A stretch of DNA of 64,000 bases from positions 1 through 64,000 of the forward strand of contig CACWTR010000010.1 of NCBI GenBank assembly GCA_902763865.1. Direction: 5' to 3'. Positions 1-64,000 of this stretch are shown here, one piece after another. The position numbers were made by a program, and so were the translations under genes. Source of the DNA: an uncultured Bacteroidales bacterium (GTDB taxonomy: Bacteria; Bacteroidota; Bacteroidia; Bacteroidales; Bacteroidaceae). A model generated the notes under the pieces. The model did not search any database and was not told the origin of the DNA. It saw nothing but the letters and a program-made list of their open reading frames with translations. Positions within the stretch are counted from its first letter, which is position 1, and each line of letters opens with the position of its first letter.

Positions 1-1191
1 GTCGGCGTCTGCAAGACCATCGACGGCAAGTCGTGGATCATCATGTATGACTGCTACGGCAACCACCACTACCAGTTCTGCCGCTCCGAGGACCTGAAGA
101 CCTTCCAGTTCGTACAGAACACCGAGACCAAAGGCAAGTTCACACCGCGCCACGGCACCATCATCCCCATCACGCAGGCTGAGAAGGACCGTCTGCTGAA
201 GGCTTTCCCCAACCACAAACAGCCCATCCTCACCGGCTTCCACGCCGACCCCGAGGTGCTCTACTCGAACAAGACGGACAAGTACTACGTCTATAGCACC
301 ACCGACGGCACTCCCGGCTGGGGAGGTCACGACTTCAGCGTCTTCTCCTCGACGAACCTCACGGACTGGACCGACGAGGGCAAGATGCTCGACGTGAAGG
401 GAGACCAGGTGAAGTGGGCCGTGGGCAACGCCTGGGCACCCGCCATCATCGAGGTGCCGGAGAAAGGCGGAAAGTCCAAGGCGCAGCAGGACTACAAGTA
501 CTTCTTCTACTATTCTGCCCACAATCCTCAGTCGAACCGCAAGGAGATAGGCGTGGCCGTGAGCGACAGCCCGACAGGTCCTTTCGCCGATAGCGGCTCC
601 CCCATCATTACCGACGCTGACCGCCCCGAGGGGGTGAAAGGCGGACAGGCAATCGACGTCGATGTCTTCCGCGACCCCAAGAGCGGCAAGTACTATATCT
701 ACTGGGGCAACGGCTTCATGGCCGGAGCCGAGCTGGACGCCGACATGAAGACGATAAAGCGGGAGACCGTCACCAACCTGACACCTCAGGGCGGCACGCT
801 GCAGACATGGGCTTTCCGCGAAGGGGCCTACGTCTTCTACCGCAAAGGAACGTACTACTTCATGTGGAGTGTCGATGACACAGGCTCCCCCAACTACCAT
901 GTATGCTACGGGACGGCCAAGTCACCCCTTGGTCCTATCAGCATTGATGCAGACAGTTACCTCGTCCTCAGACAAAAGCCGGAGGACGGAATCTATGGGC
1001 CTGCCCATAACTCCGTCCTCCAGATTCCCGGCAAAGACGAGTGGTACATCGTCTATCACCGTATTAATAAGCGTTTCCTGAGCCGTGACCCCGGCATCCA
1101 TCGCGAGGTGTGCATTGACCGTCTGACCTTCGACAAGAAGGGACGCATCATTGCCGTCACCCCCACGCAGGACGGTCCGGCCCTGCCGTAG
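1..1191 (+). CDS. Glycoside hydrolase family 43 enzyme, 5' partial
   Basis: The frame is open from base 1, so the true start lies outside the window; 396 codons are visible. Residues 1-50 look like the end of a first beta-propeller repeat. A second GH43 propeller follows, opening with GFHADPEV, whose Asp fits the catalytic base. The block FREGAYVFYRKGTYYFMWS matches the GH43 strand that carries the general-acid Glu. GH43 enzymes are arabinofuranosidases, xylosidases or galactosidases; the substrate cannot be read from sequence. A tandem GH43 architecture is inferred because the upstream part is missing. The gene converges on the minus-strand operon at 1225-3346, 33 bases away. Confidence 0.85.
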   Translation, partial: VGVCKTIDGKSWIIMYDCYGNHHYQFCRSEDLKTFQFVQNTETKGKFTPRHGTIIPITQAEKDRLLKAFPNHKQPILTGFHADPEVLYSNKTDKYYVYSTTDGTPGWGGHDFSVFSSTNLTDWTDEGKMLDVKGDQVKWAVGNAWAPAIIEVPEKGGKSKAQQDYKYFFYYSAHNPQSNRKEIGVAVSDSPTGPFADSGSPIITDADRPEGVKGGQAIDVDVFRDPKSGKYYIYWGNGFMAGAELDADMKTIKRETVTNLTPQGGTLQTWAFREGAYVFYRKGTYYFMWSVDDTGSPNYHVCYGTAKSPLGPISIDADSYLVLRQKPEDGIYGPAHNSVLQIPGKDEWYIVYHRINKRFLSRDPGIHREVCIDRLTFDKKGRIIAVTPTQDGPALP

Positions 1192-1224
1192 CTTTGATTG
1201 TAAGGGGGGAGTGAGTCAAGTTCC

Positions 1225-1965
1225 TCAGAATGCCACTTTGAGGCCGACGGTCATGGTGCTGAACTTGGGGCCGTGGCTGGTGCGGAGGACGGGGAAGGGG
1301 TTATACTTGTAGTAGATGCCGACGTGGTGGATGATGATGTCTGCGCCGATGCCGACGGAGAAGCGGTTCTGGTGCACGTTGCCTGCCGTCAGCTTCTGCT
1401 CTTCGCCGTTCATGTAGTAGCGTGTCTTGAGCGAACCGTACGGGGTGAAGTACAGTTCGGGGCCTATGCCGAGGGTTATGTGTTTGCCCAGGCAGTAGTA
1501 GTACTTGACGGGGAGGGAGAGGCTAAAGGTGTGGATGCGGCTGAACTTGGGCTCGGTACCTTCGGGATAGTCCTGCATGGAGATGATGCCTTGCTCGTCC
1601 TTCTGAAACTGCTTGAAGCCGGTGACGCGGTAGTTGCGCCAGTCGAACCCCAGGCCGATGCCCACGAAGCTTTTCCTGCCGATGCGTGTCTCCAAGCTGA
1701 CGACGTCGCCCCATTCCAGCTCGAAGGACTGCCCCATGTCGATGTCAACATCCTTTGCCTGACCTACGCCGGCGATGAAGCCGAAGGAGAAGCTGCTGCT
1801 GAACGAGAACTTCACTTCGCGGCGTGTGGCTGTTTTCTTGACCTTGAGCAGGGGCAGCTCGAAATTCCAGCCGCCTGGATGTTCGTTGTCATCGATGATG
1901 CTCGTTGCATTTACGTCCACTGCCAGCAATGCAGCGAGGCAGATGACAGATAGAGTCTTTTCCAT
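1225..1965 (-). CDS. Outer-membrane beta-barrel protein (PorT-like fold)
   Basis: 246 residues with an N-terminal signal peptide (MEKTLSVICLAALLAVDVNA), then alternating hydrophobic/polar strands rich in G, F and Y (SFSFGFIAGVG, FVGIGLGFDWRNY, ITLGIGPELYFTPYG, NRFSVGIGADI), and a C-terminal strand ending in Phe (TVGLKVAF). This is the signature of Bacteroidetes outer-membrane barrels. It is the last gene of the sigma-factor operon, 18 bases after the DUF6108-like gene. The operon suggests a product under the control of its own ECF sigma factor. No specific function is recognised. Confidence 0.75.
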   Translation of the reverse strand: MEKTLSVICLAALLAVDVNATSIIDDNEHPGGWNFELPLLKVKKTATRREVKFSFSSSFSFGFIAGVGQAKDVDIDMGQSFELEWGDVVSLETRIGRKSFVGIGLGFDWRNYRVTGFKQFQKDEQGIISMQDYPEGTEPKFSRIHTFSLSLPVKYYYCLGKHITLGIGPELYFTPYGSLKTRYYMNGEEQKLTAGNVHQNRFSVGIGADIIIHHVGIYYKYNPFPVLRTSHGPKFSTMTVGLKVAF

Positions 1966-1983
1966 GTTCTTTTCGTATGTTTG

Positions 1984-2445
1984 CTATTTCTTTTTGAATG
2001 ACTTCCTGAGGTCGGCAAGTGTGGCCTTCCCTTCCATATAGACCAGGGTGATGTCGTAGTGGCTGGACTTCTCCTTGCACTGGTAGCAGATGTAGCGGTG
2101 CCGTCCCTTTTGGCTGTCGGTGAGCTGGACTATGGCGTAGTAGATGTGGCCGTTGTGGCTTTCCATCTCCATGTTGCTTTCGTCGTCGGAGATGCGTCCT
2201 TCCATGTCCCTGCTGAAGAGTGCATCCGCCTTTGCCCTTTCTTTGTCGTTTGCTGCGAACTTGACGGTGTGGAGCACCTGGAGCTTGTACTGGGCGAGGT
2301 TGTCTCCCCTGACGAGGCTTTCCTCCATTTTTTCTTTGTCGATGAGTCTTCCCTCGAAGATATCGTTGATGTGCAGGCCTTGCTGTGCCTGGCAGAGGAG
2401 CAGGGAGCAGGGGGCGAGGAGCAGGATGAGGATGATGCGTTTCAT
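1984..2445 (-). CDS. DUF6108-like secreted protein
   Basis: 153 residues from the ATG at 2445, which overlaps the stop of the anti-sigma-like gene by 4 bases; the frame stays open upstream but that part is antisense to or overlaps the preceding gene. Signal peptide MKRIILILLLAPCSLLLCQA, then a small mixed domain (INDIFEGRLIDKEKMEESLVRG, YKLQVLHTVKFAANDKERAKADALFSRD) and a basic end (LRKSFKKK). The family assignment rests on resemblance and on its place beside an ECF sigma factor in Bacteroidales. Odd point: the APCSLLLC stretch of the signal peptide is encoded by a degenerate GAGCAGG-type heptamer repeat (about 2394-2425) that also occurs in intergenic DNA. Confidence 0.6.
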   Translation of the reverse strand: MKRIILILLLAPCSLLLCQAQQGLHINDIFEGRLIDKEKMEESLVRGDNLAQYKLQVLHTVKFAANDKERAKADALFSRDMEGRISDDESNMEMESHNGHIYYAIVQLTDSQKGRHRYICYQCKEKSSHYDITLVYMEGKATLADLRKSFKKK

Positions 2446-2825
2446 GGTTCGTTGAAGAGTTGGGTGAGTTGTTCTGGTTCGTATTCGTGGCTGAATATCT
2501 CGGTGAGGGCTTCTGTGCCCAAGCGCAGGTCTGCCTGTTCCTTGTGCCAGTTGAGCAGTAGCCAGGCGGCGGTGATGCAGGCGGCAGCGGACAGGGGCCA
2601 TAGGATGACTCTCAGACGGCTGGACGGCGCTCTTTCTGCCGAGAACCTGTCCAGAGCCTGCCGGCTGGGTGTGGGTTGCTTCTCTTCCAGCAGGGCGAAC
2701 ATCTTTGCGTAGGGAATCAGGTCCGCAGGCAGGTCCGGCGTGCTGCATAAGTACTCCCTGAGCTGCCGCAGTTCTTCCTGCGTGCTTTCGCCTTCAAGGT
2801 AACGGTTGAGGTATGTGCGTATCAT
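2442..2825 (-). CDS. Small single-span membrane protein, possible anti-sigma factor
   Basis: 127 residues. An acidic N-terminal region (MIRTYLNRYLEGESTQEELRQLREYL) resembles the zinc-less anti-sigma N-domain found beside ECF sigma factors. One hydrophobic helix follows at about residues 75-92 (VILWPLSAAACITAAWLLL), with a short C-terminal tail. It lies directly downstream of the sigma gene and overlaps the next gene by 4 bases, so it is probably translationally coupled. The anti-sigma role is inferred from context; no zinc-binding HxxxCxxC motif is present and the outer domain is short. Confidence 0.55.
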   Translation of the reverse strand: MIRTYLNRYLEGESTQEELRQLREYLCSTPDLPADLIPYAKMFALLEEKQPTPSRQALDRFSAERAPSSRLRVILWPLSAAACITAAWLLLNWHKEQADLRLGTEALTEIFSHEYEPEQLTQLFNEP

Positions 2826-2826
2826 T

Positions 2827-2868
2827 ACTCTAAACTCTAAACTCTAAACTATGAACTATGAACTAAGA
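2827..2868. repeat. 7-bp-period tandem repeat
   Basis: Six consecutive heptamers: ACTCTAA three times, ACTATGA twice, then ACTAAGA. The array spans the spacer between the sigma and anti-sigma-like genes and supplies the stop codon of the sigma gene. Confidence 0.85.
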
Positions 2869-3346
2869 ACTTCTGCAGTAGCTTCTTCCTTGCCTTCGAG
2901 AGTGCCGTGCGGACGGTCGTTTCGCTGATGCCGAGCAGTACGGCTATCTCGCTGTTCTCCAGCCCGTCCTGCTGGCTCATGCGGAGTATCTGCATCTGCG
3001 AGGCAGGCAGTTCCCCGATGCGGTCTTCCAGCCATTGGGCATTCTCCTTCTCCTCGAGCATCCACTGCGAATCGTGTGCCGAGGCGAGCCTTATCTCGTC
3101 GCTTAGCTTCAGGGGGATGACCTTTCGCTTGCGGAGCTTGGAGATGCACAGGTTGCGGCAGATGGCATACGTCAGTGCCTGTATGGAACGGACGGCATCG
3201 AGCTGATTCCTGACGGTCCACAGCCTGAGCAAAGTGTCCTGCACGTTGTCCTCAGCCTCGGCTTCTTCCCTCAGGAAGCGTAGGCTGACGGCCATGATGT
3301 CGGCCCTCAGCTGCCGGGCCAGTATGCAGAACTCCTCTTTCTCCAT
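2849..3346 (-). CDS. RNA polymerase ECF sigma factor
   Basis: 165 residues. Region 2 (FLREEAEAEDNVQDTLLRLW, LTYAICRNLCISKLRKRK) and region 4 with a helix-turn-helix (MSQQDGLENSEIAVLLGISETTVRTALSKARKKL, described here by its ends) give the usual ECF layout and length. It heads the operon with the anti-sigma-like, DUF6108-like and barrel genes. A good promoter lies at 3463-3492, giving a leader of about 110 nt. The last codons and stop lie inside a 7-bp-period repeat (2827-2868), so the C-terminal residues FLVHSS are repeat-derived. Confidence 0.93.
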   Translation of the reverse strand: MEKEEFCILARQLRADIMAVSLRFLREEAEAEDNVQDTLLRLWTVRNQLDAVRSIQALTYAICRNLCISKLRKRKVIPLKLSDEIRLASAHDSQWMLEEKENAQWLEDRIGELPASQMQILRMSQQDGLENSEIAVLLGISETTVRTALSKARKKLLQKFLVHSS

Positions 3347-3462
3347 TGTGCTTTCGTAGCGCTCTTCTGTCTATATAGACGCAAAAGGTGTGATAATGTT
3401 CCCGCCGGAGTGTCAATTCTTCCGTTGCTGCGTACATCATCCTGAATTGCCAGATTCGAATG

Positions 3463-3492
3463 CAAAGGTACTTCCTTTATGTAAATTACAAA
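3463..3492 (-). promoter_or_regulatory. Promoter of the sigma-factor operon
   Basis: On the minus strand TACCTTTG (plus 3463-3470) is preceded by TTTG (plus 3489-3492) with an 18-base spacer, matching the Bacteroidetes -33/-7 promoter. It is divergent from the promoter at 3522-3551. Confidence 0.7.
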
Positions 3493-3521
3493 AAGAGAAT
3501 GATATTTTTCTGCCAAAAACT

Positions 3522-3551
3522 TTTGTGATATTGCTTTTCTTCGTATCTTTG
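3522..3551 (+). promoter_or_regulatory. Strong Bacteroidetes-type promoter
   Basis: TTTG at 3522-3525, an 18-base spacer, then TATCTTTG at 3544-3551. Transcription should begin near 3556, about 435 bases before the first start codon, so it produces either a free RNA or a long leader. Confidence 0.75.
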
Positions 3552-3555
3552 CACT

Positions 3556-3919
3556 GACCAAGCCAGCTTTTTGTGGCAGGGCGGGCCAAAATCTTAATGG
3601 AATCCCGCGGCTGAGCACACCGTTTGTAAGGACAGCCAAAGGGAAAGGACGTTTTCTGAACGTTACCTGTCTGTGTAAGTCAAACTTCGCAACTTTGAAT
3701 TCGTATCACAGCGGTAATGCAACGAAGCGTTCGCGTGGGTGTATTATATCCTGGCTCATTCGTTGCTATCATTGTATCATGGTGGCTTACGTCTACGCCG
3801 AACTATATAATATCACTCGGCGTGGGCTGGCTTGCGTTGCTTATCCTTGATACGGGGGCAATGCGAAGGCCTGACTTACAGGGATAGGCGCGGAAGAGAT
3901 AACTCCCACGTCTTTTTTT
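3556..3919 (+). ncRNA. Candidate structured RNA or long leader upstream of the peptide locus
   Basis: This roughly 360-base stretch follows a good promoter and has no plausible ORF. It holds several perfect complementary segments: AAGCCAGC (3560-3567) with GCTGGCTT (3826-3833); GCAACGAA (3719-3726) with TTCGTTGC (3759-3766); ACGCCGA (3795-3801) with TCGGCGT (3817-3823); GTATCA (3774-3779) with TGATAC (3848-3853). The 3795-3823 hairpin nests inside the GTATCA/TGATAC pair. The region ends in a run of seven T at 3913-3919, although the hairpin just before it is weak. I did not find tmRNA tag codons, the conserved RNase P core, or a riboswitch I know. It may be an independent RNA or a regulatory leader of the CXXX peptide genes. 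Confidence 0.45.
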
Positions 3920-3947
3920 GTTTCCAGACATAAACATCATTACTCAC

Positions 3948-3971
3948 GCCGAATTCGGGAGCAGGAGGCAA
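3948..3971 (+). promoter_or_regulatory. Hairpin leader motif, copy 1
   Basis: GCCGAATTCGGGA followed by GCAGGAGGCAA, ending 20 bases before the start codon of precursor 1. The inner CCG/CGG can pair, and the outer GCC can pair with the later GGC. A close variant lies at 4398-4425 before precursor 2. Confidence 0.5.
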
Positions 3972-3991
3972 CTAAAAAGACTTCAAACGTT

Positions 3992-4330
3992 ATGAAGGAG
4001 AATAAGAACAACGGGGAACTCAAGTCACGCCGTGAATTCTTCAAGAGGGCCGCTAAAGGTGTTTTACCAATCTTGGGCGCGATTGTGTTGGCCAGTACCC
4101 CTTCAATTCTCAAAGCTAAGGATGCTGCTCCACAATGGTGTAGATTCGGCTGTGCAGGTTTTTGTGCAGGTCAATGCTATGCGACTTGTGTAGGAAGTTG
4201 TTATGGTAATTGTATAGGGTGTGTTGGCTATTGTAAGCAGGGATGTATCGGATGTGCAGTTGCTTGTAACAGCAGTTGTTCTGGTTCATGTCTGACTGAA
4301 TGTGCATTATCATGTGCGGTATGTGAATAG
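3992..4330 (+). CDS. CXXX-repeat peptide precursor 1 with twin-arginine leader
   Basis: 112 residues. The leader carries SRREFFKRAAKG followed by a hydrophobic stretch (VLPILGAIVLAST), resembling a twin-arginine export signal ending near residue 43. The core holds 17 cysteines, mostly spaced as C-x3-C (CRFGCAGFCAGQCYATC), with three C-x2-C steps (CIGC twice, CAVC). It is the first gene of a set with a radical SAM maturase and resembles the Bacteroides CXXX-repeat ribosomally made peptides. The gene is A+T-richer than its flanks. The modification and final product are unknown; disulfide formation without enzymatic modification is an alternative. Confidence 0.8.
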   Translation: MKENKNNGELKSRREFFKRAAKGVLPILGAIVLASTPSILKAKDAAPQWCRFGCAGFCAGQCYATCVGSCYGNCIGCVGYCKQGCIGCAVACNSSCSGSCLTECALSCAVCE

Positions 4331-4353
4331 GAATCCTACTAATAGAGGAAAAA

Positions 4354-4384
4354 GGATGTGTACTTTGTACAGACCCCTACATCC
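4354..4384 (+). terminator. Hairpin between precursors 1 and 2
   Basis: GGATGT (4354-4359) pairs with ACATCC (4379-4384), with an inner GTAC/GTAC pair. There is no good T-run, so it may act as partial attenuation or RNA protection rather than full termination. Confidence 0.45.
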
Positions 4385-4397
4385 TAAAACGTATAAT

Positions 4398-4425
4398 GCC
4401 GAATCTCGGGAAGTCTATAGGCAAT
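4398..4425 (+). promoter_or_regulatory. Hairpin leader motif, copy 2
   Basis: GCCGAATCTCGGGA, then eight bases, then GGCAA, ending about 15 bases before the ATG of precursor 2. CCGA pairs with TCGG, and GCC with GGC. It has the same order and position as the 3948-3971 copy. Confidence 0.5.
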
Positions 4426-4438
4426 AATTGTTATTCTT

Positions 4439-4720
4439 ATGCAAAAAAACAAAAAGAACGAAGAAATTCAGTCTAGAAGACAGTTCTTCAAGAGTGCTGC
4501 AAAGGGCGCCCTCCCTATCTTGGGTGCTATCGTACTAGCTAATGTACCAGGCAACACGAATGCATCACAAGAAAGTCCGATGGGCTGTTCTCGCAGTTGT
4601 ACAAACACTTGTTCAGCACAGTGTCGGTCTTATTGCAAGGTTGGCTGCGACAACAGTTGCAACTATCACTGCACCAGAACTTGTGGATCAACCTGCAAGG
4701 GTGGTAGCTATGGTAAGTAA
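4439..4720 (+). CDS. CXXX-repeat peptide precursor 2 with twin-arginine leader
   Basis: 93 residues. The leader is closely similar to that of precursor 1 (SRRQFFKSAAKGALPILGAI), so the same enzymes and export route probably recognise both. The core has ten cysteines, every one spaced exactly C-x3-C (CSRSCTNTCSAQC to CTRTCGSTC), the cleanest CXXX repeat in the locus. It ends in GGSYGK. It lies 108 bases after precursor 1 and 53 before the radical SAM gene, with a hairpin in each gap. Confidence 0.82.
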   Translation: MQKNKKNEEIQSRRQFFKSAAKGALPILGAIVLANVPGNTNASQESPMGCSRSCTNTCSAQCRSYCKVGCDNSCNYHCTRTCGSTCKGGSYGK

Positions 4721-4732
4721 TCCCTCTATTTA

Positions 4733-4760
4733 GGAGCAGGTGTTTTACATCTGCTCCTTT
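4733..4760 (+). terminator. Hairpin between precursor 2 and the radical SAM gene
   Basis: GGAGCAG (4733-4739) pairs with CTGCTCC (4751-4757), with an inner TGT/ACA pair, followed by TTT. It is likely a leaky terminator that would keep precursor transcripts above maturase transcripts. Confidence 0.6.
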
Positions 4761-4773
4761 AAACTTTGAAAGT

Positions 4774-5994
4774 ATGGAAAAAGAAGCTATAAAGAAGAAC
4801 GATACAGGCTGGAAGAATGGTATGGCGAAGAATATAACTTTCATCGTCACCAAAGACTGCCAGTTAGCCTGCAAGTATTGTTATCTTGTAGGTAAGAATG
4901 AGAAGGAACGCATGTCATGGGAGGTGGCGAAAATGGCCATTGATTATATCCTTGACCAAGAAGATGACATGCAAGAAGAAAGTGTGGTATGGGATTTCAT
5001 CGGTGGAGAGCCGTTTTTGGAAATAGAATTAATTGACAAGATTTGCGACTACTTAAAGATTGAAATGTTTCAGCGAAATCATCACTGGTTCAACTCATAT
5101 AGATTCAGCTTTTCTACTAATGGGATTAATTATGACAGTGAAAAGGTTCAGGAATTCATCAGAAAGAATAGAGATCATCTGAGCATAGGTATAACAATAG
5201 ATGGTACAGAAGTCAAACACGACTTGAACCGTATATATAAAGTTACTGGCAAAGGCTCCTACAAGAGTGTCGTCCGTAATATTCCTTTATGGCTGGAGCA
5301 ATTCCCTTATGGCGGCACAAAGGTTACAATCAGTTCCCCTGACATCCCTTACATAAAGGAAAGCGTTCTACATCTATATAGTCTCGGTATTAAAGAAATC
5401 AACATTAATGTTGTTTTCGAGAATGTATGGAAAGAAGGAGATGATAAGCTATTTGAAGAGCAATTGATGTCTCTTGCTGATGCAATAATAGATGAAGGCT
5501 ATTACAAAGACTATGCGTGTTCTTTCTATTCAGAAAACATAGGCAAGCCATTAGACCCGATTCTTGAAAATACTAACTGGTGTGGTGCTGGCCGTATGCT
5601 TGCCGTTGATGCTAATGGCATATTCTATCCTTGTACTCGTTTTGCACAGTACTCTCTTCGCGACAAGAAAGCTTGGACAATAGGAAATGTTAATGATGGC
5701 ATAGACAAGAACAGACTTCGTCCATTCCTTGTTCTTGACCGCCTGAGCCAATCTAAACAAGAGTGCATTGATTGCGAAATCGCAAGTGGCTGCGCATGGT
5801 GCCAAGGCGAAAACTACGATGCTGCTGAGAGCAATACCATTTTCCAGCGCTCCACGGCGATTTGCAAGATGCATAAGGCTCGTGTTCGTGCCAATAACTA
5901 CTACTGGAACAAGCTCTATCGCAAATTAGAATTAGAAGGGCAACGCGAAGAGTATGAAAAGAACAAAAAGGAAGTGAAACAAGAAATTTGTTAG
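4774..5994 (+). CDS. Radical SAM-SPASM peptide maturase of the CXXX-repeat type
   Basis: 406 residues. The [4Fe-4S] triad C29-x3-C33-x2-C36 (CQLACKYC) opens the radical SAM domain; the GGEP motif (IGGEPFLEIE) follows. A C-terminal SPASM region has clustered cysteines (WCGAGRMLAVDANGIFYPC, then CIDCEIASGCAWCQ). This is the architecture of peptide-modifying enzymes that install thioether or other links on Cys-rich precursors in the cytoplasm. Flanking CXXX precursors and the SPASM-only partner immediately downstream support the radical SAM peptide maturase, CXXX-repeat target family. The exact chemistry cannot be read from the sequence. Confidence 0.88.
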   Translation: MEKEAIKKNDTGWKNGMAKNITFIVTKDCQLACKYCYLVGKNEKERMSWEVAKMAIDYILDQEDDMQEESVVWDFIGGEPFLEIELIDKICDYLKIEMFQRNHHWFNSYRFSFSTNGINYDSEKVQEFIRKNRDHLSIGITIDGTEVKHDLNRIYKVTGKGSYKSVVRNIPLWLEQFPYGGTKVTISSPDIPYIKESVLHLYSLGIKEININVVFENVWKEGDDKLFEEQLMSLADAIIDEGYYKDYACSFYSENIGKPLDPILENTNWCGAGRMLAVDANGIFYPCTRFAQYSLRDKKAWTIGNVNDGIDKNRLRPFLVLDRLSQSKQECIDCEIASGCAWCQGENYDAAESNTIFQRSTAICKMHKARVRANNYYWNKLYRKLELEGQREEYEKNKKEVKQEIC

Positions 5995-5998
5995 AACT

Positions 5999-6955
5999 AT
6001 GCTTCAATACCTTATTATACTATTAGACGATACCAGTACGTCGTATTGTCATTACGAGAATCCGAAAAAGGATGCAGGGCTTATCCCTTTGAACATTTTA
6101 AAGGCTGGCATTCGCTTTGGCATGGTGGAGAATCTGATGATTCAATTCGTCTATCCGGACTATGAACTGCCTGGAGAATACAAGGAAGCCATAGAGAGTA
6201 TAGACCACAGCAAGATTGTTTCGTCATTATGCAATGATAAATCGTTGGCTGATGAAGCGGATGTTATTGTCTTCCATGATTGGTCAGGAATAAGCTATGC
6301 TATGACATTTCCTGATAAGAGTTATGTTTTAAGGACGACAAAGGCCAAATTATTTGAAAGGTATTTGTTCCTAAAAGAATTCCTGTCTAAAGTTGCTCGT
6401 CTCAACATCGTAATAACAGATATTGAGACTTTTGATGATGGTGATTATGAGCAATACAAATTGATTCTTCACACCTTATCAGAGAATATAGAAAAAATGT
6501 ATGTTGACGGATTAGCTCCACAACTGAACCTCCTCACTGACCGTATCATGCTGAAGGAAATGAACAACTGTGGTGCAGGCGACACGAATATTACCCTTGC
6601 TCCCAATGGGAAATTTTATATTTGTCATGCTTTTTACATCGAGAATGAGGATGATTGTATCGGAGATGTTAAGCGGGGACTTGATATAAAGAATAAGCAA
6701 CTTTACAAACTGAAATATTCTCCAATATGCAGTCACTGTGATGCCTATCAATGTAAACGGTGCGTTTGGCTGAATCGAAAGACAACGCTCGAAGTGAATA
6801 CTCCATCTCACGAACAGTGTGTGGTAGCCCACTTGGAACGTAACTCTTCATGTGAGTTGTTGAAAAGCATTCGTAAGCATGGTAAGTTTTTACCAGAGAC
6901 AGAGATACAGGAGATAGATTATTTAGATCCATTTGACAAGAGGAAGGAGTGGTAA
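5999..6955 (+). CDS. CXXX-repeat peptide maturase, partner protein
   Basis: 318 residues, starting 4 bases after the radical SAM stop, so probably coupled. It lacks the radical SAM CxxxCxxC triad, but its second half has a SPASM-like cysteine set (NNCGAGDTNITLAPNGKFYICHAFY, described by its ends; then CSHCDAYQCKRCVWLN and a later C). The first half is a divergent alpha/beta region. Position and sequence match the companion proteins seen with CXXX-repeat radical SAM systems. It may bind precursor or iron-sulfur clusters; the catalytic role is unknown. Confidence 0.75.
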   Translation: MLQYLIILLDDTSTSYCHYENPKKDAGLIPLNILKAGIRFGMVENLMIQFVYPDYELPGEYKEAIESIDHSKIVSSLCNDKSLADEADVIVFHDWSGISYAMTFPDKSYVLRTTKAKLFERYLFLKEFLSKVARLNIVITDIETFDDGDYEQYKLILHTLSENIEKMYVDGLAPQLNLLTDRIMLKEMNNCGAGDTNITLAPNGKFYICHAFYIENEDDCIGDVKRGLDIKNKQLYKLKYSPICSHCDAYQCKRCVWLNRKTTLEVNTPSHEQCVVAHLERNSSCELLKSIRKHGKFLPETEIQEIDYLDPFDKRKEW

Positions 6956-6956
6956 A

Positions 6957-7307
6957 ATGGAAATAATCAGCAGAAGGAACTTTTTTAGGAAGGTAACAAA
7001 TCTATTACCTTTGTTCTCTTTGATATTACTACCAGACTGTAGCGTAAAAGCAGCTATTGCAACTGACTGTAAGAAAGCTTGTGTAAGCACATGTGAAACA
7101 AACTGTGGAAACAATTGTGTTTCCGCATGTGCTAAAACTTGTAGTTTAGCATGCCAAGGAGGATGTAAAGAGCAATGTGCATCAAGCGGATGTATGGATA
7201 ATTGCAAAGGGTCTTGTGCAAGAACCTGTAAACAGACCAGTAAGTACATGTGTGGAGATTCTTGTGGTGGCAGTTGCGCTGTAACATGTAAACAATCAAA
7301 TAAATAG
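6957..7307 (+). CDS. CXXX-repeat peptide precursor 3
   Basis: 116 residues from the ATG at 6957, just after the upstream stop and preceded by AGGAAGGAG. The leader again has twin arginine (SRRNFFRK) and a hydrophobic stretch (LLPLFSLILLPDC), but is otherwise diverged from precursors 1 and 2. The core holds 18 cysteines, mostly C-x3-C (CKKACVSTCETNCGNNC), with a seven-residue gap near the end (CKQTSKYMC). The Cys in LLPDC could mark a lipobox. It lies inside the maturase operon rather than upstream of it. Confidence 0.8.
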   Translation: MEIISRRNFFRKVTNLLPLFSLILLPDCSVKAAIATDCKKACVSTCETNCGNNCVSACAKTCSLACQGGCKEQCASSGCMDNCKGSCARTCKQTSKYMCGDSCGGSCAVTCKQSNK

Positions 7308-7312
7308 AAAAT

Positions 7313-7588
7313 ATGAACAAAAAAATTGTAGGGCAAGTGACACCTGATGAGAAGAATGAGATTCTTACTCTTTTCGAACGTCGCAACGGATTGAATGAAC
7401 TGGCAAAGATTCTTACAGCAGATAATGCTGAGTTGTATGAGAAACTGGTGAAGGACTTGGGCGAAACAGGTACGAAGTTTCAATACTGGTGGAATCGTAT
7501 GGCAGAGAAATACCAATGGGAATCTGCTGAGAACGGCAACTGGGAAATCAACTTTGATACATGTGAAATCTATTTGTGTGTAATATGA
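7313..7588 (+). CDS. Small CXXX-repeat modification-system protein
   Basis: 91 residues, five bases after precursor 3. Mostly helical and acidic (VTPDEKNEILTLFERRNGLNELAKIL), with a conserved-looking aromatic segment (KFQYWWNRMAEKYQWE) and a short C-terminal end (NFDTCEIYLCVI). It resembles the small proteins annotated as CXXX repeat peptide modification system proteins, and may bind the precursor or bridge the enzymes. Its stop overlaps the start of the lipoprotein gene. Confidence 0.65.
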   Translation: MNKKIVGQVTPDEKNEILTLFERRNGLNELAKILTADNAELYEKLVKDLGETGTKFQYWWNRMAEKYQWESAENGNWEINFDTCEIYLCVI

Positions 7589-8028
7589 AAAAGATATTTA
7601 TAATTGCTGTAATGGCTGCATACCTTTTTTGCTCATGTGAAAAGGAAGAGGAATATTCGTACAAAACAACAACCAAAACGAATACAACGTCTATTACAAA
7701 ACCAACTGTCAGTGTATCATCAAGTAAAGCAAATTCCACATACGATGGTTGGTGGGTAATAGCAAAAGTCACAACAGGCGGTGATGACCCCAGCAATGTA
7801 GAATGCTATTTAGAGTGGAGTAAATATACAAAAAAGCAAACTGGTACTATATCGTATTCCAACAGAGATAATATGAGAGTCCAATCAAGCTCAAAAAGTC
7901 AAGTATTGTTTAAAACTGAACATGCAGGAATAAACAGCGGGAACTATATCTATTACAGGATTGTTGGTAAAAACAGTAAATATACCACCACCGGAACAGG
8001 AACTTACATGGTAGCCACAAAATATTAA
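7585..8028 (+). CDS. Lipoprotein of the CXXX peptide locus
   Basis: 147 residues from the ATG at 7585, overlapping the previous stop as ATGA. The signal peptide ends in a lipobox-like LFCSC, followed by acidic residues (EKEEEY) that favour outer-membrane placement in Bacteroidetes. A Ser/Thr-rich linker leads to a beta-rich domain (GWWVIAKVTTGG, VECYLEWSKYTKK, YIYYRIVGKN). Coupling to the modification genes suggests a role in anchoring, immunity or surface display of the product; this is inference. No family is recognised. Confidence 0.65.
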   Translation: MKKIFIIAVMAAYLFCSCEKEEEYSYKTTTKTNTTSITKPTVSVSSSKANSTYDGWWVIAKVTTGGDDPSNVECYLEWSKYTKKQTGTISYSNRDNMRVQSSSKSQVLFKTEHAGINSGNYIYYRIVGKNSKYTTTGTGTYMVATKY

Positions 8029-8335
8029 AAAGGAATAACCGCATCATGACACAATTATAAGAAGCCGTATTCGTAGAATTAGCAGCACGACAGAAGGCCT
8101 TTCACGTCATTATATTATGTTACAAGAAAAGAGAAATACAGAGAAACCTATTTAGGGTATAGCCAGAAGCAAAAGAAACCATGTTTTGCTCTTTCTATGT
8201 TGATTAATTGGAGTATTATGACAGCTATATAAAGGTAGTCGTACGAAATAGCCTCACTTGGTATTAAAAAAAGCGGGCGAAAACAGATGTGTGGGTCTGC
8301 CTTCGTCCGCTTTTGTGGAATAATGTGCGAAAGGA
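8029..8335. other. Spacer after the CXXX locus
   Basis: A+T-rich DNA with no gene that I can support. It ends in the bidirectional terminator at 8266-8315, which marks the right edge of the A+T-rich island. Confidence 0.6.
8266..8315. terminator. Bidirectional terminator between the peptide locus and GH97
   Basis: AAAAGCGGGCGAA pairs with TTCGTCCGCTTTT around a 20-base loop, giving A/T runs on both sides. It serves the convergent genes ending at 8028 (plus) and 8336 (minus). Confidence 0.85.
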
Positions 8336-10288
8336 TTACTTTCCTACTTCGATGCTGGCGCACCAGCCGCCGTTGCGTGCCATGTGGATAGGCAGGACGG
8401 TGCTGCTGTTGACCTTGCTCTGCTGGCGTACGTAGTCCATAGCGATGATGTGGGCGTTGACGCCGTCGGCGAAGCTCGTCATGCGATACTCCTTGCCTTC
8501 GGGCAGGAAGTCGAGCTTGAGCTGGAAGTCGCGTTCCTGGCTGTTCGTGATACCGCCGATGAACCACTTGTTGCCCTTGCGCTTTGCCGTGATGCAGTAC
8601 TGTCCGGCTTCGGCCTGGAGGACGCGTGTCTCGTCCCAGTTGACGGGTACGCTGGTGAGGAAGTCGCGGCAGTCGGGCCACTGGTCGTAGCGGCAGGGGT
8701 TGTCCATGAGCATCTGCAGGTTGCTCTCGGCAAGCACGAAGATAGCCAGGTTGAAGGCTTTTGTGCCTACGCCGGCGCAGATGGGGCGGTTGCCGTGATG
8801 ACGCTCGGGCTGGTAGTTGAGCATTGAGCCGGGCGTGTAGTCCATTGGTCCGACGGCATTGCGGATGAAGGGCAGCCAGACGCTATTGTCGGGCTTGCAC
8901 GAGCCGTTGTATTCCATGCCGCGCACGCCTTCGTAGGTCAGTACGTTTGGATACTTGTAGTCCAGTCCGCTGGGGTGGAAGGCGCCGTGGAAATCGACGA
9001 AGATGTGGTGCTTGGCTGCTTCCTGTGCGACGCGCTCGTAGAAGTTCACCATCCACTGGTCCTGCCGGTCCATGAAGTCAATCTTCGTGCCCTTGATGCC
9101 CCACTGCTCGAACTTCTGGAAGAGGTCCATGTTATGCTCTACGGTGAGCCAGGGGAGCCACAGGATGACTCCGACGCCTTTGCTCTTGCCGTATGCAATG
9201 ATTTCGGGCAGGTGCACTTCCGGATTGGTCTCGAAGGGGTTGCGTGTGTTCTTAGCCCAGCCTTCGTCGATGAGGATGTAGCCTACGCCGTTGCGTGCTG
9301 CAAAGTCGATGAAGTACTTGTAGGTGTCGAGGTTGATGCCGGACTTGAACGTTACGTCGGGCCCGAAGGGGATGCCGTTGAGCCAGTCCCAGCAGGTCTG
9401 TCCCACCTTGACCCACTCGGTGTCGCCGATGGCATTGGCGGGAGCCAGTCGCACGGGCATGACGTTTTCCGGCAGTTGCGTGTCGCTCTGGGTGATGTAC
9501 ATGTAGCGCCAGGGGAAGGTGCGGGTGCCGCTTGTCTTGGCAACGTAGTCGGCCTCCTTCAGGATTTTGTGGCTGCGGTCGCCTTGGTCCTCGTACTCAA
9601 GCGGGCACTTGGGCTGGATGGAGGTGAAGGCGTTGCTGCCTTCGCCGCAGGACTTGAGGAAGGTGCCGGCGTAGTCGAAGAGGTCGAACTCGGAGATGAG
9701 CACCTTTTGCTTCTGGCCCATGACGAGGATGGGCAGCTCGCTCATCTTGTCGTCGGCCTTCCATTCTTCTGACTTGACGACGGAATAGTTCTCTTCGCAG
9801 CTGGTCTTGAAGCCGCCTGCCTGCTGCAGTACGAGCCTGCTGGGAGATGCCAGCTGCCAGGTGCCTTCCTCGCCCATCACCTCGATGTCGCCCTTCAGGG
9901 CTGTGACGAAGCGGTAGGCCACGCCGTCGTCATAGACGCGCCACTCCACCTTGTAGCCTCCGCCAAAGGTGAGGGTGAGCAGGGTGTAGTTGTTCTCCAC
10001 CGTGCTGAACTTCAGGGGATGGATGGGCGTGATTGTCTCGCGGACCGTTGTCACCTTCTTGCCTTTGAGGGCAGGCTTCTCGCCGAGGGTGCGGTCTCGG
10101 AGGGTCATGGCGATGCGGTTCTGCCGGAACAGCTGTTCGCCGTGGCTTTCTACATCGTAGTAGATGCGGTCGGAGATGCTGACCGTCACCTTTGTCTGTC
10201 CGTCAGGGCTTGTTGCGCTGACTTGTTTCTGTGCTTGTGCAGCAAGGCCCGACAGGAGCAGTGCTGCAAGGAAGAGTGACTTCTTCAT
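8336..10288 (-). CDS. GH97 alpha-glycosidase, probably retaining alpha-galactosidase type
   Basis: 650 residues with a signal peptide ending near AAQAQ. N-terminal beta-supersandwich, then a TIM barrel. The motif GTKIDFMDRQDQ puts Asp404 where the nucleophile lies in retaining GH97 enzymes, and TYEGVRG (Glu453) fits the acid/base. Inverting SusB-type alpha-glucosidases have Gly at the nucleophile position, so an alpha-galactosidase or another retaining activity is more likely. Secreted to the periplasm. It stands alone, with no SusC/SusD pair nearby in the window. Confidence 0.9.
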   Translation of the reverse strand: MKKSLFLAALLLSGLAAQAQKQVSATSPDGQTKVTVSISDRIYYDVESHGEQLFRQNRIAMTLRDRTLGEKPALKGKKVTTVRETITPIHPLKFSTVENNYTLLTLTFGGGYKVEWRVYDDGVAYRFVTALKGDIEVMGEEGTWQLASPSRLVLQQAGGFKTSCEENYSVVKSEEWKADDKMSELPILVMGQKQKVLISEFDLFDYAGTFLKSCGEGSNAFTSIQPKCPLEYEDQGDRSHKILKEADYVAKTSGTRTFPWRYMYITQSDTQLPENVMPVRLAPANAIGDTEWVKVGQTCWDWLNGIPFGPDVTFKSGINLDTYKYFIDFAARNGVGYILIDEGWAKNTRNPFETNPEVHLPEIIAYGKSKGVGVILWLPWLTVEHNMDLFQKFEQWGIKGTKIDFMDRQDQWMVNFYERVAQEAAKHHIFVDFHGAFHPSGLDYKYPNVLTYEGVRGMEYNGSCKPDNSVWLPFIRNAVGPMDYTPGSMLNYQPERHHGNRPICAGVGTKAFNLAIFVLAESNLQMLMDNPCRYDQWPDCRDFLTSVPVNWDETRVLQAEAGQYCITAKRKGNKWFIGGITNSQERDFQLKLDFLPEGKEYRMTSFADGVNAHIIAMDYVRQQSKVNSSTVLPIHMARNGGWCASIEVGK

Positions 10289-10359
10289 AGCATTAGCTTG
10301 GGGTTAGTGATGAATACTGTTTTTGTTGCGGATGATTGGCAACGGTTGTTAGGCTATTC

Positions 10360-10399
10360 AACACGGCGTGCCCAGTCGGTTAACGCGGCACGCCGTGTT
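10360..10399. terminator. Perfect 13-bp hairpin between FKBP and GH97 genes
   Basis: AACACGGCGTGCC (10360-10372) and GGCACGCCGTGTT (10387-10399) are perfectly complementary. It sits after the FKBP operon end (10438, minus strand) but lacks a T-run on that strand. A second small hairpin, CGCCTG/CAGGCG, lies at 10409-10432. Confidence 0.55.
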
Positions 10400-10437
10400 T
10401 TCTGTTGTCGCCTGTCTGTTGTTCGTCAGGCGGTTGT

Positions 10438-11343
10438 TTATTTAGCTGCTTCCTTCTCTATTTCCAGGAGCTCAACGGTGAAGATGAGGCAGGAGAAGGG
10501 AGGAATTTTAGCTTGCTCGCGGTCCTTGTAGGCCAGTTCCTGCGGAACGTAGATCATCCACTTGCTGCCGACGGGCATCATGCAAAGAGCTTCCGTCCAG
10601 CCCGGAATGACCTGACCCACGGGGAAGGTGACGGGCTTGTTCCTCTTGTAGGAGCTGTCGAACTCGGTGCCGTTGATGAGGTGGCCTTCGTAGTTGACCT
10701 TTACCTTGTCCTCCTTGGTGGGGATGGCTCCGGTGCCGGCAGTCAGTATCTTGTACTGCAGGCCGCTGGGAGTCACCTTCACGCTGTCCTTCTTGGCGTT
10801 GGCCTTCAGGAACTCCTCGCCTTCGATGCGGTTGGCACCGTACTTCTTCTCCATGCTGACCTTGTGGTAGTACTCCAGTTGCTTCTTGACGAGGGTCTGC
10901 GTGCTGTCCATCGTGACAGTGGCGTTCTCGCCGGTGAAGCCGTCGCGGAAGCCCTGGATGAAGAGTGCCTTGTTCAGGATGTCGGTGCTGTCGTTGGCCT
11001 GCTTGGAGGCTCCGGGATAAACCTGATTCTCCACCTGCTGGCGAATCTCGATGCCTGCCAGACGTGCCTTCTCGCGTTTGTCAGCCTCGGTGAGCGTCTG
11101 CTGCTCGAAGCCTTTCAGGAAATCTACGACGTAAGTCGTGTCGATGCCCATGCGCTGAGCCAGGTACCCTTTCAGTCCGTTGGAGTTTGCACGACCGAAG
11201 TGGTAGCTGAAGACATCTACGCTGACCGTATCGACCACTTCAACGGGCTCTTTCGCCTTCTTATTCTTCTTGACGTTCTTCTTGGCAGCTCCTGCGCCCA
11301 GCGAGATGCAGGCGCAGAGAGCTAATAGAATGAGTTTCTTCAT
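10438..11343 (-). CDS. FKBP-type peptidyl-prolyl isomerase, secreted
   Basis: 301 residues: signal peptide (MKKLILLALCACISLGAGA), a Lys-rich linker, an FkpA-like helical N-domain (RANSNGLKGYLAQRMGIDTTYV), then a C-terminal FKBP domain (VNYEGHLINGTEFDSSYKRN, VIPGWTEALCMMPVGSKW). It speeds prolyl isomerisation of periplasmic proteins. Third of three adjacent minus-strand FKBP genes; only 6 bases separate it from the next. Confidence 0.92.
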   Translation of the reverse strand: MKKLILLALCACISLGAGAAKKNVKKNKKAKEPVEVVDTVSVDVFSYHFGRANSNGLKGYLAQRMGIDTTYVVDFLKGFEQQTLTEADKREKARLAGIEIRQQVENQVYPGASKQANDSTDILNKALFIQGFRDGFTGENATVTMDSTQTLVKKQLEYYHKVSMEKKYGANRIEGEEFLKANAKKDSVKVTPSGLQYKILTAGTGAIPTKEDKVKVNYEGHLINGTEFDSSYKRNKPVTFPVGQVIPGWTEALCMMPVGSKWMIYVPQELAYKDREQAKIPPFSCLIFTVELLEIEKEAAK

Positions 11344-11349
11344 CTTTCT

Positions 11350-12219
11350 TTATTCGATTCCGAGCAGTTCAATCTTGAAAATCAGGCAGGAGTAGGGAGG
11401 CAGCTTGGCACCTCTCTCCTGTTCGCCGTAAGCCTGTTCCTGAGGAATATAGACGTTCCATGTGGAGCCGACGGGCATCTTGGTCAGAGCCTTTGTCCAT
11501 CCGGGAATAACCTGATTGCAACGGAACTTGGCGGGCTCGTTCCTCTGGTAGCTGCTGTCGAAGATGGTGTCGTTGAGGAGCTTGCCCTCGTAGTTGACGG
11601 TGACGCGGCTGGTGTCGGCAGGAATGTCGCCCTTGCCCTCGGTGATGACTTCATAGTAGATGCCGTCGCCCAGCTCCTGGATGCCTTCCTTCTTGGCAAT
11701 CTCGGCCATGTAGTCCTCGCACTGCTTCTTCCAGTCGCCGTACTTCTCGCTCATGACTCTGGACTTGACGGTCTTCAGCATGGTCTCGATGTTGGCGGCA
11801 GCCTCGTCGATGCTCATGAGTCCGTCCTCGCCCTTCGTGCCGGTTACGAAGCCTGCCATGAAGTTGTTCAGGCTGATGGTCTGTGTGCTGTCATCGCCGA
11901 AGACTTCATAGTTGATGCCCTTAATCATCTGCTGGCTGATTTGCTGACCAATCTGCAGACCTGCATAGTAGGCGGTCTTCTTCTTGTTGTCGCCGGCATT
12001 GACAGATTCGTTCAAGCCCTTGATGAATTCGTCGATGTAGGCAGTATCGACGTCCATGCGCTGTGTCAGGTATTCCTTCAGGCCGCGCGTCTGTGCCAGG
12101 CCGAAAGCATAGCTCAGGGAATCGACGTCATTCTTCAGATTTGCCTTGGGAGTGCTGTTGGTGCAGCTACCCATGATGGCAGCTACAACAATGGCTGCCA
12201 GAATAGAAAACTTTTTCAT
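11350..12219 (-). CDS. FKBP-type peptidyl-prolyl isomerase, lipoprotein
   Basis: 289 residues with a lipoprotein signal (AAIMGSC), an FkpA-like helical N-domain and a C-terminal FKBP domain (VNYEGKLLNDTIFDSSYQRN, VIPGWTKALTKMPVGSTW, AYGEQERGAKLPPYSCLIF). Paralogous to the downstream gene, with the same layout (DVDTAYIDEFIKGLNE matches DTTYVVDFLKGFEQ). Membrane-anchored chaperone/isomerase by family. Confidence 0.92.
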   Translation of the reverse strand: MKKFSILAAIVVAAIMGSCTNSTPKANLKNDVDSLSYAFGLAQTRGLKEYLTQRMDVDTAYIDEFIKGLNESVNAGDNKKKTAYYAGLQIGQQISQQMIKGINYEVFGDDSTQTISLNNFMAGFVTGTKGEDGLMSIDEAAANIETMLKTVKSRVMSEKYGDWKKQCEDYMAEIAKKEGIQELGDGIYYEVITEGKGDIPADTSRVTVNYEGKLLNDTIFDSSYQRNEPAKFRCNQVIPGWTKALTKMPVGSTWNVYIPQEQAYGEQERGAKLPPYSCLIFKIELLGIE

Positions 12220-12257
12220 GTCTGTTGTGTTTAATGATATGTGATATTTGTTTCTTA

Positions 12258-12285
12258 GCTCTAAACTCTACACTCTCCACTCTAA
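12258..12285. repeat. 7-bp-period tandem repeat
   Basis: Four heptamers (GCTCTAA, ACTCTAC, ACTCTCC, ACTCTAA) directly after the stop of the FKBP gene at 12286. Confidence 0.7.
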
Positions 12286-12870
12286 TCAAAGAACCTTGAT
12301 GAGCTCTACGTCGAAGATGAGTGTGCTGAAGGGCGGGATGCTTGCTCCGGCTCCCTGTTCGCCGTAGGCCAGCAGGTAGGGGATGGTGAAGCGGAACTTG
12401 GCTCCTTCCTTCATCAGCTGCACGCCTTCCGTCCAGCCCGGGATGACCTGGTTGAGTCCGAAGTCGGCAGGCTCGCCGCGCTTGTAGCTGCTGTCGAAGA
12501 CCGTTCCGTCCAGCAGGCGGCCTTCGTAGTGGCAGCGTACCGTGTCGGTAGCCTTGGGGCTCTTGCCGTTGCCTTCCTGCAGCACCTCGTACTGCAGGCC
12601 GCTCTTCGTGACGTTGACTCCCTGCTTCTTGGCATTGGCATCCAGGTAGGCTTTGCCCTCGGCAATGTGCGACTGAGCCTCCTCCTTCTGCTTCTTCTGG
12701 AAATACTCCTGCAGCATTATCTGTGCCTCACGGCTCGAGAAGGCAGTCTCCTTGCCCTGCATCACGTCGCTGATGCTTCGGGCGAAGTCCTCAATGCTGA
12801 AGTTCTCGATGTTCATGCTCTTTATCTGCTGGCCGATGCCAAGACCCAAAGCATAGCTGATTTTGTCCAT
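12286..12870 (-). CDS. FKBP-type peptidyl-prolyl isomerase, no signal peptide
   Basis: 194 residues from MDKISYALG at 12870; the in-frame extension upstream to 12903 reaches the putative -7 promoter box (TAATTTTG, plus 12901-12908) and is rejected. An FkpA-like dimerisation helix region leads into a full FKBP domain (CHYEGRLLDGTVFDSSYKRG, IPGWTEGVQLMKEGAKF, AYGEQGAGASIPPFSTLIF). It has no export signal, so it is a cytoplasmic member of the three-gene FKBP cluster. A 7-bp-period repeat (12258-12285) follows its stop codon. Confidence 0.88.
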   Translation of the reverse strand: MDKISYALGLGIGQQIKSMNIENFSIEDFARSISDVMQGKETAFSSREAQIMLQEYFQKKQKEEAQSHIAEGKAYLDANAKKQGVNVTKSGLQYEVLQEGNGKSPKATDTVRCHYEGRLLDGTVFDSSYKRGEPADFGLNQVIPGWTEGVQLMKEGAKFRFTIPYLLAYGEQGAGASIPPFSTLIFDVELIKVL

Positions 12871-12952
12871 ATAAATAAATGTTATATTAAAAATGCGCCG
12901 CAAAATTACAAAATAATCTCTAATCCCTAATCTCTAATCCAAAACTTTTTTC

Positions 12953-12960
12953 TATATTTG
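12953..12960 (+). promoter_or_regulatory. -7 promoter box of the sirtuin gene
   Basis: TATATTTG matches TAnnTTTG 28 bases before the ATG. No clear TTTG lies at the expected upstream position. A heptamer-type repeat of CTAATCC/CTAATCT units (about 12914-12940) lies just upstream. Confidence 0.5.
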
Positions 12961-12988
12961 CATATCTTTAACATTAAAACGTGCAATT

Positions 12989-13684
12989 ATGAGAGTCGTA
13001 GTCTTGACGGGAGCCGGCATGAGCGCAGAAAGCGGCATCAGCACATTCCGCGACAATGGAGGCCTTTGGGAGCAGTACAATGTGGAGGACGTGGCAACGC
13101 CGGAAGGCTGGGTGCGCAACCCGCAGCTCGTGACGGATTTCTACAATACACGCCGCCGTCAGCTGCTCAGCGTGAAGCCCTGCCTGGGGCACGAGCTGGT
13201 GGCAAAGCTGGAAGAGAAACACAAGGTGGTCGTCGTGACGCAGAACGTAGATGACCTCCACGAGAAGGCCGGAAGCACAAACGTCATCCACCTGCACGGC
13301 GAGCTGATGAAGGTGACCAGCAGCCTCTCGCCCAATGACCCGCGCTACATTAGGACCCTGGACCCTGGACACCTCGACGTCAAGATAGGCGACCTGGCCG
13401 CCGACGGCAGTCAGCTCCGTCCCTTCATCGTATGGTTCGGCGAGGCAGTGCCCGAGATAGACAAGGCCGTGGAAGCTTGTGCACAGGCGGAGTTGCTTAT
13501 CGTCATCGGTACCAGCCTGAACGTCTATCCTGCAGCAGGCCTGACGCGCTGCGTCCCGTCCGGCACACCCATTTACCTCATCGACCCGAAGCCTGTGACG
13601 TGGAACAGTGACGCACAGGTGCACCACATCATGAAGGGCGCCAGCGAGGGAATGCAAGAACTGATGTCAATTCTCAATTCATGA
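12989..13684 (+). CDS. cobB: Sirtuin-type NAD-dependent protein deacylase
   Basis: 231 residues. It has the NAD-binding GAGMSAESGISTFRD motif at the N-terminus, TQNVDDLHEKAG, the catalytic His in HLHGEL, and GTSLNVYPAAGL. The region between HGEL and RPFIVWFGE, where the structural zinc module normally has two CxxC pairs, has no cysteines, so this is a zinc-less sirtuin. It removes acyl groups from lysines in the cytoplasm. Its last codons and stop lie in a 7-bp-period repeat (13671-13705). Confidence 0.9.
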   Translation: MRVVVLTGAGMSAESGISTFRDNGGLWEQYNVEDVATPEGWVRNPQLVTDFYNTRRRQLLSVKPCLGHELVAKLEEKHKVVVVTQNVDDLHEKAGSTNVIHLHGELMKVTSSLSPNDPRYIRTLDPGHLDVKIGDLAADGSQLRPFIVWFGEAVPEIDKAVEACAQAELLIVIGTSLNVYPAAGLTRCVPSGTPIYLIDPKPVTWNSDAQVHHIMKGASEGMQELMSILNS

Positions 13685-13705
13685 TTCATAATTCGTAATT
13701 CATAG
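13671..13705. repeat. 7-bp-period repeat covering the sirtuin stop codon
   Basis: Units TTCTCAA, TTCATGA, TTCATAA, TTCGTAA, TTCATAG. The TGA at 13682-13684 comes from the second unit. Confidence 0.8.
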
Positions 13706-13774
13706 TTAGGCTACGCCCTGAAAAAAACGATTATGAACGGTGCATTATGAATCATAAAACTATAAACTAACAAT

Positions 13775-15430
13775 ATGAGTGAACTGAAAATACGCTGTCG
13801 CAACAACGGAAAGAGGATCAGTGTGCCCTTCGGCAGCAATCTCTACGATGTCTTTGCCCTGGCAAACCTCCGCATGGACTACGGGCCGGTAGCAGCCCGC
13901 GTCAACAACAAGGTCCAGGGCATGAACTATCGTTTCTATAACAACAAGGATGTGGAGTTCCTGTCGCTCTCATCTCCCAGCGGCATGCGCACTTATACGC
14001 GCTCGCTCTACTTCATACTGGCTAAGGCTGTGGAGGACATCTTCCCCGGAGCGCAACTAATCATTGGCTGCTCCGTCAGTCGCGGTTACTACTGCGAGCT
14101 CCGCATAGGGCGGCCTATTGAAGAGAAGGATGCCAGCCTCATCAAGCAAAGGATGCAGGAGATTATCGATGCCGACATGCCCATCCACCGCATACAGTGC
14201 CCCATTGAGGAAGCCATTGAGATGTTCGACCGACGCGGCATGACCAGCAAGGTGCAGCTGCTTGAGAGCCAGGAAAGCCTCTATACATATTATTATAGGC
14301 TGGGCGAGACCATCGACTACTTCTATAGCTGCCTGCTGACAAGCACGGGCCAGGTGCACCTCTTCGACCTCATCAAGCTCTACGACGGACTGCTCCTCCG
14401 TATCCCCTCCGAGAAAGAACCTTGGCGGCTGGAAGAGATGGTGGAGCAGACGAAGATGTTCGACGTCATACGCGAGCACCGCCGCTGGCAGGACATCCTC
14501 GGGGTGCGAACCGTGGGCGAGTTCAACAATGCGGTCAAGGCCGGCTTTGCCACAGACCTCATCAATGTGAGCGAGGCCTTGCAGGAGAAGAAGCTTGTGG
14601 GCATAGCCGACAACATAGCGGAGCGCGGCTCGCGTATCGTCCTTCTGGCCGGCCCCAGCAGCAGCGGCAAGACGACGACTGCCAAACGGCTGGCCATTCT
14701 TCTTATGGCCAGCGGGATGCGTCCTCACATACTCAGCACCGACGACTACTTCGTCAATCGTGTCGATACTCCCCGCGATGCCAATGGCGAGTACGACTTC
14801 GAGTGTATCGGGGCTGTCGATACGGAGCTCTTCAATACTCAGATGAACGCATTGCTTCGCGGCGAGGAGGTGGAGCTTCCGCGCTTCGACTTCCAGACGG
14901 GTACGCGTGTCTTCGATGGGCGGAAGCTGCGTATCGGGGCCGACGATGTCATCCTGCTCGAGGGCAATCATGCCCTGAACCCCATCTTCACCCGTCAGAT
15001 ACCCGACGAGAAGAAGTTCCGCATCTACATCTCTGCCCTGACAACCGTCCAACTGGACGACCATAACTATGTTCCTACGGAGGACATCCGCCTGTTGCGT
15101 CGCATCCTTCGCGACTACAGGTACCGTGGGTTCTCTGCCATAGAGACCATCAAGCGCGGCCCCAGCGTGCAGGCTGGCGAGGAGAAGTGGATTCTTCCCT
15201 TCCAGGAGCTGGCCGACGCCACCTTCAACAGTGCTTTGCTCTACGAGATAGGCGTCATGCGCGACCAGGTGCTCCCCATCCTGGAACAGGTTCCGGAGCG
15301 TGCCGTGGAGTATGCCGAAGCCAGCCGTCTCCGCAAATTCCTGGCTTACTTCCGCAGCGTGCCCGGCGACCAGGTGCCGCCCACCAGCCTTCTGCGCGAG
15401 TTCGCCGGCGGAAGCTCGTTCAAGTACTAA
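13775..15430 (+). CDS. TGS-domain nucleoside kinase (uridine kinase-like)
   Basis: 551 residues. Residues 1-65 form a TGS-like domain (ISVPFGSNLYDVFALANLR), followed by a tRNA-synthetase-editing-like region to about 200. The kinase domain has a P-loop near residue 292 (GPSSSGKTTTAKRL), then STDDYFVNR and the uridine-kinase-like FDCIG-type segment (DFECIGAVDTELF). The family phosphorylates uridine or related nucleosides; the role of the TGS fusion is unclear. Full-length for the Bacteroidetes family. The membrane-protein gene follows 26 bases downstream. Confidence 0.87.
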   Translation: MSELKIRCRNNGKRISVPFGSNLYDVFALANLRMDYGPVAARVNNKVQGMNYRFYNNKDVEFLSLSSPSGMRTYTRSLYFILAKAVEDIFPGAQLIIGCSVSRGYYCELRIGRPIEEKDASLIKQRMQEIIDADMPIHRIQCPIEEAIEMFDRRGMTSKVQLLESQESLYTYYYRLGETIDYFYSCLLTSTGQVHLFDLIKLYDGLLLRIPSEKEPWRLEEMVEQTKMFDVIREHRRWQDILGVRTVGEFNNAVKAGFATDLINVSEALQEKKLVGIADNIAERGSRIVLLAGPSSSGKTTTAKRLAILLMASGMRPHILSTDDYFVNRVDTPRDANGEYDFECIGAVDTELFNTQMNALLRGEEVELPRFDFQTGTRVFDGRKLRIGADDVILLEGNHALNPIFTRQIPDEKKFRIYISALTTVQLDDHNYVPTEDIRLLRRILRDYRYRGFSAIETIKRGPSVQAGEEKWILPFQELADATFNSALLYEIGVMRDQVLPILEQVPERAVEYAEASRLRKFLAYFRSVPGDQVPPTSLLREFAGGSSFKY

Positions 15431-15456
15431 CCTCTAACCTCAAAAAAAATCTACAA

Positions 15457-16566
15457 ATGAAAGACAATCGTTTGATGTCGGTTGATGCCCTTCGCGGCTT
15501 CGACATGTTGTTCATCATGGGCGGTGCCGGCCTGATAGCGGCGCTTGCACAGTGGTTTCCTTGCAGCTTCACCGAGATGCTGGCCGAGCAGATGGAGCAC
15601 GTGGAGTGGAATGGCCTTCGCCACCACGATACCATCTTCCCCCTCTTCCTTTTCATTGCCGGCATCTCCTTCCCCTTCTCGCTGGCGAAGCAGCGCGGGC
15701 AGGGACGCACGGAGTGGGCCATCCACAGGAAGGTCATCGTGCGCGGGCTGATGCTGGTCTTCCTCGGCGTGGTTTACAATGGGCTGCTCGACTTCAACTT
15801 CGAGTCGTTGCGCTATGCCAGTGTGCTCGGACGCATCGGGCTGGCCTGGATGTTTGCGGCCCTCATCTTCATCCATACCGGCTGGAAGGCTCGCGTCGGA
15901 GTAACGGCGGCCCTGCTCGTCGGCTATTGGCTGGTGGCCGGCTTCATCCCAGCCCCTGACGCAAACGGTGCCGACATCTTTACTGCCGAGGGCTCCTTCG
16001 TGGGCTATGTGGATCGCATCCTCCTGCCGGGACGCATCCTCTACGGCAGCATCGACCCCGAAGGTATTCTGGGTGTCGTGCCGGCCATCGGTACCGCCCT
16101 TTTGGGCATGTTCACGGGCGAGTGGGTACAAGCTGGCCCCGCCCAATCCAAGGGTGCAGGGAACAGAAAGGTGGCCGGCATGGTCGTTGCGGGCCTTCTG
16201 ATGCTGGCTGTCGGCTTGCTCTGGAACGAGGTGTTCCCCATCAACAAGAAGATGTGGACGAGTTCCTTCGTGCTGGTCGTGGGGGCTTATTCCGTCCTGA
16301 TGTTCGCGCTGTTCTACTATATAATAGATGTGTTGGGCTGGCGTCGCTGGACGCTCTTCTTTACGGTCATCGGCATGAACTCCATCACGATCTATCTTGG
16401 GCAGCGCTTCATCCGTTTCTCCTATACTTCGGAGAAGCTGTTTGGCGGCCTTGTGAAGCTGATGCCGGAGGACGCGCAGGGCTTCTTCACTCAGGTGGCC
16501 TACATCGCTGTCTGCTGGCTCTTCCTCTATTTCCTCTACCGTAAGCGCGTCTTCCTGAAGGTGTAG
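15457..16566 (+). CDS. DUF5009 / heparan-glucosaminide acetyltransferase-like membrane protein
   Basis: 369 residues from the ATG at 15457; the longer reading frame upstream overlaps the kinase gene and is not used. It begins with the family signature RLMSVDALRGFDML and has about ten hydrophobic segments (GLMLVFLGVVYNGLLDF, AALLVGYWLVAGF, LMLAVGLLWNEVF, VAYIAVCWLFLYFLY). An His pair in LRHHDTIFPLFLFIAG fits the family's acetyl-transfer site. It probably transfers acetyl groups to amino sugars across the inner membrane, as in peptidoglycan or glycan recycling; the substrate is unknown. Confidence 0.85.
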   Translation: MKDNRLMSVDALRGFDMLFIMGGAGLIAALAQWFPCSFTEMLAEQMEHVEWNGLRHHDTIFPLFLFIAGISFPFSLAKQRGQGRTEWAIHRKVIVRGLMLVFLGVVYNGLLDFNFESLRYASVLGRIGLAWMFAALIFIHTGWKARVGVTAALLVGYWLVAGFIPAPDANGADIFTAEGSFVGYVDRILLPGRILYGSIDPEGILGVVPAIGTALLGMFTGEWVQAGPAQSKGAGNRKVAGMVVAGLLMLAVGLLWNEVFPINKKMWTSSFVLVVGAYSVLMFALFYYIIDVLGWRRWTLFFTVIGMNSITIYLGQRFIRFSYTSEKLFGGLVKLMPEDAQGFFTQVAYIAVCWLFLYFLYRKRVFLKV

Positions 16567-16572
16567 GTCCTA

Positions 16573-17517
16573 TCATCCAAAGGCTTCCACCTCGGCTGAG
16601 TAGTGGCCGTAGATGTACTCCACCACCATGCGCCCATAGCGTCCTTGCTCCGCCACGAGGCAGGAGACGAGGCCCATCGTCCATCGCCAGTTGACCTCGA
16701 TGCAGGGGCAGATGCCTTCCCGGGCCAGCATCATGTCGATGCCGACGGGACCTTCGTAGTCGAAGTGGCGCAGCCGCTCTTCCCACCATCTTCTGATTTC
16801 TACAAGATACTGCGGCGGGACGTATTGCGTCAGCCATTGCAGCTTCTGTCCTTCCGGTGCCACCCAGTTGCCGAGGTAAGCGCCCTTGTCGTTTGTGTAG
16901 AAGAGTGAGAGGCCGCGGTATTCCACGCCGCCCCGTCCGTCGAGCCAGAACTCCAGGGCAAAGTCGCACACCTTGTGAAGGAACCGCTCCACGACGACAG
17001 ACTCTCCCCTCTCCCCGGAGAGAAGGACGGCGGGTGAGACTTTTCTCAGCCCTCTGCCGCTGCTGCTCCAAGGCTGTTTGAGCATTGCCTCGCCATACGA
17101 GTTGACGGCATCTTCCACTTCCTCCTTTGTGTGACAAAGCACGCTCTCGCCGGCCAGATGTCCGTCCAGGGAAAGTTGCTCGCGCAGTTCCTGCAAGAGG
17201 GCAACCGCCGTCTGCCTGTGCGACAGTTGCCGTAGCTGTTCCAGCTTACGGGGCGATGGCAGCAGCGACTCCTGTACGCCGGCCTGCCTGAGCTGGTGGC
17301 AGATGGCCGCGCTCCAGCCCCAGGGCCGTATGGTGGTGTCGTCGGGCACTTGCAGCCGGTCCTCGCCGTTCCAGACGATGTCGTCCTCCGCTGCCCACCA
17401 CTGCGGCAGCCACCACAGCTCGCGGCGCATTTGCCGTATCCGTGCGGGCGGCGTATAGCCGGCGTGTCCGTCGGCCAGGGCCATGTCGTTCTCGGGATTG
17501 AATATGTAGAGTGTCAT
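16573..17517 (-). CDS. ATP-grasp-like protein of unknown function
   Basis: 314 residues from the ATG at 17517; the longer frame to 17559 runs through the promoter and is rejected. MTLYIFNPENDMALA opens the protein. Its later part resembles ATP-grasp enzymes: LKQPWSSSGRGL fits the nucleotide-binding loop, VVVERFL and GPVGIDMML...CIEVNWRW fit the metal-binding acidic residues. A C/G-rich palindrome (17001-17023) is translated in frame as part of LLSGERGES. The -7 box lies only 8 bases from the start codon, so the mRNA is probably nearly leaderless. Confidence 0.6.
   Translation of the reverse strand: MTLYIFNPENDMALADGHAGYTPPARIRQMRRELWWLPQWWAAEDDIVWNGEDRLQVPDDTTIRPWGWSAAICHQLRQAGVQESLLPSPRKLEQLRQLSHRQTAVALLQELREQLSLDGHLAGESVLCHTKEEVEDAVNSYGEAMLKQPWSSSGRGLRKVSPAVLLSGERGESVVVERFLHKVCDFALEFWLDGRGGVEYRGLSLFYTNDKGAYLGNWVAPEGQKLQWLTQYVPPQYLVEIRRWWEERLRHFDYEGPVGIDMMLAREGICPCIEVNWRWTMGLVSCLVAEQGRYGRMVVEYIYGHYSAEVEAFG
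17001..17023. repeat. C/G-rich palindromic element inside a coding sequence
   Basis: CTCTCCCC/GGAGAG-type palindrome, translated in frame in the ATP-grasp-like gene. Related elements lie at 20455-20535, 21413-21447, 26968-27043 and 61241-61304. Confidence 0.5.
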
Positions 17518-17524
17518 CGGAGTG

Positions 17525-17556
17525 CAAAAGTACGCAAAATCTCCCAATTCCCCAAA
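17525..17556 (-). promoter_or_regulatory. Promoter giving a near-leaderless transcript
   Basis: On the minus strand TACTTTTG (plus 17525-17532) with TTTG (plus 17553-17556) and a 20-base spacer. The predicted start of transcription is within a few bases of the ATG at 17517. Confidence 0.65.
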
Positions 17557-18139
17557 CATTCAGCCAAGAACTTTTCGGACAGGGGCGAGAGCTGTTGCAA
17601 AAGCTTTCCGCTGCCGGTGTATGTCCCCGTGTGAATAATCGTTAAGTTAATCCATAGGATGCCGTTTGCGGGCAACTGCCGGGCTTGACAAAATGTAAGC
17701 AAACTCATGGTTTTGCTTACACGGCAAATTCCGGGATTGGCTCCAGAATCGATTGTTTTGCCTTCAGACGTGCTTTTCCTGCCCCCGAGGGCAGAAAAGG
17801 GCTTAAATCGAATCCCTATTGTAAACCAACGATTTATAATCAGTCGGCGCTCAATTCAAAGTCGAAAATGTCAACCGTGCTTTGCAAAACAGGGCGTTTT
17901 TGACCTTTATTGCACACTTTTTCGAGGTGAAGTTCCGGTAGGCGCTTCCCGACGCGAAGGCTCACACGACGCGTCGCGTTGGCCAACACGACGTGAGCTT
18001 ATCAGTGCAGGCTCGCGTCCTTTGGGCAAAATCATCGCGAAAAGACGTTTTACGACCTTTTCTGGAGTGTGCAATAATTGACATTTTGCAATGCTTTCCA
18101 ACAGATAGGTTGCATTGTGACTTCCTGTCTCCGGACTGA
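17557..18139. other. Long non-coding spacer with palindromes
   Basis: No credible gene. It holds a perfect 10-bp inverted repeat TGTAAGCAAA/TTTGCTTACA (17694-17721) and a G+C-rich palindromic element at about 17950-18005. Confidence 0.6.
17950..18005. repeat. G+C-rich palindromic element, copy A
   Basis: Centred on GCGTTGGCCAACAC, a near-perfect palindrome inside CGACGCGTCGCG...ACGACGTGAGC. Similar cores occur at 26190-26255 and 54095-54165, also in long spacers. Confidence 0.6.
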
Positions 18140-19225
18140 TTAGGAGTTAAGCTTAAGCACGTCGAGCATCTTGCGGTCGAGGCGGTGTCCGTGGAAGTCT
18201 TCGTAGTCAACATCATTGCGTTCGCTGTCCAGCACGCCGAATGAACCGCGCAGGTTCCAGAGTGCCCAGCCCCAGCCCTTTTGCCTGAAGATGCTGAGGT
18301 TGTCGCGCAGCCAGGCCAGTGCCACGGCGTGCGGTGTCTGGTTGTGACAGCCGAACTCGCCGATGAAGACGCGTCCGCCGGCCTGCTCGAGTGGTGCCCA
18401 GCTGCGTTCCTGCATGTCGAGGAGCCACTGCCGATTGTAGTGCTGGCCCTCAGCATCGAGCGGCCAGCACAGCTCGCTCGGCTGCAGAGGCATCGGCTTA
18501 TTGCCGTAAACCCAGGAAGCACCGTAGTGCGAGACGAGCATCGGCTGGTAGCCTCTGCCGCACTGGACGATGTCGGGGAGGTCGTTCACCGCCAGAAGCG
18601 GATGCCCGCCCCAGTCCAGTCCGTCGATGAGAATCAGTCTGTGGGGCGACGTCGCCCTGATTGCCTGCACCAGCCGACGCACGATGCGCTCGTAGTCGTC
18701 GGCACCGACGTGCGCCACCTCGTTGAGAAGGTTGAAGCTGAGCCAGCGCGACGACACCTTCCTGTAGCGCCGTGCAAAGACGCTCCACTGGTAGGCACAG
18801 CCCTCCAGTGCTTCCTCGTCGGTGAAGATGTTCTGCGGCTCGGCTGGAGGATTCACGCAGTAGCCGGGTGCACGATGCAGGTTGATGCACACGTGGATGC
18901 CATATCTGCGCCCCCACGTCACGGCCCGGTCTATGTCCTCAAGCACTCGCTCGTCCATCTCGTAATAACTTCCGGGCTTACTCCAGCTCCAGTAACTCAA
19001 GGGCAGACGCACGAAGTTGAACCCCCATTCGGCTATCCACTGGAACTCTCTCTCGTCGAAAGGCTCTGGCCGACCTGCCGTGAAGTAGTTCAGGAGGTTG
19101 AACCCGCGCCAGCGTGAGCAGTCGGGCATCCGGTGTCGTGCCATCAGCGGGCCCGAAGTGAAGGGCTCGAGCATCAGTCCTGCACCGGTCAATGCAGCTG
19201 TCCGAAGGAAGTCGCGTCGTTGCAT
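18140..19225 (-). CDS. GH5-family glycoside hydrolase
   Basis: 361 residues from MQRRDFLRTAAL at 19225. The start has twin arginine (RRDFLRTAALTGAG), so export may use the Tat route. TIM-barrel motifs: FNFVRLPLSYW, HVCINLHRAPGY, acid/base Glu in FNLLNEVAH (about residue 166) and nucleophile Glu in VFIGEFGCHN (about residue 290). GH5 enzymes cleave beta-glucans, mannans and related chains; the substrate is not decided here. The start lies 8 bases after the fusion gene's stop, so the two are probably co-transcribed. Confidence 0.88.
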   Translation of the reverse strand: MQRRDFLRTAALTGAGLMLEPFTSGPLMARHRMPDCSRWRGFNLLNYFTAGRPEPFDEREFQWIAEWGFNFVRLPLSYWSWSKPGSYYEMDERVLEDIDRAVTWGRRYGIHVCINLHRAPGYCVNPPAEPQNIFTDEEALEGCAYQWSVFARRYRKVSSRWLSFNLLNEVAHVGADDYERIVRRLVQAIRATSPHRLILIDGLDWGGHPLLAVNDLPDIVQCGRGYQPMLVSHYGASWVYGNKPMPLQPSELCWPLDAEGQHYNRQWLLDMQERSWAPLEQAGGRVFIGEFGCHNQTPHAVALAWLRDNLSIFRQKGWGWALWNLRGSFGVLDSERNDVDYEDFHGHRLDRKMLDVLKLNS

Positions 19226-19233
19226 GGCGGGAG

Positions 19234-22200
19234 CTATTTCATGTTCGGACTGATTTCGACACCGGTGTAGTAGTGACGCAGTATCTGCTTGTAGGTGTAG
19301 CCCTGTTCGCCCATGACGGCGGCACCTATCTGGCAGAGCCCTACGCCGTGGCCCCAGCCATGTCCGTGCAGGACGAAGCGCCCCGGCACTCCGCCCCGGA
19401 CGTTCCTGGCCTCGACGGTGAAGGCACTGCTCTTCAGCGTGGATGTGCTCAGCATGCGGCGTATCTCCAGTTCCTTGCCTACGATGAACGACTTCTCGCT
19501 GCCCACGATGCGCAACTTGCTGATGTGTCCGCCGGGACCTTTCTCCACGGGTTCCAGGGCAAGAATGGCTCCCAGGTCCGTCTTCAGGTGCTCCGTGATG
19601 CGCTCGTGAATCTCTTCCTGCGTGAGCTCTTCCGTCCATTCGTAGAAGTCGCGGGTCTCGAGGTCGTAGTCATTGAGCACCTGGCGCAGTATCTGTGTGT
19701 CGCTGGTGTTGCAGAAGGGGTCCTGGACGGAGCGGAGATAGGGCACGTCGATGTTTTCCCAGCAGTAGCGGAACTCGTTGGTCCTGCCGCCGCAGCACTT
19801 GCCGAAGCGGGTGTCGCATATCCGTCCGTCGTACATGAGCACCTGTCCGCGTGTGGCGCTGACGGCTTCGGCCACCTGCGGGTTGCCGGCACGCGTAATG
19901 CCTTGGTAGCGCTGGCAGTGGTCGTCGGCACAGACATCGAAGATGGTGTGGTCCTCGCGGTCGTACCAGCGGATGCTTTCGCCTTCGCTCTTGGCTAAGG
20001 AGAAGAAGGGCGCGTCCTGTCCGGCCCGCTCCTGCCGGCGCTGTATCTGAGCATAGAGCCAGCTGCGGCTGATGACGGCTGCTGCCTTCAGAAACTCCAG
20101 CGAGCAGCTGCCCTTCATTTCGCTGCTGATGACGCTTGTCAGGTAGTCCTCGACGGGCAGAATGTTGATGGCTACAATCTTGTCCTCATCGACCACGAGC
20201 TTGAGGATGCCGCTGAAGGTTTGCGACTCTTGCCGTTCCCAGTGGAACCGCTGCCCGATGGTGACGCCGTGGAGGGTGAAGGACCCTTCCCCACGGAAGG
20301 TCAGCTCCTGATAGACATTGTCCTGCCATCGGATGCCGCCGTCGGTGTATTCTGCCACTTGCTCGCCTGTGACTTCCGTGCCTTTGGCCCGATAGGTGCT
20401 GTTCAGGCAGAAGCGGATGGCGGCATTCTTCATGATGCCGACAGAGACGGAAAGCCCTTCGTCCTTCCCCTTGCCTTCCGAGGGAGGGGTGAACGGCGAG
20501 GCGTCAGATGCGTTTCCCTCTTCCAGCGAGGGGTCCTTGTCCGTGAGGCTTTCTATGATGGGTTCCTGTTCTTCCTCGCTCAGCGTCACTTCGCGGAGGA
20601 TGTCGGCAGCCCGTTCAGCTGTCAGGGCCTCGAAGTCCTGTTCGCGTGGCGTGATGAAGAGGCCGCACATGTCGAGTGCGCCGGGGCTAATCAGGAGCTG
20701 CTCCGCCCCTTCCTTGTAGTAGCAGTCGGGCCGATGCTTGCTGCGGGGGAAGATGAGCGTCACGATTTCGTCGGGCCGGCCCGACGTGCCGGCTTGCCGC
20801 CAGCAGACGATGTTGAGGCGCGGTTCCGTCTCGTTGCCCACCACGGGCAGTGCCTTATAGACGCGCTGGCAGAGAATGCTGTCGCTCTCGGCTGGCATGC
20901 TTCGTATGACGAACACGGGGCAGGGGTAGCCTTCCAGCAGGAAGAGTCCGCAGCGGCTGCCCACGTTGCCTGCCTCCTCCATCGTTGCTGTCTGCTCGCC
21001 CGTCAGGGGATAGAGCTTCCGCAGGTGTGTCTCGTAGAGCGGCCAGTCGCGTTCCAAGGGCACGATGCCCCGGCTGCCTGCCTGCAGGTGCATGTGGTCG
21101 GGGCAGGAAGCACCGCAAAGCGGACCGTTGTAGAAAACGATGTGGCGCGGCATGTTCCAGGCCATGCGGCGCAGTGTGCCGAAGGAGCTGTAGATGCTCT
21201 GCGGCGTGTGGCGTCGCATCGGGATGGTGAAGTGCTGGGGCAGGATGGGGTAGGGGTTGACGAGTATCTGGTAGTGTTTCTCCGTCATCAGCTTGTGTTG
21301 TTCGCGCGGACGGTTGTTGTCGCAGAGGAAGCAAGGCCGTCGGCTGATGGTCTCCTTGTCGATGGCTGCCCCCGTCGAGACGATGCGTGCGGGGTTCCAT
21401 TGGACAAGGAAAGCCTCTCCCCTCCTTTGAAGGGGCAGGGGGAGGTTCTTTGTCTTCACCTGCTCCAGTGCTTTGTAGCGCTGGGCAGCTTCGGGCCACT
21501 CCTCCAGTTCCTTCTGGAAGAAGGCTTCAATCTCCTGCCCTGTCACTTTGTGCTGCCATAGCAGGTTGAGTTGCTGGCGTGCTTTGATTTCGAGGGTGCG
21601 CAGGTGGTCCTTGTAGGTATTGTTCTTGTTGATTTTCTCTTGGCTGAGGGCGGCATCGCTGTTGCCTTCCCATCGCCGGCAGAGATACACCTCGTCGTAG
21701 ATACGCCCGATGCGGTATCGCCGGCTTATCATCAGCCCCAGGGCATAGTCCTCGCCATAGCTGGTGTTGGGGATTTGCAGTTCTCTCAGTACAGGCGTGA
21801 AGAAGGCTCTCGGCGCTCCGAGTCCGTTGATGCGCAGGGCGTTGTTGCGGCCATTGTGGAGTGTCCATTCGCGATGGTCGATGAGGCCAGGCGGCAATGT
21901 GTTCAACTGGAAGTCGCACATGCGGTAAGAGCCGATGACCATTGCTGCCCCTTCAGCGTAGAAGGCATCCACCATGCGTTGTAGCGTACGGGGCGAGCTG
22001 TAGAGGTCGTCGCTGTCGAGTTGCACGAGGAAGCGCCCCGCCATTGGATGGTGCACGGCCATGTTCCAGCAGCCGCCGATGCCCAGATCTGTGCGCTCGG
22101 GGATGATGTGGATGAGGGAAGAAGCAGAGAGGGCCTTGATCTTTTCCGTCGTGCCATCGGTAGAGTGGTTGTCGATGACGATAACGTTGAAGGGGAAGGT

Positions 22201-22986
22201 CGTCTCCTGCGAGAGGGCCGAGCGAATGGCATCTTCAATGGTGCGCTCACGGTTGCGGACAGGTATGACGACCGATGCTTCGACGGGAAAGCTGCCTTCC
22301 GAGAGGTTCACCTCGTCGTATTCATCGCCGTGCAGGTAGGCGTTGAGGGCACGCAGGTGGCGCGTGCAGGCCCGCTCCATTTCAGCTTGTCGGCTGCGAT
22401 TGCGCGGATCGACGTAATCGAACTGTTTCTCCCCGCTGAGGCGTGTGTCGTGTTCCACTTCGGTGTAGAGAAACTCATCGATGTGGAGCGGTAGCTGTAT
22501 GCGGCTGATGAAGAGCCGCAGATCGTAGAGCGCGGCATACTGGTAGTTGTGCAGGTTTTCTTGTCCGACGTATGCCTTCAGCACTTCCGTGCGGAACAGG
22601 AGCAGCGAACCCATTTGGAAGTCGTCGCGGACGGAACCGAGCTGGTAGTCGATGAGTGGACAGGGGGCAGGTGGCAGGTGGATGCTTCCTGCCCCGACAG
22701 TCCAGTGGTCGCTGTACAGCATCAGTGCCTGGCTGTCCTCGGCAATGGTGATGAGGCGCGTCAGGGCATGAAAGCCGAGTTGGAGGGTGTCGTACTTACA
22801 ATATAATAATGTATAGGGTGCGGTTGCGGTCTCGGCGATGTGCCGGATGGTGCGGGTGCAGCCTGGTCCTTCATCGCGAAGCAGGTGCACGCCTTGCACC
22901 TCGGGCTCGGCCATCAGGCCTTCCATTGTCTCACGGGCTTGCTCGTCGCTCTGCCAGGGGATGAAGCAATCAATGCAATTCGTCAT
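19234..22986 (-). CDS. Glycosyltransferase 2 / DUF4922 / SpoIID-LytB fusion protein
   Basis: 1250 residues. An N-terminal region of about 220 residues resembles a degenerate glycosyltransferase; a GT2 domain follows from about residue 235 ([30 protein letters not shown] with the metal-binding DxD). DUF4922 begins near 530 ([11 protein letters not shown]) with a HIT-like [11 protein letters not shown] SpoIID/LytB domain starts near 900 ([37 protein letters not shown]). No signal peptide is visible, although SpoIID domains usually act on cell wall. Two linkers carry repeat-derived in-frame insertions (21413-21447 and 20455-20535). It has its own promoter at 23016-23046. Confidence 0.85.
20455..20535. 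repeat. In-frame C/G-rich palindromic element, DUF4922-SpoIID linker
   Basis: CCTTCCGAGGGAGGGG and a neighbouring TTCCAGCGAGGGGTCC unit are translated as the Ser/Pro/Glu/Lys-rich linker ([18 protein letters not shown]). Confidence 0.5.
21413..21447. repeat. In-frame C/G-rich palindromic element, GT2-DUF4922 linker
   Basis: CTCCCCTCCTTTGAAGGGG followed by CAGGGGGAGG is translated as [13 protein letters not shown], between two domains. Confidence 0.6.
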
Positions 22987-23015
22987 GTGTCTATCTACGT
23001 TTTACCTTTTCCCTG

Positions 23016-23046
23016 CAAAGGTACGAATAAAAGGGGGAAGTGCAAA
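23016..23046 (-). promoter_or_regulatory. Promoter of the GT2/SpoIID fusion gene
   Basis: Minus strand: TACCTTTG (plus 23016-23023) and TTTG (plus 23043-23046), with an exact 19-base spacer. Divergent from the tcdA promoter. Confidence 0.8.
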
Positions 23047-23073
23047 AGGAATGTTCTTTTTTCTTTGGTTTTG

Positions 23074-23105
23074 TTTGGCTGTTTACCTGCTTCTTCGTAC
23101 CTTTG
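23074..23105 (+). promoter_or_regulatory. Promoter of tcdA
   Basis: TTTG at 23074-23077, 20-base spacer, TACCTTTG at 23098-23105; the ATG is 30 bases further on. Confidence 0.8.
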
Positions 23106-23134
23106 CAACCGATTACAGAATAAAAGCAGGAGCA

Positions 23135-23872
23135 ATGACGGAGACAACAGAACAGTCAATTTTCCGCAGGATGGAGCTGCTGGTGGGCGACGAGGCGCTG
23201 GCTCGGCTTGCCGGCAAGCGGGTGATTATTTTCGGTGTGGGCGGTGTCGGCTCGTGGTGCGCCGAGAGCTTGGTGCGCTCGGGTATCAGGCAGCTGACCA
23301 TTGTCGATTCAGACCGTGTGTGTGCCAGCAACGTCAACCGGCAGCTGATGGCAACTACCAGGACCGTGGGGCAGGTGAAGGTCGATGTGCTGTGCGAGCG
23401 TCTGCTTTCCATCAATCCCTCGGCCCGGATCACTGCTTTGCAGCAGGTGTTCAATGCCGAGACTGCCGACAGCTTCCACCTCGACAGCTATGACTACATC
23501 ATTGATGCCATCGATTCGCTGCGCGACAAGCAGTTGCTTATCCTCATGGCTTGTGCGACGAAGGCAAGGCTGTTCTCGTCGATGGGTGCGGCACTGAAGA
23601 TGGACCCTACACGCATCCGCGTCACTGAGTTCTGGAAGGTTCAGGGCGACCCGCTGGCCCGTGCCTTGCGTAACCACTTCAAGCGCGACAAACAGTTCCC
23701 CAAGCGGAAGTTCCTGTGCGTCTTCTCTGACGAGCTCTTGCAGAACAAGGAATTGGGTGCTGGCCGCGAGGCCGAGCCCGGACATCCCAACGGCACCGTG
23801 GTGCACGTCACCGCCATCTTCGGCTTCATGCTTGCCGGACTGGTCGTGGAGGATGCTGTCAAGGCAGGCTGA
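23135..23872 (+). CDS. tcdA: tRNA threonylcarbamoyladenosine dehydratase (TcdA/CsdL)
   Basis: 245 residues from the ATG at 23135, set by the promoter just upstream. It is an E1-like, ATP-dependent Rossmann protein: GVGGVGSWCAESLVRSG nucleotide loop, DSDRVCASNVNRQ, DYIIDAIDSLRDK and SMGAALKMDPTRI. It cyclises t6A37 in tRNA to ct6A in the cytoplasm. No operon partner; it converges on the GH89 gene with only 6 bases between the stops. Confidence 0.92.
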   Translation: MTETTEQSIFRRMELLVGDEALARLAGKRVIIFGVGGVGSWCAESLVRSGIRQLTIVDSDRVCASNVNRQLMATTRTVGQVKVDVLCERLLSINPSARITALQQVFNAETADSFHLDSYDYIIDAIDSLRDKQLLILMACATKARLFSSMGAALKMDPTRIRVTEFWKVQGDPLARALRNHFKRDKQFPKRKFLCVFSDELLQNKELGAGREAEPGHPNGTVVHVTAIFGFMLAGLVVEDAVKAG

Positions 23873-23878
23873 CGCCTC

Positions 23879-26038
23879 CTACTTCAGGTGTGCCCACTTG
23901 CACTCGAAGTCCCAAATTGCGGCATCGAACTTCAGGGCACGCTCGCATTCCTCTTTCGTCTTGTCTTTGGGAATGCGCGGCCCTTTGAGGTTGACGAAAG
24001 GCTCGCCCGCATCGTAGGCGGCCTGGACTGCATCGAAAAACATTTGCCAGCGGACTTTGTAGAAGCCTTCGACCAGCCCGTCCCAGTCGCGGTTGGCATA
24101 GTCCGTGAGATGATAGGAGTCGCCCCATACGGTGATGATGGTGCGGGCATTCATCTCGAAGTAGTCCTTCTCCGCTTTGTTCTTTCCCCATGCACGGGCA
24201 TCGCGAATCCAGTCGTCGAGCGAGAACTCGGGACAGGTCTTCAGCACCTGGACCATCTGGTCGCACATGTCGAGGAATTCCTTCGAGGCTGCCACCATGC
24301 CGTTCCGGTCTCCGGCGCTATAGGCATCGGCGAAGCGCTTCCTCACTGCCAGCGACCTGTTGCGGATGGACTGGCGACGCGTGTTGGCAAGGTCGAACTT
24401 GAAGTAGCTGCTGGTGCCTTTCACCTTCTCCAGGATGCCCAGGGCTTCTTCCAGGTTGGCGATGTCGTAGCCCTTGCGGAGTTCTGTTGTCCAGTTCCAT
24501 TGGCCTTCGAGGTTGGGGTGCGAGTTGATGATGCCAGCGGAGCCTGTACTGGTGTGTGTGGTGCAGACCTTATCGACCATCGTGTGCCAGTATGCCCTGA
24601 AGTCGGGGTCGATACGCCCCAGGTGGCGGTCGGCGATGTTGTCGATGTACTGGTCGAAGCTTATGCCCGTGTCCCAGGCCCAGGAGAGCATGGCTTCATA
24701 GACGGGTTCGTTGAGTCCGAAGCCTTCCAGCGTGGAGCCGATGCCGGCAAACTCGGGGCCGCCCTCTTTCTTTGTGGCAGCAATGAGTCGGGCATTCAGT
24801 TTGTAGTCGCCTTCAATCTCGGTCATGCCGCCGAAGTTGCCGAGGTAGCACCAGATGAACTTGTGGCCGTAGAAGTGTTCGGTGAGCCGCCATATCTCGG
24901 TGTAATCGCATTCGTAGTCGAGCATGATCATCCGGCCCTTGGGTACGGCGGTGAGATAGGCTTTGATGCGTTCCGGTGTCCACGACCTCTTGTTGCTGAT
25001 GAAGAGCCAGGCCATCTGCAGCCATACGGCTTCGGGGTCCACGCTTGCCAGGGACTCATAGACTCCGGCGGAAATTCGTGCCAGCGAGTCGGGTTCCCAG
25101 GATGGGGGCGACACTTCGTTGAAGAGGTCAACGCCGTAGATATGGTTCGTGCCGTACATGCGGTTCTGTTCTTCGAGGAAGTCCCTCTGGATGCGTGCAA
25201 AGGTGGGGTCGGAGGGGTTGAGGTAGGTGCAGCGGTATTTCTCGTTGAAGTTGCACCAGCGGTTCACCTTGGATGTCCTGATGCCGGGGACTGTCTGCTC
25301 CAGCTCGGCGGGGACGTGCCCGGCGAAGGCGGGGAGGACCGGCGTCATGTTCAGCTCGCGCTCCCGCCGGAGGATTTGCTTCTGCAGGTCTGCCTGTCCG
25401 TCAATCCAGCTCTGCGGCAGCGGGCCCTGCCATCGGTCTATGTTGATCATCCGCTGCCAGGGCAGGTGGGCCGGCCCGGTGAAGTAGGCGCGGATTTGTT
25501 CGTCGGTCATGCCGTACTTGCGCCACACCTTCTGCCAAACGGCTTCCTGGCCCGTAATGGCGAGCGGCATGTTGACACCGTTCAGGGCCATCCAGTCGAT
25601 GAAACGTTCCCACTGCGGCCACTTCCACCAAGGCATAGTGTAGCCGAAGGTGCAGTAGTTGAGGAAGAAACGGATGGGCACCTCCACCTTGCCCGTCACC
25701 TTCTCGGCAACCTTTGGCATCGTCTCCGGCAACTCCACGGGGTTGAAGTCGTACCAGCTCACGTTGGCGAGGCAGTACTGCTGGATGTAGCGGTTCAGTC
25801 CGACGGCCATCGAGTTGGCGTTGTTTCCCCGAATGAGTACTTTCTTGCCCTTCTGGAGCAGTTCGTAGGAATCTGTCGTGGCGTTGGTCTGCTCAAAGAC
25901 TACGGCTTTGGCTTTGCTGCCCATCACTCTGCGTGCCAGTGCCTCGGCAGCGCGCTCGTCGGCAGTTCGGAACGACATCAGCGCGAGCGAGACGGCCAAG
26001 AGAAGGAGTGGCTTGAGGAAAAGATTGTGGGTTTTCAT
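23879..26038 (-). CDS. GH89 alpha-N-acetylglucosaminidase
   Basis: 719 residues from MKTHNLFLKPLLLLA at 26038, with a signal peptide. The N-terminal domain leads into a TIM barrel typical of NAGLU proteins (NYCTFGYTMPWWKWPQWERFIDWM, given by its ends), with LFNEVSPPSWEPD carrying a catalytic Glu and GLNEPVYEAMLSW a second. A helical C-terminal domain follows. It hydrolyses terminal alpha-GlcNAc, as on mucin or host glycans, from the periplasm or surface. A -7 box (TAAATTTG, plus 26073-26080) lies upstream. Confidence 0.93.
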   Translation of the reverse strand: MKTHNLFLKPLLLLAVSLALMSFRTADERAAEALARRVMGSKAKAVVFEQTNATTDSYELLQKGKKVLIRGNNANSMAVGLNRYIQQYCLANVSWYDFNPVELPETMPKVAEKVTGKVEVPIRFFLNYCTFGYTMPWWKWPQWERFIDWMALNGVNMPLAITGQEAVWQKVWRKYGMTDEQIRAYFTGPAHLPWQRMINIDRWQGPLPQSWIDGQADLQKQILRRERELNMTPVLPAFAGHVPAELEQTVPGIRTSKVNRWCNFNEKYRCTYLNPSDPTFARIQRDFLEEQNRMYGTNHIYGVDLFNEVSPPSWEPDSLARISAGVYESLASVDPEAVWLQMAWLFISNKRSWTPERIKAYLTAVPKGRMIMLDYECDYTEIWRLTEHFYGHKFIWCYLGNFGGMTEIEGDYKLNARLIAATKKEGGPEFAGIGSTLEGFGLNEPVYEAMLSWAWDTGISFDQYIDNIADRHLGRIDPDFRAYWHTMVDKVCTTHTSTGSAGIINSHPNLEGQWNWTTELRKGYDIANLEEALGILEKVKGTSSYFKFDLANTRRQSIRNRSLAVRKRFADAYSAGDRNGMVAASKEFLDMCDQMVQVLKTCPEFSLDDWIRDARAWGKNKAEKDYFEMNARTIITVWGDSYHLTDYANRDWDGLVEGFYKVRWQMFFDAVQAAYDAGEPFVNLKGPRIPKDKTKEECERALKFDAAIWDFECKWAHLK

Positions 26039-26189
26039 AGTATTAAATGGTATAGACATACTTTTACGCCTGCAAATTTACGAAAAAGAAGAGCAAAGTG
26101 CCAAATTTATCAGCACATTTTCTTGGATTGTAAAAAACATTACACCAATTCCCCCTGAAAAAGGTCGTTCTGCCAAGCGCCTCCCGTCC

Positions 26190-26255
26190 TTGTGACCATA
26201 AGCTCGTGAGTCGTTGGCCAACACGTCACGTCGTTTTGCCCGATGCGACGTGTTC
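26190..26255. repeat. G+C-rich palindromic element, copy B
   Basis: TGTGACCATAAGCTCGTGAG, then GTCGTTGGCCAACACG and a following CACGTCG. It shares the GTTGGCCAACAC core with copy A and the GACCATAAG motif with copy C. Confidence 0.55.
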
Positions 26256-26540
26256 CTTCGGGTGAACCTTCACGGCGAATTCCGCCCCGAAACATGCTCC
26301 GTTTTGCATCGGGAAGCTTCCTTCTGACACTATTGATGCATGCAATTCATTTTGGCCCCGCTGTAACCAGTTGATATTCATGCATCATTCGATTTAAGCC
26401 ACTTTTTCCCCTTCAGGGTACCAAAACGTCCCCCAGCCGAAAATCGCGCCTCAGAAGCGACCCTCCCGCGAAAACTTCTGACAACACATTGGTTATTTGC
26501 CTCCGGGAAACACGTCTCGCTGCATCATGACAAGCTGAAA

Positions 26541-26573
26541 TAAAAAAGGAGGCAGTCCGACTGTCCTGCCTCC
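26541..26573 (-). terminator. Rho-independent terminator of the plsC-GH78-PEP-synthase-like run
   Basis: GGAGGCAG (26548-26555) pairs with CTGCCTCC (26566-26573). On the minus strand the hairpin is followed by six T. Confidence 0.9.
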
Positions 26574-26610
26574 CTATATTCTCAAAACTCTATACCCTAA
26601 CCCCTAAACT

Positions 26611-29600
26611 CTAACCTTCCTGCCCTTGCAGCACGACGGCTTCCTTCTTGCAGCCATCGACCTTGATGGTGAGCGGTGCCGGGAGGCGGACATGGCGGAC
26701 GTGGGCTGTCTCCTGCACGGCAGGCAGCGCGTCGAGCACTTCCTGACGGTAGATGCCATCGCCGCGGAAGGCGTTGACGGTGAGGTAGCAGACGCCCAGC
26801 GAGGTGAGGTTCTGGAAGAAATGTGTCCCCTGACTCGGGTCAACCTGGAAACTGTCGAGGCCCGACTCCACGATGACCTGTGCCGCACTGATCTGCGACC
26901 ACTTGACGGGGATGCCGAGCCAGGGGTCGCTGCTTCCCCAGCGACCGGGGCCGATGAGCAGGTAAAGCCCTCCTCCAACCTCCCCCCGAAGGGGGAGGCT
27001 TTCTTTTCTCCCCTCTTCCTCGGGGGAGGGGGTCTGGGAGTGGGCCATAATCTGTCTGTTTATCTTCTCTATCTCCTCGGCAATGGCGGGGTTGTCGGAA
27101 GGTGTGTAGCCTTCGGTCTTGACATAGACAACGTCCCGGATGTCGGTGAAGATGCCGTGGCCGATGGCGCTGTGAGAGCGCAGCAGGCAGTCTTCGTCGG
27201 GAATCAGGGTGAGGTCTTCGTCCAGCTCCATGCGGTTATCGACCATCGGACGTATCTGCAGAAGGCAGAACTCGCCGGTGCGGTCAGCATGGAGGTTGAC
27301 GGCGAACTCTATCTCTACGGGGCGCTTCATCTCGTCCTGCCCGTACCGGAGAATCTTCTGCATCAGCTCGGGCAAGGGGAAGATGCCGTTCTGCAGCACT
27401 CCGGCAAAGGAGATGATTTTCCGGTTCCTACCCTCGTAGAACCCATCGTAGATGCACCCATCGACGGGGTCGAAGGTGGAGCATATCCATTGCAGAGTGC
27501 CGTCTGCTTCCGCCTGCCGCACGGGAACCTTGATGAGGTTGAACCCGTCGTTGACGCTCATCTTCGCGTCCTCGGGCGTGCTTTCCGCGCGAAGGGCAAG
27601 GAAGTGTGTCTGCGTGTCGCGAAGGGCTATCTCCATCTCGCTCATCTGCAGCACCTGGTTAGGATGGGCGGGACAGACGCGCAGGCTTGTGCCTCCATCG
27701 ACGATGTACTTGCCCAGGCCCATCGCGAGGGAGACGGTTCCTTCCTCCGCCTTCTCGTCGCCGATAGGATAGTAGTTGATGCTGCGTGCCACACCGCTGA
27801 TGACGGGATAGAAGCGTCCGCCATATTCTTTGCCCACCACTTCCTGCAGGATGACGGCCATCTTCTCCTGGTCTATGACGTTGCTTGTGGCCGTCATGTA
27901 GTCCTTGCTGTTCTGATAGAAGACGCTGGCATAGACGGCCTTGATAGCCTCGGAGAGCATGGATAGCCGCTCGTAGCGGTCTCGGGCCGCAGGTATCATG
28001 TAGGTGCTATAGACGCCGGCGAAGGGCTGGTAGTGGGAATCCTCGAGCAGGCTGGAGGAACGTATGGCGATAGGACCATCAACAACGTCGAGGAAAGCCT
28101 CCATGTCGCCTACAAGCCGCATGGGAAGGCGCGCGTGGAGGAAGTACTGGAGAATCTCTTCGTCGGGAATGTCGCTCAGGGCAACATGGTAAAGCTCGTT
28201 GGTGTCCATGAACTCGTCGAAGATGTCGGTACAGAGCACGACGGTCTTGGGGATGCGGACGGTGACACCTTCCTTCTCGTTGAGGTCGGGGTGACGGCCC
28301 AGCAGGTGGTCGATGAAAGCCAGGCCGCGTCCCTTGCCGCCAAGACTGCCCTCGCCGATGCGGGCAAAGTTGCTGTACTGGTCGAAGCGTTCCCTCTGGA
28401 AGACGGCCACTACGCCCTGGTTCTTCATCCTGCGGTAGGCCACAATAGCGTCGAGGATGATGGCGCGGTGGGCATCTACGTCCTGCAGGCTCTCCCACGT
28501 AATGCCCTTCAGGAACTCCGAGATGGGGAAAAGGGCACGCGAGGCAAGCCAGCGGCTCACGTTGTTGTGCGAGATGTGGTAGAGAAGGCTCCGCGTGGGC
28601 AGCGTCATGATGTTGTCCTGCAAGTCCTTCAGGTTGTGCAGTCGAGCCACCTCCTGCATCGTGTCGGGGTCGCGGAAGATGAAGTCGCCAAAGCCGAAGT
28701 AGTCGCGCAGGTGGTCGCGCAAATCGACGGCAATCTTCTTGGAGTTCTTGTCGATGAAACTTGCATGGCAAGCCTTGGCGAGCCGGGCCTTGTCGGACTC
28801 GCTCGAGTCGAGGATGAGGGGAACGTAAGGGTCGCGGGCACGAATGGCCGAGAGCAGCTTGAAGCCGGCCTCTTCGTCCTTCTCGCCTCCGGCTGTCAGG
28901 GGGAAACGGCAGTCGCTGATGACTCCCAGCGTGTTGTCGGCAAAGCGGTTGTAGAGCAGCCACGCCTCTTCGTAGTTGCGGGCAAGCACTATCTTTGGCC
29001 TGCCTCGCATGCGGAGGGCCTCGAGGCTCGTGTTGAGAGCTTCGGTGGCAAACTCCAGGCTCTGCTGGAGCACGAATTTATAGAGGGCAGGCAGTATGCT
29101 GGAGTAGAAGCGGATGCTGTCCTCCACGACCAGCAGCATCTGCACGCCAGCCGAGCGTATGTCGTGCTCCAGGTTCATACGGTCCTCCATGAGCTTGATG
29201 ATGGAGAGCAGCAGTTCCGTGTTGCCCAGCCAGCAGAAGACGTACTCGAAGACGCTGAGGTCCTCGTTCTGCATGCGTCGGGTGATGCCGTGGGAGAAGG
29301 GCGTCAGCACGACGATGGGAATGGACGGATAGTCGTGCTTGATGCCTCGGGCAATGTCGAAGACGGAGTTGTCCTCGGCAGCCGGCATGCAGATGACGAG
29401 ATTGATTCCGCCGCTTGACATCTGCTCCTCGGCTTCCTCGCGATTGTGCACCTGGATGAAGCGGGGCGGGAAGCGAAGTCCGAGCTTGGCGTATTCGGAG
29501 AAGATTTTCTCATCTACGCGCCCGTCATCCTCAAGCATGAAGGCATCGTAGGGGTTGGCAACAATCAGGACGTTATAGATCCGATTGAGCATGAGGTCAA

Positions 29601-29625
29601 CGAAGGAGGTGTCTTTCAGCGTCAT
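26611..29625 (-). CDS. PEP synthase/pyruvate-phosphate dikinase-like protein with receiver-like N-terminus
   Basis: 1004 residues. The first ~300 contain two receiver-like alpha/beta regions (NRIYNVLIVANPYDAFMLEDD, MLLVVEDSIRFYSS). A PPDK nucleotide-binding domain follows from about 430 (GSLGGKGRGLAFIDHLL, AIRSSSLLEDSHYQPFAGVY, LQIRPM). I see no swivelling phosphohistidine motif (GGxxSHAAI type) and no C-terminal PEP-binding barrel, so it is probably not a complete PEP synthase. A 25-residue Pro/Glu/Gly-rich insert (SPEEEGRKESLPLRGEVGGG) is encoded by the palindromic element at 26968-27043. It follows GH78 by 10 bases. Confidence 0.8.
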   Translation of the reverse strand: MTLKDTSFVDLMLNRIYNVLIVANPYDAFMLEDDGRVDEKIFSEYAKLGLRFPPRFIQVHNREEAEEQMSSGGINLVICMPAAEDNSVFDIARGIKHDYPSIPIVVLTPFSHGITRRMQNEDLSVFEYVFCWLGNTELLLSIIKLMEDRMNLEHDIRSAGVQMLLVVEDSIRFYSSILPALYKFVLQQSLEFATEALNTSLEALRMRGRPKIVLARNYEEAWLLYNRFADNTLGVISDCRFPLTAGGEKDEEAGFKLLSAIRARDPYVPLILDSSESDKARLAKACHASFIDKNSKKIAVDLRDHLRDYFGFGDFIFRDPDTMQEVARLHNLKDLQDNIMTLPTRSLLYHISHNNVSRWLASRALFPISEFLKGITWESLQDVDAHRAIILDAIVAYRRMKNQGVVAVFQRERFDQYSNFARIGEGSLGGKGRGLAFIDHLLGRHPDLNEKEGVTVRIPKTVVLCTDIFDEFMDTNELYHVALSDIPDEEILQYFLHARLPMRLVGDMEAFLDVVDGPIAIRSSSLLEDSHYQPFAGVYSTYMIPAARDRYERLSMLSEAIKAVYASVFYQNSKDYMTATSNVIDQEKMAVILQEVVGKEYGGRFYPVISGVARSINYYPIGDEKAEEGTVSLAMGLGKYIVDGGTSLRVCPAHPNQVLQMSEMEIALRDTQTHFLALRAESTPEDAKMSVNDGFNLIKVPVRQAEADGTLQWICSTFDPVDGCIYDGFYEGRNRKIISFAGVLQNGIFPLPELMQKILRYGQDEMKRPVEIEFAVNLHADRTGEFCLLQIRPMVDNRMELDEDLTLIPDEDCLLRSHSAIGHGIFTDIRDVVYVKTEGYTPSDNPAIAEEIEKINRQIMAHSQTPSPEEEGRKESLPLRGEVGGGLYLLIGPGRWGSSDPWLGIPVKWSQISAAQVIVESGLDSFQVDPSQGTHFFQNLTSLGVCYLTVNAFRGDGIYRQEVLDALPAVQETAHVRHVRLPAPLTIKVDGCKKEAVVLQGQEG
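26968..27043. repeat. In-frame C/G-rich palindromic elements in the PEP-synthase-like gene
   Basis: Two palindromes, CCTCCCCCCGAAGGGGGAGG and CCCCTCTTCCTCGGGGGAGG-like, followed by GGTCTGGGAGTGGG. The same GGTCTGGGA tail follows the intergenic copy at 61241-61304. Confidence 0.65.
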
Positions 29626-29635
29626 TTCTTATTCT

Positions 29636-32377
29636 TTACTTATGGACAGGGCGTTGGCAGATGATGCGGTATGTGCCGCTCTCGAGGCGGATGGGCTGCG
29701 TGGCATCGAACTTGGCGTTCTCCGGCGCATCGATGTGGTCGCGCTGCTTCTCGTTGTAGATAAGGCCGTAGCGCATGAGGCTGGTGGGCGGCATCTCGGC
29801 TGTCTTGCATTTCAGGACGGGCGGCACCTCAAAGGTAGCCGTCGCTCCGGGCGGGATGGTCAGGCGGATGTCGAAGGTCTGCTGCGAGAGATTCCAGTCA
29901 ACCGTGATGTCGCCATAAGGGGTAGGCTTCATGGCTCGGACAAAGCTGATGCCGTCGGCCAGCTGTGGCCTGATGTAGAAGTGGCGGTAGGCAGGCTGGC
30001 TCTCGTCGGGCACGATGCCGGCCAGTGCCTGATAGAACCACGAGCCGATGCCGTTGTAGCAGTTGTGGATGCGGCTGCGTCGGGCATTCCAATGCTCCCA
30101 GGTTGTCGTGGCATTGTTCTCTATCATGTAGAGATAGCCGGGGAAGCTGCGCTGCTTCAGCATGTCGTACATTGCTTGCGCTTCGCCAGCCTGAGTGAGC
30201 CACTGCGTGAGGATAGGGATGCCGACCAACCCGGTGAACAGATGTCCCTGCCATCGACCGTAGATGTCCTCCCGCAGCTTGTCGTTCACCTTGTCGCGGA
30301 GCTTCTCCGGCGTTGCGCCGACGAAGAGGGGGAAGGCTGCGTCCAGCTGAAGGCCGTGGGCGTAGGTGGCATCTTTCCTGTTGTAGAACTTCTCGTGAAT
30401 CTTTCCGTTGATGTCCTGCTGCTTCTGCCGGTAGAGGCTCGCATCTGCCGCCTTGCCCAGCACATCAGCTGTATGCGCCATGATGCCATAGACCCAGCTC
30501 ATCGAACAGCTGTTCACGTCGTCGATGCTCTCGGTGTGGTGCTGATGCTCTTCGTTGGGGAGAGCCCAGTCCCCGAGGAACCAGTGCTTGCGATGCGATT
30601 CGGGCCAGCGGTTCTCGAGGCTCAGCAGTCCGTCCGGCATGTACTTCTCGGCATACTGCAGGTAGAGCTGCATGTGGGGGTAGAAGCGTTCCAGCATCCT
30701 CCGGTCGCCGTACTGCAGGTAGGTCTGCCAGGGAGCGTTGACGATAAAGGCGCACCAGAATGGACCGCCTCCGCAGGCCCACGCTGCCGGTGCCACGTGA
30801 GGCACCTCGCCGTCGTCGCCTTGCGCATCGCCGTATGCCTGAAGCCAGTTGCGATAGAGGGGATAGAGGTCGTACATGGTCTGTGCTGCCAGAATGGAGG
30901 CGTTGCCGTCGCCGCCGTAGCCCATACGCTCATGGTGGGGACAATCCACCATGTAGCCGCTTTGTGTCAGACATTTGAAGGTGTAGTGCACCATGTTGTG
31001 GATGGCATTGATGTCTGCATCGTTGCAGACGAAGGCCGACTCGCGTTCATAGCCCGTATAGATGCTGAGGCCTTCGATGTCGGCAAGGGAAGGCTGGTGG
31101 CCAAGCCCCTGAATCTTCATGTAGCGGAAGGCATGGTAGGTGAACTTGTTGCAGAATGTCTCGTCTCCCGCTCCATTGGCTATATAGCGGTCAGTATAGA
31201 CTCCATAGTCGAAGTCGCCGTTCAGTGCCAGCATGTCGCAGTAGCTGATGCGGACTTGCTGTCCTGCGTGAAGCCTTCCCAGGTGGATGCGTACCCATCC
31301 GACAATGCTGCGGCCCATATCTACCATCCATGTGTCGTCGCCATAGCGGGTAATCTTCTGTGGTTGGATGGCCTGCTGAATCTTGTTGGCTTCGCACATC
31401 ATGGGTGTGATTTCTCTGTCCGGTGTATTCTCCATCAGGGTGGCGGCTTGCCATTCGGCAGCCTCCAGCGTGGCGTGGGAGAGGTCTGGCAGGACTTCTT
31501 CTGCCTTGATTAAGTCTCCACCGAAGGCATAAGGACTGATTGAACCGTCGAGGTAGTAGCCGCTCTCGCGAGCCTGCCAGGTTTCGTCGGTCTTCACCAA
31601 AGTGTTCCATTTGCCGTCTTCCAGCCGGTCAATCTGTGCCATCGCGTAGGGGCCGCCTGCCACTACGCCTGGCTTCCCGGCCTCGTACCATCCTGTTCCC
31701 AGCCAGATGACCAAGTCGTTCTCGCCTTCTGTAAGCAAGGACGTCACGTCGTAGGTCATGCAGAGGCTGCGCTTCGGGAACTCCACCATAGCGGGAACTA
31801 GCACGTCATCGCTTACCTTGTGTCCGTTCAGATAGGCTTCATGATATCCCAGCGTGCTCAGGTGCAGGAAGGCCTGTCCCTTCCCCGTGCAGGGGAACGT
31901 CTTGCGCAGCATGGGCTGTGCCTTGGCGTTCTGGCGTTTCATGCCGATGTAATGTCCTTGCCAGAGCGCTTTGTCCAGTATGCCTACGCTGAAGTATGCT
32001 CCGCGGGCCCAACTGCCGGGCTTGTCTTTCTCGTCCCATGCACGTACCTGCCAATAGACCACGCTGCGCGACGTCAGCGGTTTGCCCTCATAGGTAATCC
32101 AAAGGCTTTCGCTGCTTTGCACCTTTCCGGTGTTCCAGAGGTCGGCTTTCTCTTCGCTGAGCTTGTCGGGACTTGTGGCAGCCAGAATCTGATAGGCTGT
32201 CTGACGGAGTCCGTTTCGTCCTGGTGTGATCTTCCAGCTCAGTGCGGGCGTTGCTGTGTCGATGCCCAACGGTTGGTGCAGCATCTCGCATCTCAGGTCG
32301 TAGAGGTCGATGGCATGCAGCATCTGCAGGGGAAGCAGCATCGTGAGGAGAAGGGCAAGTAGCGTTTTCTTGTTCAT
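29636..32377 (-). CDS. GH78 alpha-L-rhamnosidase
   Basis: 913 residues from MNKKTLLALLLTMLLPLQML at 32377, with a signal peptide. N-terminal Fn3-like and concanavalin-like rhamnosidase domains precede an (alpha/alpha)6 barrel. The motif VDCPHHERMGYGGDGN carries the expected catalytic acid Asp and Glu, and NRWPESHRKHWFLGDW follows. A C-terminal beta domain ends the protein. It releases rhamnose from plant polysaccharides such as rhamnogalacturonan. Part of the run plsC, GH78, PEP-synthase-like. Confidence 0.92.
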   Translation of the reverse strand: MNKKTLLALLLTMLLPLQMLHAIDLYDLRCEMLHQPLGIDTATPALSWKITPGRNGLRQTAYQILAATSPDKLSEEKADLWNTGKVQSSESLWITYEGKPLTSRSVVYWQVRAWDEKDKPGSWARGAYFSVGILDKALWQGHYIGMKRQNAKAQPMLRKTFPCTGKGQAFLHLSTLGYHEAYLNGHKVSDDVLVPAMVEFPKRSLCMTYDVTSLLTEGENDLVIWLGTGWYEAGKPGVVAGGPYAMAQIDRLEDGKWNTLVKTDETWQARESGYYLDGSISPYAFGGDLIKAEEVLPDLSHATLEAAEWQAATLMENTPDREITPMMCEANKIQQAIQPQKITRYGDDTWMVDMGRSIVGWVRIHLGRLHAGQQVRISYCDMLALNGDFDYGVYTDRYIANGAGDETFCNKFTYHAFRYMKIQGLGHQPSLADIEGLSIYTGYERESAFVCNDADINAIHNMVHYTFKCLTQSGYMVDCPHHERMGYGGDGNASILAAQTMYDLYPLYRNWLQAYGDAQGDDGEVPHVAPAAWACGGGPFWCAFIVNAPWQTYLQYGDRRMLERFYPHMQLYLQYAEKYMPDGLLSLENRWPESHRKHWFLGDWALPNEEHQHHTESIDDVNSCSMSWVYGIMAHTADVLGKAADASLYRQKQQDINGKIHEKFYNRKDATYAHGLQLDAAFPLFVGATPEKLRDKVNDKLREDIYGRWQGHLFTGLVGIPILTQWLTQAGEAQAMYDMLKQRSFPGYLYMIENNATTTWEHWNARRSRIHNCYNGIGSWFYQALAGIVPDESQPAYRHFYIRPQLADGISFVRAMKPTPYGDITVDWNLSQQTFDIRLTIPPGATATFEVPPVLKCKTAEMPPTSLMRYGLIYNEKQRDHIDAPENAKFDATQPIRLESGTYRIICQRPVHK

Positions 32378-32400
32378 GGAGGTTGGGTTATGAAAGTGTG

Positions 32401-33177
32401 TTATTGATCTGGATTGGCGACAAAGCCTTGATAGTGGGGCGGCAGGTCGTGCATGATGACGGCATAGCTTTGTTCCAGAATGTGCTGTACAGCCTCGTTC
32501 CTTGCTCCCTGCTCCTCGCTTCCTGCCCCTTGCTCCGGCATGATGGGGTGGTGAATGACGAGCCGAAGCCTGTGCCATGTAACGAAGTTGATGCCTTTCT
32601 GTCGTGGCAGCACGTCGAAACTTCCGTCGATGGTGACTGGCACGACTGGCAACTGGAGCTCTTCGGCCAGCTGGAAGGCTCCGCGGCGGAACTTTGCCAT
32701 GTGGCCTGTGAAGGTTCTGGAGCCTTCGGGGAATACGACCAGCGATACACCGTTCTTCAGCACGCGCCGTCCTTGTTCGTAGGTGCGATGGATGGCTTTC
32801 GGTCCGCTTTTATCGACGAAGATGTGTCCTGCACTTTCGCAGGCCTTGCCCACGAGCGGAATGTTCCGTAGCGACTTCTTCATCATCCATCGGAAGCTTC
32901 GCCCCAGGAATCCGTAGATGAGGAAGATGTCGTAGGGGCCTTGATGATTGGCTACGAAGACGTAGGACTGGTTCTCTTCGAGCAGTTCGCGCCCTTCTAC
33001 CCTGACCGGCAGGAGCATTACCCAGCACATCAGGCGGCTCCATACCATTGGGGGGTAATAGCCCCAGAAACGTGCCGGACCGAGGGCGCAGCCGATGATG
33101 GTGACGACGGCAGTCAGTGCGGTTGCCAGGATGATGACCGGGGCGGCGATGAATAGCTGATAGAGACGGTATATCAT
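32401..33177 (-). CDS. plsC: 1-acyl-sn-glycerol-3-phosphate acyltransferase
   Basis: 258 residues. N-terminal hydrophobic segment (LFIAAPVIILATALTAVVTII), then the catalytic NHQGPYD (NHxxxxD, near residue 74) and the FPEGSRT substrate motif. It makes phosphatidic acid at the inner membrane. Near the C-terminus MPEQGAGSEEQGARNEA is encoded by a degenerate TTGCTCC-type heptamer repeat (32490-32545), the same kind found in intergenic DNA at 37500-37560; this insert is unusual for the family. A heptamer array (33181-33216) lies upstream. Confidence 0.9.
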   Translation of the reverse strand: MIYRLYQLFIAAPVIILATALTAVVTIIGCALGPARFWGYYPPMVWSRLMCWVMLLPVRVEGRELLEENQSYVFVANHQGPYDIFLIYGFLGRSFRWMMKKSLRNIPLVGKACESAGHIFVDKSGPKAIHRTYEQGRRVLKNGVSLVVFPEGSRTFTGHMAKFRRGAFQLAEELQLPVVPVTIDGSFDVLPRQKGINFVTWHRLRLVIHHPIMPEQGAGSEEQGARNEAVQHILEQSYAVIMHDLPPHYQGFVANPDQ

Positions 33178-33180
33178 GGA

Positions 33181-33216
33181 TTAGGGAATAGGGAATAGGG
33201 AATAGAGATTAGGGAT
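33181..33216. repeat. 7-bp-period tandem repeat
   Basis: Heptamers of TTAGGGA and ATAGGGA type between the plsC start and the DUF4369 gene. Confidence 0.75.
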
Positions 33217-33268
33217 TTGTTGTTCTGCAATTTGAAATTAGGGAATAAACGGTATCAAACCTTAATCC

Positions 33269-33955
33269 TTATTCTTTAACCTCTTTTGCCTCCTTGATGT
33301 ATTTCTTGACGTATGGATGCCCCAGGAAGTATGGAGGAGCGTTCATGATGATTTCCTCAATCTGCGGAGTGAGGACGGGATAGGGCAGGCTGCTGGTGAG
33401 AATCATGAAGATGCCGGGCCCCAATACATTATTATAATTGTCGCGGATGAAGCGCGTAATCAGCTGGTCGTTCTCGGCGGCCAGCTGCTTCGACTGTTTG
33501 CCCAGCTCGTATGTTATCTCGTCATAGTCAATCCCGTCCATGATCATCTGCGACTCCAGATGCGGCAACTCGGCCATACGTGCATCAATCTGCGTCTTGC
33601 GCTGGATGAAGCCCGACAGCGTGTCGTTCAGGGGTGTGCCCGTAGCGCTCTGCTGTGTCTCGCCGATGCGCAGGTTCACCTCACCCTCTTCCAGCACGAT
33701 GGGCATCAGGCTCAGGTCGCCCCAGAAGACGTTGGCCAGCATCGTCGAGTCCATGCTGCCGCCGAAGGTGAACTTGCCGTGGACGACGCGCGTCGAGTCT
33801 ATGCTCCGCATCTCGCCATCCACGTAGATTTTCAGGGTCAGCATCTTGCCTTCCAAGTCGTCCACGCTGGAGGAGCCTTTCACCATGTATTGGCTACTGC
33901 ACGAGGCCAATATCAGCAGGCTTGTCAGCAGGAGGTATATTCGCTTGTTCTGCAC
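33269..33955 (-). CDS. DUF4369-type lipoprotein
   Basis: 228 residues if begun at the GTG at 33955. A full promoter (33977-34007) overlaps the longer frame to 34012, so the start must be downstream of it; this GTG is the first suitable codon and is followed by a lipoprotein signal (LLLTSLLILASC). The domain (LTLKIYVDGEMRSIDSTRVV, GGSMDSTMLANVFWG, PIVLEEGEVNLRI) fits DUF4369, the N-terminal part of many Bacteroidetes envelope thioredoxin-like proteins; no thioredoxin domain follows here. Function unknown. Confidence 0.72.
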   Translation of the reverse strand: MQNKRIYLLLTSLLILASCSSQYMVKGSSSVDDLEGKMLTLKIYVDGEMRSIDSTRVVHGKFTFGGSMDSTMLANVFWGDLSLMPIVLEEGEVNLRIGETQQSATGTPLNDTLSGFIQRKTQIDARMAELPHLESQMIMDGIDYDEITYELGKQSKQLAAENDQLITRFIRDNYNNVLGPGIFMILTSSLPYPVLTPQIEEIIMNAPPYFLGHPYVKKYIKEAKEVKE

Positions 33956-33976
33956 CGTTTTGTTCGTTTTCTCTGA

Positions 33977-34007
33977 CAAAGGTATGCAAACTTCTGCAAA
34001 CGGCAAA
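33977..34007 (-). promoter_or_regulatory. Promoter of the DUF4369 lipoprotein
   Basis: Minus strand: TACCTTTG (plus 33977-33984) and TTTG (plus 34004-34007), 19-base spacer. It sets the GTG at 33955 as the likely start. Confidence 0.8.
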
Positions 34008-34031
34008 GACAATTAAGACTATTTAACCTAT

Positions 34032-35312
34032 TTACATCTTTTCCATTGCCTGCTCGAGGTCGGCAATGATGTCATCGACGTTTTCTATGCCGACGCTGAG
34101 GCGGACCAGGTCCGGAGCCACGCCTGCCTCGCGGAGCTGCTCGTCGCTGAGCTGGCGATGGGTGTGGCTGGCGGGGTGGAGCACACAGGTGCGTGCATCG
34201 GCCACGTGCGTCACAATGCTGATGAATTCCAGGTTGTCCATGAAGCGGATGGCTTCCTCCTTGGTGCCTTTCAGCCCGAAGGCTATCACGCCGCAGGTGC
34301 CGCCCGGCATGTACTTCTGTGCCAGCGGGTAGTACTTGTTGGAGGGCAGTCCGGCATAGTTCACCCAGCCCACCTTCGGGTTCTTCTCGAGCCACTCGGC
34401 CACCTTCTGCGCGTTCTCGCAATGGCGGGCCATGCGCAGGTGGAGCGTCTCCAGTCCGAGGTTGAGCAGGAAGGAGTTCTGCGGTGCCGGAATGCTGCCC
34501 AGGTCGCGCATCAGCTGCGCCACAAGCTTCGTCGTGTAGGCCATCTTGCCGAATGCCTTCGTGTAGGTGAGGCCGTGGTAGCTCTCATCGGGCGTGCACA
34601 GGCCGGGGAACTTCTCGGCATACTTGTCCCAGGGGAAGTTGCCGCTATCGACCACAGCACCGCCCACCTGCGTGGCGTGGCCGTCCATGTACTTCGTGGT
34701 GGAGTGCGTCACGATGTCGCAGCCCCATTCGAAGGGTCGGCAGTTGATGGGTGTGGCGAAGGTGTTATCGACGATGAGGGGCACGCCGTGGCGGTGCGCC
34801 ATCCGGGCGAAGCGCTCTATGTCGAACACGTTGCCGCCGGGGTTCGAGATGGTCTCGCCGAAGAAGCACTTCGTGTTGGGGCGGAAGCAGGCTTCGATGC
34901 GCTCGTCGTCCCATTCGGGGTCAACAAAGGTGCACTCTATGCCCAGCTTCTTCAGCGTGACGCCGAAGAGGTTGAACGTGCCGCCGTAGATAGTGTTGGA
35001 CGTGATGAAGTGGTCGCCGGCCTGACAGATGTTGAAGATGGCGTAGAAGTTCGCCGCCTGTCCGCTGCTGGTCAGCACAGCGCCCACGCCGCCCTCCAGG
35101 GCAGCAATCTTCCGGGCCACGGCATCGTTTGTCGGGTTGGCAAGGCGCGTGTAGAAGTAGCCTTCGTCCTTCAGGTCGAACAGGCGAGCCATCTGCTCGC
35201 TCGTCTCGTAGCGGTATGTTGTACTCTGGTAGATGGGAAGCTGCTGCGGCTGGCCCTTCCCGGGCTTCCATCCGCCGTGGATGCAGATGGTCTCAAGGTT
35301 TCTCTTTTTCAT
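34032..35312 (-). CDS. metY: O-acetylhomoserine sulfhydrylase-like PLP enzyme
   Basis: 426 residues from MKKRNLETICIHGGW at 35312; the upstream extension to 35480 crosses two promoters and is rejected. Cys/Met metabolism PLP fold: YQSTTYRYET, TSSGQAANFYAIFN, ISNPGGNVFDIE, DNTFATP, and the PLP-binding Lys in HSTTKYMDGHA. It makes homocysteine or cysteine from an O-acetylated amino acid and sulfide, in the cytoplasm. O-acetylserine versus O-acetylhomoserine use cannot be settled from sequence. Two tandem promoter copies lie upstream. Confidence 0.9.
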   Translation of the reverse strand: MKKRNLETICIHGGWKPGKGQPQQLPIYQSTTYRYETSEQMARLFDLKDEGYFYTRLANPTNDAVARKIAALEGGVGAVLTSSGQAANFYAIFNICQAGDHFITSNTIYGGTFNLFGVTLKKLGIECTFVDPEWDDERIEACFRPNTKCFFGETISNPGGNVFDIERFARMAHRHGVPLIVDNTFATPINCRPFEWGCDIVTHSTTKYMDGHATQVGGAVVDSGNFPWDKYAEKFPGLCTPDESYHGLTYTKAFGKMAYTTKLVAQLMRDLGSIPAPQNSFLLNLGLETLHLRMARHCENAQKVAEWLEKNPKVGWVNYAGLPSNKYYPLAQKYMPGGTCGVIAFGLKGTKEEAIRFMDNLEFISIVTHVADARTCVLHPASHTHRQLSDEQLREAGVAPDLVRLSVGIENVDDIIADLEQAMEKM

Positions 35313-35352
35313 AATATATAATGTGTAGTGTTGTTTCTTCCGTACCAGCGTG

Positions 35353-35383
35353 CAAAGGTACGAATAAGCGAGCGAAAAACAAA
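35353..35383 (-). promoter_or_regulatory. Promoter of metY, proximal copy
   Basis: Minus strand: TACCTTTG (plus 35353-35360) and TTTG (plus 35380-35383), 19-base spacer. It lies in a repeat of about 50 bases shared with 35441-35493. Confidence 0.8.
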
Positions 35384-35440
35384 AGGAAAAGGAGTATTTC
35401 TTTTTGTTTTTCCGAGCGAGAGTACTTTCGAGGTTTATCT

Positions 35441-35471
35441 CAAAGGTACGAATAAGCGAGCAAAAAACAAA
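35441..35471 (-). promoter_or_regulatory. Promoter of metY, distal duplicate
   Basis: An identical -33/-7 arrangement (TACCTTTG plus 35441-35448, TTTG 35468-35471), 88 bases upstream of the proximal copy; the surrounding bases are also nearly identical. Confidence 0.7.
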
Positions 35472-35515
35472 AGGAAACACGGTATTTCTTTGAATCCACG
35501 GGATGCCCTGCCCTG

Positions 35516-35641
35516 ATGGACTGTTGGTATGTCCATTTCACGCTGACCGAGCCGCAGGAGGTGATGATCGGCCTCTGGGCACCGGAGGGCTGCAACGTCA
35601 GAAGGGCAGGCATCTGTTTGCCTGAGATTTTGAAGGAGTAA
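35516..35641 (+). pseudogene. Possible gene remnant, 41 codons
   Basis: An ATG-to-TAA frame with a protein-like composition (MDCWYVHFTLTEPQEVMIGL, WAPEGCNVRRAGICLP) that reads like the C-terminal end of a larger protein. There is no ribosome-binding site or promoter facing this way. I cannot name the family. It could also be a short real ORF or chance. Confidence 0.25.
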
Positions 35642-35681
35642 TCCATTGCCCATTGCCCACCCGGGCGGGAAACGGGAAAAC

Positions 35682-35727
35682 GAAGAAGGGACTGCATCAT
35701 CATGTTGCGATGCAATCCCTTCTTTTC
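35682..35727 (-). terminator. Terminator of tRNA-Cys
   Basis: AAGAAGGGACTGCATC pairs with GATGCAATCCCTTCTT (one mismatch); on the minus strand a T-rich stretch follows (CGTTTTCC). Confidence 0.7.
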
Positions 35728-35730
35728 GTG

Positions 35731-35802
35731 AGGTGCCTAGCAGATTCGAACTGCTGTGGACGGTTTTGCAGACCGTTGACTAAGCCACTCATCCAAGGCA
35801 CC
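35731..35802 (-). tRNA. tRNA-Cys (GCA)
   Basis: Cloverleaf on the minus strand: acceptor GGTGCCT with AGGCACC, anticodon stem CGGTC/ACCG around CTGCAAA (anticodon GCA), T-arm with GTTCGAATC, discriminator U as expected for Cys. CCA is not encoded. Confidence 0.95.
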
Positions 35803-35974
35803 AACATTATTTACAATTTGACGATTTACTATTTACAATTTGAGTGTAAGCTATGTTTCTTTCGTCGAAATTGCGGTGCAAAGGTACGACAATTAATTCA
35901 GAATTCATAATCCACGATTCATAAATTTCATGTCGAGTGCGTATTTTAACATTTGTTTAGAATAGTGAGGGCGC

Positions 35975-37375
35975 TCATCGCACGTAGGTCTTGCGTCCAC
36001 CTATTATATATATACCTTTTGGCAGGCGTCCTTCTTTCATGCGTCTCAGTCCGTCGGGGGTGCGCTGTCCGGCCAGGTTATAGACGCCCTCTGGCGTGAC
36101 TTGCTGCGAGGCGATGTCGGCAATGCCGTCCGCCACTTCCTGGTTGTAGCGGTCGGTGATGGCCTTGCACATGCGGGCTGAGTTCTCCATGAGCGATGCT
36201 CCGCTGCACATGGCTCCCATGGAGGCTTCCTTGTCCTGGCCGGTGTAGGGCTTGGTCCAGTCGTAGTTGCAGAAGACGATGGGGTAGCGCGAGAGGTCGA
36301 GGTTCTTCCACATTGTCGTGGTGTTCTTCTGGATGAGCCTGCAGAGGTTGACGCGCTGGGAGGTTGTCATGTCCTCGTCGAGCACGAAGTTGACGGCGTA
36401 GGGGATGAGCACGGCCTTGAAGATGCTTTGGTCGCCGCTGGTTCCTTCGTGGCGCAGGATGTTCTGTCCGTTGGTGCAGCGTCCGCTGGTGAAGGCATAG
36501 TTGAGGTAGGTGTAGGCCTGCGTCTTGTACTTATTCCTGATGGCGGAGGATTCGTCGGTGACGTGGTAGAGCAGTCGGCAGGCTTCGCCGAAGGTGCCTT
36601 GTGTGTAGGTCAGTGGCGGTTCCTCGACGCGTCCGTCGCTCTTGACGATTTTCTTCGACGTGTAGGCGTAGAGTTTCTTGGCATAGTCGAGATACTTTTC
36701 CGTGCCGAACTTCTGGTAGAGCTTGGCGGCAATCAGCGTGGCGGGCGACTGCGTGCAGGCGTTGGGTCCGCTGCCCTCGTCGGTGTTCCAGGGGAGCCAG
36801 AGTCCTCCTGTCTCTGCGTCCTCGTTGGCCCGCTTGATGATGTAGTTGTCGAACACCTGGCGTGCCACGACGGCGTAGGAGTTCGTGCCGGTTGCCTCGC
36901 TGATGTGCAGGAGGGTGAGGGTTATCCAGCACATGTCGTCGGTGAAGGGGTTCTCGAACATGCGGTAGTCCGTGCTGACGTTGGGCGTTGTGGTGGAGCT
37001 GGCGGGTGCTCCCGCGTAGTTGTTGGCCTTGTTCTTGTACCAGAGCCTGATGTAGTTCAGATACTTGCTGGCCAGGGTGCGGTTGATGCCCTTGTGACGC
37101 TCGTAGGCATAGATGATGACGTCGATGGCGTGTGCCTGCGTCCAGTAGGCATTGAAGGCATACGTCTGGTACCGGTCGTTGAAGATGCCTTTGCTCTTTA
37201 TCATGAACGACTCGATGAAGGCATTGGTCATGGAGTCGGCCTTTGTCTCGTAGGTGTCGGAGACGGTGCGGTACAGGCTGTTTGTGGCTGCCGACTGGGC
37301 AAACATCATCGACCACCGGCCACTGACCACTGACCATCCGGTCAGGAGCAGGAGGAAAGCGAATCTCTTGAACAT
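35975..37375 (-). CDS. GH76-type glycoside hydrolase with C-terminal sorting-like tail
   Basis: 466 residues from MFKRFAFLLL at 37375. (alpha/alpha)6-barrel sequence with the adjacent catalytic Asp pair in NPFTDDMCW, plus GGLWLPWNTDEGSG and TYTQGTFGEACRLL, typical of GH76 alpha-1,6-mannanases. The end (GVYNLAGQRTPDG then LPKGIYIIGGRKTYVR) is the C-terminal tail common on secreted Prevotella proteins. In the signal peptide SVVSGRWSMM is encoded by an ACTGACC-type heptamer repeat (37310-37337). It may act on yeast or host mannan, judged from the family. Confidence 0.88.
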   Translation of the reverse strand: MFKRFAFLLLLTGWSVVSGRWSMMFAQSAATNSLYRTVSDTYETKADSMTNAFIESFMIKSKGIFNDRYQTYAFNAYWTQAHAIDVIIYAYERHKGINRTLASKYLNYIRLWYKNKANNYAGAPASSTTTPNVSTDYRMFENPFTDDMCWITLTLLHISEATGTNSYAVVARQVFDNYIIKRANEDAETGGLWLPWNTDEGSGPNACTQSPATLIAAKLYQKFGTEKYLDYAKKLYAYTSKKIVKSDGRVEEPPLTYTQGTFGEACRLLYHVTDESSAIRNKYKTQAYTYLNYAFTSGRCTNGQNILRHEGTSGDQSIFKAVLIPYAVNFVLDEDMTTSQRVNLCRLIQKNTTTMWKNLDLSRYPIVFCNYDWTKPYTGQDKEASMGAMCSGASLMENSARMCKAITDRYNQEVADGIADIASQQVTPEGVYNLAGQRTPDGLRRMKEGRLPKGIYIIGGRKTYVR

Positions 37376-37385
37376 CTTTTTACCT

Positions 37386-37562
37386 TGAATATGAAGTGTA
37401 AGAGGCAGGGGGCGAGGGGCGAGGGGGCAAGAGGCGAGATGCGTGGGGCGAGGGGCATGGGGCATGGGGCAGGGGGCAAGAGGATTGTTTGGGCAGTCTG
37501 TATTCTCTTGCCCCATGCTCCTTGCTCCTTGCTCCTTGCCCCTTGCTCCTTGCTCCGGGGTC
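37386..37562. repeat. Degenerate G/C-rich heptamer repeats
   Basis: First half GGGGCGA/GGGGCAT-like, second half TTGCTCC, TTGCCCC and ATGCTCC units. These fill the whole gap between the GH76 and mscL genes. Confidence 0.8.
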
Positions 37563-37563
37563 A

Positions 37564-37974
37564 TTACTTTTTGAGCAGGTCTCGTATCTCGGTCAGCAGC
37601 TTCTCCTCGGCGCTGGGTTCGGGTGCGGGAGCAGGAGCGGCTGCCTCTTCCTTGTCCTTCTTGCGGTTCAGGGCGGAGATGCCTTTCACCATGAGGAAGA
37701 TGCAGAAAGCGATGATGAGGAAATCGACGACATCCTGGATGAAGGCGCCGTAGTTGAGCGTCACAGCCTCGGCTTCGCCCTCGGCCTCCTTGATGACAAG
37801 CTTCAGGTCCGTGAAGTCAACGCCGCCCGTCAGCACGCCGATGGGGGGCATGATGATGTTGTTCACTACGCTGGTGACAATTTTTCCGAAAGCACCGCCG
37901 ATGATGACACCGACTGCCATGTCAACCACATTCCCCTTGAGGGCAAAATCCTTGAAATCTTTAATAAATGACAT
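37564..37974 (-). CDS. mscL: Large-conductance mechanosensitive channel
   Basis: 136 residues: N-terminal amphipathic helix ([21 protein letters not shown], its first part), first transmembrane helix [23 protein letters not shown], second [17 protein letters not shown], and a charged C-terminal helix ([14 protein letters not shown]) after an Ala/Pro linker. This is the normal MscL layout and length. It opens under membrane tension to release solutes on osmotic downshock. Confidence 0.97.
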
Positions 37975-38067
37975 AGGAATTAAGAATTAAAAGGTTAAGA
38001 ATTATGAATTATCTCGCGTTAAATGAATTTTTATGGGTTATCGAGTGCGAAATTAAAAAGATTTTTG

Positions 38068-38075
38068 TAATTTTG
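38068..38075 (+). promoter_or_regulatory. -7 promoter box of the 30-residue lipoprotein
   Basis: TAATTTTG matches TAnnTTTG, 20 bases before the GTG start. No convincing -33 element. Confidence 0.45.
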
Positions 38076-38095
38076 CAGCGCGAAAAGAAGAAAAA

Positions 38096-38188
38096 GTGAA
38101 GAAAAGAGTCATTTTCGTATCAATAAGCCTGCTTTTGGCACTAATCATGGCGGCATGCAAGTCAGCGCACTACTGCAATTGCGGCTAA
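38096..38188 (+). CDS. Very small lipoprotein (30 residues)
   Basis: GTG start after GAAGAAAAA. The peptide MKKRVIFVSISLLLALIMAA runs into CKSAHYCNCG, a lipobox-like LIMAAC with only ten residues after the lipid Cys, two more of them Cys. A -7 box lies 20 bases upstream. Such tiny lipoproteins are easily missed. The function is unknown; it could also be the leader of gapA, 119 bases downstream. Confidence 0.5.
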   Translation: MKKRVIFVSISLLLALIMAACKSAHYCNCG

Positions 38189-38204
38189 AGCACCACGGCG
38201 CGTC

Positions 38205-38232
38205 ACCTCTCCCCCTCCCGCAGGGAAGGAAA
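38205..38232. repeat. C/G-rich palindromic element remnant
   Basis: CCTCTCCCCCTCCCGCAGGG resembles the element family seen inside coding sequences elsewhere; it lies between the small lipoprotein and gapA. Confidence 0.3.
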
Positions 38233-38307
38233 AGCAGGACCACAAACGTAAAACCGACAAAACAGTAAATACATATTTATAAACCCAATTAAAATCAACT
38301 AAAGAAA

Positions 38308-39336
38308 ATGGCAAACGTAAAAGTCGCTATTAACGGTTTCGGCCGTATCGGTCGCCTCGCATTCCGTCAGATGTTCGAGGCTGAAGGTTATGAAGTAGTA
38401 GCAATCAACGACCTGACCAGCCCCAAGATGCTGGCTCACCTGCTGAAGTATGACACCGCTCAGGGCGGTTTCTGCGGCAAGATCGGCGAGAACAAGCACA
38501 CCGTAGAGGCTACAGACAACTCTATCATCGTCGATGGTAAGGAAATCACCATCTATGCAATTCCCAACGCTGCCGAACTCCCCTGGGGCAAGATCGGCGT
38601 TGACGTAGTCCTGGAGTGCACAGGCTTCTATACAAGCAAGGAGAAGGCTTCTGCCCACATCCAGGCCGGTGCCAAGAAGGTTGTCATCTCTGCTCCCGCA
38701 GGCAACGACCTCCCCACCATCGTCTTCAACGTTAACCACAAGACCCTGACTCCCGCTGACACCGTAATCAGCGCTGCCAGCTGCACAACAAACTGCCTGG
38801 CTCCCATGACAAAGGCCCTGAACGACTACGCTCCCATCCAGAGCGGTATCATGACAACCGTTCACGCCTACACCGGCGACCAGATGATTCTGGACGGTCC
38901 TCAGCGCAAGGGCGACGTTCAGCGTGCCCGTGCCGGTGCCCAGAACATCGTGCCCAACAGCACAGGTGCTGCCAAGGCTATCGGCCTCGTTATCCCCGAA
39001 CTGAACGGCAAGCTCATCGGTGCCGCACAGCGCGTTCCCACTCCCACCGGTTCCACCACCATCCTGCACGCCGTTGTAAAGGGTGAGGTTACCGTAGAGG
39101 GCATCAATGCAGCCATGAAGGCCGCTACCAACGAGAGCTTCGGCTACACCGAAGAGAAGCTCGTCAGCAGCGACGTTATCGGCATGAAGTTCGGCAGCCT
39201 CTTCGACGCCAACCAGACTATGGTCAGCAAGATGGGCGACGGCAACAGCCTCGTGCAGGTAGTGGCTTGGTACGACAACGAAAACAGCTACACCAGCCAG
39301 ATGGTACGTACCATCAAGTACTTCGCCGAGCTCTAA
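38308..39336 (+). CDS. gapA: Type I glyceraldehyde-3-phosphate dehydrogenase
   Basis: 342 residues. NAD-binding [16 protein letters not shown], catalytic Cys in [45 protein letters not shown] and [12 protein letters not shown]. It catalyses the NAD-dependent oxidation of glyceraldehyde-3-phosphate in glycolysis, in the cytoplasm. Codon choice is strongly biased, as expected for a highly expressed gene. A strong terminator follows. Confidence 0.97.
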
Positions 39337-39402
39337 TCGAACGAAGAACAGCATACAAGAAAATAATTGTTTTGTTTTCATAATATTGAATTTTGAGTTC
39401 AG

Positions 39403-39437
39403 AGCTGCTGCGCTGCGAAGCGCGGCAGCTTTTTTTT
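39403..39437 (+). terminator. Rho-independent terminator of gapA
   Basis: AGCTGCTGCGCT pairs with AGCGCGGCAGCT around TGCGA, followed by eight T. Confidence 0.93.
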
Positions 39438-39469
39438 ATGTCCGGAAAGCCCTCGCGCCGAAGCACAAA

Positions 39470-39633
39470 ACTTCTCCCTCAGAAGCACAAAACCCTTCAC
39501 GCCGCGGAACAAACCTTATTTTCATGACGTGAAAATCAATTTTCACGTCATGAAAATTAATTTTCAAAGTTTGAAAATATATTTTCACGTCATGAAAATA
39601 ACTTTTATACCGCGTTGTCTGGGATTTTAGACT
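39470..39633. repeat. Dispersed repeat with four 21-bp-period palindromes, copy 1
   Basis: Four 19-bp palindromes begin at 39518, 39539, 39560 and 39581, an exact 21-bp period: ATTTTCATGACGTGAAAAT, ATTTTCACGTCATGAAAAT, ATTTTCAAAGTTTGAAAAT, then the second again. The flanks (AGCACAAAACCCTTCACG left; AATAACTTTTATACCGCGTTG-type right) match, in inverted orientation, the copy at 62060-62195. Confidence 0.85.
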
Positions 39634-39755
39634 ATTGCTGTCCGCTAAAACTCTTTATTCGTGTCCGAGGAAAAGCACCGAACCAAAGGTCGGCGAATGT
39701 CAAGGTGCGAAAGAACACAGACGGGGGTGAACTCCGCCTGCGCCTGAGCAAAGCG

Positions 39756-39796
39756 AAAAAGCCCCCGGGAGCTTTGGGTACTCTCGGGGGCTTTTT
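39756..39796. terminator. Bidirectional terminator
   Basis: AAAAAGCCCCCGGGAG pairs with CTCTCGGGGGCTTTTT around a nine-base loop; A/T runs on both sides. It serves the minus-strand lipoprotein gene ending at 39823 and the plus-strand side. Confidence 0.92.
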
Positions 39797-39822
39797 CGTG
39801 TAAAAGAAATAATGTAGAGGGG

Positions 39823-40854
39823 TTATTCGGCAGCCTCCAGCGTGTAGGTCATCTTGCCGTTGCCAGAGCCATACCCTTCGTCAGCGAAACGGCTGAAGTC
39901 ATCGGTTATCTCAACAAGATAGCACTTCTTTCCGTCGAACTCGATGCTGCATTCGCCGGACGGAGAGGCGTTCATCTTGTTGTAGTCCCAGGAATAGCGA
40001 ATCTTCTTGAAGTCGTCACCCGTCCAGGCCCATGTGGAGATTGCCAGCTTGTTGCCGCTGTAGGTGACCATGTAGGTGCCGGCCTGAGTGAAGATGATGC
40101 TTTCCACGGAAGGATAAGATTTTTCTGCGTCTTCCCTTATCTCGTTGATAGAAGACTTTATCATCTCATCTGTCACGCCCTGCCCCGATTGATCAGCTAA
40201 CTTCCTCATTATTCTTTCGTAGCACTTCAGCATGAGTTCGGACAGGTTTCCGCCATCCACCTTCTCGTCAATGCTGACGTCGAATGAAATGCCTTCTGCC
40301 TTGCCTGCAAGAGACACTTCCATCCGCATTTCCTTGATTTTCCATGTGCGGCAGAGCTTGTCCGTCGGTTCTGAACCAGCATACTGCTCCTTCTTGGCTG
40401 CGGTGAGCGTGTAAGGGCTTGCACCTGTCTCAGTGATTACCAGAGAATATGTGTTGCCGTTGGCTGCGTTGACCTGAACGGTTCCGAAACCCTCCAGCAC
40501 ATAGGTCGTTTCGCCCGACTTGGTGTATGTGCCGGTGATGATGTTGTTGTACGTTGTGCTGCGCGTCACAATCTTGCTCCAAGGTGAGGCGAGAAGGAAA
40601 GAAGGGAGCTCCTTCACCTCGTCAGCTTGATTCATGCTGCTGTTCTGTGCGGCATAGTTGGGCTGCACGTTCCTGACGATAACGTAGTTGCCGCTCTCCG
40701 TGAATTCCACGGACGACAATGGACTGCCCAACTGCGTAACCTGATACAACGCACTAGATGACTTGAAGGCAGGAGCCTCCAGTGTACCGCTGCTGCAGCT
40801 TGTTGCCACGATTGCTCCGACTGCAATCATCAGAGCCAAAACAATTCTCTTCAT
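39823..40854 (-). CDS. Lipoprotein of unknown function
   Basis: 343 residues from MKRIVLALMIAVGAIVATSC at 40854, with a lipobox at ATSC. Beta-rich sequence with repeats of the form ESGNYVIVRN and QAGTYMVTYSGNKLA, plus TYVLEGFGTVQV, like the lipocalin-type or multi-strand secreted lipoproteins of Bacteroidales. It has Cys only at the lipobox and in three later spots (KLCRTW, MLKCYE, ECSIE). No family recognised. Confidence 0.7.
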   Translation of the reverse strand: MKRIVLALMIAVGAIVATSCSSGTLEAPAFKSSSALYQVTQLGSPLSSVEFTESGNYVIVRNVQPNYAAQNSSMNQADEVKELPSFLLASPWSKIVTRSTTYNNIITGTYTKSGETTYVLEGFGTVQVNAANGNTYSLVITETGASPYTLTAAKKEQYAGSEPTDKLCRTWKIKEMRMEVSLAGKAEGISFDVSIDEKVDGGNLSELMLKCYERIMRKLADQSGQGVTDEMIKSSINEIREDAEKSYPSVESIIFTQAGTYMVTYSGNKLAISTWAWTGDDFKKIRYSWDYNKMNASPSGECSIEFDGKKCYLVEITDDFSRFADEGYGSGNGKMTYTLEAAE

Positions 40855-40908
40855 ATTGTTCTTTTCTTTTGTCGTCCTCCAGCACCCCAAAGACGGTTAA
40901 TAGTATGC

Positions 40909-41077
40909 AGAAGCGTGGCACTGATATACCACTTCTTACGATTGGAAGTACAGGAAATGCCTTTGATGCATAAGATGTTTTGTACGACATCGAAGTATCC
41001 CCACGTCCCCAATCAAAAGTCGAGCTATACGCTTCGTTGTTCCAATAAGATGTTGCTTTCCATGAGGATTGCATTGC
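40909..41077 (-). pseudogene. Remnant of a DUF1566 / Fibrobacter-paralogous-type domain
   Basis: In the minus frame the segment SYWNNEAYSSTFDWGRG, then SYKTSYASKAFPVLPIV, resembles the YWSSTEYSS...VRPVR ending of DUF1566/Lcl-type domains of secreted Bacteroidetes proteins. There is no signal peptide, upstream domain or ribosome-binding site, and the frame runs on into the neighbouring gene. A degraded gene end is likely. Confidence 0.35.
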
Positions 41078-41166
41078 AAATATAGTATTTCTTTCTGAAA
41101 CTGCAATAGGTTTAGCTGCAAAAAATAAGAGAAGAACAAAATTTTGATGAGAGGTTCTGTCCAAAA

Positions 41167-41224
41167 TGCAGCAAAGGGGCTGTGTCAAAATACAACTTCA
41201 CTTTGACACATCCTCTTTGCTGCA
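41167..41224. terminator. Long hairpin downstream of korB
   Basis: Two 23-base arms (41167-41189 and 41202-41224), 21 of 23 positions complementary, with a 12-base loop. It may end the korAB transcript, although no T-run follows. The GGGGCTGTGTCAAA segment also looks like an insertion-sequence end. Confidence 0.5.
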
Positions 41225-41256
41225 AAGGGGGAATGCTGTCTCTCTGGGGTCCGGCC

Positions 41257-42255
41257 TTACTCGCTGACTTCCCAGATGTCGTTGGTCTCGAGGAGCTCGG
41301 CGAAGTTGTGGTACTTCTTCTTCGACTTGACCTCCTCAATCTGCTGCCAGACGCTGTCGTCGTAGGTGGGAGCCTCTACGTCGCGGATGACACCGAGAGC
41401 CACGGGCCACTCCATCTCGGCCAGCTTCAGCTGCAAGGTGTTGTCCTCGCAGTGGGCATCGTGCACCAGCACGTCGGCCTCCGTGTATCCATCCTCGCCC
41501 AGCTTGACGGCTTTTACGCCGAAGCCGTCCTGCACGATGCCGTACTCATTGTTCTCGCCGAAGAGCATCTTCTCGCCGTGGCGGAGGTAGATGGCGTTCT
41601 TGGCGCGGCCCTCCTTGGAATAGACGGCATCGTGAGTGCCGTTGTTGAAGATGACGCAGTTCTGCAGTATCTCGCAGACGCTGGCACCCTGATGGGCGTA
41701 GGCAGCCTTGAGCACCTCGATAGTGCCCGGAGCGTCGGTGGCAACGGCGCGGGCAAAGAAGTGGCCGCGTGCACCGAAGCACAGCTCGGCAGGGCGGAAG
41801 GGGTCCTCCACGGTGCCGTAGGGCGACGACTTGCTGACGAAACCGCGCGGGCTGGTGGGGCTGTACTGCCCCTTTGTCAGGCCATAGATGCGGTTGTTGA
41901 GCAGGATCATGTTCAGGTTGATGTTGCGGCGGTTGGCATGAATGAAGTGGTTGCCGCCGATGGCCAGTCCGTCGCCGTCGCCGCTCACTTGCCATACGGT
42001 GAGGTCTGGGTTGGCTACCTTGCAGCCCGTGGCGATGGCTGCGGCGCGTCCGTGAATGGTGTTCATGCCGTAGGTTGCCATGTAGTGCGGCAGGCGGCTC
42101 GAACAACCGATGCCGCTGATGACGGCTGTCTCACTTGGTGCTACGCCAATCTCTGCCATTGCCTTGTGAAGACTGGAGAGGAAGAAATGGTCACCGCACC
42201 CTGGACACCACCGCGGCTGTCCCTTCTTGAAATCAGAAGCACTATAATTACTCAT
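41257..42255 (-). CDS. korB: 2-oxoacid:ferredoxin oxidoreductase, beta subunit
   Basis: 332 residues from MSNYSASDF at 42255; the nine-residue extension upstream lies in the inverted repeat at 42277-42307. Thiamine-diphosphate-binding beta subunit: RWCPGCGDHFFLSS, GIGCSSRLPHYM, SGDGDGLAIGGNHFIHANRRN, NNRIYGLTKGQYSPTSP. With the fused gamma-alpha subunit (42728-44566) it oxidises a 2-oxoacid such as 2-oxoglutarate to acyl-CoA, reducing ferredoxin. The two genes are split by the GxxExxY unit. Confidence 0.92.
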   Translation of the reverse strand: MSNYSASDFKKGQPRWCPGCGDHFFLSSLHKAMAEIGVAPSETAVISGIGCSSRLPHYMATYGMNTIHGRAAAIATGCKVANPDLTVWQVSGDGDGLAIGGNHFIHANRRNINLNMILLNNRIYGLTKGQYSPTSPRGFVSKSSPYGTVEDPFRPAELCFGARGHFFARAVATDAPGTIEVLKAAYAHQGASVCEILQNCVIFNNGTHDAVYSKEGRAKNAIYLRHGEKMLFGENNEYGIVQDGFGVKAVKLGEDGYTEADVLVHDAHCEDNTLQLKLAEMEWPVALGVIRDVEAPTYDDSVWQQIEEVKSKKKYHNFAELLETNDIWEVSE

Positions 42256-42276
42256 ATTACCTATTATTATATTTCT

Positions 42277-42307
42277 CAACAACGGATTAAACGGATTAAA
42301 CGGATTT
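42277..42307. repeat. Left inverted repeat of the GxxExxY unit
   Basis: CAACAACGGATTAAACGG and two more ACGGATT units (9-bp direct repeats). It is inverted relative to 42682-42715 and stops at the last base of the GxxExxY stop codon. Confidence 0.85.
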
Positions 42308-42679
42308 CTATCCTATGGGAAAGCGTTCTTTTACGAGTGAGGGTTCGCCGAAATTGATAAGCAATGATAGTTTGAAGCCTGCTACCTTAGCATAATTTAT
42401 GGCTTGTGAGCGATGTGTATCATCCAGCTCTCTCACTGCTTTTAGTTCGACGATTATCTTGTCGTAGCATATAAAGTCTGGGATGTATGTTCCCTCTAAT
42501 ACGACTCCTTTATATGTTGCATGAATCTCCTTCTCACGTTCAAAAGGTATTCCTTGTTCAACAAACTCTATTGCTAAAGCCTCTTGGTAAACCTTTTCTG
42601 CGAATCCCGGACCAAGAACACGATGAACTTTCATCGCTGCGCCAATGATTTGGTATGTCTCGTGTTCGTATCTTAACAT
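42308..42679 (-). CDS. GxxExxY protein (PD-(D/E)XK nuclease-like)
   Basis: 123 residues. The signature GFAEKVY lies in a helix (RVLGPGFAEKVYQEALAIE), and a PD-(D/E)XK-like core follows: IPDFICYDKIIVELKAV, with Asp and the ELK pair. The gene is A+T-richer than the flanking kor genes. It sits between korA and korB, with inverted repeats of ACGGATTAA units on both sides, as if inserted into the operon. GxxExxY proteins are common in Bacteroidetes; their role is not established. A nuclease or a mobile or repair-linked role is inferred from the fold. Confidence 0.85.
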   Translation of the reverse strand: MLRYEHETYQIIGAAMKVHRVLGPGFAEKVYQEALAIEFVEQGIPFEREKEIHATYKGVVLEGTYIPDFICYDKIIVELKAVRELDDTHRSQAINYAKVAGFKLSLLINFGEPSLVKERFPIG

Positions 42680-42681
42680 TA

Positions 42682-42715
42682 CCTTAATCCGTCAAATCCG
42701 TTAAATCCGTTGTTT
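42682..42715. repeat. Right inverted repeat of the GxxExxY unit
   Basis: CCTTAATCCGTCAAATCCG then TTAAATCCGTTGTTT; its reverse complement matches the left repeat closely. Confidence 0.85.
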
Positions 42716-42727
42716 AGTATTTTATAT

Positions 42728-44566
42728 TTATTCCTTGTTTAATATCTCTGTGAATGCGGCGACGAGTTCGGCGACCTTGAAGGGTTGGCCTTTCACTTCG
42801 TTGTACTGCCGGGGTACGAAGCCATCGACTTTCATGCGGAGCCATGCGGCGAGCTGGCCCATGTTCTGTTCGGCAACCACTACCTTCGGGTACTTCTTCA
42901 GGACTTCTGCTGTGTTCTTCGGCAGGGGATTGATGTAGCGGAAGTGGGCCAAAGCCACTTTCTTTCCCTCGGCACGCAGCTCGTCCATCGCGGCATGCAG
43001 GTGGCCGTAGGTGCCGCCGAAGCCCACGATGAGCAGCTCGGCATCGTCCTTGTCGCCCAGCACCTCGAGGTCGGGCACGGGGATGGCGTCAATCTTGGCT
43101 TTGCGCTTGCGTGTCATCAGGTCGTGGTTCTCGGGGTTGGTGCTGATGGCTCCTGTCTTGTCGTCCTTCTCCAGGCCGCCCAGGATGTGCTCGAAGCCTT
43201 CCCTGCCGGGCACGGCCCAGTAGCGTACACCGGCCTCGTTGCGCATGTAGGGCGTCCACTTGCCTCGCAGTTCCTCGGGAACATAGGGCGGCTGTATGGC
43301 AGGATAGTCCTTCAGGTCCGGCAGGCGGAAGGCCCCCGAACCGTTGGCTACGAAGGCATCGGTCATGAGGATGACGGGTGTCATGTGCTCCAGCGCCATC
43401 TTCGCGGCGGCGTATGCCATCTCGAAGCAGTCGGTGGGGCTGGCAGCAGCCACGACGGGCATGGGGCTCTCACCGTTGCGTCCGAAGAGTGCCTGCAAGA
43501 GGTCGGTCTGCTCGCTCTTCGTGGGCAGGCCCGTGGCGGGGCCGCCGCGCTGCACGTCGAGCACTACGAGGGGCAGCTCCATGATGACGGCCAGGTTCAT
43601 TGCTTCGCTCTTGAGGCAGATGCCGGGACCGCTGGTGCTCGTCACGGCCAGTGCTCCTGCGAAGGAAGCGCCGACGGCACTGGCGCAGCCGGCTATCTCG
43701 TCCTCGCACTGCACGGTGATGACGCCGAGGCTCTTGTGCTTGGAGAGTTCGTGGAGTACGTCCGTTGCGGGCGTGATGGGGTAGGAGCCGAGGTAGAGCT
43801 TCAGTCCGGCCTTCTCTGCTGCGGCGATGAAGCCGTAGGCTGTTGCCTTGTTGCCCGTGATGTCCATGTAGCGACCGGGCACCTTGTGCTTCGTCTCGAT
43901 GCGATAGCGACCAGCCACGCTCGAGTGTGTGTTGTGTCCGTAGTCGTAGCCGGCCTGGATGACCTTGATGTTGGCTTCTGCCAGCTCGGGCTTCTTGGCG
44001 AATTTCTCCCTGAGGAAGCTGAAGGCGACGTTGAGGTCGCGGTCGAAGAGCCAGCACACGAGGCCGAGGGCAAACATATTGCGGCACTTGAGGATGCTCT
44101 TGGCGTCCATCCCGCTGTCCTTAAGGCAGTCCTTTACCATCGTGGTGAGGGGGCAGGCTATCACTCTGTCGGGGTCAATGCCCATCTCGCCGAGGTAGTC
44201 TTCCGTCTGGAACTGTGCTTTTTCCAGGTCCTTGGGGCCAAAGCTGTCGGTGTCGATGATGATGGCGGCACCGGGCTTGGCATAGCGGTACTGAGTCTTC
44301 AGTGCTGCAGCATTCATGGCTACGAGCACGTCGCAGAGGTCGCCTGGCGTATAGACCTGTCCTGCACCGATATGGACTTGAAATCCGCTGACACCGGTGA
44401 GTGAGCCTTGCGGGGCACGGATGTCGGCGGGATAGTCCGGGAAGGTGCTGATACTGTTGCCTACGGTGGCTGACACCGTAGAGAAGATGTTTCCGGCCAG
44501 CTGCATGCCGTCGCCGGAATCACCGGAGAATCGTACTACAACGGATTCTTTTTCCTTTATTTCCAT
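42728..44566 (-). CDS. korA: 2-oxoacid:ferredoxin oxidoreductase, fused gamma-alpha subunit
   Basis: 612 residues. The gamma domain (VVRFSGDSGDGMQLAGNIFS, APQGSLTGVSGFQVHIG) occupies the first ~190 residues, the alpha pyrimidine-binding domain follows (YPITPATDVLHELSKHK, TSTSGPGICLKSEAMNLAVI, QRGGPATGLPTKSEQTDLL), and a transketolase-like C-terminal domain ends it. It works with KorB in the reductive or oxidative TCA segment. A -7 box (TAACTTTG, plus 44594-44601) lies upstream; the -33 element is unclear. Confidence 0.93.
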   Translation of the reverse strand: MEIKEKESVVVRFSGDSGDGMQLAGNIFSTVSATVGNSISTFPDYPADIRAPQGSLTGVSGFQVHIGAGQVYTPGDLCDVLVAMNAAALKTQYRYAKPGAAIIIDTDSFGPKDLEKAQFQTEDYLGEMGIDPDRVIACPLTTMVKDCLKDSGMDAKSILKCRNMFALGLVCWLFDRDLNVAFSFLREKFAKKPELAEANIKVIQAGYDYGHNTHSSVAGRYRIETKHKVPGRYMDITGNKATAYGFIAAAEKAGLKLYLGSYPITPATDVLHELSKHKSLGVITVQCEDEIAGCASAVGASFAGALAVTSTSGPGICLKSEAMNLAVIMELPLVVLDVQRGGPATGLPTKSEQTDLLQALFGRNGESPMPVVAAASPTDCFEMAYAAAKMALEHMTPVILMTDAFVANGSGAFRLPDLKDYPAIQPPYVPEELRGKWTPYMRNEAGVRYWAVPGREGFEHILGGLEKDDKTGAISTNPENHDLMTRKRKAKIDAIPVPDLEVLGDKDDAELLIVGFGGTYGHLHAAMDELRAEGKKVALAHFRYINPLPKNTAEVLKKYPKVVVAEQNMGQLAAWLRMKVDGFVPRQYNEVKGQPFKVAELVAAFTEILNKE

Positions 44567-44608
44567 TCCTTATTATTAATAGTAAACGTGCTGCAAAGTT
44601 ACGAAATT

Positions 44609-44662
44609 AATCTCACTCAGCCCCGTGAATGCGTGTGCAAGTTTGCCGGGGCGAGTGAGATT
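44609..44662 (-). terminator. Terminator of the uronate operon
   Basis: AATCTCACTC and GCCCCG pair with CGGGGC and GAGTGAGATT (16 bp, one bulged A, 21-base loop). It lies 30 bases beyond the SGNH hydrolase stop. Confidence 0.8.
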
Positions 44663-44691
44663 CTTAACATATATCAAGGGGGAAGGTTCGC

Positions 44692-45783
44692 TCAGGGGAA
44701 TATCTCGTGAATCTTCCGGAGGTAGGCGTCGGCATACTGGCGCATGCCAAGGTCGTTGGGGTGAAGGCCTTCGACCATCGAGTCCTGCGTGAAACCGAGT
44801 TCGTCGTGGCTGAGATAGTAGAGGTCCTTCACTCCCTGCTGCTGCAGAGTCTTGTAGGCGCGTTGCTGCTCCTTGGCTGAACCTGTGTACCAGTCGATGT
44901 TCTGCTGCGAGCTGCTGCCGTTGGCATAGTCGTGCTCCACGAACAGGATGGGGGCCTTGCTCTTCTGGCGCAGGATGGCGATGCCGCGGAGCAGACGGTC
45001 GTAGATGAGTTCCGTGCGTTCCGTAGCCATGTTGGGCAGGCAGTCGATGACGAAGAGCTTGGCATCGATTTCCGACAGGAAGCCGAACATCTCTTCCTCC
45101 AGCTGCCCGTTGCCCGAGAAGCCCAGGTTGATGACGGGATAGGCCGACTCGCGGTGCACGATGTTGGTCCATGCCATGCCGGTCCGTGAGGCACAGGCTC
45201 CCTGCGCGATGGATGTGCCATAGACCACGATGGGCTTCTCGTCCGTTACGGGCAGGAAGCGCAGCTCGCGGTCCTGCGGCACGCCAATCTCCATCCATGT
45301 CACTTCGTTGTAAAGGGGCAGGAACAGCTCGAAGTCGTAGCCACGGTCCTCTCCGGTGAAGTAGGTCAGGTCCTTGAACTCGTAGTTGATGGTGTCCTTG
45401 AAGGAGAGGTTGAACTTGCTGGCGCACCAGCGCAGCCTTCCGTCGGCGTCCGTGGCGTAGAGGTCAACACCGGAGACGCCCGTCGTGGGCATGTGGAACA
45501 TGTTCAGTCCGCCCTTCACGCGGTAGCGCACCTTGATGCTTGGGGCATTGGTGTGGAAGCAGATTGACAGGCCCGCCGACTGCCGTGAGAGTCGCCACAC
45601 GGCGTCGCGCACCTTGCCTTCCGCCCTTGGCGGGAGGCGGTGGTAGTTGTCCCTGAGCTCGCTGTTCCACCAGCGTCCGTGCACGATGTTTTCCCCTTGC
45701 TCCAGGGGGTTCATCCATTTTGTCTGTGCTGCCAGGGTGAGCAGGCAGCACAGACTGATGAGAAACGACATTGTTCTTTTCAT
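44692..45783 (-). CDS. SGNH/GDSL-family hydrolase
   Basis: 363 residues with a signal peptide ending near TLAAQ. An N-terminal beta domain (about 20-180) precedes the SGNH core: GTSIAQGACASRTG with the nucleophile Ser, GFSGNGQLEEE with the oxyanion Asn, and EGLHPNDLGMRQYAD with the catalytic Asp-His pair. Such secreted enzymes are carbohydrate esterases or sialate-type acetylesterases. Last gene of the uronate operon (gap 30 bases to kduI), so it may deacetylate pectin-type oligosaccharides; this is inferred from context. Confidence 0.82.
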   Translation of the reverse strand: MKRTMSFLISLCCLLTLAAQTKWMNPLEQGENIVHGRWWNSELRDNYHRLPPRAEGKVRDAVWRLSRQSAGLSICFHTNAPSIKVRYRVKGGLNMFHMPTTGVSGVDLYATDADGRLRWCASKFNLSFKDTINYEFKDLTYFTGEDRGYDFELFLPLYNEVTWMEIGVPQDRELRFLPVTDEKPIVVYGTSIAQGACASRTGMAWTNIVHRESAYPVINLGFSGNGQLEEEMFGFLSEIDAKLFVIDCLPNMATERTELIYDRLLRGIAILRQKSKAPILFVEHDYANGSSSQQNIDWYTGSAKEQQRAYKTLQQQGVKDLYYLSHDELGFTQDSMVEGLHPNDLGMRQYADAYLRKIHEIFP

Positions 45784-45813
45784 GGGTTCGATGTGATAGT
45801 TTGTTGTCGGTGC

Positions 45814-46785
45814 TTACTTCAGGTCGCCAACCTGGATGACATCCTTGTCGTTGTAGTTCAGGTTCTCCCCGGCCATGCCCCAGATGAAGGTGTAGTAGTA
45901 GGTGGCGCTGGCGCAGTGGATGCTCCATTCGGGCGACATGATGGCTTGTTCGTTGTGCAGCCAGACGACGCGGCTTTCCTGAGGCTCGCCCATGATGTGG
46001 CTGACGGTCTGCCCTTCCGGTACGTTGAAGTAGTAGTAGGCTTCCACGCGGCGCCCGTGGGTGTGGGGCGGCATGGTGTTCCAGACGCTGCCTTCCTCGA
46101 GCTGTGTCAGTCCCATCTGGAGTTGGCAGGGGCCTTCTTCGAGCGAAGTGTTGACGATGAGCTGGTAGATGGTGCGCCGGTTGGATTCGGCCAGTGTGCC
46201 GAGCGGTCCGGTGACGGTTGCCTTCAGGCTCTGTATCTTGCCGTTCTTGCGTCCGTCCAGGGTTATCCACTGCGTTTTGTAGTGATGATGGGCCGTGGCG
46301 GAGTTCAGGTAGAACTTTGCGGGGTTCTTTGCGTCCTTCGAGCGGAAGACGACCTCGCGGTTCGAATCCATGTCCTTGCCGTTCTTGTCCTTGCCGAGCC
46401 AGCCGCGTCCGATGTAGAGTGCTTCGCGATAGCCCAGGGGATATTCCTGCCCATCGACAATGACGGAGCCTTCGCCGCCGGTGTTGATGATGCCCAGCTC
46501 GCGGTTGCGCATGAAGTAGTCAGCACGCAGCTGGGGGTGGGTCTCCAGCTTCAGGTCTCTCGTGACGGGCATTGCGCCGCCATAGATGAAGCGGTCGTAC
46601 ATTGAATAGGTCAGGTTGATTTCGTCGGCAGCCATCACCTTTTCCATGACGAAGCGGTCGCGCAGGGTTTTGGTGTCGTAGTGCTTGACATCGTCGGGGT
46701 GGCAAGCTGTCTGGAAGTTCATGTTCTGCTGTGCAGAAGTTGCGAATGAGCTCATGACTAAAATGCTTAAAAGTAGTTTTCTCAT
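45814..46785 (-). CDS. kduI: 5-keto-4-deoxyuronate isomerase with signal peptide
   Basis: 323 residues from [20 protein letters not shown] at 46785; the frame stays open upstream but that part is the tandem-palindrome repeat. Metal ligands His241, His243, Glu248 ([15 protein letters not shown]) and His290 match the KduI zinc site. It isomerises 5-keto-4-deoxyuronate to 2,5-diketo-3-deoxygluconate. The family is normally cytoplasmic and about 280 residues long; here a clear export signal adds about 20 residues, so it is probably periplasmic. Confidence 0.9.
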
Positions 46786-46844
46786 AAGTGTGAAGTGAAT
46801 TGTTGAAGTCTCGGGAGGGGAGGGAAGGCGACGCGAGGTGTTGA

Positions 46845-46910
46845 TTGCTTCATCGCCATGAAGTGATTGCTTCATCGCGATGAAGCAATTGCTCCATCGC
46901 GATGAAGCAA
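46845..46910. repeat. Three tandem 22-bp palindromes
   Basis: Units start at 46845, 46867 and 46889. The centre of each is GCTTCATCGCGATGAAGC with small changes. They lie between the PTS-like gene and kduI, as a transcribed hairpin array or binding sites. Confidence 0.8.
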
Positions 46911-46975
46911 CGAACACGACGTGGTGTGTCTGCCTTGCACTGGTGTCATCCTTTTGCTTCCGAAGCTTCGTTGGT

Positions 46976-48346
46976 TTATTGTTTTGCTTGTTTCTCTTGG
47001 CTTATGATGCGTTTGCGGTTGTAGAGCATCATGGCTGCGGTGAGGCAGACAAGTAGGCCCATGCCGATGTATTGCAGGCTGTTGACGCATTTGTACGTCA
47101 CCCATCCGAAGAGTGAGCCTGCAAAGTCGAGTGCGCCTGCCTCGAAGCCCTCGGGTATCTTGGCACTGTTGTCGCCGGTCTGCTCGAAGACGGTGTGGGC
47201 TGCCTGCGTGAAGGCGGGAGCCATGTCGGTCACGAAGTAGAGCCCTGCAATCAGAGCAACCAGGCCGACGATGAAACTGCCGACCACGTTGCCCCGTGTG
47301 TAGGGCAGGACCATGACGAACACGTAGAACATTCCGGCCAGTGAAGCCAGCGGCAGGAACTCGTTGCCGGGCAGCAGGACGGCCATGCCAAGCGTGACGG
47401 GAATCAGGAAGAGGCTGACCACGAGTGTCGTGGGATGCCCTATGACCAGAGCAGGCGACATGCCGATATAGATCTTCCTGCCGTTGAACCTCTTCCGTAC
47501 CACTTCCTGCGTCTTCTCCGATATGGGCATCAGTCCGTCGATGAACAGACGGGTGATTCTCGGAATCAGTTCCATTACGGCTCCCATCGTGACGCCAAGG
47601 AAGAGAATCTTCTTGATGTCATACTGAGCAAATGCACCTATCAGGGCTCCGACGATGACGCCCAGCACCAGCGGTTCGCCCAGCACGCCGAACTTCTTCT
47701 TCAGCCCCTCGGCATCGATGTCGAGGCGCGAGAAGCCCGGAATCCTGTCCAGCAGCCAGCCTATGCCGATGGCAAACGGCGTGAAGCTCTGGCAAAAGGG
47801 CTGCGGGATGGAGATTCCCTCCATCCCCTCGTAGTAGCTCTGGAATCGGCTGGCCGTGAGGTCGGCCATGACCAACGTGTTGATGTAGCAGACGATGGCT
47901 GCGAAGTAGCCCCACGTCAAGCTTTCGCCGGTCACGAAGTAAGCCACGGCTCCAATGAAGGCAAAGTGCCAGTAGTTCCAGAGGTCGATGTTCACGGTGC
48001 TGGTGGTCTTCGTGATGAGCATCAGGAAGTTCACGCCCAGCAGGATGGGTATTATCAGAGCACCGACGGCGGTATTGTAGGCCACGGCAGCAGCGGCAGG
48101 CCACCCCATGTCGAACACGCCAAGCTGCAGGTCGTAGAGTTGCGAGATGCTGTTCAGCGGGCCGCTGAAGTTGCCGGTCAGCAGGGCTGTGACGATGCCA
48201 AGTCCTACGAAGCCCACGCCCACGTAGAGTCCCGACTTCAGCGACTTGCCGAACTTCATTCCGATGCAGAGGCCAATGACGGTGAAGAGAATAGGCATCA
48301 TCACCGAAGCCCCCAGGTTGATGATATAGCTGAACACCTGTTCCAT
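46976..48346 (-). CDS. Galactitol-type PTS IIC-like membrane transporter, orphan
   Basis: 456 residues with about 11-12 membrane segments ([75 protein letters not shown]). The layout matches the EIIC of galactitol-type phosphotransferase systems. No EIIA, EIIB, HPr or EI gene lies in the window, and Bacteroidetes generally lack a full sugar PTS, so this is probably a PTS-independent permease. Between kduD and kduI, it most likely imports unsaturated uronate or a derived keto-uronate. Confidence 0.8.
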
Positions 48347-48384
48347 ACCTATTATTAATTATAGATGTGAATGATGTGTTAGCT

Positions 48385-49185
48385 CTACGGTTGTTTGCCA
48401 ATGTAGGCCAGAATGCCTCCATCGACGTAGAGGATATGTCCGTTGACGGCATCCGATGCTCGCGAAGCCAGGAAGACGGCAGGGCCGCCTATCTCGGCGG
48501 GTTCAAGCCAACGGCCAGCCGGTGTCTTGGCGCAGATGAAGGCATCGAAGGGATGCTTGCTTCCGTCGGCCTGCGGCTCGCGCAGCGGGGCGGTTTGCGG
48601 CGTGGCCACGTAGCCGGGGCCGATGCCGTTGCACTGGATGTTGTACCCGCCGTATTCCGAGCAGATGTTGCGCGTCAGCATCTTCAGGCCTCCCTTGGCA
48701 GCGGCATAGGCACTGACCGTTTCGCGTCCCAGCTCCGACATCATCGAGCAGACATTGATGATTTTGCCTTCGCGCCGTTCCATCATTTCGGGGATGACGG
48801 CAGCGGAGCAGATGTACGGTCCGACCAGGTCAATGTCGATGACCTGCTGAAACTCCTCGCGCTTCATCTCGTGCATAGGGATGCGCTTGATGATGCCGGC
48901 GTTGTTGACCAGGATATCTATCTGCCCTACCTCCTTGTGGATTTGTTCTACGAGAGCCTTGACAGCCTTCTCGTCGGTCACATCGCAGACGTAGCCTTTC
49001 ACATTCGTGATGCCAGCCTCGTGGTAGCTGTCCAGTCCGCGTTGGAGTGCTTCCTGACTGCGGCAGTTGAAGATGATGTTCTTGATACCTGCCTCTGCGA
49101 ATGCCTTCGCAATGGCAAAGCCGATGCCATAGCATGCACCAGTGACCCAGGCGTTTTTGCCTTCAAGTGAAAAAATGTTTGTCAT
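48385..49185 (-). CDS. kduD: 2-dehydro-3-deoxy-D-gluconate 5-dehydrogenase
   Basis: 266 residues, SDR fold: TGACYGIGFAIAKAFAEAG for NAD, DILVNNAGI, SMMSELGRETVSAYAAAKGG with the Ser-Tyr-Lys catalytic set, and an end GHILYVDGG. KduD reduces 2,5-diketo-3-deoxygluconate to KDG after KduI. It starts 6 bases after the DUF4861 gene. Confidence 0.92.
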   Translation of the reverse strand: MTNIFSLEGKNAWVTGACYGIGFAIAKAFAEAGIKNIIFNCRSQEALQRGLDSYHEAGITNVKGYVCDVTDEKAVKALVEQIHKEVGQIDILVNNAGIIKRIPMHEMKREEFQQVIDIDLVGPYICSAAVIPEMMERREGKIINVCSMMSELGRETVSAYAAAKGGLKMLTRNICSEYGGYNIQCNGIGPGYVATPQTAPLREPQADGSKHPFDAFICAKTPAGRWLEPAEIGGPAVFLASRASDAVNGHILYVDGGILAYIGKQP

Positions 49186-49191
49186 GTGTTT

Positions 49192-50295
49192 CTATTTTGT
49201 GATTACTGTTTTCAATGGTTGACGTATTGTTTGCATGAAGCCTTCTATGCGCGACTGCCATTCGTTCTGCGTGCGTATGTCGAACTCGCTCCATGCTGCA
49301 CCGAACCAGTAGTGGAAGCGTCCGCCGCGGTAGGAGCGCAGGATTCCCACCCCGTGTCCTTCCATGCGTGTGATCTCCACGCCTTCTGTGTCGGGGAACA
49401 GGAGCGCCACGTAGATCTGGCATTGATGACGCTCGGGGTCTGTCGTCGGGTCGGCATAGTGGATGTAGTCCTTCCCTTCGACGACGCTCAACGTGTCGGC
49501 GGCACGGATGGGGAAACCAGCCGCTACGTCCGCAGGCTGCTTCAGCCCGTCGTACCAGACCGTGGCCTTGCAGAAGTTGGAACCTTTGTCGAGCGACAGG
49601 ATGCGGTGTTCCGTGATGCCTTCGGCTGTGGTGGGGAAGTCGGCCTGCACCGTGAAGCGCAGCGGTCCGTTCTCCAGTATCCGGCAGGTTTCATAGCACC
49701 AGGGATAGACAATCTTCCCATCCTTGACGAGGGCCGGCGTGCCGCACCCCAGCGTGGGTCCCACGCCGTAGCAGTCGAGGCCCTTGCCGTAGTCGAGATG
49801 GAACGAGAGTCGGGGGTTGTTGCGATACAGCTCTTCCAGGATAAGCTCCGGTGTGCGTTTCACCCAGACGTCGTGGCCGAATCCTCTCTCGCCCCTGCGT
49901 TGCAGGGCAGGTCCGTAGAGCCGGAAGCCGATGCGGTCGTTCTCGAAGGACAGGTCGTCGAGGCGGTCAGGGTATTGTCTGCCGCCTACCAGCGACAGTA
50001 CAGGTGCCGGCTGTCCCGGCTCGATGGTATAGGTTGCAGTGGCATTCGGGCGGACATGTACGTCGAGCAGCAGCTGTCCGTCGCGTGTCAGCTGACTGGT
50101 CTGCTCGATTCCGAAGGCATCGCGTACCACGACTCCCTTGCCGGCATCAAATCCCAGCTGACCTGCATCGATGCTCACCAGCTCCTGCCGTTGCATGGCT
50201 GTAGGGTTGGTGACGGTCAGGCGCGAAGTCTGGGCCATGCTCCCACAGCATCCTGCAGCAAGGAGGATGTGGAGAATAAAGCTTCTTCTTCTCAT
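49192..50295 (-). CDS. DUF4861 secreted protein
   Basis: 367 residues with a signal peptide (ILHILLAAGCCGSMAQ). Beta-rich domain (YTIEPGQPAPVLSLVGGRQYP, WYDGLKQPADVAAGF, GILRSYRGGRFHYWFGAAW, described by pieces) typical of DUF4861, found in pectin and rhamnogalacturonan loci of Bacteroidetes. First gene of the uronate operon; a -7 box (TACCTTTG, plus 50329-50336) lies upstream with an imperfect -33. The enzymatic activity is not known. Confidence 0.82.
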   Translation of the reverse strand: MRRRSFILHILLAAGCCGSMAQTSRLTVTNPTAMQRQELVSIDAGQLGFDAGKGVVVRDAFGIEQTSQLTRDGQLLLDVHVRPNATATYTIEPGQPAPVLSLVGGRQYPDRLDDLSFENDRIGFRLYGPALQRRGERGFGHDVWVKRTPELILEELYRNNPRLSFHLDYGKGLDCYGVGPTLGCGTPALVKDGKIVYPWCYETCRILENGPLRFTVQADFPTTAEGITEHRILSLDKGSNFCKATVWYDGLKQPADVAAGFPIRAADTLSVVEGKDYIHYADPTTDPERHQCQIYVALLFPDTEGVEITRMEGHGVGILRSYRGGRFHYWFGAAWSEFDIRTQNEWQSRIEGFMQTIRQPLKTVITK

Positions 50296-50328
50296 CGGTT
50301 AATAATAGTTTTCTCTCTTATTTCTCCC

Positions 50329-50407
50329 CAAAGGTACGATTTTTTGCCGACAGACGAAAGGAAAGTCCTTCCTTTTTCCGACTATTCGCGAATAAGTTGT
50401 AAATTTG
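50329..50407. promoter_or_regulatory. Divergent promoter region, uronate operon and GH127-like gene
   Basis: The minus-strand -7 box TACCTTTG (plus 50329-50336) faces the DUF4861 operon; the plus-strand -7 box TAAATTTG (50400-50407) faces the GH127-like gene. Neither -33 is exact, which fits activator-dependent promoters. Confidence 0.55.
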
Positions 50408-50453
50408 TACCCACAAGAGAAGAAAGATGCAATATAACGAAACTGCAAAAGGA

Positions 50454-53300
50454 ATGAAAGTGTTGTGCCAGTCTGTCCTGCTGACGCTCCTCGTGGCTGT
50501 CAGCGCACACGGAGGTCCCATCTCCCGTGACATTGTTGTTTGTGAGCCGGTAAGTGTCCGCACGCCTGCCGGCACGGTGCCGCGCCTGCCCTACCGACTG
50601 TGGGTGACACATGCCGACGGCTCGGGCGAGTACCGGCTGGTACGCTGGACAGGGGAGGCCCTGCAGAACGAACAGGCACGGGCTGATACGGCGCTGTACC
50701 CCGCAGGCTCCGAGTATGAGGTGAAGGGCTATATCGTGGGCGATGACTCTACGGCAATGGGGTTCCCCGTGACGGCCCACGTGTCGGTGTGCGCCGACGG
50801 CTATCCCGTGCCTTCTGCTTTGCCCGTAGCCGAGCCGCTGCCGCTGGACAAGGTCAGCATCGACGGCATCAACCGCCTGACGCACAACCGCGACCTTGAC
50901 ATCGACCAGCTCCTTTCCCTCGATGTCCGTCAACAGCTCTACAACTACCGCGACACGTATGGTCTGCCTCTTGAGGACTGCCCCGAACCCGACGGATGGG
51001 ACTCTCCGACGACCAAGCTAAAAGGGCACGGCAGCGGTCACTACATGAGTGCGCTGGCCTTGGCCTACGCTTCCTGTACCGACGCGGGAAAGAAGGCGAA
51101 GCTGAAGGCGAACATTCGCACGATGGTCGATGAACTGCGTCGCTGTCAGGAGCGAACCTTCGTCTTCGACAAGAGCTTGGGACGTTACCGCGAGGCGCGT
51201 GACTTGGCTCCGGAGGATGAACTGCCGGACCTGAAAGGCACATGGGCCGACTTCGACCGCTACAAACAGGACTATGAGCATTACGGCTACGGCTATCTGG
51301 GTGCCATACCTCCCCAGCACTGTGTCCTCGTCGAGATGTATCGTGCCTACAACAACGAGCAGTGGGTCTGGGCTCCCTACTATTCCGTCCACAAGCAGCT
51401 GGCCGGCCTCATCGACATTGCTACCTACATGGATGACAAGGCCATAGCAGCCAAGGCTCTGCGCATAGCCAGGGACATGGGGCTGTGGGTGTGGAACAGA
51501 CTCCACTACCGCACATACGTCAGCACCGACGGCACTCAGGCCGAGCGCCGTGCCCGCCCAGGCAACCGCTACGAGATGTGGAATATGTACATCGCCGGAG
51601 AAGTGGGCGGCATGGCCGAGTCGTTGGCCCGCCTGTCGGAGATGACCGACGACAGCGAAGACGCTGCCCGCCTCCTGGAGGCAGCTTCGTGTTTCGACAG
51701 CCCGGCCTTCTTCACGCCTTTGGCTCGGAACATCGATGTCGTCCGCACGCGTCACGCCAATCAGCACATCCCGATGGTGACAGGTGCCTTGCGCAGCTTC
51801 CGCAGCAATGCCAATCCGTATTACTACAATCTGGCCGAGAACTTCTGGACGATGGTCCAGGGGCGCTACCGCTACGCCACGGGAGGTGTGGGCAATGGCG
51901 AGATGTTCCGCCAGCCCTACACACAGATTCTCTCCATGTGTACGAATGTAGGAACAGACTGGCGTGACCGTTCCCTCCATCCCGAACCGACGCTCAACGA
52001 GACCTGTTGCGCTTACAACCTTGCCAAGCTGACAAAGGAGCTCAACTGCTTCCGTCCCAATGATGCCCGCTACATGGACTACTACGAGCGAGTGCTCTGC
52101 AACCAGATTGTCGGGTCGCTCCGTCCGGACCGCTATGCCGTGGTCTATCAGTATGCCGTGGGGCTCGATGCCTCCAAGCCTTGGGGCAACGAGACGCCGC
52201 AGTCCACGTGCTGTGGCGGGACGGGAGCCGAGAACCACCTGAAATATCAGGAGGCCGCCTATTTCGTCGGTGCCGACACGCTCTGGACAGCGCTCTACAT
52301 GCCTACCACGGCGAGGTGGGAAGCCAAGGGCGCCGTCATCCGGCAGGAGTGTGAATGGCCTGCTCAGGAGTCGCTCATCACCTTCCCCCGCTGCAGAAAA
52401 CCCTTCGCCGTGAAGCTCCGCGTGCCATACTGGGCCACGCAGGACTTCGACGTAAAGCTGAACGGACGCAGCATAGCCAGCCGCTTCACCCCGGGCTCCT
52501 ATGTCACCCTGCCTGCACGCCGATGGAGGAAGAACGACACCATCAGGGTCAGCATGCCATTCTCCGTGCACGTTGACTTCGGTCCGGACAAGATGGAGGT
52601 GGCGGCCACAGACGGCAGCGAAACGGGGGCGCACTTCGAGCCGGCCTGGTGCGGTGCCCTCATGAACGGGCCGCTCGTCATGGCGGCACAGGGAATAAAG
52701 ACCTGGGAGGAAGCGACCATCGGGATGGAGGCACTGGAGCAGCCGTCCCTCATGGACAGTCTTAGGCTGATACCCGACTACGCTTCGGACAGCCACGTCA
52801 CCCACTATTTCCGCTTCCTGCCGCAAGGAGGACCTGCCCCCGAAACGGGAGACAACACCATCGACGACAGCCGCCTGCAGGAGGCAATCACGCAGGCCCA
52901 GAGCCGCGTGGAAGCGCAGGAGGCCTGGAACGCCCTCGAAGTGAAAGTGCCAGAGTATGCGCCGTGGGCCAAGCACGGCTACGCCCGCTTGACGGAACAG
53001 CTTGAACGTGCACGTGCCTTAAACCATGCTGCGGGCAGCAACCGCACGCAGTCCGGCATCGATGCAATGGCATCAGAGCTGAATGCAACCCTGAACACCA
53101 TGCGTCCGGGCAACCTGCCTGAGCTGGAGGACCTGGACGCGCTGTTGCCGCTGCTTCAGAAGGCCCGGCAGCAATCCATGCCCGATGAACGGCTCCGCGA
53201 AGCCATCCGTTACGCCGAGATGGTGGTCCGATACGTCAGCGACGGCTCTGGCACACACGACATGATAGAGCGTGCAGTCCGCCAGCTTCAGCCTAACTGA
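50454..53300 (+). CDS. GH127-like (DUF1680) glycoside hydrolase, large
   Basis: 948 residues from the ATG at 50454 (an upstream ATG at 50427 adds nine residues). Signal peptide KVLCQSVLLTLLVAVSAHG. An N-terminal Ig-like region (PYRLWVTHADGSGEYRLVRW) is followed by the DUF1680 (alpha/alpha)6 barrel. Cys motifs LNETCCAYN and STCCGGTGAENH fit the GH127 zinc-Cys active site, though the residue after CC differs from the usual CCPPN. The C-terminal ~150 residues are helical. Beta-L-arabinofuranosidase activity is likely by family; divergent from the uronate operon. Confidence 0.82.
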   Translation: MKVLCQSVLLTLLVAVSAHGGPISRDIVVCEPVSVRTPAGTVPRLPYRLWVTHADGSGEYRLVRWTGEALQNEQARADTALYPAGSEYEVKGYIVGDDSTAMGFPVTAHVSVCADGYPVPSALPVAEPLPLDKVSIDGINRLTHNRDLDIDQLLSLDVRQQLYNYRDTYGLPLEDCPEPDGWDSPTTKLKGHGSGHYMSALALAYASCTDAGKKAKLKANIRTMVDELRRCQERTFVFDKSLGRYREARDLAPEDELPDLKGTWADFDRYKQDYEHYGYGYLGAIPPQHCVLVEMYRAYNNEQWVWAPYYSVHKQLAGLIDIATYMDDKAIAAKALRIARDMGLWVWNRLHYRTYVSTDGTQAERRARPGNRYEMWNMYIAGEVGGMAESLARLSEMTDDSEDAARLLEAASCFDSPAFFTPLARNIDVVRTRHANQHIPMVTGALRSFRSNANPYYYNLAENFWTMVQGRYRYATGGVGNGEMFRQPYTQILSMCTNVGTDWRDRSLHPEPTLNETCCAYNLAKLTKELNCFRPNDARYMDYYERVLCNQIVGSLRPDRYAVVYQYAVGLDASKPWGNETPQSTCCGGTGAENHLKYQEAAYFVGADTLWTALYMPTTARWEAKGAVIRQECEWPAQESLITFPRCRKPFAVKLRVPYWATQDFDVKLNGRSIASRFTPGSYVTLPARRWRKNDTIRVSMPFSVHVDFGPDKMEVAATDGSETGAHFEPAWCGALMNGPLVMAAQGIKTWEEATIGMEALEQPSLMDSLRLIPDYASDSHVTHYFRFLPQGGPAPETGDNTIDDSRLQEAITQAQSRVEAQEAWNALEVKVPEYAPWAKHGYARLTEQLERARALNHAAGSNRTQSGIDAMASELNATLNTMRPGNLPELEDLDALLPLLQKARQQSMPDERLREAIRYAEMVVRYVSDGSGTHDMIERAVRQLQPN

Positions 53301-53325
53301 TGTCATTTCGTTTCTCCCCATGCTG

Positions 53326-53607
53326 CTACCAACCAAACAGGTCGGCATGGGTTCCCGTCTCAAGGAATAAGAGCGTCAGTTCGAGGTCGTGCTGTTCCCA
53401 CGTCATCAGCCAGTTTGGTTGGATGTGACATTCCCATTGGCCCTTATGGTCGCCCTTCAACGGATGGGGATGGTATTGGTCAGGCAGTTTGCCAGTAGCT
53501 TTGAGCAAGTCCATCGCATCAGTAATGAGTTTCATGTCAAGCCCACGTTTGATGCAACGTCGGAAGTCTTTCTTGAATTGGTTCGAGATGATGACGGTAT
53601 ATTCCAT
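53326..53607 (-). CDS. YafQ-family toxin
   Basis: 93 residues, RelE/ParE fold: MEYTVIISNQFKKDFRRCIK, YHPHPLKGDHKGQWECHIQP, and LTLLFLETGTHADLFGW. His residues in the HPHPLKGDHKG and ETGTHADLF blocks match YafQ. It cleaves mRNA on the ribosome. Located 3 bases after the antitoxin gene. Confidence 0.9.
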   Translation of the reverse strand: MEYTVIISNQFKKDFRRCIKRGLDMKLITDAMDLLKATGKLPDQYHPHPLKGDHKGQWECHIQPNWLMTWEQHDLELTLLFLETGTHADLFGW

Positions 53608-53610
53608 AGC

Positions 53611-53838
53611 CTATAATCCCATTTCTTTGTAAAAATCCTCCAGAGATTCATAGGTAGTCACTCGTCCGTTCTTGACGTCGTCCATCGCTGCCTTGTAGTG
53701 AGCTGTCTTGGTGATGTCCTCAGCTTTCGACTGTGATTTCTGCACCTTCACCGATGTCACACCCATCAGCATCTTGCAGGCCTGCTTCACTTTTGAGACG
53801 AGGTTTTCTTCGGGTACTTGTAATACGATTGTTGCCAT
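53611..53838 (-). CDS. Antitoxin partner (RelB/DinJ-type)
   Basis: 75 residues, upstream of and coupled to the YafQ toxin. The N-terminal part (MATIVLQVPEENLVSKVKQA) is the likely folded or DNA-binding part; the C-terminal part (DVKNGRVTTYESLEDFYKEM) would wrap the toxin. Sequence similarity is low; context makes the call. Confidence 0.8.
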   Translation of the reverse strand: MATIVLQVPEENLVSKVKQACKMLMGVTSVKVQKSQSKAEDITKTAHYKAAMDDVKNGRVTTYESLEDFYKEMGL

Positions 53839-53869
53839 ATCTTTCTTTGTTTATTCGTTTCTACGGTTG

Positions 53870-53907
53870 CAAAGATATAACTATTTCCCCAGATATCCAA
53901 GGATATC
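53870..53907 (-). promoter_or_regulatory. Promoter and operator of the toxin-antitoxin operon
   Basis: Minus strand -7 box TATCTTTG (plus 53870-53877). A perfect palindrome GATATCCAAGGATATC (53892-53907) covers the -33 position and is a likely autoregulatory operator. Confidence 0.65.
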
Positions 53908-54462
53908 CGGGATTTTATCCGCTTGTGCCAGTAAGTCAAAGAGTCAAAGAGCGACGAACCGGAATGTGGGCACTATGTTGCCGAGCAGCCCCGGGTGGAC
54001 AATAACTTTGTTTGATGACTTCCGAAACTTCTTTACACATTATTGCAGGACAATGCGTCTTGCGGCACGTCGGAACGTGGTCTTGCGGACGGCGAGACGC
54101 GTCGCGTTGGTCATAAGGACGCGACGTGTTGACCATAAGGACGTGACCTTCCGACTGAGGGAATGTGTTGTCGGGCGCACTGAGAAGTGCTCCCTTTCGT
54201 GAAATTCCAGCACTATCTATGCATTGTAAAAAGACATATCAATACTTTCTTAACTGTAATTTAACTGGTATGTCTGTACAACCCGTTGATTATCAGGTTT
54301 GGCTCAAATTTGGGGGTTCTCTCCCTTCCGCTTGGCACAAAGCGCATCCGGGGCATAAAAACGGCAAAAGAACAACGATGTTTTGCGAGAATTCCGGACA
54401 AAAGATGAACCGCTGGCGGATGTTTGCTGTGTGTATGGCAAGATGGACAGGGCAGCCTCTGG
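53908..54462. other. Long non-coding spacer
   Basis: It holds palindromic element C (54095-54165). The rest is unremarkable and no gene is supported. Confidence 0.55.
54095..54165. repeat. G+C-rich palindromic element, copy C
   Basis: GACGCGTCGCGTTGGTCATA followed by AGGACGCGACGTGTTGACCA and AGGACGTGACC. Two near-direct units carry CATAAGGACG; related to copies A and B. Confidence 0.6.
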
Positions 54463-54534
54463 TACTCCCGCCGGGAATCGAACCCGGATCGACGGTTTAG
54501 GAAACCGTTGTTCTATCCATTGAACTACAGGAGC
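54463..54534 (-). tRNA. tRNA-Arg (CCT)
   Basis: Minus strand cloverleaf: acceptor GCTCCTG with CGGGAGT, anticodon stem ACGGT/ACCGT around TTCCTAA (anticodon CCT), T-arm GGGTTCGATTCCC. The discriminator A is followed by an encoded CCA. Confidence 0.95.
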
Positions 54535-54634
54535 GTCTCCGCTGTAAGGAAAAGTCCATCCCTGAGGGGGGATGATGCGGAACTGCGTCTGCAAAGGTAC
54601 AACAAAAACTGAAAAATGGAAAGCGAAAGGAGAA

Positions 54635-55639
54635 TTATTTTTGCTTCCCGGTAGCTTTCTGTGGTCTGAACAGGTCCTTCTGCGCCGTGAACCAGGGGAG
54701 GTACCGGCTCAGGAGGCGGCACAGACCCATGCAACACACTGCGGTGAGCGTCAGGACAAGGAGGCTCTGCACGGTGCCGACACCGGCTCCGAATTGCGGG
54801 ATGAGGGTCAGGGTGCCGACTACGCCCTTCACCACCGCCATGTGGGTGCAGAGCACGATGATGGAGAAACGTCCGACGTAGGAGACGACGGGCAGCCACC
54901 CGATGCTGCGGCTCAGCAGCAGGATAGCCAACGTCCCCAGCAGGCCCGAGAGATAAACGAGCGGCAGGGGCGTCTGATAGGTGTTGAGGTAGAAGTAGTT
55001 GTCGCCGCAGTACAGGAAGTGCAGCACGGCGAACAGCACGATGGCTATGGACAGGGCCAGGGCCCGGTGCAATCTGAGTCCGAAGAAGTTCAGTTTCCTG
55101 CTGAGCAGATAACCCATCCAGAGGAAGGGTAGGGAGGTCATTGCCGTGCCGATGCTCAGCGGCAGGTTGCCGGCAAGGTAGCCGCCGATGCCCGTTGCGA
55201 ACACGCAAAGAGCCAGGGCCGTCTCCGCGGCGGGGCCGGAGGGGACGAGCTTCTTTATTATATAATATAATGTAGCGAAGATGACGTTCATCCAGAACAG
55301 ACAGAGCAGGAACCACAATGGCAGCCAGACGGGACCCGCGTTGAAGCCCGTCAGCAGAAGGAGCAGCCGCCCCGCCACTCTGTAGAGCAGCATGAAGAAG
55401 AGGTAGGGTACGAGAATCCGGTTCGTCTTGCGGAGCAGGAACTCCCTGATGCCGCCCGGGTAGTCCTTGAAGAAAAGACCAGAGAGGATGAAGTAAAGCG
55501 GCATCCTGGTCTGCTCGAAGATGTCGTTCAGGGGATAGTTGCCGCCCCGGAAGTAGCCGCTGTCCGATATGTGGTCGAGCACGACCAGAAGGATGCAGAT
55601 TCCCTTTGCCAGGTCGATGTATTCAATGCGCTCCTTCAT
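54635..55639 (-). CDS. Acyltransferase-3 family membrane protein
   Basis: 334 residues from MKERIEYIDLAKG at 55639, overlapping the ispF stop by 17 bases. About ten membrane segments. Family marks: IEYIDLAKGICILLVVLDH with the conserved His, and RMPLYFILSGLFFKD. It probably acylates a surface glycan or lipid from the inner membrane. The target is unknown. Confidence 0.85.
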   Translation of the reverse strand: MKERIEYIDLAKGICILLVVLDHISDSGYFRGGNYPLNDIFEQTRMPLYFILSGLFFKDYPGGIREFLLRKTNRILVPYLFFMLLYRVAGRLLLLLTGFNAGPVWLPLWFLLCLFWMNVIFATLYYIIKKLVPSGPAAETALALCVFATGIGGYLAGNLPLSIGTAMTSLPFLWMGYLLSRKLNFFGLRLHRALALSIAIVLFAVLHFLYCGDNYFYLNTYQTPLPLVYLSGLLGTLAILLLSRSIGWLPVVSYVGRFSIIVLCTHMAVVKGVVGTLTLIPQFGAGVGTVQSLLVLTLTAVCCMGLCRLLSRYLPWFTAQKDLFRPQKATGKQK

Positions 55640-56117
55640 GGCTGATGAGCACGGTGGCATAGGCTGAGATGCCTTCCTCGCGACCCGTGAAGCCCAGCTT
55701 CTCGGTGGTGGTAGCCTTGATGGAGACGTCGTCGGCATCGATGCCCATAACCTCGGCCAGGCACCGCTGCATGTCGGGGATATGAGCCTTCAGCTTTGGG
55801 CGCTCGGCACAGATAGTGGCATCGATGTTGCCCACCTGGTAGCCCTTCGTGGCAATGAGCTCCACCGTCTTCTGCAAGAGGATTTTGCTGTCGATGCCTC
55901 GGAACTCCTCGCTCGTGTCGGGGAAGTGGTAGCCGATGTCGCGCATGTTAGCAGCTCCCAGCAGTGCATCGCAGATGGCATGTATGAGCACGTCGGCATC
56001 GCTGTGGCCCAGCAGCCCCAGCGAGTGCTCCAGGCGTATGCCGCCCAGCCAGAGCTCGCGTCCCTCCGCCAGGCGGTGGACATCAAAACCAAAGCCAACA
56101 CGAATTTTGTTGCACAT
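55623..56117 (-). CDS. ispF: 2-C-methyl-D-erythritol 2,4-cyclodiphosphate synthase
   Basis: 164 residues: GFGFDVHRL with metal-binding Asp and His, LLGHSDADVLIHAICDALLG with the second His, and the C-terminal KATTTEKLGFTGREEGI. It forms the cyclic diphosphate intermediate of the MEP isoprenoid pathway in the cytoplasm. It lies 41 bases after porV, in one minus-strand run. A 7-bp-period repeat fills that gap. Confidence 0.96.
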   Translation of the reverse strand: MCNKIRVGFGFDVHRLAEGRELWLGGIRLEHSLGLLGHSDADVLIHAICDALLGAANMRDIGYHFPDTSEEFRGIDSKILLQKTVELIATKGYQVGNIDATICAERPKLKAHIPDMQRCLAEVMGIDADDVSIKATTTEKLGFTGREEGISAYATVLISHEGAH

Positions 56118-56158
56118 ATCCCTAATCCCTAATCTCTATTCCCTAATCTCTCATCCAA
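56118..56158. repeat. 7-bp-period tandem repeat
   Basis: Units ATCCCTA, ATCTCTA and TTCCCTA fill the porV-ispF gap. Confidence 0.75.
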
Positions 56159-57349
56159 TCATCTCCTCCGTCTCATCCTTCCGAAGAGGTCGCGCATGCC
56201 GTCCAGGTCGAAGCCCAACGAGAAGCGCATCGTCTGGTCCAGCGGGTTGGTCTGTGCCGTAGAGAAAACGTAGGCGGCATCGATGGAGAAGACACTCATG
56301 TGGAAGCCCGCGCCGACGGTGAAGTATTTACGATTACCCTTGTTCTCGGCCTCGTGGTGATAGCCCGCACGGAGCATGAAGCGGTCGTTGTAGGTGTATT
56401 CCGCACCGACGCTCACTTGTATCTCTTCCAGCTCCTCCTTGAAGCCGCCCGGAGCATCGCCGAAGCTCCTGAAGATACCGGCAATGGACGAGATGCCGTA
56501 GTAGCCCTCGTCGTTTACTCGGGCCATGAAGTCTTCCGGCGACTCGCCTTCCTCCTGCTTCGGGGGCGTAGGCACGAGCAGCTTGTTCAGGTCAACGCCA
56601 ATGCTGAACTTGTTGTATTCGTTGAAGGGGATGGTAAAGTTCAAGCCGATGCGCAGGTTCGTGGGAATGAACTCGGAGTTGTCGCTGCCGCCATAGGAGA
56701 GCTTCGAACCGATGTTGCTGATGTTGATACCCCATCCCATGCTGCATTCGCGGTTGCCTGCCATGAAGTAACCCAAGTGGTACATGGCAATGTCGGCAGC
56801 GAAGGCTTTCGCAGCACTGCTCTCAGCGGTGTAGTCATACTTGATGTCGGAGAGGATGAAGCGCAGGTTGACACCCATAGAGAAGGTCTCGCTGAGCATG
56901 CGGCTGTAGCCTGCATCGAAGGAGAACTCGTAGGGCTTGATGGTCATGTCGTTCATATCGGCAATGAACACCTCGCCCAGGCTGAAGTAGTTCAGCGAGG
57001 CATGCACCGCACTGTAGTTGCCGATTCGGTAGAAGCCCGACACGTTGGCCAGGTTGATGTCGCTCACCAGCTTGCGCAGCCACGGCGTGTAGCTGACGCC
57101 TACGCCTGCCCTTGCCACGTTGAACGGGTACTTGGCCGGGTTCCAGTATTGCGAGTAGATGTCGGCCTCGGTTGCAGCACCGATGTCGCCCATGCCGCCG
57201 CCTCTGGCATCGGGAGCGATGGAGAGGAACGTCGCGGCAGTGTTCACGGGATTGAACATATTCTGTTTGTCCTGCGCCAGGACTGCCTCTGTGCTGCTGC
57301 AAGCAACTGCCAGCAGCAGCACGAAGCGGATAACTCTGTTTGCTTTCAT
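56159..57349 (-). CDS. porV: Type IX secretion outer-membrane protein PorV
   Basis: 396 residues with a signal peptide ending near VLAQ. The opening NPVNTAATFLSIAPDARGGGMGDIGAATEADIYSQYWNPAKYPF (described by its first and last parts) is the PorV/LptO signature. A 14-strand-type FadL-like barrel follows. PorV carries T9SS cargo between the translocon and PorU. It lies directly downstream of porU (gap 49 bases). Confidence 0.95.
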   Translation of the reverse strand: MKANRVIRFVLLLAVACSSTEAVLAQDKQNMFNPVNTAATFLSIAPDARGGGMGDIGAATEADIYSQYWNPAKYPFNVARAGVGVSYTPWLRKLVSDINLANVSGFYRIGNYSAVHASLNYFSLGEVFIADMNDMTIKPYEFSFDAGYSRMLSETFSMGVNLRFILSDIKYDYTAESSAAKAFAADIAMYHLGYFMAGNRECSMGWGINISNIGSKLSYGGSDNSEFIPTNLRIGLNFTIPFNEYNKFSIGVDLNKLLVPTPPKQEEGESPEDFMARVNDEGYYGISSIAGIFRSFGDAPGGFKEELEEIQVSVGAEYTYNDRFMLRAGYHHEAENKGNRKYFTVGAGFHMSVFSIDAAYVFSTAQTNPLDQTMRFSLGFDLDGMRDLFGRMRRRR

Positions 57350-57398
57350 TTCGTGTCTCTAATCTCAGTCTGCACGATATAATAACTGAATAAGGGGA

Positions 57399-60300
57399 CT
57401 ATTTATTGTTTCGCACCAGTATTTTTTGTGTCTTAGATGTCCATTTGCTCTCTCCGCACTTGATGAGGCAGCGGTAAAGATAGACACCCGTCCCGACTTT
57501 GGTGCCGGCACCGTTGGTGAGGTTCCACGTGACGGAGAAGATGCCGCCCTCGCCTGTGGCCGTCTCCTCATGCATCCAGATGCGGCGGCCAGAGAAGTCG
57601 AAGACCTCGAAGATGAAGTCGCATTCGCTGCCTGGCAGGTCGTAGCTGACGATGAAGTTCGTGCTGGTCGTGGCGGGATTCTGGCTTGCCATGAGGCGAA
57701 GGATGTTGGTGGCCAGCCCGTTGTTCACGACGAAGTTGAGGCTTGTCTGGCTGGTGTTGTTCAGTGCATCCCATGCCCGGAAGGTGAGGCTGTGCGGTCC
57801 GTTCTCGAGTTGCGGAATGTTGTAGGCGACGGTGCCGCGGGTGAAGTCGCCGAACTCATGGGCGTAGAACTCGTTGATGTTGTAGGTCATGTCGCTTCTG
57901 CCGTCAATGCAGAGCGACAGGTCGTGCCCGATGCCGTTGCCGCTGGCACTGATGCCGCTGGCGTCGGTCATCTGTGCCACGAAGAGAGGCGTGGCGTTGA
58001 CGATGCCGCCGTCCTGGAAACCTTCGTCGTTGAGGTAGGCAAAGATTTGGGGTCCGTTCTGGTCGAACTCGGTGTTATCTACCATGCCTCCGATGGGGAT
58101 GTCCTCGTTGTGGCCGTTGGCCTCAATGCCGTTGGTGGTGTCGATGGCATAGAAGACGAGCCGTCCGTTCTCGTTTGAGAAGTTGATATCGACGGGTACG
58201 ATGAATTCTTCGCTGAAGATGCCGGCCTTCACGCTGTCCTGCGAGTCGTAGAGCATCGCGGTGCGGTCGGTGAAGGTGAATGCTTCGGAGGCTTGTGCAT
58301 TGTTGAGGCAGGTGATGGTCTCCGCATTGTCGAAGAGGCGGGTATGGACTATGCCGTTGAAGGAGGTCATGAGGGAGCCGTCCTCCTGCTCGATGTGTCC
58401 GATGAGCTTGACGCGTTCTCCTGCCTTGAGGGGGATGGGAGTGCCGTTGGCAGCCTTGCTGTTGACGGAATCCACGACGACGTGCTGCAGGGGGTTGCCC
58501 ATCGTGAGTGCGGGGTCGCCGAGCAGGGCGTAGTGCAGTTTGTTTTCCAGTCGTCCGGCTTCGCTTCCGGCATTGATGATGCTTGTCTTAGCCATTCGTA
58601 CGGCATCACCTATGCGGTTGCGGCGGCCCGTCTCTGCGTTGCGGGCGAAGAGGTACTGCATGAAGTAGCGGTTCATGCTGTAGTTCTGGCTGGCAAAGAC
58701 GGTGCGTGTTGTCCCGTAGAAGGCCAGTGCTCCGCCGTTGGGGTTCAGGACGGCAGCCTCGCCGATGTTGCTTGTGGCGGCATCGAAGGGCATGACGTCG
58801 CAGGCGCATGTAACCCATAGTGGCAGCTTGGTGCTCTTGCTCGTCTCGAAGTCTTCTCGCAGCATGACGTATTCGTGGCTGAAGGCGTGCGGTCCGGCAT
58901 GTCCGGTGTAGTTCATGACGAGTGCGCCGTCCTTCATCTGTTTCTTGATTTGCTTGGCTACTTCGGGGTATGTGTTGCTGTTGGCTGCACTGACGCGGGT
59001 GTAGGTGTCCCACATGATTTTGTGCACCTCCATGTCGGGGTATCGCGAGATGACCTGCTCGGCCACGTTGTTGGCGTAGCGCATGTGCTCGTTCTCGTCG
59101 CCGTCGTCGCCCATGAAGTATATCAGGTTCTTCCACGGCCCTGCATTCTTGTGTGTCATGTAGGCGATGCATTTATCGACCATTATCTTTGCGTCGCTCG
59201 ACTGCCAGACGGGGAAGCGTCCGATGCCGAGGTCTGTTTTTTCGCGTAGCAGGTTGAAGCCTTCGCCGTCGTCGAGCAGTCCGAAGTAGTCTTCCATGAT
59301 GTATGCCTGTGTGTCGCTGAAGCTGTTTTCGCTTTCGTAGCCGAGAAGGTAGTCGTCGGGATTGCTCTGGAGCCATGCGCCGGAGAGCATGCGATTGTCC
59401 CATGCGCAGTCGCCGAAGAGCAGGAGGTATCTTGGTGCAACGTCGGGGCTGGCGGCCTTGTCGTAGAGCATCTTCATGAGGAGTCGGTAGGCCGTGGGGT
59501 CTGGTGTGCCGCTGGAGAATTCGTTATATACCTGGTCTGCGCGGACCACGGCCACTCTCAGTCCGTCGTGCTGTCGGTGTGCCTCGGCCAGTCGGTTGGC
59601 TTCGGAGAGAAGTTTGCCGCTTGCGGGGACGATGATGACCATGTCGAGGCTGTCGAGGCTGTGCAGGTTCTGGTTCTCGACGTTGCCTACGACGGTGGGC
59701 TCGGGGAAGGAGGCAGCCGTGTTGAAGGCGACGAAGTGCTGCGACCCGTCATCCACGGAGATGCTGTATGTGCCGTTTCCCTGTGTGCCTTCCACGAGGG
59801 CGTCCTTCAGCCCCACGCTGCCGGTGCGGATGACCTTCACGCTTGTGCCGGTGATGTCGAATCGCACGGGTGTCATTCTCGGGTAGGTGAAATCCACGTA
59901 TCCGCTGCTGTTGGCTGTGTTGAGCTTGCGGTCGTAGTTGTAGACCAGGTAGTCCAGTCGTGCATTCTTGCCCGATTCGGAGCGGATGTTGACGTTCAGC
60001 GTGGCGGGTGTGCCTATACCCAGGGCGGTGAGGTCGCATTTCTGTGTGGCAGCCACGCCGTAGATGTATTCTCCAGCCGGCCTGATGAAGAACTTGCCTG
60101 CCAGGGTGCCGTTGACGGTGACGCTGCAGTTGTTTGTCAAGGTGCTGTAGCCTGTGAAGACGACGTTCAGGATGCCGTTGCCTGCCGGGTCCGTTGCCTG
60201 GAGGGTGTAGCTGTGGGAGGGGGAGTTGACATAGTCTATTCCCTCGAAGAGGTGACGACCGAGGGAATACCACGATGCCTCGTCCTTCTCGTAGAGGGTA

Positions 60301-61154
60301 TGTGCCCTGGTTGTTGTGTAGGTCTGCCGGGGCAGTGCCGTGTCGTAGGCGAGTGTCTCCATCCGGCTTGGTGCATCCTCTTCGGTCAGGAAGTAGCAGG
60401 CCTGGCGGGCGTATGTGTTCAGGGTGCGTGTGTCATCGGTCCATGAGACGAGTCCGTTGCCCCAGAACACCCAGCTGTCCGTCTGGTTGTTGTAGTAGAG
60501 CGGCACCTCCACCATGTCGTCGTGGTGTGTGCCTTCGCGGATGACTTCGGGCAGCAGGTGTCCGCCATAGCCGTAGAGGTGCACGTTGTCGGGATTGTTG
60601 AAGCCCATCTTCCTGAGCGAGGCACGCGAGAACTGGTAGAGTCCGTCGTCCGTGATGCTCACTTTCACCCACTTGCCGCTTGCCAGTCGCGAGTTCGTGG
60701 CGTAGCGTGCGGCCTTGCTGCTTGCCTGTCGGCGTGCACTGAGCCTGCCGTCGGCCTTGGCCGTGATGACGATTTGTGCGCTGGTGAGCTTCTCGTAGCG
60801 TGCTCCTTGCCTGCGGATGGGGATGAACGAGATGTCGAGGAGGCCCTTGCCGCGTTCTATGCCGACGAAGGTCTCCACCCGGATTGTCTCGCTCAGCAGG
60901 CTGTCGAACTGTTCCGCCACCTTCGTTTCCTGGCCCGTCAGTGCCTCATATTCGGGGTAGAGCAGCTCTACGCTGTAGGTGTGGGTTCTGTAGTCCGTCT
61001 CCAGCGGCACCACTTCCGTATAGACAGGCAGCACCGTGTCAATGCGCATCTCTTCCCAGTCCAGGCTGGTGAAGTTGAGTCCTTTCTCCTGCTGTGCAGC
61101 GGCTCCCATCGCCACTGCTACCAGCATCAGGCATATCGTGAATAGCTTAGTCAT
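57399..61154 (-). CDS. porU: Type IX secretion sortase PorU
   Basis: 1251 residues with a signal peptide (LMLVAVAMGAAAQ). Caspase-like C25 peptidase domain: catalytic His in MNYTGHAGPHAFSHE (about residue 755) and Cys in LPLWVTCACDVMPFD (about 785). The C-terminal end (VSYDLPGSECDFIFEVFDFSG; GTGVYLYRC...KTQKILV) is a T9SS C-terminal domain. PorU cleaves CTDs and attaches cargo to surface lipopolysaccharide. Confidence 0.96.
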   Translation of the reverse strand: MTKLFTICLMLVAVAMGAAAQQEKGLNFTSLDWEEMRIDTVLPVYTEVVPLETDYRTHTYSVELLYPEYEALTGQETKVAEQFDSLLSETIRVETFVGIERGKGLLDISFIPIRRQGARYEKLTSAQIVITAKADGRLSARRQASSKAARYATNSRLASGKWVKVSITDDGLYQFSRASLRKMGFNNPDNVHLYGYGGHLLPEVIREGTHHDDMVEVPLYYNNQTDSWVFWGNGLVSWTDDTRTLNTYARQACYFLTEEDAPSRMETLAYDTALPRQTYTTTRAHTLYEKDEASWYSLGRHLFEGIDYVNSPSHSYTLQATDPAGNGILNVVFTGYSTLTNNCSVTVNGTLAGKFFIRPAGEYIYGVAATQKCDLTALGIGTPATLNVNIRSESGKNARLDYLVYNYDRKLNTANSSGYVDFTYPRMTPVRFDITGTSVKVIRTGSVGLKDALVEGTQGNGTYSISVDDGSQHFVAFNTAASFPEPTVVGNVENQNLHSLDSLDMVIIVPASGKLLSEANRLAEAHRQHDGLRVAVVRADQVYNEFSSGTPDPTAYRLLMKMLYDKAASPDVAPRYLLLFGDCAWDNRMLSGAWLQSNPDDYLLGYESENSFSDTQAYIMEDYFGLLDDGEGFNLLREKTDLGIGRFPVWQSSDAKIMVDKCIAYMTHKNAGPWKNLIYFMGDDGDENEHMRYANNVAEQVISRYPDMEVHKIMWDTYTRVSAANSNTYPEVAKQIKKQMKDGALVMNYTGHAGPHAFSHEYVMLREDFETSKSTKLPLWVTCACDVMPFDAATSNIGEAAVLNPNGGALAFYGTTRTVFASQNYSMNRYFMQYLFARNAETGRRNRIGDAVRMAKTSIINAGSEAGRLENKLHYALLGDPALTMGNPLQHVVVDSVNSKAANGTPIPLKAGERVKLIGHIEQEDGSLMTSFNGIVHTRLFDNAETITCLNNAQASEAFTFTDRTAMLYDSQDSVKAGIFSEEFIVPVDINFSNENGRLVFYAIDTTNGIEANGHNEDIPIGGMVDNTEFDQNGPQIFAYLNDEGFQDGGIVNATPLFVAQMTDASGISASGNGIGHDLSLCIDGRSDMTYNINEFYAHEFGDFTRGTVAYNIPQLENGPHSLTFRAWDALNNTSQTSLNFVVNNGLATNILRLMASQNPATTSTNFIVSYDLPGSECDFIFEVFDFSGRRIWMHEETATGEGGIFSVTWNLTNGAGTKVGTGVYLYRCLIKCGESKWTSKTQKILVRNNK

Positions 61155-61239
61155 TTACCATTTACCATTTGGTCATTTAACCATTTACCATTTACCATCT
61201 GGTCATTTACCATTTAACCATTTACCATTTACCATTTGT
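61155..61239. repeat. 7-bp-period tandem repeat upstream of porU
   Basis: TTTACCA, TTTGGTC and TTTAACC-like heptamers begin right next to the porU start codon and run to 61239. Confidence 0.85.
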
Positions 61240-61240
61240 T

Positions 61241-61304
61241 TCCCCCCTCTCCCCGGAGAGGGGTCTGGGATGAGGCTTGGGGTGACGGGGGTGAGGCTTG
61301 GGTG
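61241..61304. repeat. Intergenic C/G-rich palindromic element
   Basis: CCCCTCTCCCCGGAGAGGGG followed by TCTGGGATGAGGCTTGGGG and a repeat of GTGAGGCTTGGG. It is the intergenic version of the elements found in frame in 17001-17023, 21413-21447 and 26968-27043. Confidence 0.6.
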
Positions 61305-61307
61305 ATT

Positions 61308-61928
61308 CTATTTTACGTTAAACTCCAGTACCTTCTCCCCTTCGAGGTAGCCTTCCAGGTGGTCGTCGATGCTGACGGGTCCCACTCCTGCCGGTGTTCC
61401 GGTGAAGATGATGTCGCCCGTCTTGAGCGTGAAGAACTGGCTGATGAAGCTCACCAGTCTATCCACCCCGAATATCATGTCTGCCGTGCATCCCTCCTGT
61501 ACGCGCTGTCCGCCTCGCAACAGGTGGAAGTGCAGGTTCTGTACGCCAGCCGCGTATCGTGCGAGGGGCATCCATCTGCCGATGACTGCGCTGCCGTCGA
61601 AGCCCTTGCAGAGGTCCCAGGGCAGTCCCTTCTGCCGCAGCTTCTGCTGCAGGTCGCGTGCCGTGAAGTCGATGCCCACCGTCACCTCGTCGTAGTATCG
61701 GTGGGCGAAGCGCTCGGGAATGCTGCGTCCCAGGTGGTTGATGCGTATGCACAGCTCCGTCTCGTAGTCGCACCGGCTGGTGAATGCCGGGATGAAGAAC
61801 GGACGTCCGTCCGTGAGCAGCGCCGAGTCCGCCTTGGTGAAGACGACAGGTTCCTCCATATATAATAACGAATTATGCAGCTCTTTATTGTGTTCCGCAT
61901 AGTTCATTCCTATTCCAAATATCTTCAT
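61308..61928 (-). CDS. Fumarylacetoacetate hydrolase-family protein
   Basis: 206 residues from MKIFGIGMNYAEHNKEL at 61928. FAH fold: RCDYETELCIRI with metal-binding Glu residues, GIDFTARDLQQKLR, CKGFDGSAVIG, and TLKTGDIIFTGTPAGVG. The family includes acylpyruvate hydrolases and oxaloacetate decarboxylases; the specific reaction is not decided. Cytoplasmic. The genes on either side are unrelated. Confidence 0.9.
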   Translation of the reverse strand: MKIFGIGMNYAEHNKELHNSLLYMEEPVVFTKADSALLTDGRPFFIPAFTSRCDYETELCIRINHLGRSIPERFAHRYYDEVTVGIDFTARDLQQKLRQKGLPWDLCKGFDGSAVIGRWMPLARYAAGVQNLHFHLLRGGQRVQEGCTADMIFGVDRLVSFISQFFTLKTGDIIFTGTPAGVGPVSIDDHLEGYLEGEKVLEFNVK

Positions 61929-62059
61929 GTTTGTCCTATAATGCTCCTTTTTCGGGCGTAAAATTACGAAAAAGTCGTGAAACACAAAAGGATTTGCCAA
62001 TTTTTAACTAAAACAAATCCCTCGGAGCGCCTTCCAAAAGCTCTGCCGGCGTGCTTCAA

Positions 62060-62195
62060 AATCTCAGTCAACGCGTCATAAAAGTTATTTTCAAACTTTG
62101 AAAATATATTTTCATGACGTGAAAATTAATTTTCATGACGTGAAAATAGTTTTTCGTCGCGTCGCGAAGAGTTTTGTCTTGCACGTTTCGAGGGT
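62060..62195. repeat. Dispersed repeat with three 21-bp-period palindromes, copy 2
   Basis: 19-bp palindromes at 62087, 62108 and 62129 (ATTTTCAAACTTTGAAAAT, ATTTTCATGACGTGAAAAT twice). The left flank CAACGCGTCATAAAAGTTA and right flank CGTCGCG...AAGAGTTTTGTC match, inverted, the flanks of 39470-39633. Confidence 0.85.
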
Positions 62196-62276
62196 TGTCA
62201 GCCCGGGATTTCGATTTTTTATCAGGTTTTATGAAAATAATCCCCGCCGAGTGGTGGCGGTAAGGAAAGAATTTAC

Positions 62277-62284
62277 TAACTTTG
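62277..62284 (+). promoter_or_regulatory. -7 promoter box of the phosphodiester glycosidase gene
   Basis: TAACTTTG matches TAnnTTTG 90 bases before the ATG. No clear -33. Confidence 0.5.
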
Positions 62285-62373
62285 TTGTCGGTTAATATGG
62301 AATCGTTCCGGCTTTTCCACGTGGGAACATGCCAGGAATTACCATACCGACAACCCTAAAATCTAATACCGCT

Positions 62374-64000
62374 ATGCGAACACACATCTCATCCTTCCGC
62401 CTGTGGCTTTCCCTTGCGATGGCTTTTCTCGTCGCCGCCGCCACAGCGCAAAACAAATCGAACTATGCCTCCGTGCTGAGGAATGCCGACTGGGGGTGGC
62501 AGACCTTCGGCGGGGTGGAGTACGGCAGGGCAAGCTTCGCAGACCTCTACGGGTCGGCTCAGACCGTAGCCATAGCCCGGTATTCCTCGGCGGAGATGAA
62601 CACCATCCTCGTTGACAAGGAAGGCTCGTACCAGGGCACCAACACCCTTGCTTTCGAGGCCGGAGCCACAGCAGCCATCAACGGCAGCTACTTCAACATG
62701 AGCAGCTGCACCTCGACCACCGCCCTGTGGATGGACGGCAAAGAGGTGACGACGACGGCTCCCGAGGAGTTTGCACGCGTCAATGGCATCGTGGGGTTCA
62801 TGAATGGCAAGTTCGCCATCGTCCCCTACAACAGCTCCACCCCTGCTTCCTCCCTGTCGGCATGGGGCAGGAAGTATGACAGCTTCGTGGCGGCGGGGCC
62901 CATCATCCGTCGCAACGGTGTGAGCCAAAATGCCAACATCGGCGGCGAAGGCTTTTATGGTCCCCACCCGCGCACCATGCTCGGCAAGACATCCAGCGGC
63001 ATGGTCTATATGGTCGTGATGGAAGGTCGGATGGACGGCGCCACGGGCTTCTCGATGGAGAACATGGTCAGCCTGGCCGAAGACCTCGGCATGTCGGATG
63101 CCATCAATCTGGATGGCGGCGGCTCCTCCACGCTGTGGGTGGCCTCGGCGGGCATCGTCAACAGGCTCAGCGGCGGAGCGGTCAGGAGCGTGCCGAACAT
63201 CATCGTAGCCATCCCCAAGGACCACACCCATACCTACACCAACGGCTTCTGCACCTGCGAGGCAGCGCCCTACGAGGCTCCGCAGAAGGATAGCGAAGGC
63301 TACTACGAAATAGACAACGGCGGCAAACTGTTCTGGCTCTCGAAGATGGTGAACAACGGCGGAGGCAGCGCAAGTGCCAGACTCACAGCCGACATCGACC
63401 TGGAGAACCGGCTGTGGACACCGATGGGCAGCGCTGCCAGCAAGCATACCGGCGAGCTGGACGGACAGGGACACAGCATCCGGAACCTCAGGATAGAGAC
63501 TGACCGGACGACGCTCTGCTCGGCCTTCATCGGCGTGCACAGCGGCACGAAGGACGTCCGCGACTTCCGCATCTCCGGCTCCGTCGTGGCCAGCGGTACC
63601 ACGGTAGATCACTTTGCTGCGGGCGTGGTGGCACAGTCCACCGGAAACCACAAGATAGAGGACATCTGGTGCTCGGTCGATATCACCAACCCGGCCACGG
63701 AACAGGTGTCGCTTCGCATGGCCGGCATCGTGACCAGAGCCGAGGGCAGCACCATCAACCGCTGCACCTACGACGGCACGATAGAGGGCGCCGCCACGAA
63801 CCTGCAGGTGGCCGGCATACTGGGCTGGCCGGATGCCAACGGCACGACGGTGAGCAACTGCCTCTTCGCCGGCAAGCTCGTCTCGACAGGAATCGGCAGC
63901 GGCAGCGCCTACCAGGGCGGCATCGTTGGCTTCTGCAGCAGCGCCAGGACCGGCCTCAGCATTGCCAACAACCTGAGCATCGGCACCGTCTCAAGTCCGA
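62374..64000 (+). CDS. Phosphodiester glycosidase (NAGPA-like) family protein, 3' partial
   Basis: 542 codons visible, open to the window end. Signal peptide (LWLSLAMAFLVAAATAQ). The NAGPA core is at about residues 60-290: AINGSYFNM, FVAAGPIIRRNG, PRTMLGKTSSGMVYMVV and SDAINLDGGGSSTLW. From about residue 360 the sequence turns into repeats of GLUG/right-handed-helix type (GELDGQGHSIRNLRIETD, AGVVAQSTGN, VAGILGWPDANGT). NAGPA removes covering sugars from phosphodiester-linked glycans; in Bacteroidetes the substrate is unknown. The C-terminus is missing. Confidence 0.85.
   Translation, partial: MRTHISSFRLWLSLAMAFLVAAATAQNKSNYASVLRNADWGWQTFGGVEYGRASFADLYGSAQTVAIARYSSAEMNTILVDKEGSYQGTNTLAFEAGATAAINGSYFNMSSCTSTTALWMDGKEVTTTAPEEFARVNGIVGFMNGKFAIVPYNSSTPASSLSAWGRKYDSFVAAGPIIRRNGVSQNANIGGEGFYGPHPRTMLGKTSSGMVYMVVMEGRMDGATGFSMENMVSLAEDLGMSDAINLDGGGSSTLWVASAGIVNRLSGGAVRSVPNIIVAIPKDHTHTYTNGFCTCEAAPYEAPQKDSEGYYEIDNGGKLFWLSKMVNNGGGSASARLTADIDLENRLWTPMGSAASKHTGELDGQGHSIRNLRIETDRTTLCSAFIGVHSGTKDVRDFRISGSVVASGTTVDHFAAGVVAQSTGNHKIEDIWCSVDITNPATEQVSLRMAGIVTRAEGSTINRCTYDGTIEGAATNLQVAGILGWPDANGTTVSNCLFAGKLVSTGIGSGSAYQGGIVGFCSSARTGLSIANNLSIGTVSSP

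Follow-up and report, generated by a model that had tools for sequence, protein, structure and literature searches.

The locus studied here occupies positions 3992-8028 of the window, the whole 64,000-nucleotide stretch of DNA that was analysed, and comprises three precursors, a radical SAM-SPASM enzyme, its partner, a 91-aa protein and a lipoprotein, all on the + strand. The host is a Prevotella-like bacterium. The features of the locus and of the region upstream of it are as follows:

3544..3551, + strand: candidate Bacteroidales-type -7 promoter element TATCTTTG, read from the sequence
3640..3937, + strand: structured RNA element (5' UTR or small RNA) with a terminator-like hairpin and T-run at its end
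3992..4330, + strand: precursor 1, 112 aa, Tat-type leader SRREFFKRAAKGVLPILG, 17 core Cys, mostly at 4-residue spacing
4439..4720, + strand: precursor 2, 93 aa, Tat-type leader SRRQFFKSAAKGALPILG, 10 core Cys, all at 4-residue spacing
4774..5994, + strand: radical SAM/SPASM maturase, 406 aa, C29xxxC33xxC36; TIGR04115 633.2 bits (cut-off 350)
5999..6955, + strand: predicted pseudo-radical-SAM partner, barrel and SPASM, no CxxxCxxC; TIGR04119 244.8 bits (cut-off 150)
6957..7307, + strand: precursor 3, 116 aa from the ATG at 6957, Tat-type leader SRRNFFRKVTNLLPLF, 18 core Cys
7313..7588, + strand: TIGR04116 maturation protein, 91 aa; 101.7 bits (cut-off 50)
7585..8028, + strand: lipoprotein from the ATG at 7585, N-terminus ...LFCSCEKEEE

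The successive intergenic gaps are 108, 53, 4, 1, 5 and -4 bases, and an in-frame TTG at 6933 would extend precursor 3 to an ORF of 124 aa. The coordinates bear out the gene inventory of a preliminary description of this DNA, which had listed these genes on one strand with short gaps, including the radical SAM-SPASM enzyme with C29xxxC33xxC36 (4774-5994, 406 aa). Regarding the upstream region, the candidate -7 element, assigned by the Bacteroidales -7 consensus, sits at the start of a conserved region, and the RNA element lies just 5' of precursor 1. No Rfam family was found for the RNA element, its covariation is weak (both sides changed in 4 of 21 pairs) and it is multi-copy in genomes of the family, 80 of 121 genomes having matches, 1 to 16 each; a CXXX-specific riboswitch was rejected because the element is multi-copy and occurs 5' of other genes too.

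Profile matches place the locus in the named radical SAM RiPP family of CXXX-repeat systems. In a family search the three maturation proteins exceeded their NCBIfam cut-offs (TIGR04115 633, TIGR04119 245 and TIGR04116 102 bits, the TIGR04115 match covering positions 1-359 of the 359 of the profile), in agreement with the preliminary description, which had recognised a CXXX-repeat locus and considered its maturation genes complete, while the three precursors fell short of the TIGR04117 cut-off of 50 with 38.8, 46.2 and 38.1 bits; irrespective of the cut-off, TIGR04117 matched 50 of 50 scanned precursors at E up to 0.1. The suggestion that the system is undescribed did not hold, since this kind of locus already has NCBIfam names (TIGR04115, TIGR04119, TIGR04116, TIGR04117/TIGR04114) and relatives have this set of genes as well. 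TIGR04115, TIGR04119 and TIGR04116 are all present in 105 of 110 radical SAM loci, the other five of which span only part of the set. The 110 loci are not all independent, several of the G loci having the same sequence as named loci (examples of duplicates are L005 = L057 and L006 = L051), and distinct sequences were therefore counted for precursors; the contig scan covered the best 80 of 289 relatives. The literature search found no characterised member of the CXXX-repeat system with regard to either chemistry or function, and the NCBIfam names, by which alone the family was compared, mention neither Tat, TatAC nor a pseudo-enzyme.

The core Cys counts of 17, 10 and 18 given in the preliminary description, mostly as C-x3-C, were reproduced, and the cores of precursors 1, 2 and 3 contain 13, 9 and 15 CxxxC pairs, numbers never reached in 20,000 shuffles per core (means 3.6, 1.6 and 3.6). 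Across the precursors, successive core Cys are four residues apart in 2430 of 2796 gaps. The occurrence of several precursors per enzyme set is likewise seen in relatives, at least two RR precursors being present in 43 of 98 loci with precursor candidates, some of them duplicates, with a maximum of eight.

Regarding the leaders, all three window precursors have in the n-region, ahead of a hydrophobic stretch, a motif of the type S/T-R-R-x-F-[LF]-K (FFR in precursor 3), as is typical of Tat signals. They look like twin-arginine (Tat) signals, as do the leaders of 158 distinct precursors, the three of the window included, all of which have RR and 155 of which match RRx[FL][FLI][KR]. When leaders were anchored independently of RR, 162 ORFs could be anchored, 158 of which carry RR, and eight further entries gave no anchor. 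Eighteen precursor candidates were set aside, eight with few CxxxC pairs, among them L031:2694, an RR precursor with tighter spacing, and ten without RR. Of these ten, L006:3932 and L011:3839 begin close to the locus end, the N-terminus of L013:3404 was not seen because the ORF is open to the locus end, and an RR leader lies in a neighbouring ORF or in a different frame for L097:6676 and for two genes present in two copies each (L006:2692 and L051:7539; L010:1050 and L062:1050); the array ORFs L038:6994, with AK instead of RR, and L085:7707, in which no leader was seen, are exceptions. Profiles of Tat signals mostly miss these leaders (TIGR01409 matched 1 and TIGR02811 8 of 50 precursors, and PF10518 was not among the matches) and were rejected as proof of a Tat leader. 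The Tat-type leader, together with a linked translocase in relatives, is the most informative feature of the system and was absent from the preliminary description.

Of the 80 named loci, which come from the best 80 of 289 relatives, 63 encode TatC within the sequence retrieved, among them those of Xylanibacter rarus 109 (L051) and X. caecicola PCHR (L100); TatA and TatC of L034 were confirmed by Pfam. The remaining 17 loci, some of them cut short, lack tatAC; where at least 6 kb was available on both sides, TatC was present in 39 of 46 named loci and absent from seven. In the family sample at least two TatC were found in 22 of 36 TIGR04115 genomes and in 14 of 265 others (p 5e-15), and TatC lies within 10 kb in 25 of the 36. 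The linked TatC is the only one found in five of these genomes (assemblies 87-97% complete), and none was found in G193, a fragmented assembly with a partial match. In a tree built from 41 of 58 full TatC places, one unlinked and 16 linked places being left out, and 60 distinct copies from named loci, 64 of the 69 linked TatC group together in a clade from which all 29 unlinked copies are absent, with support of 88/80, below the tree tool's mark for firm support, and the other five linked copies form a second clade (100/100). The window's own locus has no tatAC, and no TatA or TatC remnant was seen by eye in the three-frame translation of the + strand at 8001-8340; the single TatC found in the genome lies on a different contig, and the locus would use that copy. 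In two distant genomes, L172 and L173, the precursors lack RR and an ABC transporter adjoins the pseudo-radical-SAM gene in place of tatAC, a swap of leader and exporter that comes from two genomes of one genus, both of which also have TatC elsewhere.

Conservation of the leader extends beyond the Tat motif (L at +12 in 132/158, P at +13 in 147/158, E/D at -4 in 124/155 and L/I at -3 in 130/157), and in L172 and L173, whose precursors lack RR, a related ...LHR...LP part is retained, as would be expected if RR were an element of maturase recognition only, derived from an ancestral leader, with export by Sec or another route. The linkage of TatC to the named loci, the enrichment of second TatC copies in TIGR04115 genomes, the five genomes with the linked TatC as the only one found and the ABC transporter where RR is absent make this explanation very unlikely, and they favour a leader that serves as a Tat signal.

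The radical SAM active site is intact, with C29, C33 and C36 invariant across 53 aligned sequences and CxxxCxxC kept in 109 of 110 maturase homologues. The partner, described in the preliminary description as SPASM-only, is, by prediction, a complete pseudo-enzyme with a degenerate radical SAM fold: its AlphaFold model is full length (pLDDT 93.8), so that a lone SPASM domain was rejected, although a profile comparison of the partner with the radical SAM maturase covered only the SPASM half (probability 78). CxxxCxxC was found within the first 150 residues in none of 107 partner-homologous ORFs of more than 250 aa. A literature search on pseudo-radical-SAM partners gave off-topic matches only. 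The TIGR04116 protein has a predicted beta-alpha-alpha-beta-beta fold (pLDDT 93.1) with no significant match among PDB folds (best E 1.0), and in L171 it is fused to the pseudo-radical-SAM protein.

The best PDB match of both proteins is CteB, the SCIFF thioether maturase, for the maturase by sequence (5WGG, E 4.4e-24) and for the partner by fold (5WHY, E 7e-11 over 357 alignment columns). CteB is a single active enzyme that makes Cys thioethers, whereas in the CXXX locus an active enzyme lies next to a degenerate copy. Among other NCBIfam maturase families, the window's radical SAM enzyme scored highest with that of the ranthipeptide maturase PapB (NF047865), at 202 bits, far under the cut-off of 340. 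The PapB substrate PapA has CX3D repeats, and the available text of the source mentions neither a Tat leader nor a partner for PapB (PMC10470005). The 4-residue step is common to PapA and the CXXX precursors, but the +4 position is here Cys and not Asp, and CX3D/E chemistry as such was rejected because Asp and Glu are not enriched within CxxxC steps (together 7.7, 7.0 and 6.2% at +1, +2 and +3, n=2430).

That the precursors are very rich in Cys and have small residues as spacers, and that the literature search found no characterised product, would also suit a metallothionein-like or disulfide-rich protein exported by Tat, whose Cys remain free thiols, disulfides or metal ligands while the radical SAM pair acts otherwise. 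Cys numbers per precursor show no even bias (80 odd and 78 even, n=158; 65 odd and 49 even in the 114 without a lipobox-like motif), which argues against full disulfide pairing, and all-disulfide pairing was rejected on this ground. The residue four places past the last Cys is Ser, Asn or Ala in 116 of 152 precursors, and this conserved residue class, the conserved gene set with its intact radical SAM site and the thioether chemistry of PapB and CteB, the characterised relatives that came closest in profile and structure comparisons, render unmodified Cys quite unlikely. The gene set probably cross-links the cysteines of the three small repeat proteins.

A lipobox-like motif precedes the array in 44 of 158 precursors, 34 of which have acidic residues after it, and some precursors are 300-400 aa long with extra folded-looking regions (L005, L014, L106). 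Both observations speak against products that are diffusible bacteriocins or signals and not structural or surface-anchored proteins; small precursors, SPase I-like sites in those of the window (judged by eye) and several precursors per locus agree with such products, which are a possibility of some weight, if not the preferred one. The N-terminus of the lipoprotein encoded at the locus, homologues of which occur in 7 of 109 other loci, resembles the surface lipoprotein export signal (LES), with the consensus C-X-K-(D/E)2 in the available text of PMC5080379.

The reading that we prefer, at a probability of about 0.74, is cytoplasmic cross-linking of Cys by a radical SAM complex followed by Tat export of the folded product. 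The active radical SAM-SPASM enzyme, its catalytically dead radical-SAM-like partner and the TIGR04116 protein would form a cytoplasmic complex that recognises the leader common to all three precursors and cross-links them along the 4-residue Cys register, most likely by thioethers. The same leader would double as a Tat signal, so that the matured, folded product would leave through the twin-arginine translocase and signal peptidase I would then free it; where relatives have a lipobox, the product would instead be lipidated and possibly displayed at the surface. Sequence alone establishes the family, the type of leader, the linkage of TatC and, in two genomes, the swap of leader and exporter; the pseudo-enzyme fold is a prediction, and we infer complex formation, Cys cross-linking, the order of the steps and export of a folded product.

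According to the available text of PMC12452194 and PMC12636315, bufferins and RiPP-lipoprotein hybrids also have a signal peptide instead of a classical leader, a lipobox in some members and fusion to larger domains, features that they share with the CXXX system. They use MNIO enzymes and the Sec or lipoprotein pathway, and neither paper uses 'Tat' or 'twin-arginine' in its main text, whereas the CXXX system has a radical SAM enzyme, a putative Tat route and a linked translocase in relatives. Modification of a precursor before its export is a problem raised for Sec-exported RiPPs in the bufferin paper (PMC12452194); since Tat transports folded proteins (PMC3827258), modification ahead of export would be understandable, given the Tat link, even for a precursor that carries an export signal.

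A further-reaching joint claim, unlikely to hold as a whole, is that of a class of radical-SAM-modified proteins built on Tat, in which the maturases use the export signal as their leader, a dedicated TatAC lets through nothing but the cross-linked, folded product, and the Cys form a ladder with each sulfur joined to the residue four positions on, the next Cys internally and Ser, Asn or Ala at the end, mounted in some species on surface lipoproteins. New here are the Tat-type leaders, the TatC linkage, the exporter swap, the pseudo-radical-SAM prediction and the lipobox-like subset. The leader/exporter swap, if true, would allow the recognition and export functions of a single leader to be studied apart.

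Re-reading of the sequence found the seven genes at 3992-8028 on the forward strand, with short gaps, as the preliminary description had placed them, the sole correction being the start of precursor 3, for which ATG 6957 is the best placement. The CxxxC register seen there (Cys pairs at a four-residue step) is real, its observed count being reached by 0 of 20,000 shuffles of each of the three cores. Comparison of the maturases with the radical SAM RiPP families of NCBIfam, the check proposed at that stage, gave matches over cut-off for the radical SAM-SPASM enzyme (rSAM) to TIGR04115 (633.2 bits, cut-off 350), for its partner to TIGR04119 (244.8 bits, cut-off 150) and for the 91-residue protein to TIGR04116 (101.7 bits, cut-off 50); all three precursors matched TIGR04117 below its cut-off of 50. 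Since maturation proteins and precursors match CXXX-family profiles, the system is already named and cannot be called undescribed; the window locus genuinely belongs to this family, which has a name but apparently no characterised member; the likely source of the name is reportedly the survey of Haft and Basu. One full TIGR04115 gene is present in the genome (assembly of 2.9 Mb, 84% completeness), and the C-terminal residue of rSAM, C406 (window 5989-5991), is invariant in 53 aligned sequences.

Regarding the partner, the label SPASM-only had to be given up: the predicted fold (pLDDT 93.8, from an 83-member alignment) has a barrel as well as a SPASM part, because its best PDB match, CteB, spans 357 alignment columns (E 7e-11; TM 0.66 when normalised to the length of the query and 0.52 to that of the target), the next match being anSME. 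In profile comparison with rSAM only the SPASM half aligns. CxxxCxxC was detected within the first 150 residues of none of 107 homologous partner ORFs, and the Cys invariant in 83 sequences are C17, near the place of the radical SAM motif, and seven in the SPASM region. The partner is thus a predicted pseudo-enzyme, which may hold the substrate or pass electrons. The TIGR04116 protein has a confident predicted model with no match in the PDB; in locus L171 it is fused to a pseudo-rSAM, both profiles scoring over cut-off, which argues that the two proteins work together.

The relatives comprised 110 loci, namely 80 named loci (the best 80 of 289), 29 from family genomes, some of which duplicate named ones, and the window. 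All three maturation genes are present in 105 of these, in the order rSAM, partner, TIGR04116 in nearly all loci, with precursors before, between or after them. The 98 candidate-bearing loci have one precursor (52 loci), two to eight (43) or none by the filter (3), and 158 distinct precursors with twin arginines (RR) were collected, including the three of the window. Adjacent TIGR04115 genes form tandem pairs at G129:C80:84782-87006 and G240:C94:70540-72809, one copy being more divergent (441 and 479 bits), and one locus contains a second TIGR04116-like gene and a 113-residue partner fragment (L072:10742-11769).

Aligned on RR, the leaders follow roughly the consensus (E/D)(L/I)(Q/I)SRRxFFKK-AAK--LP(I/V)(L/I)G, and 155 of 158 fit RRx[FL][FLI][KR]. 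As RR itself had served to collect the precursors, the count was redone with an RR-independent anchor, giving RR in 158 of 162 anchored ORFs; of the other four, L022 has an RR leader that was anchored wrongly, L038:3549 is a spurious ORF, L013:3404 is truncated by the end of its locus, and L038:6994, with AK in place of RR, is the one genuine exception. Eight further entries lack the anchor: two start near a locus end, for five (representing three genes) the RR leader is encoded by a neighbouring ORF or in a different frame, and no leader was seen in L085:7707. Tat-signal profiles seldom detect these leaders, and the Tat reading therefore rests on the motif together with the translocase and exporter evidence.

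In 63 of the 80 named loci (the best 80 of 289), TatC is encoded downstream on the same stretch, as it is in 39 of the 46 whose flanks each reach 6 kb or more. A TatA-like cluster was found in 27 of 81 loci, though short genes escape this count; a TatA-like gene precedes TatC in L033, and both are confirmed by Pfam in L034. Across 301 family genomes, more than one TatC was found in 22 of the 36 with TIGR04115 and in 14 of the 265 without it (Fisher p 5e-15), and any TatC in 35 of 36 versus 202 of 265 (p 0.002). In 25 of the 36, TatC lies less than 10 kb from TIGR04115; no TatC other than the linked copy was found in five genomes (G085, G099, G125, G240, G247; 87-97% complete). A tree was built from 101 TatC, 69 of them linked and three of unclear linkage. 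Its main clade holds 64 linked copies, all three of unclear linkage and no unlinked copy, with support (88/80) short of what the tool counts as firm; an inner branch with 61 of these copies has 100/99. The remaining five linked copies group in a second clade (100/100), next to seven that are unlinked, so that on this tree the linked TatC have more than one origin. The window's locus lacks tatAC; a single TatC was found in its genome, encoded on another contig and grouping with unlinked copies, and a dedicated copy may lie in sequence that the assembly lacks.

In a 345-genome phylum sample, TIGR04115 was detected in four further genomes (L170 to L173). In L170 and L171 the precursors carry RR and a lipobox-like VDSC or IDSC; the fetched stretch has no TatC, one being encoded elsewhere in each genome. 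The precursors of L172 and L173 are short, without RR or a long hydrophobic stretch, their leader still being related (LLHRVSRKTLP in L173), and an ABC transporter (PF00664 and PF00005) directly follows the partner, where tatAC would be; both genomes also encode TatC elsewhere. No further swap was found in 41 genomes of their family, these two included. This pairing of non-RR precursors with an ABC transporter, in a small sample of two genomes, points to a leader whose LP part serves the maturases and whose RR and hydrophobic part serves Tat.

Regarding the product, 2430 of 2796 gaps between successive core Cys are of four residues and 198 of three; spacers of the four-residue gaps contain proline at 8 of 7290 residues and Gly at +2 in 35%. 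The nearest characterised maturases are CteB by structure, which forms Cys thioethers, and PapB by profile. PapB forms a thioether between Cys and Asp in CX3D (PMC10470005), whereas the residue four places after a Cys (+4) is mostly Cys in CXXX arrays. Of 152 precursors, 116 have Ser, Asn or Ala at +4 after the last Cys (background about 33% from core composition; p 9e-28) and 6 have Gly; six precursors, precursor 1 included, end before that position. This pattern fits a bond from each Cys to the residue four places on, and a plain C-terminal recognition motif would also account for the Ser, Asn or Ala. Full disulfide pairing is disfavoured by the lack of an even bias in Cys number (odd 80, even 78 in 158 precursors, where a lipobox Cys can be included; odd 65, even 49 without lipobox-like precursors). 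A lipobox-like motif precedes the array in 44 of 158 precursors, as counted by an expression that takes in a few doubtful ones and overlooks one or more; 34 have at least two acidic residues after it, resembling the Bacteroidetes surface export signal (PMC5080379). In three long precursors of 317-416 residues (L005:172-1422, L014:2618-3649, L106:5480-6433), CXXX stretches lie on either side of, or after, an additional region that looks folded; for these regions Pfam gave no match at E up to 0.01 and NCBIfam none of meaningful score. The modified array can thus be a tail on a larger protein.

Upstream of the seven genes lies an RNA element, with a second and a third copy:
Window 3640-3937: structured RNA element whose core contains three nested helices and a terminator-like end
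G000:C3:64460-64582: second copy
G000:C12:58359-58481: third copy
The element has no Rfam match and weak covariation; it matches in 80 of 121 family genomes, with 1-16 copies each, and by eye also precedes genes of lipoprotein-like, secreted-looking and small HTH-like type. Such HTH-like genes follow a copy at L061:5260, L065:16850, L046:2637 and L084:4602, and the cluster of another, L094:5722, occurs in 14 of 81 loci, its protein scoring 19.2 bits to HTH_3 (below the cut-off of 23). They are possible regulators.

Literature searches, mostly outside subscription papers, found no papers for the family names or for "CXXX repeat" with radical SAM, a single, apparently off-topic one for twin-arginine, radical SAM and RiPP together, and none for RiPP, signal peptide, leader and TatC, for radical SAM, Cys-rich, Bacteroidetes and precursor peptide, or for Tat signal, post-translationally modified peptide and leader peptide. 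"Tat" and "twin-arginine" are absent from the main text of the two closest papers on signal-peptide RiPPs, as are CXXX, TatC and twin from that of a Bacteroidales survey of RiPP clusters. These searches thus turned up no published Tat-coupled reading, and the proposed Tat coupling would make the window locus a new form of radical SAM RiPP system.
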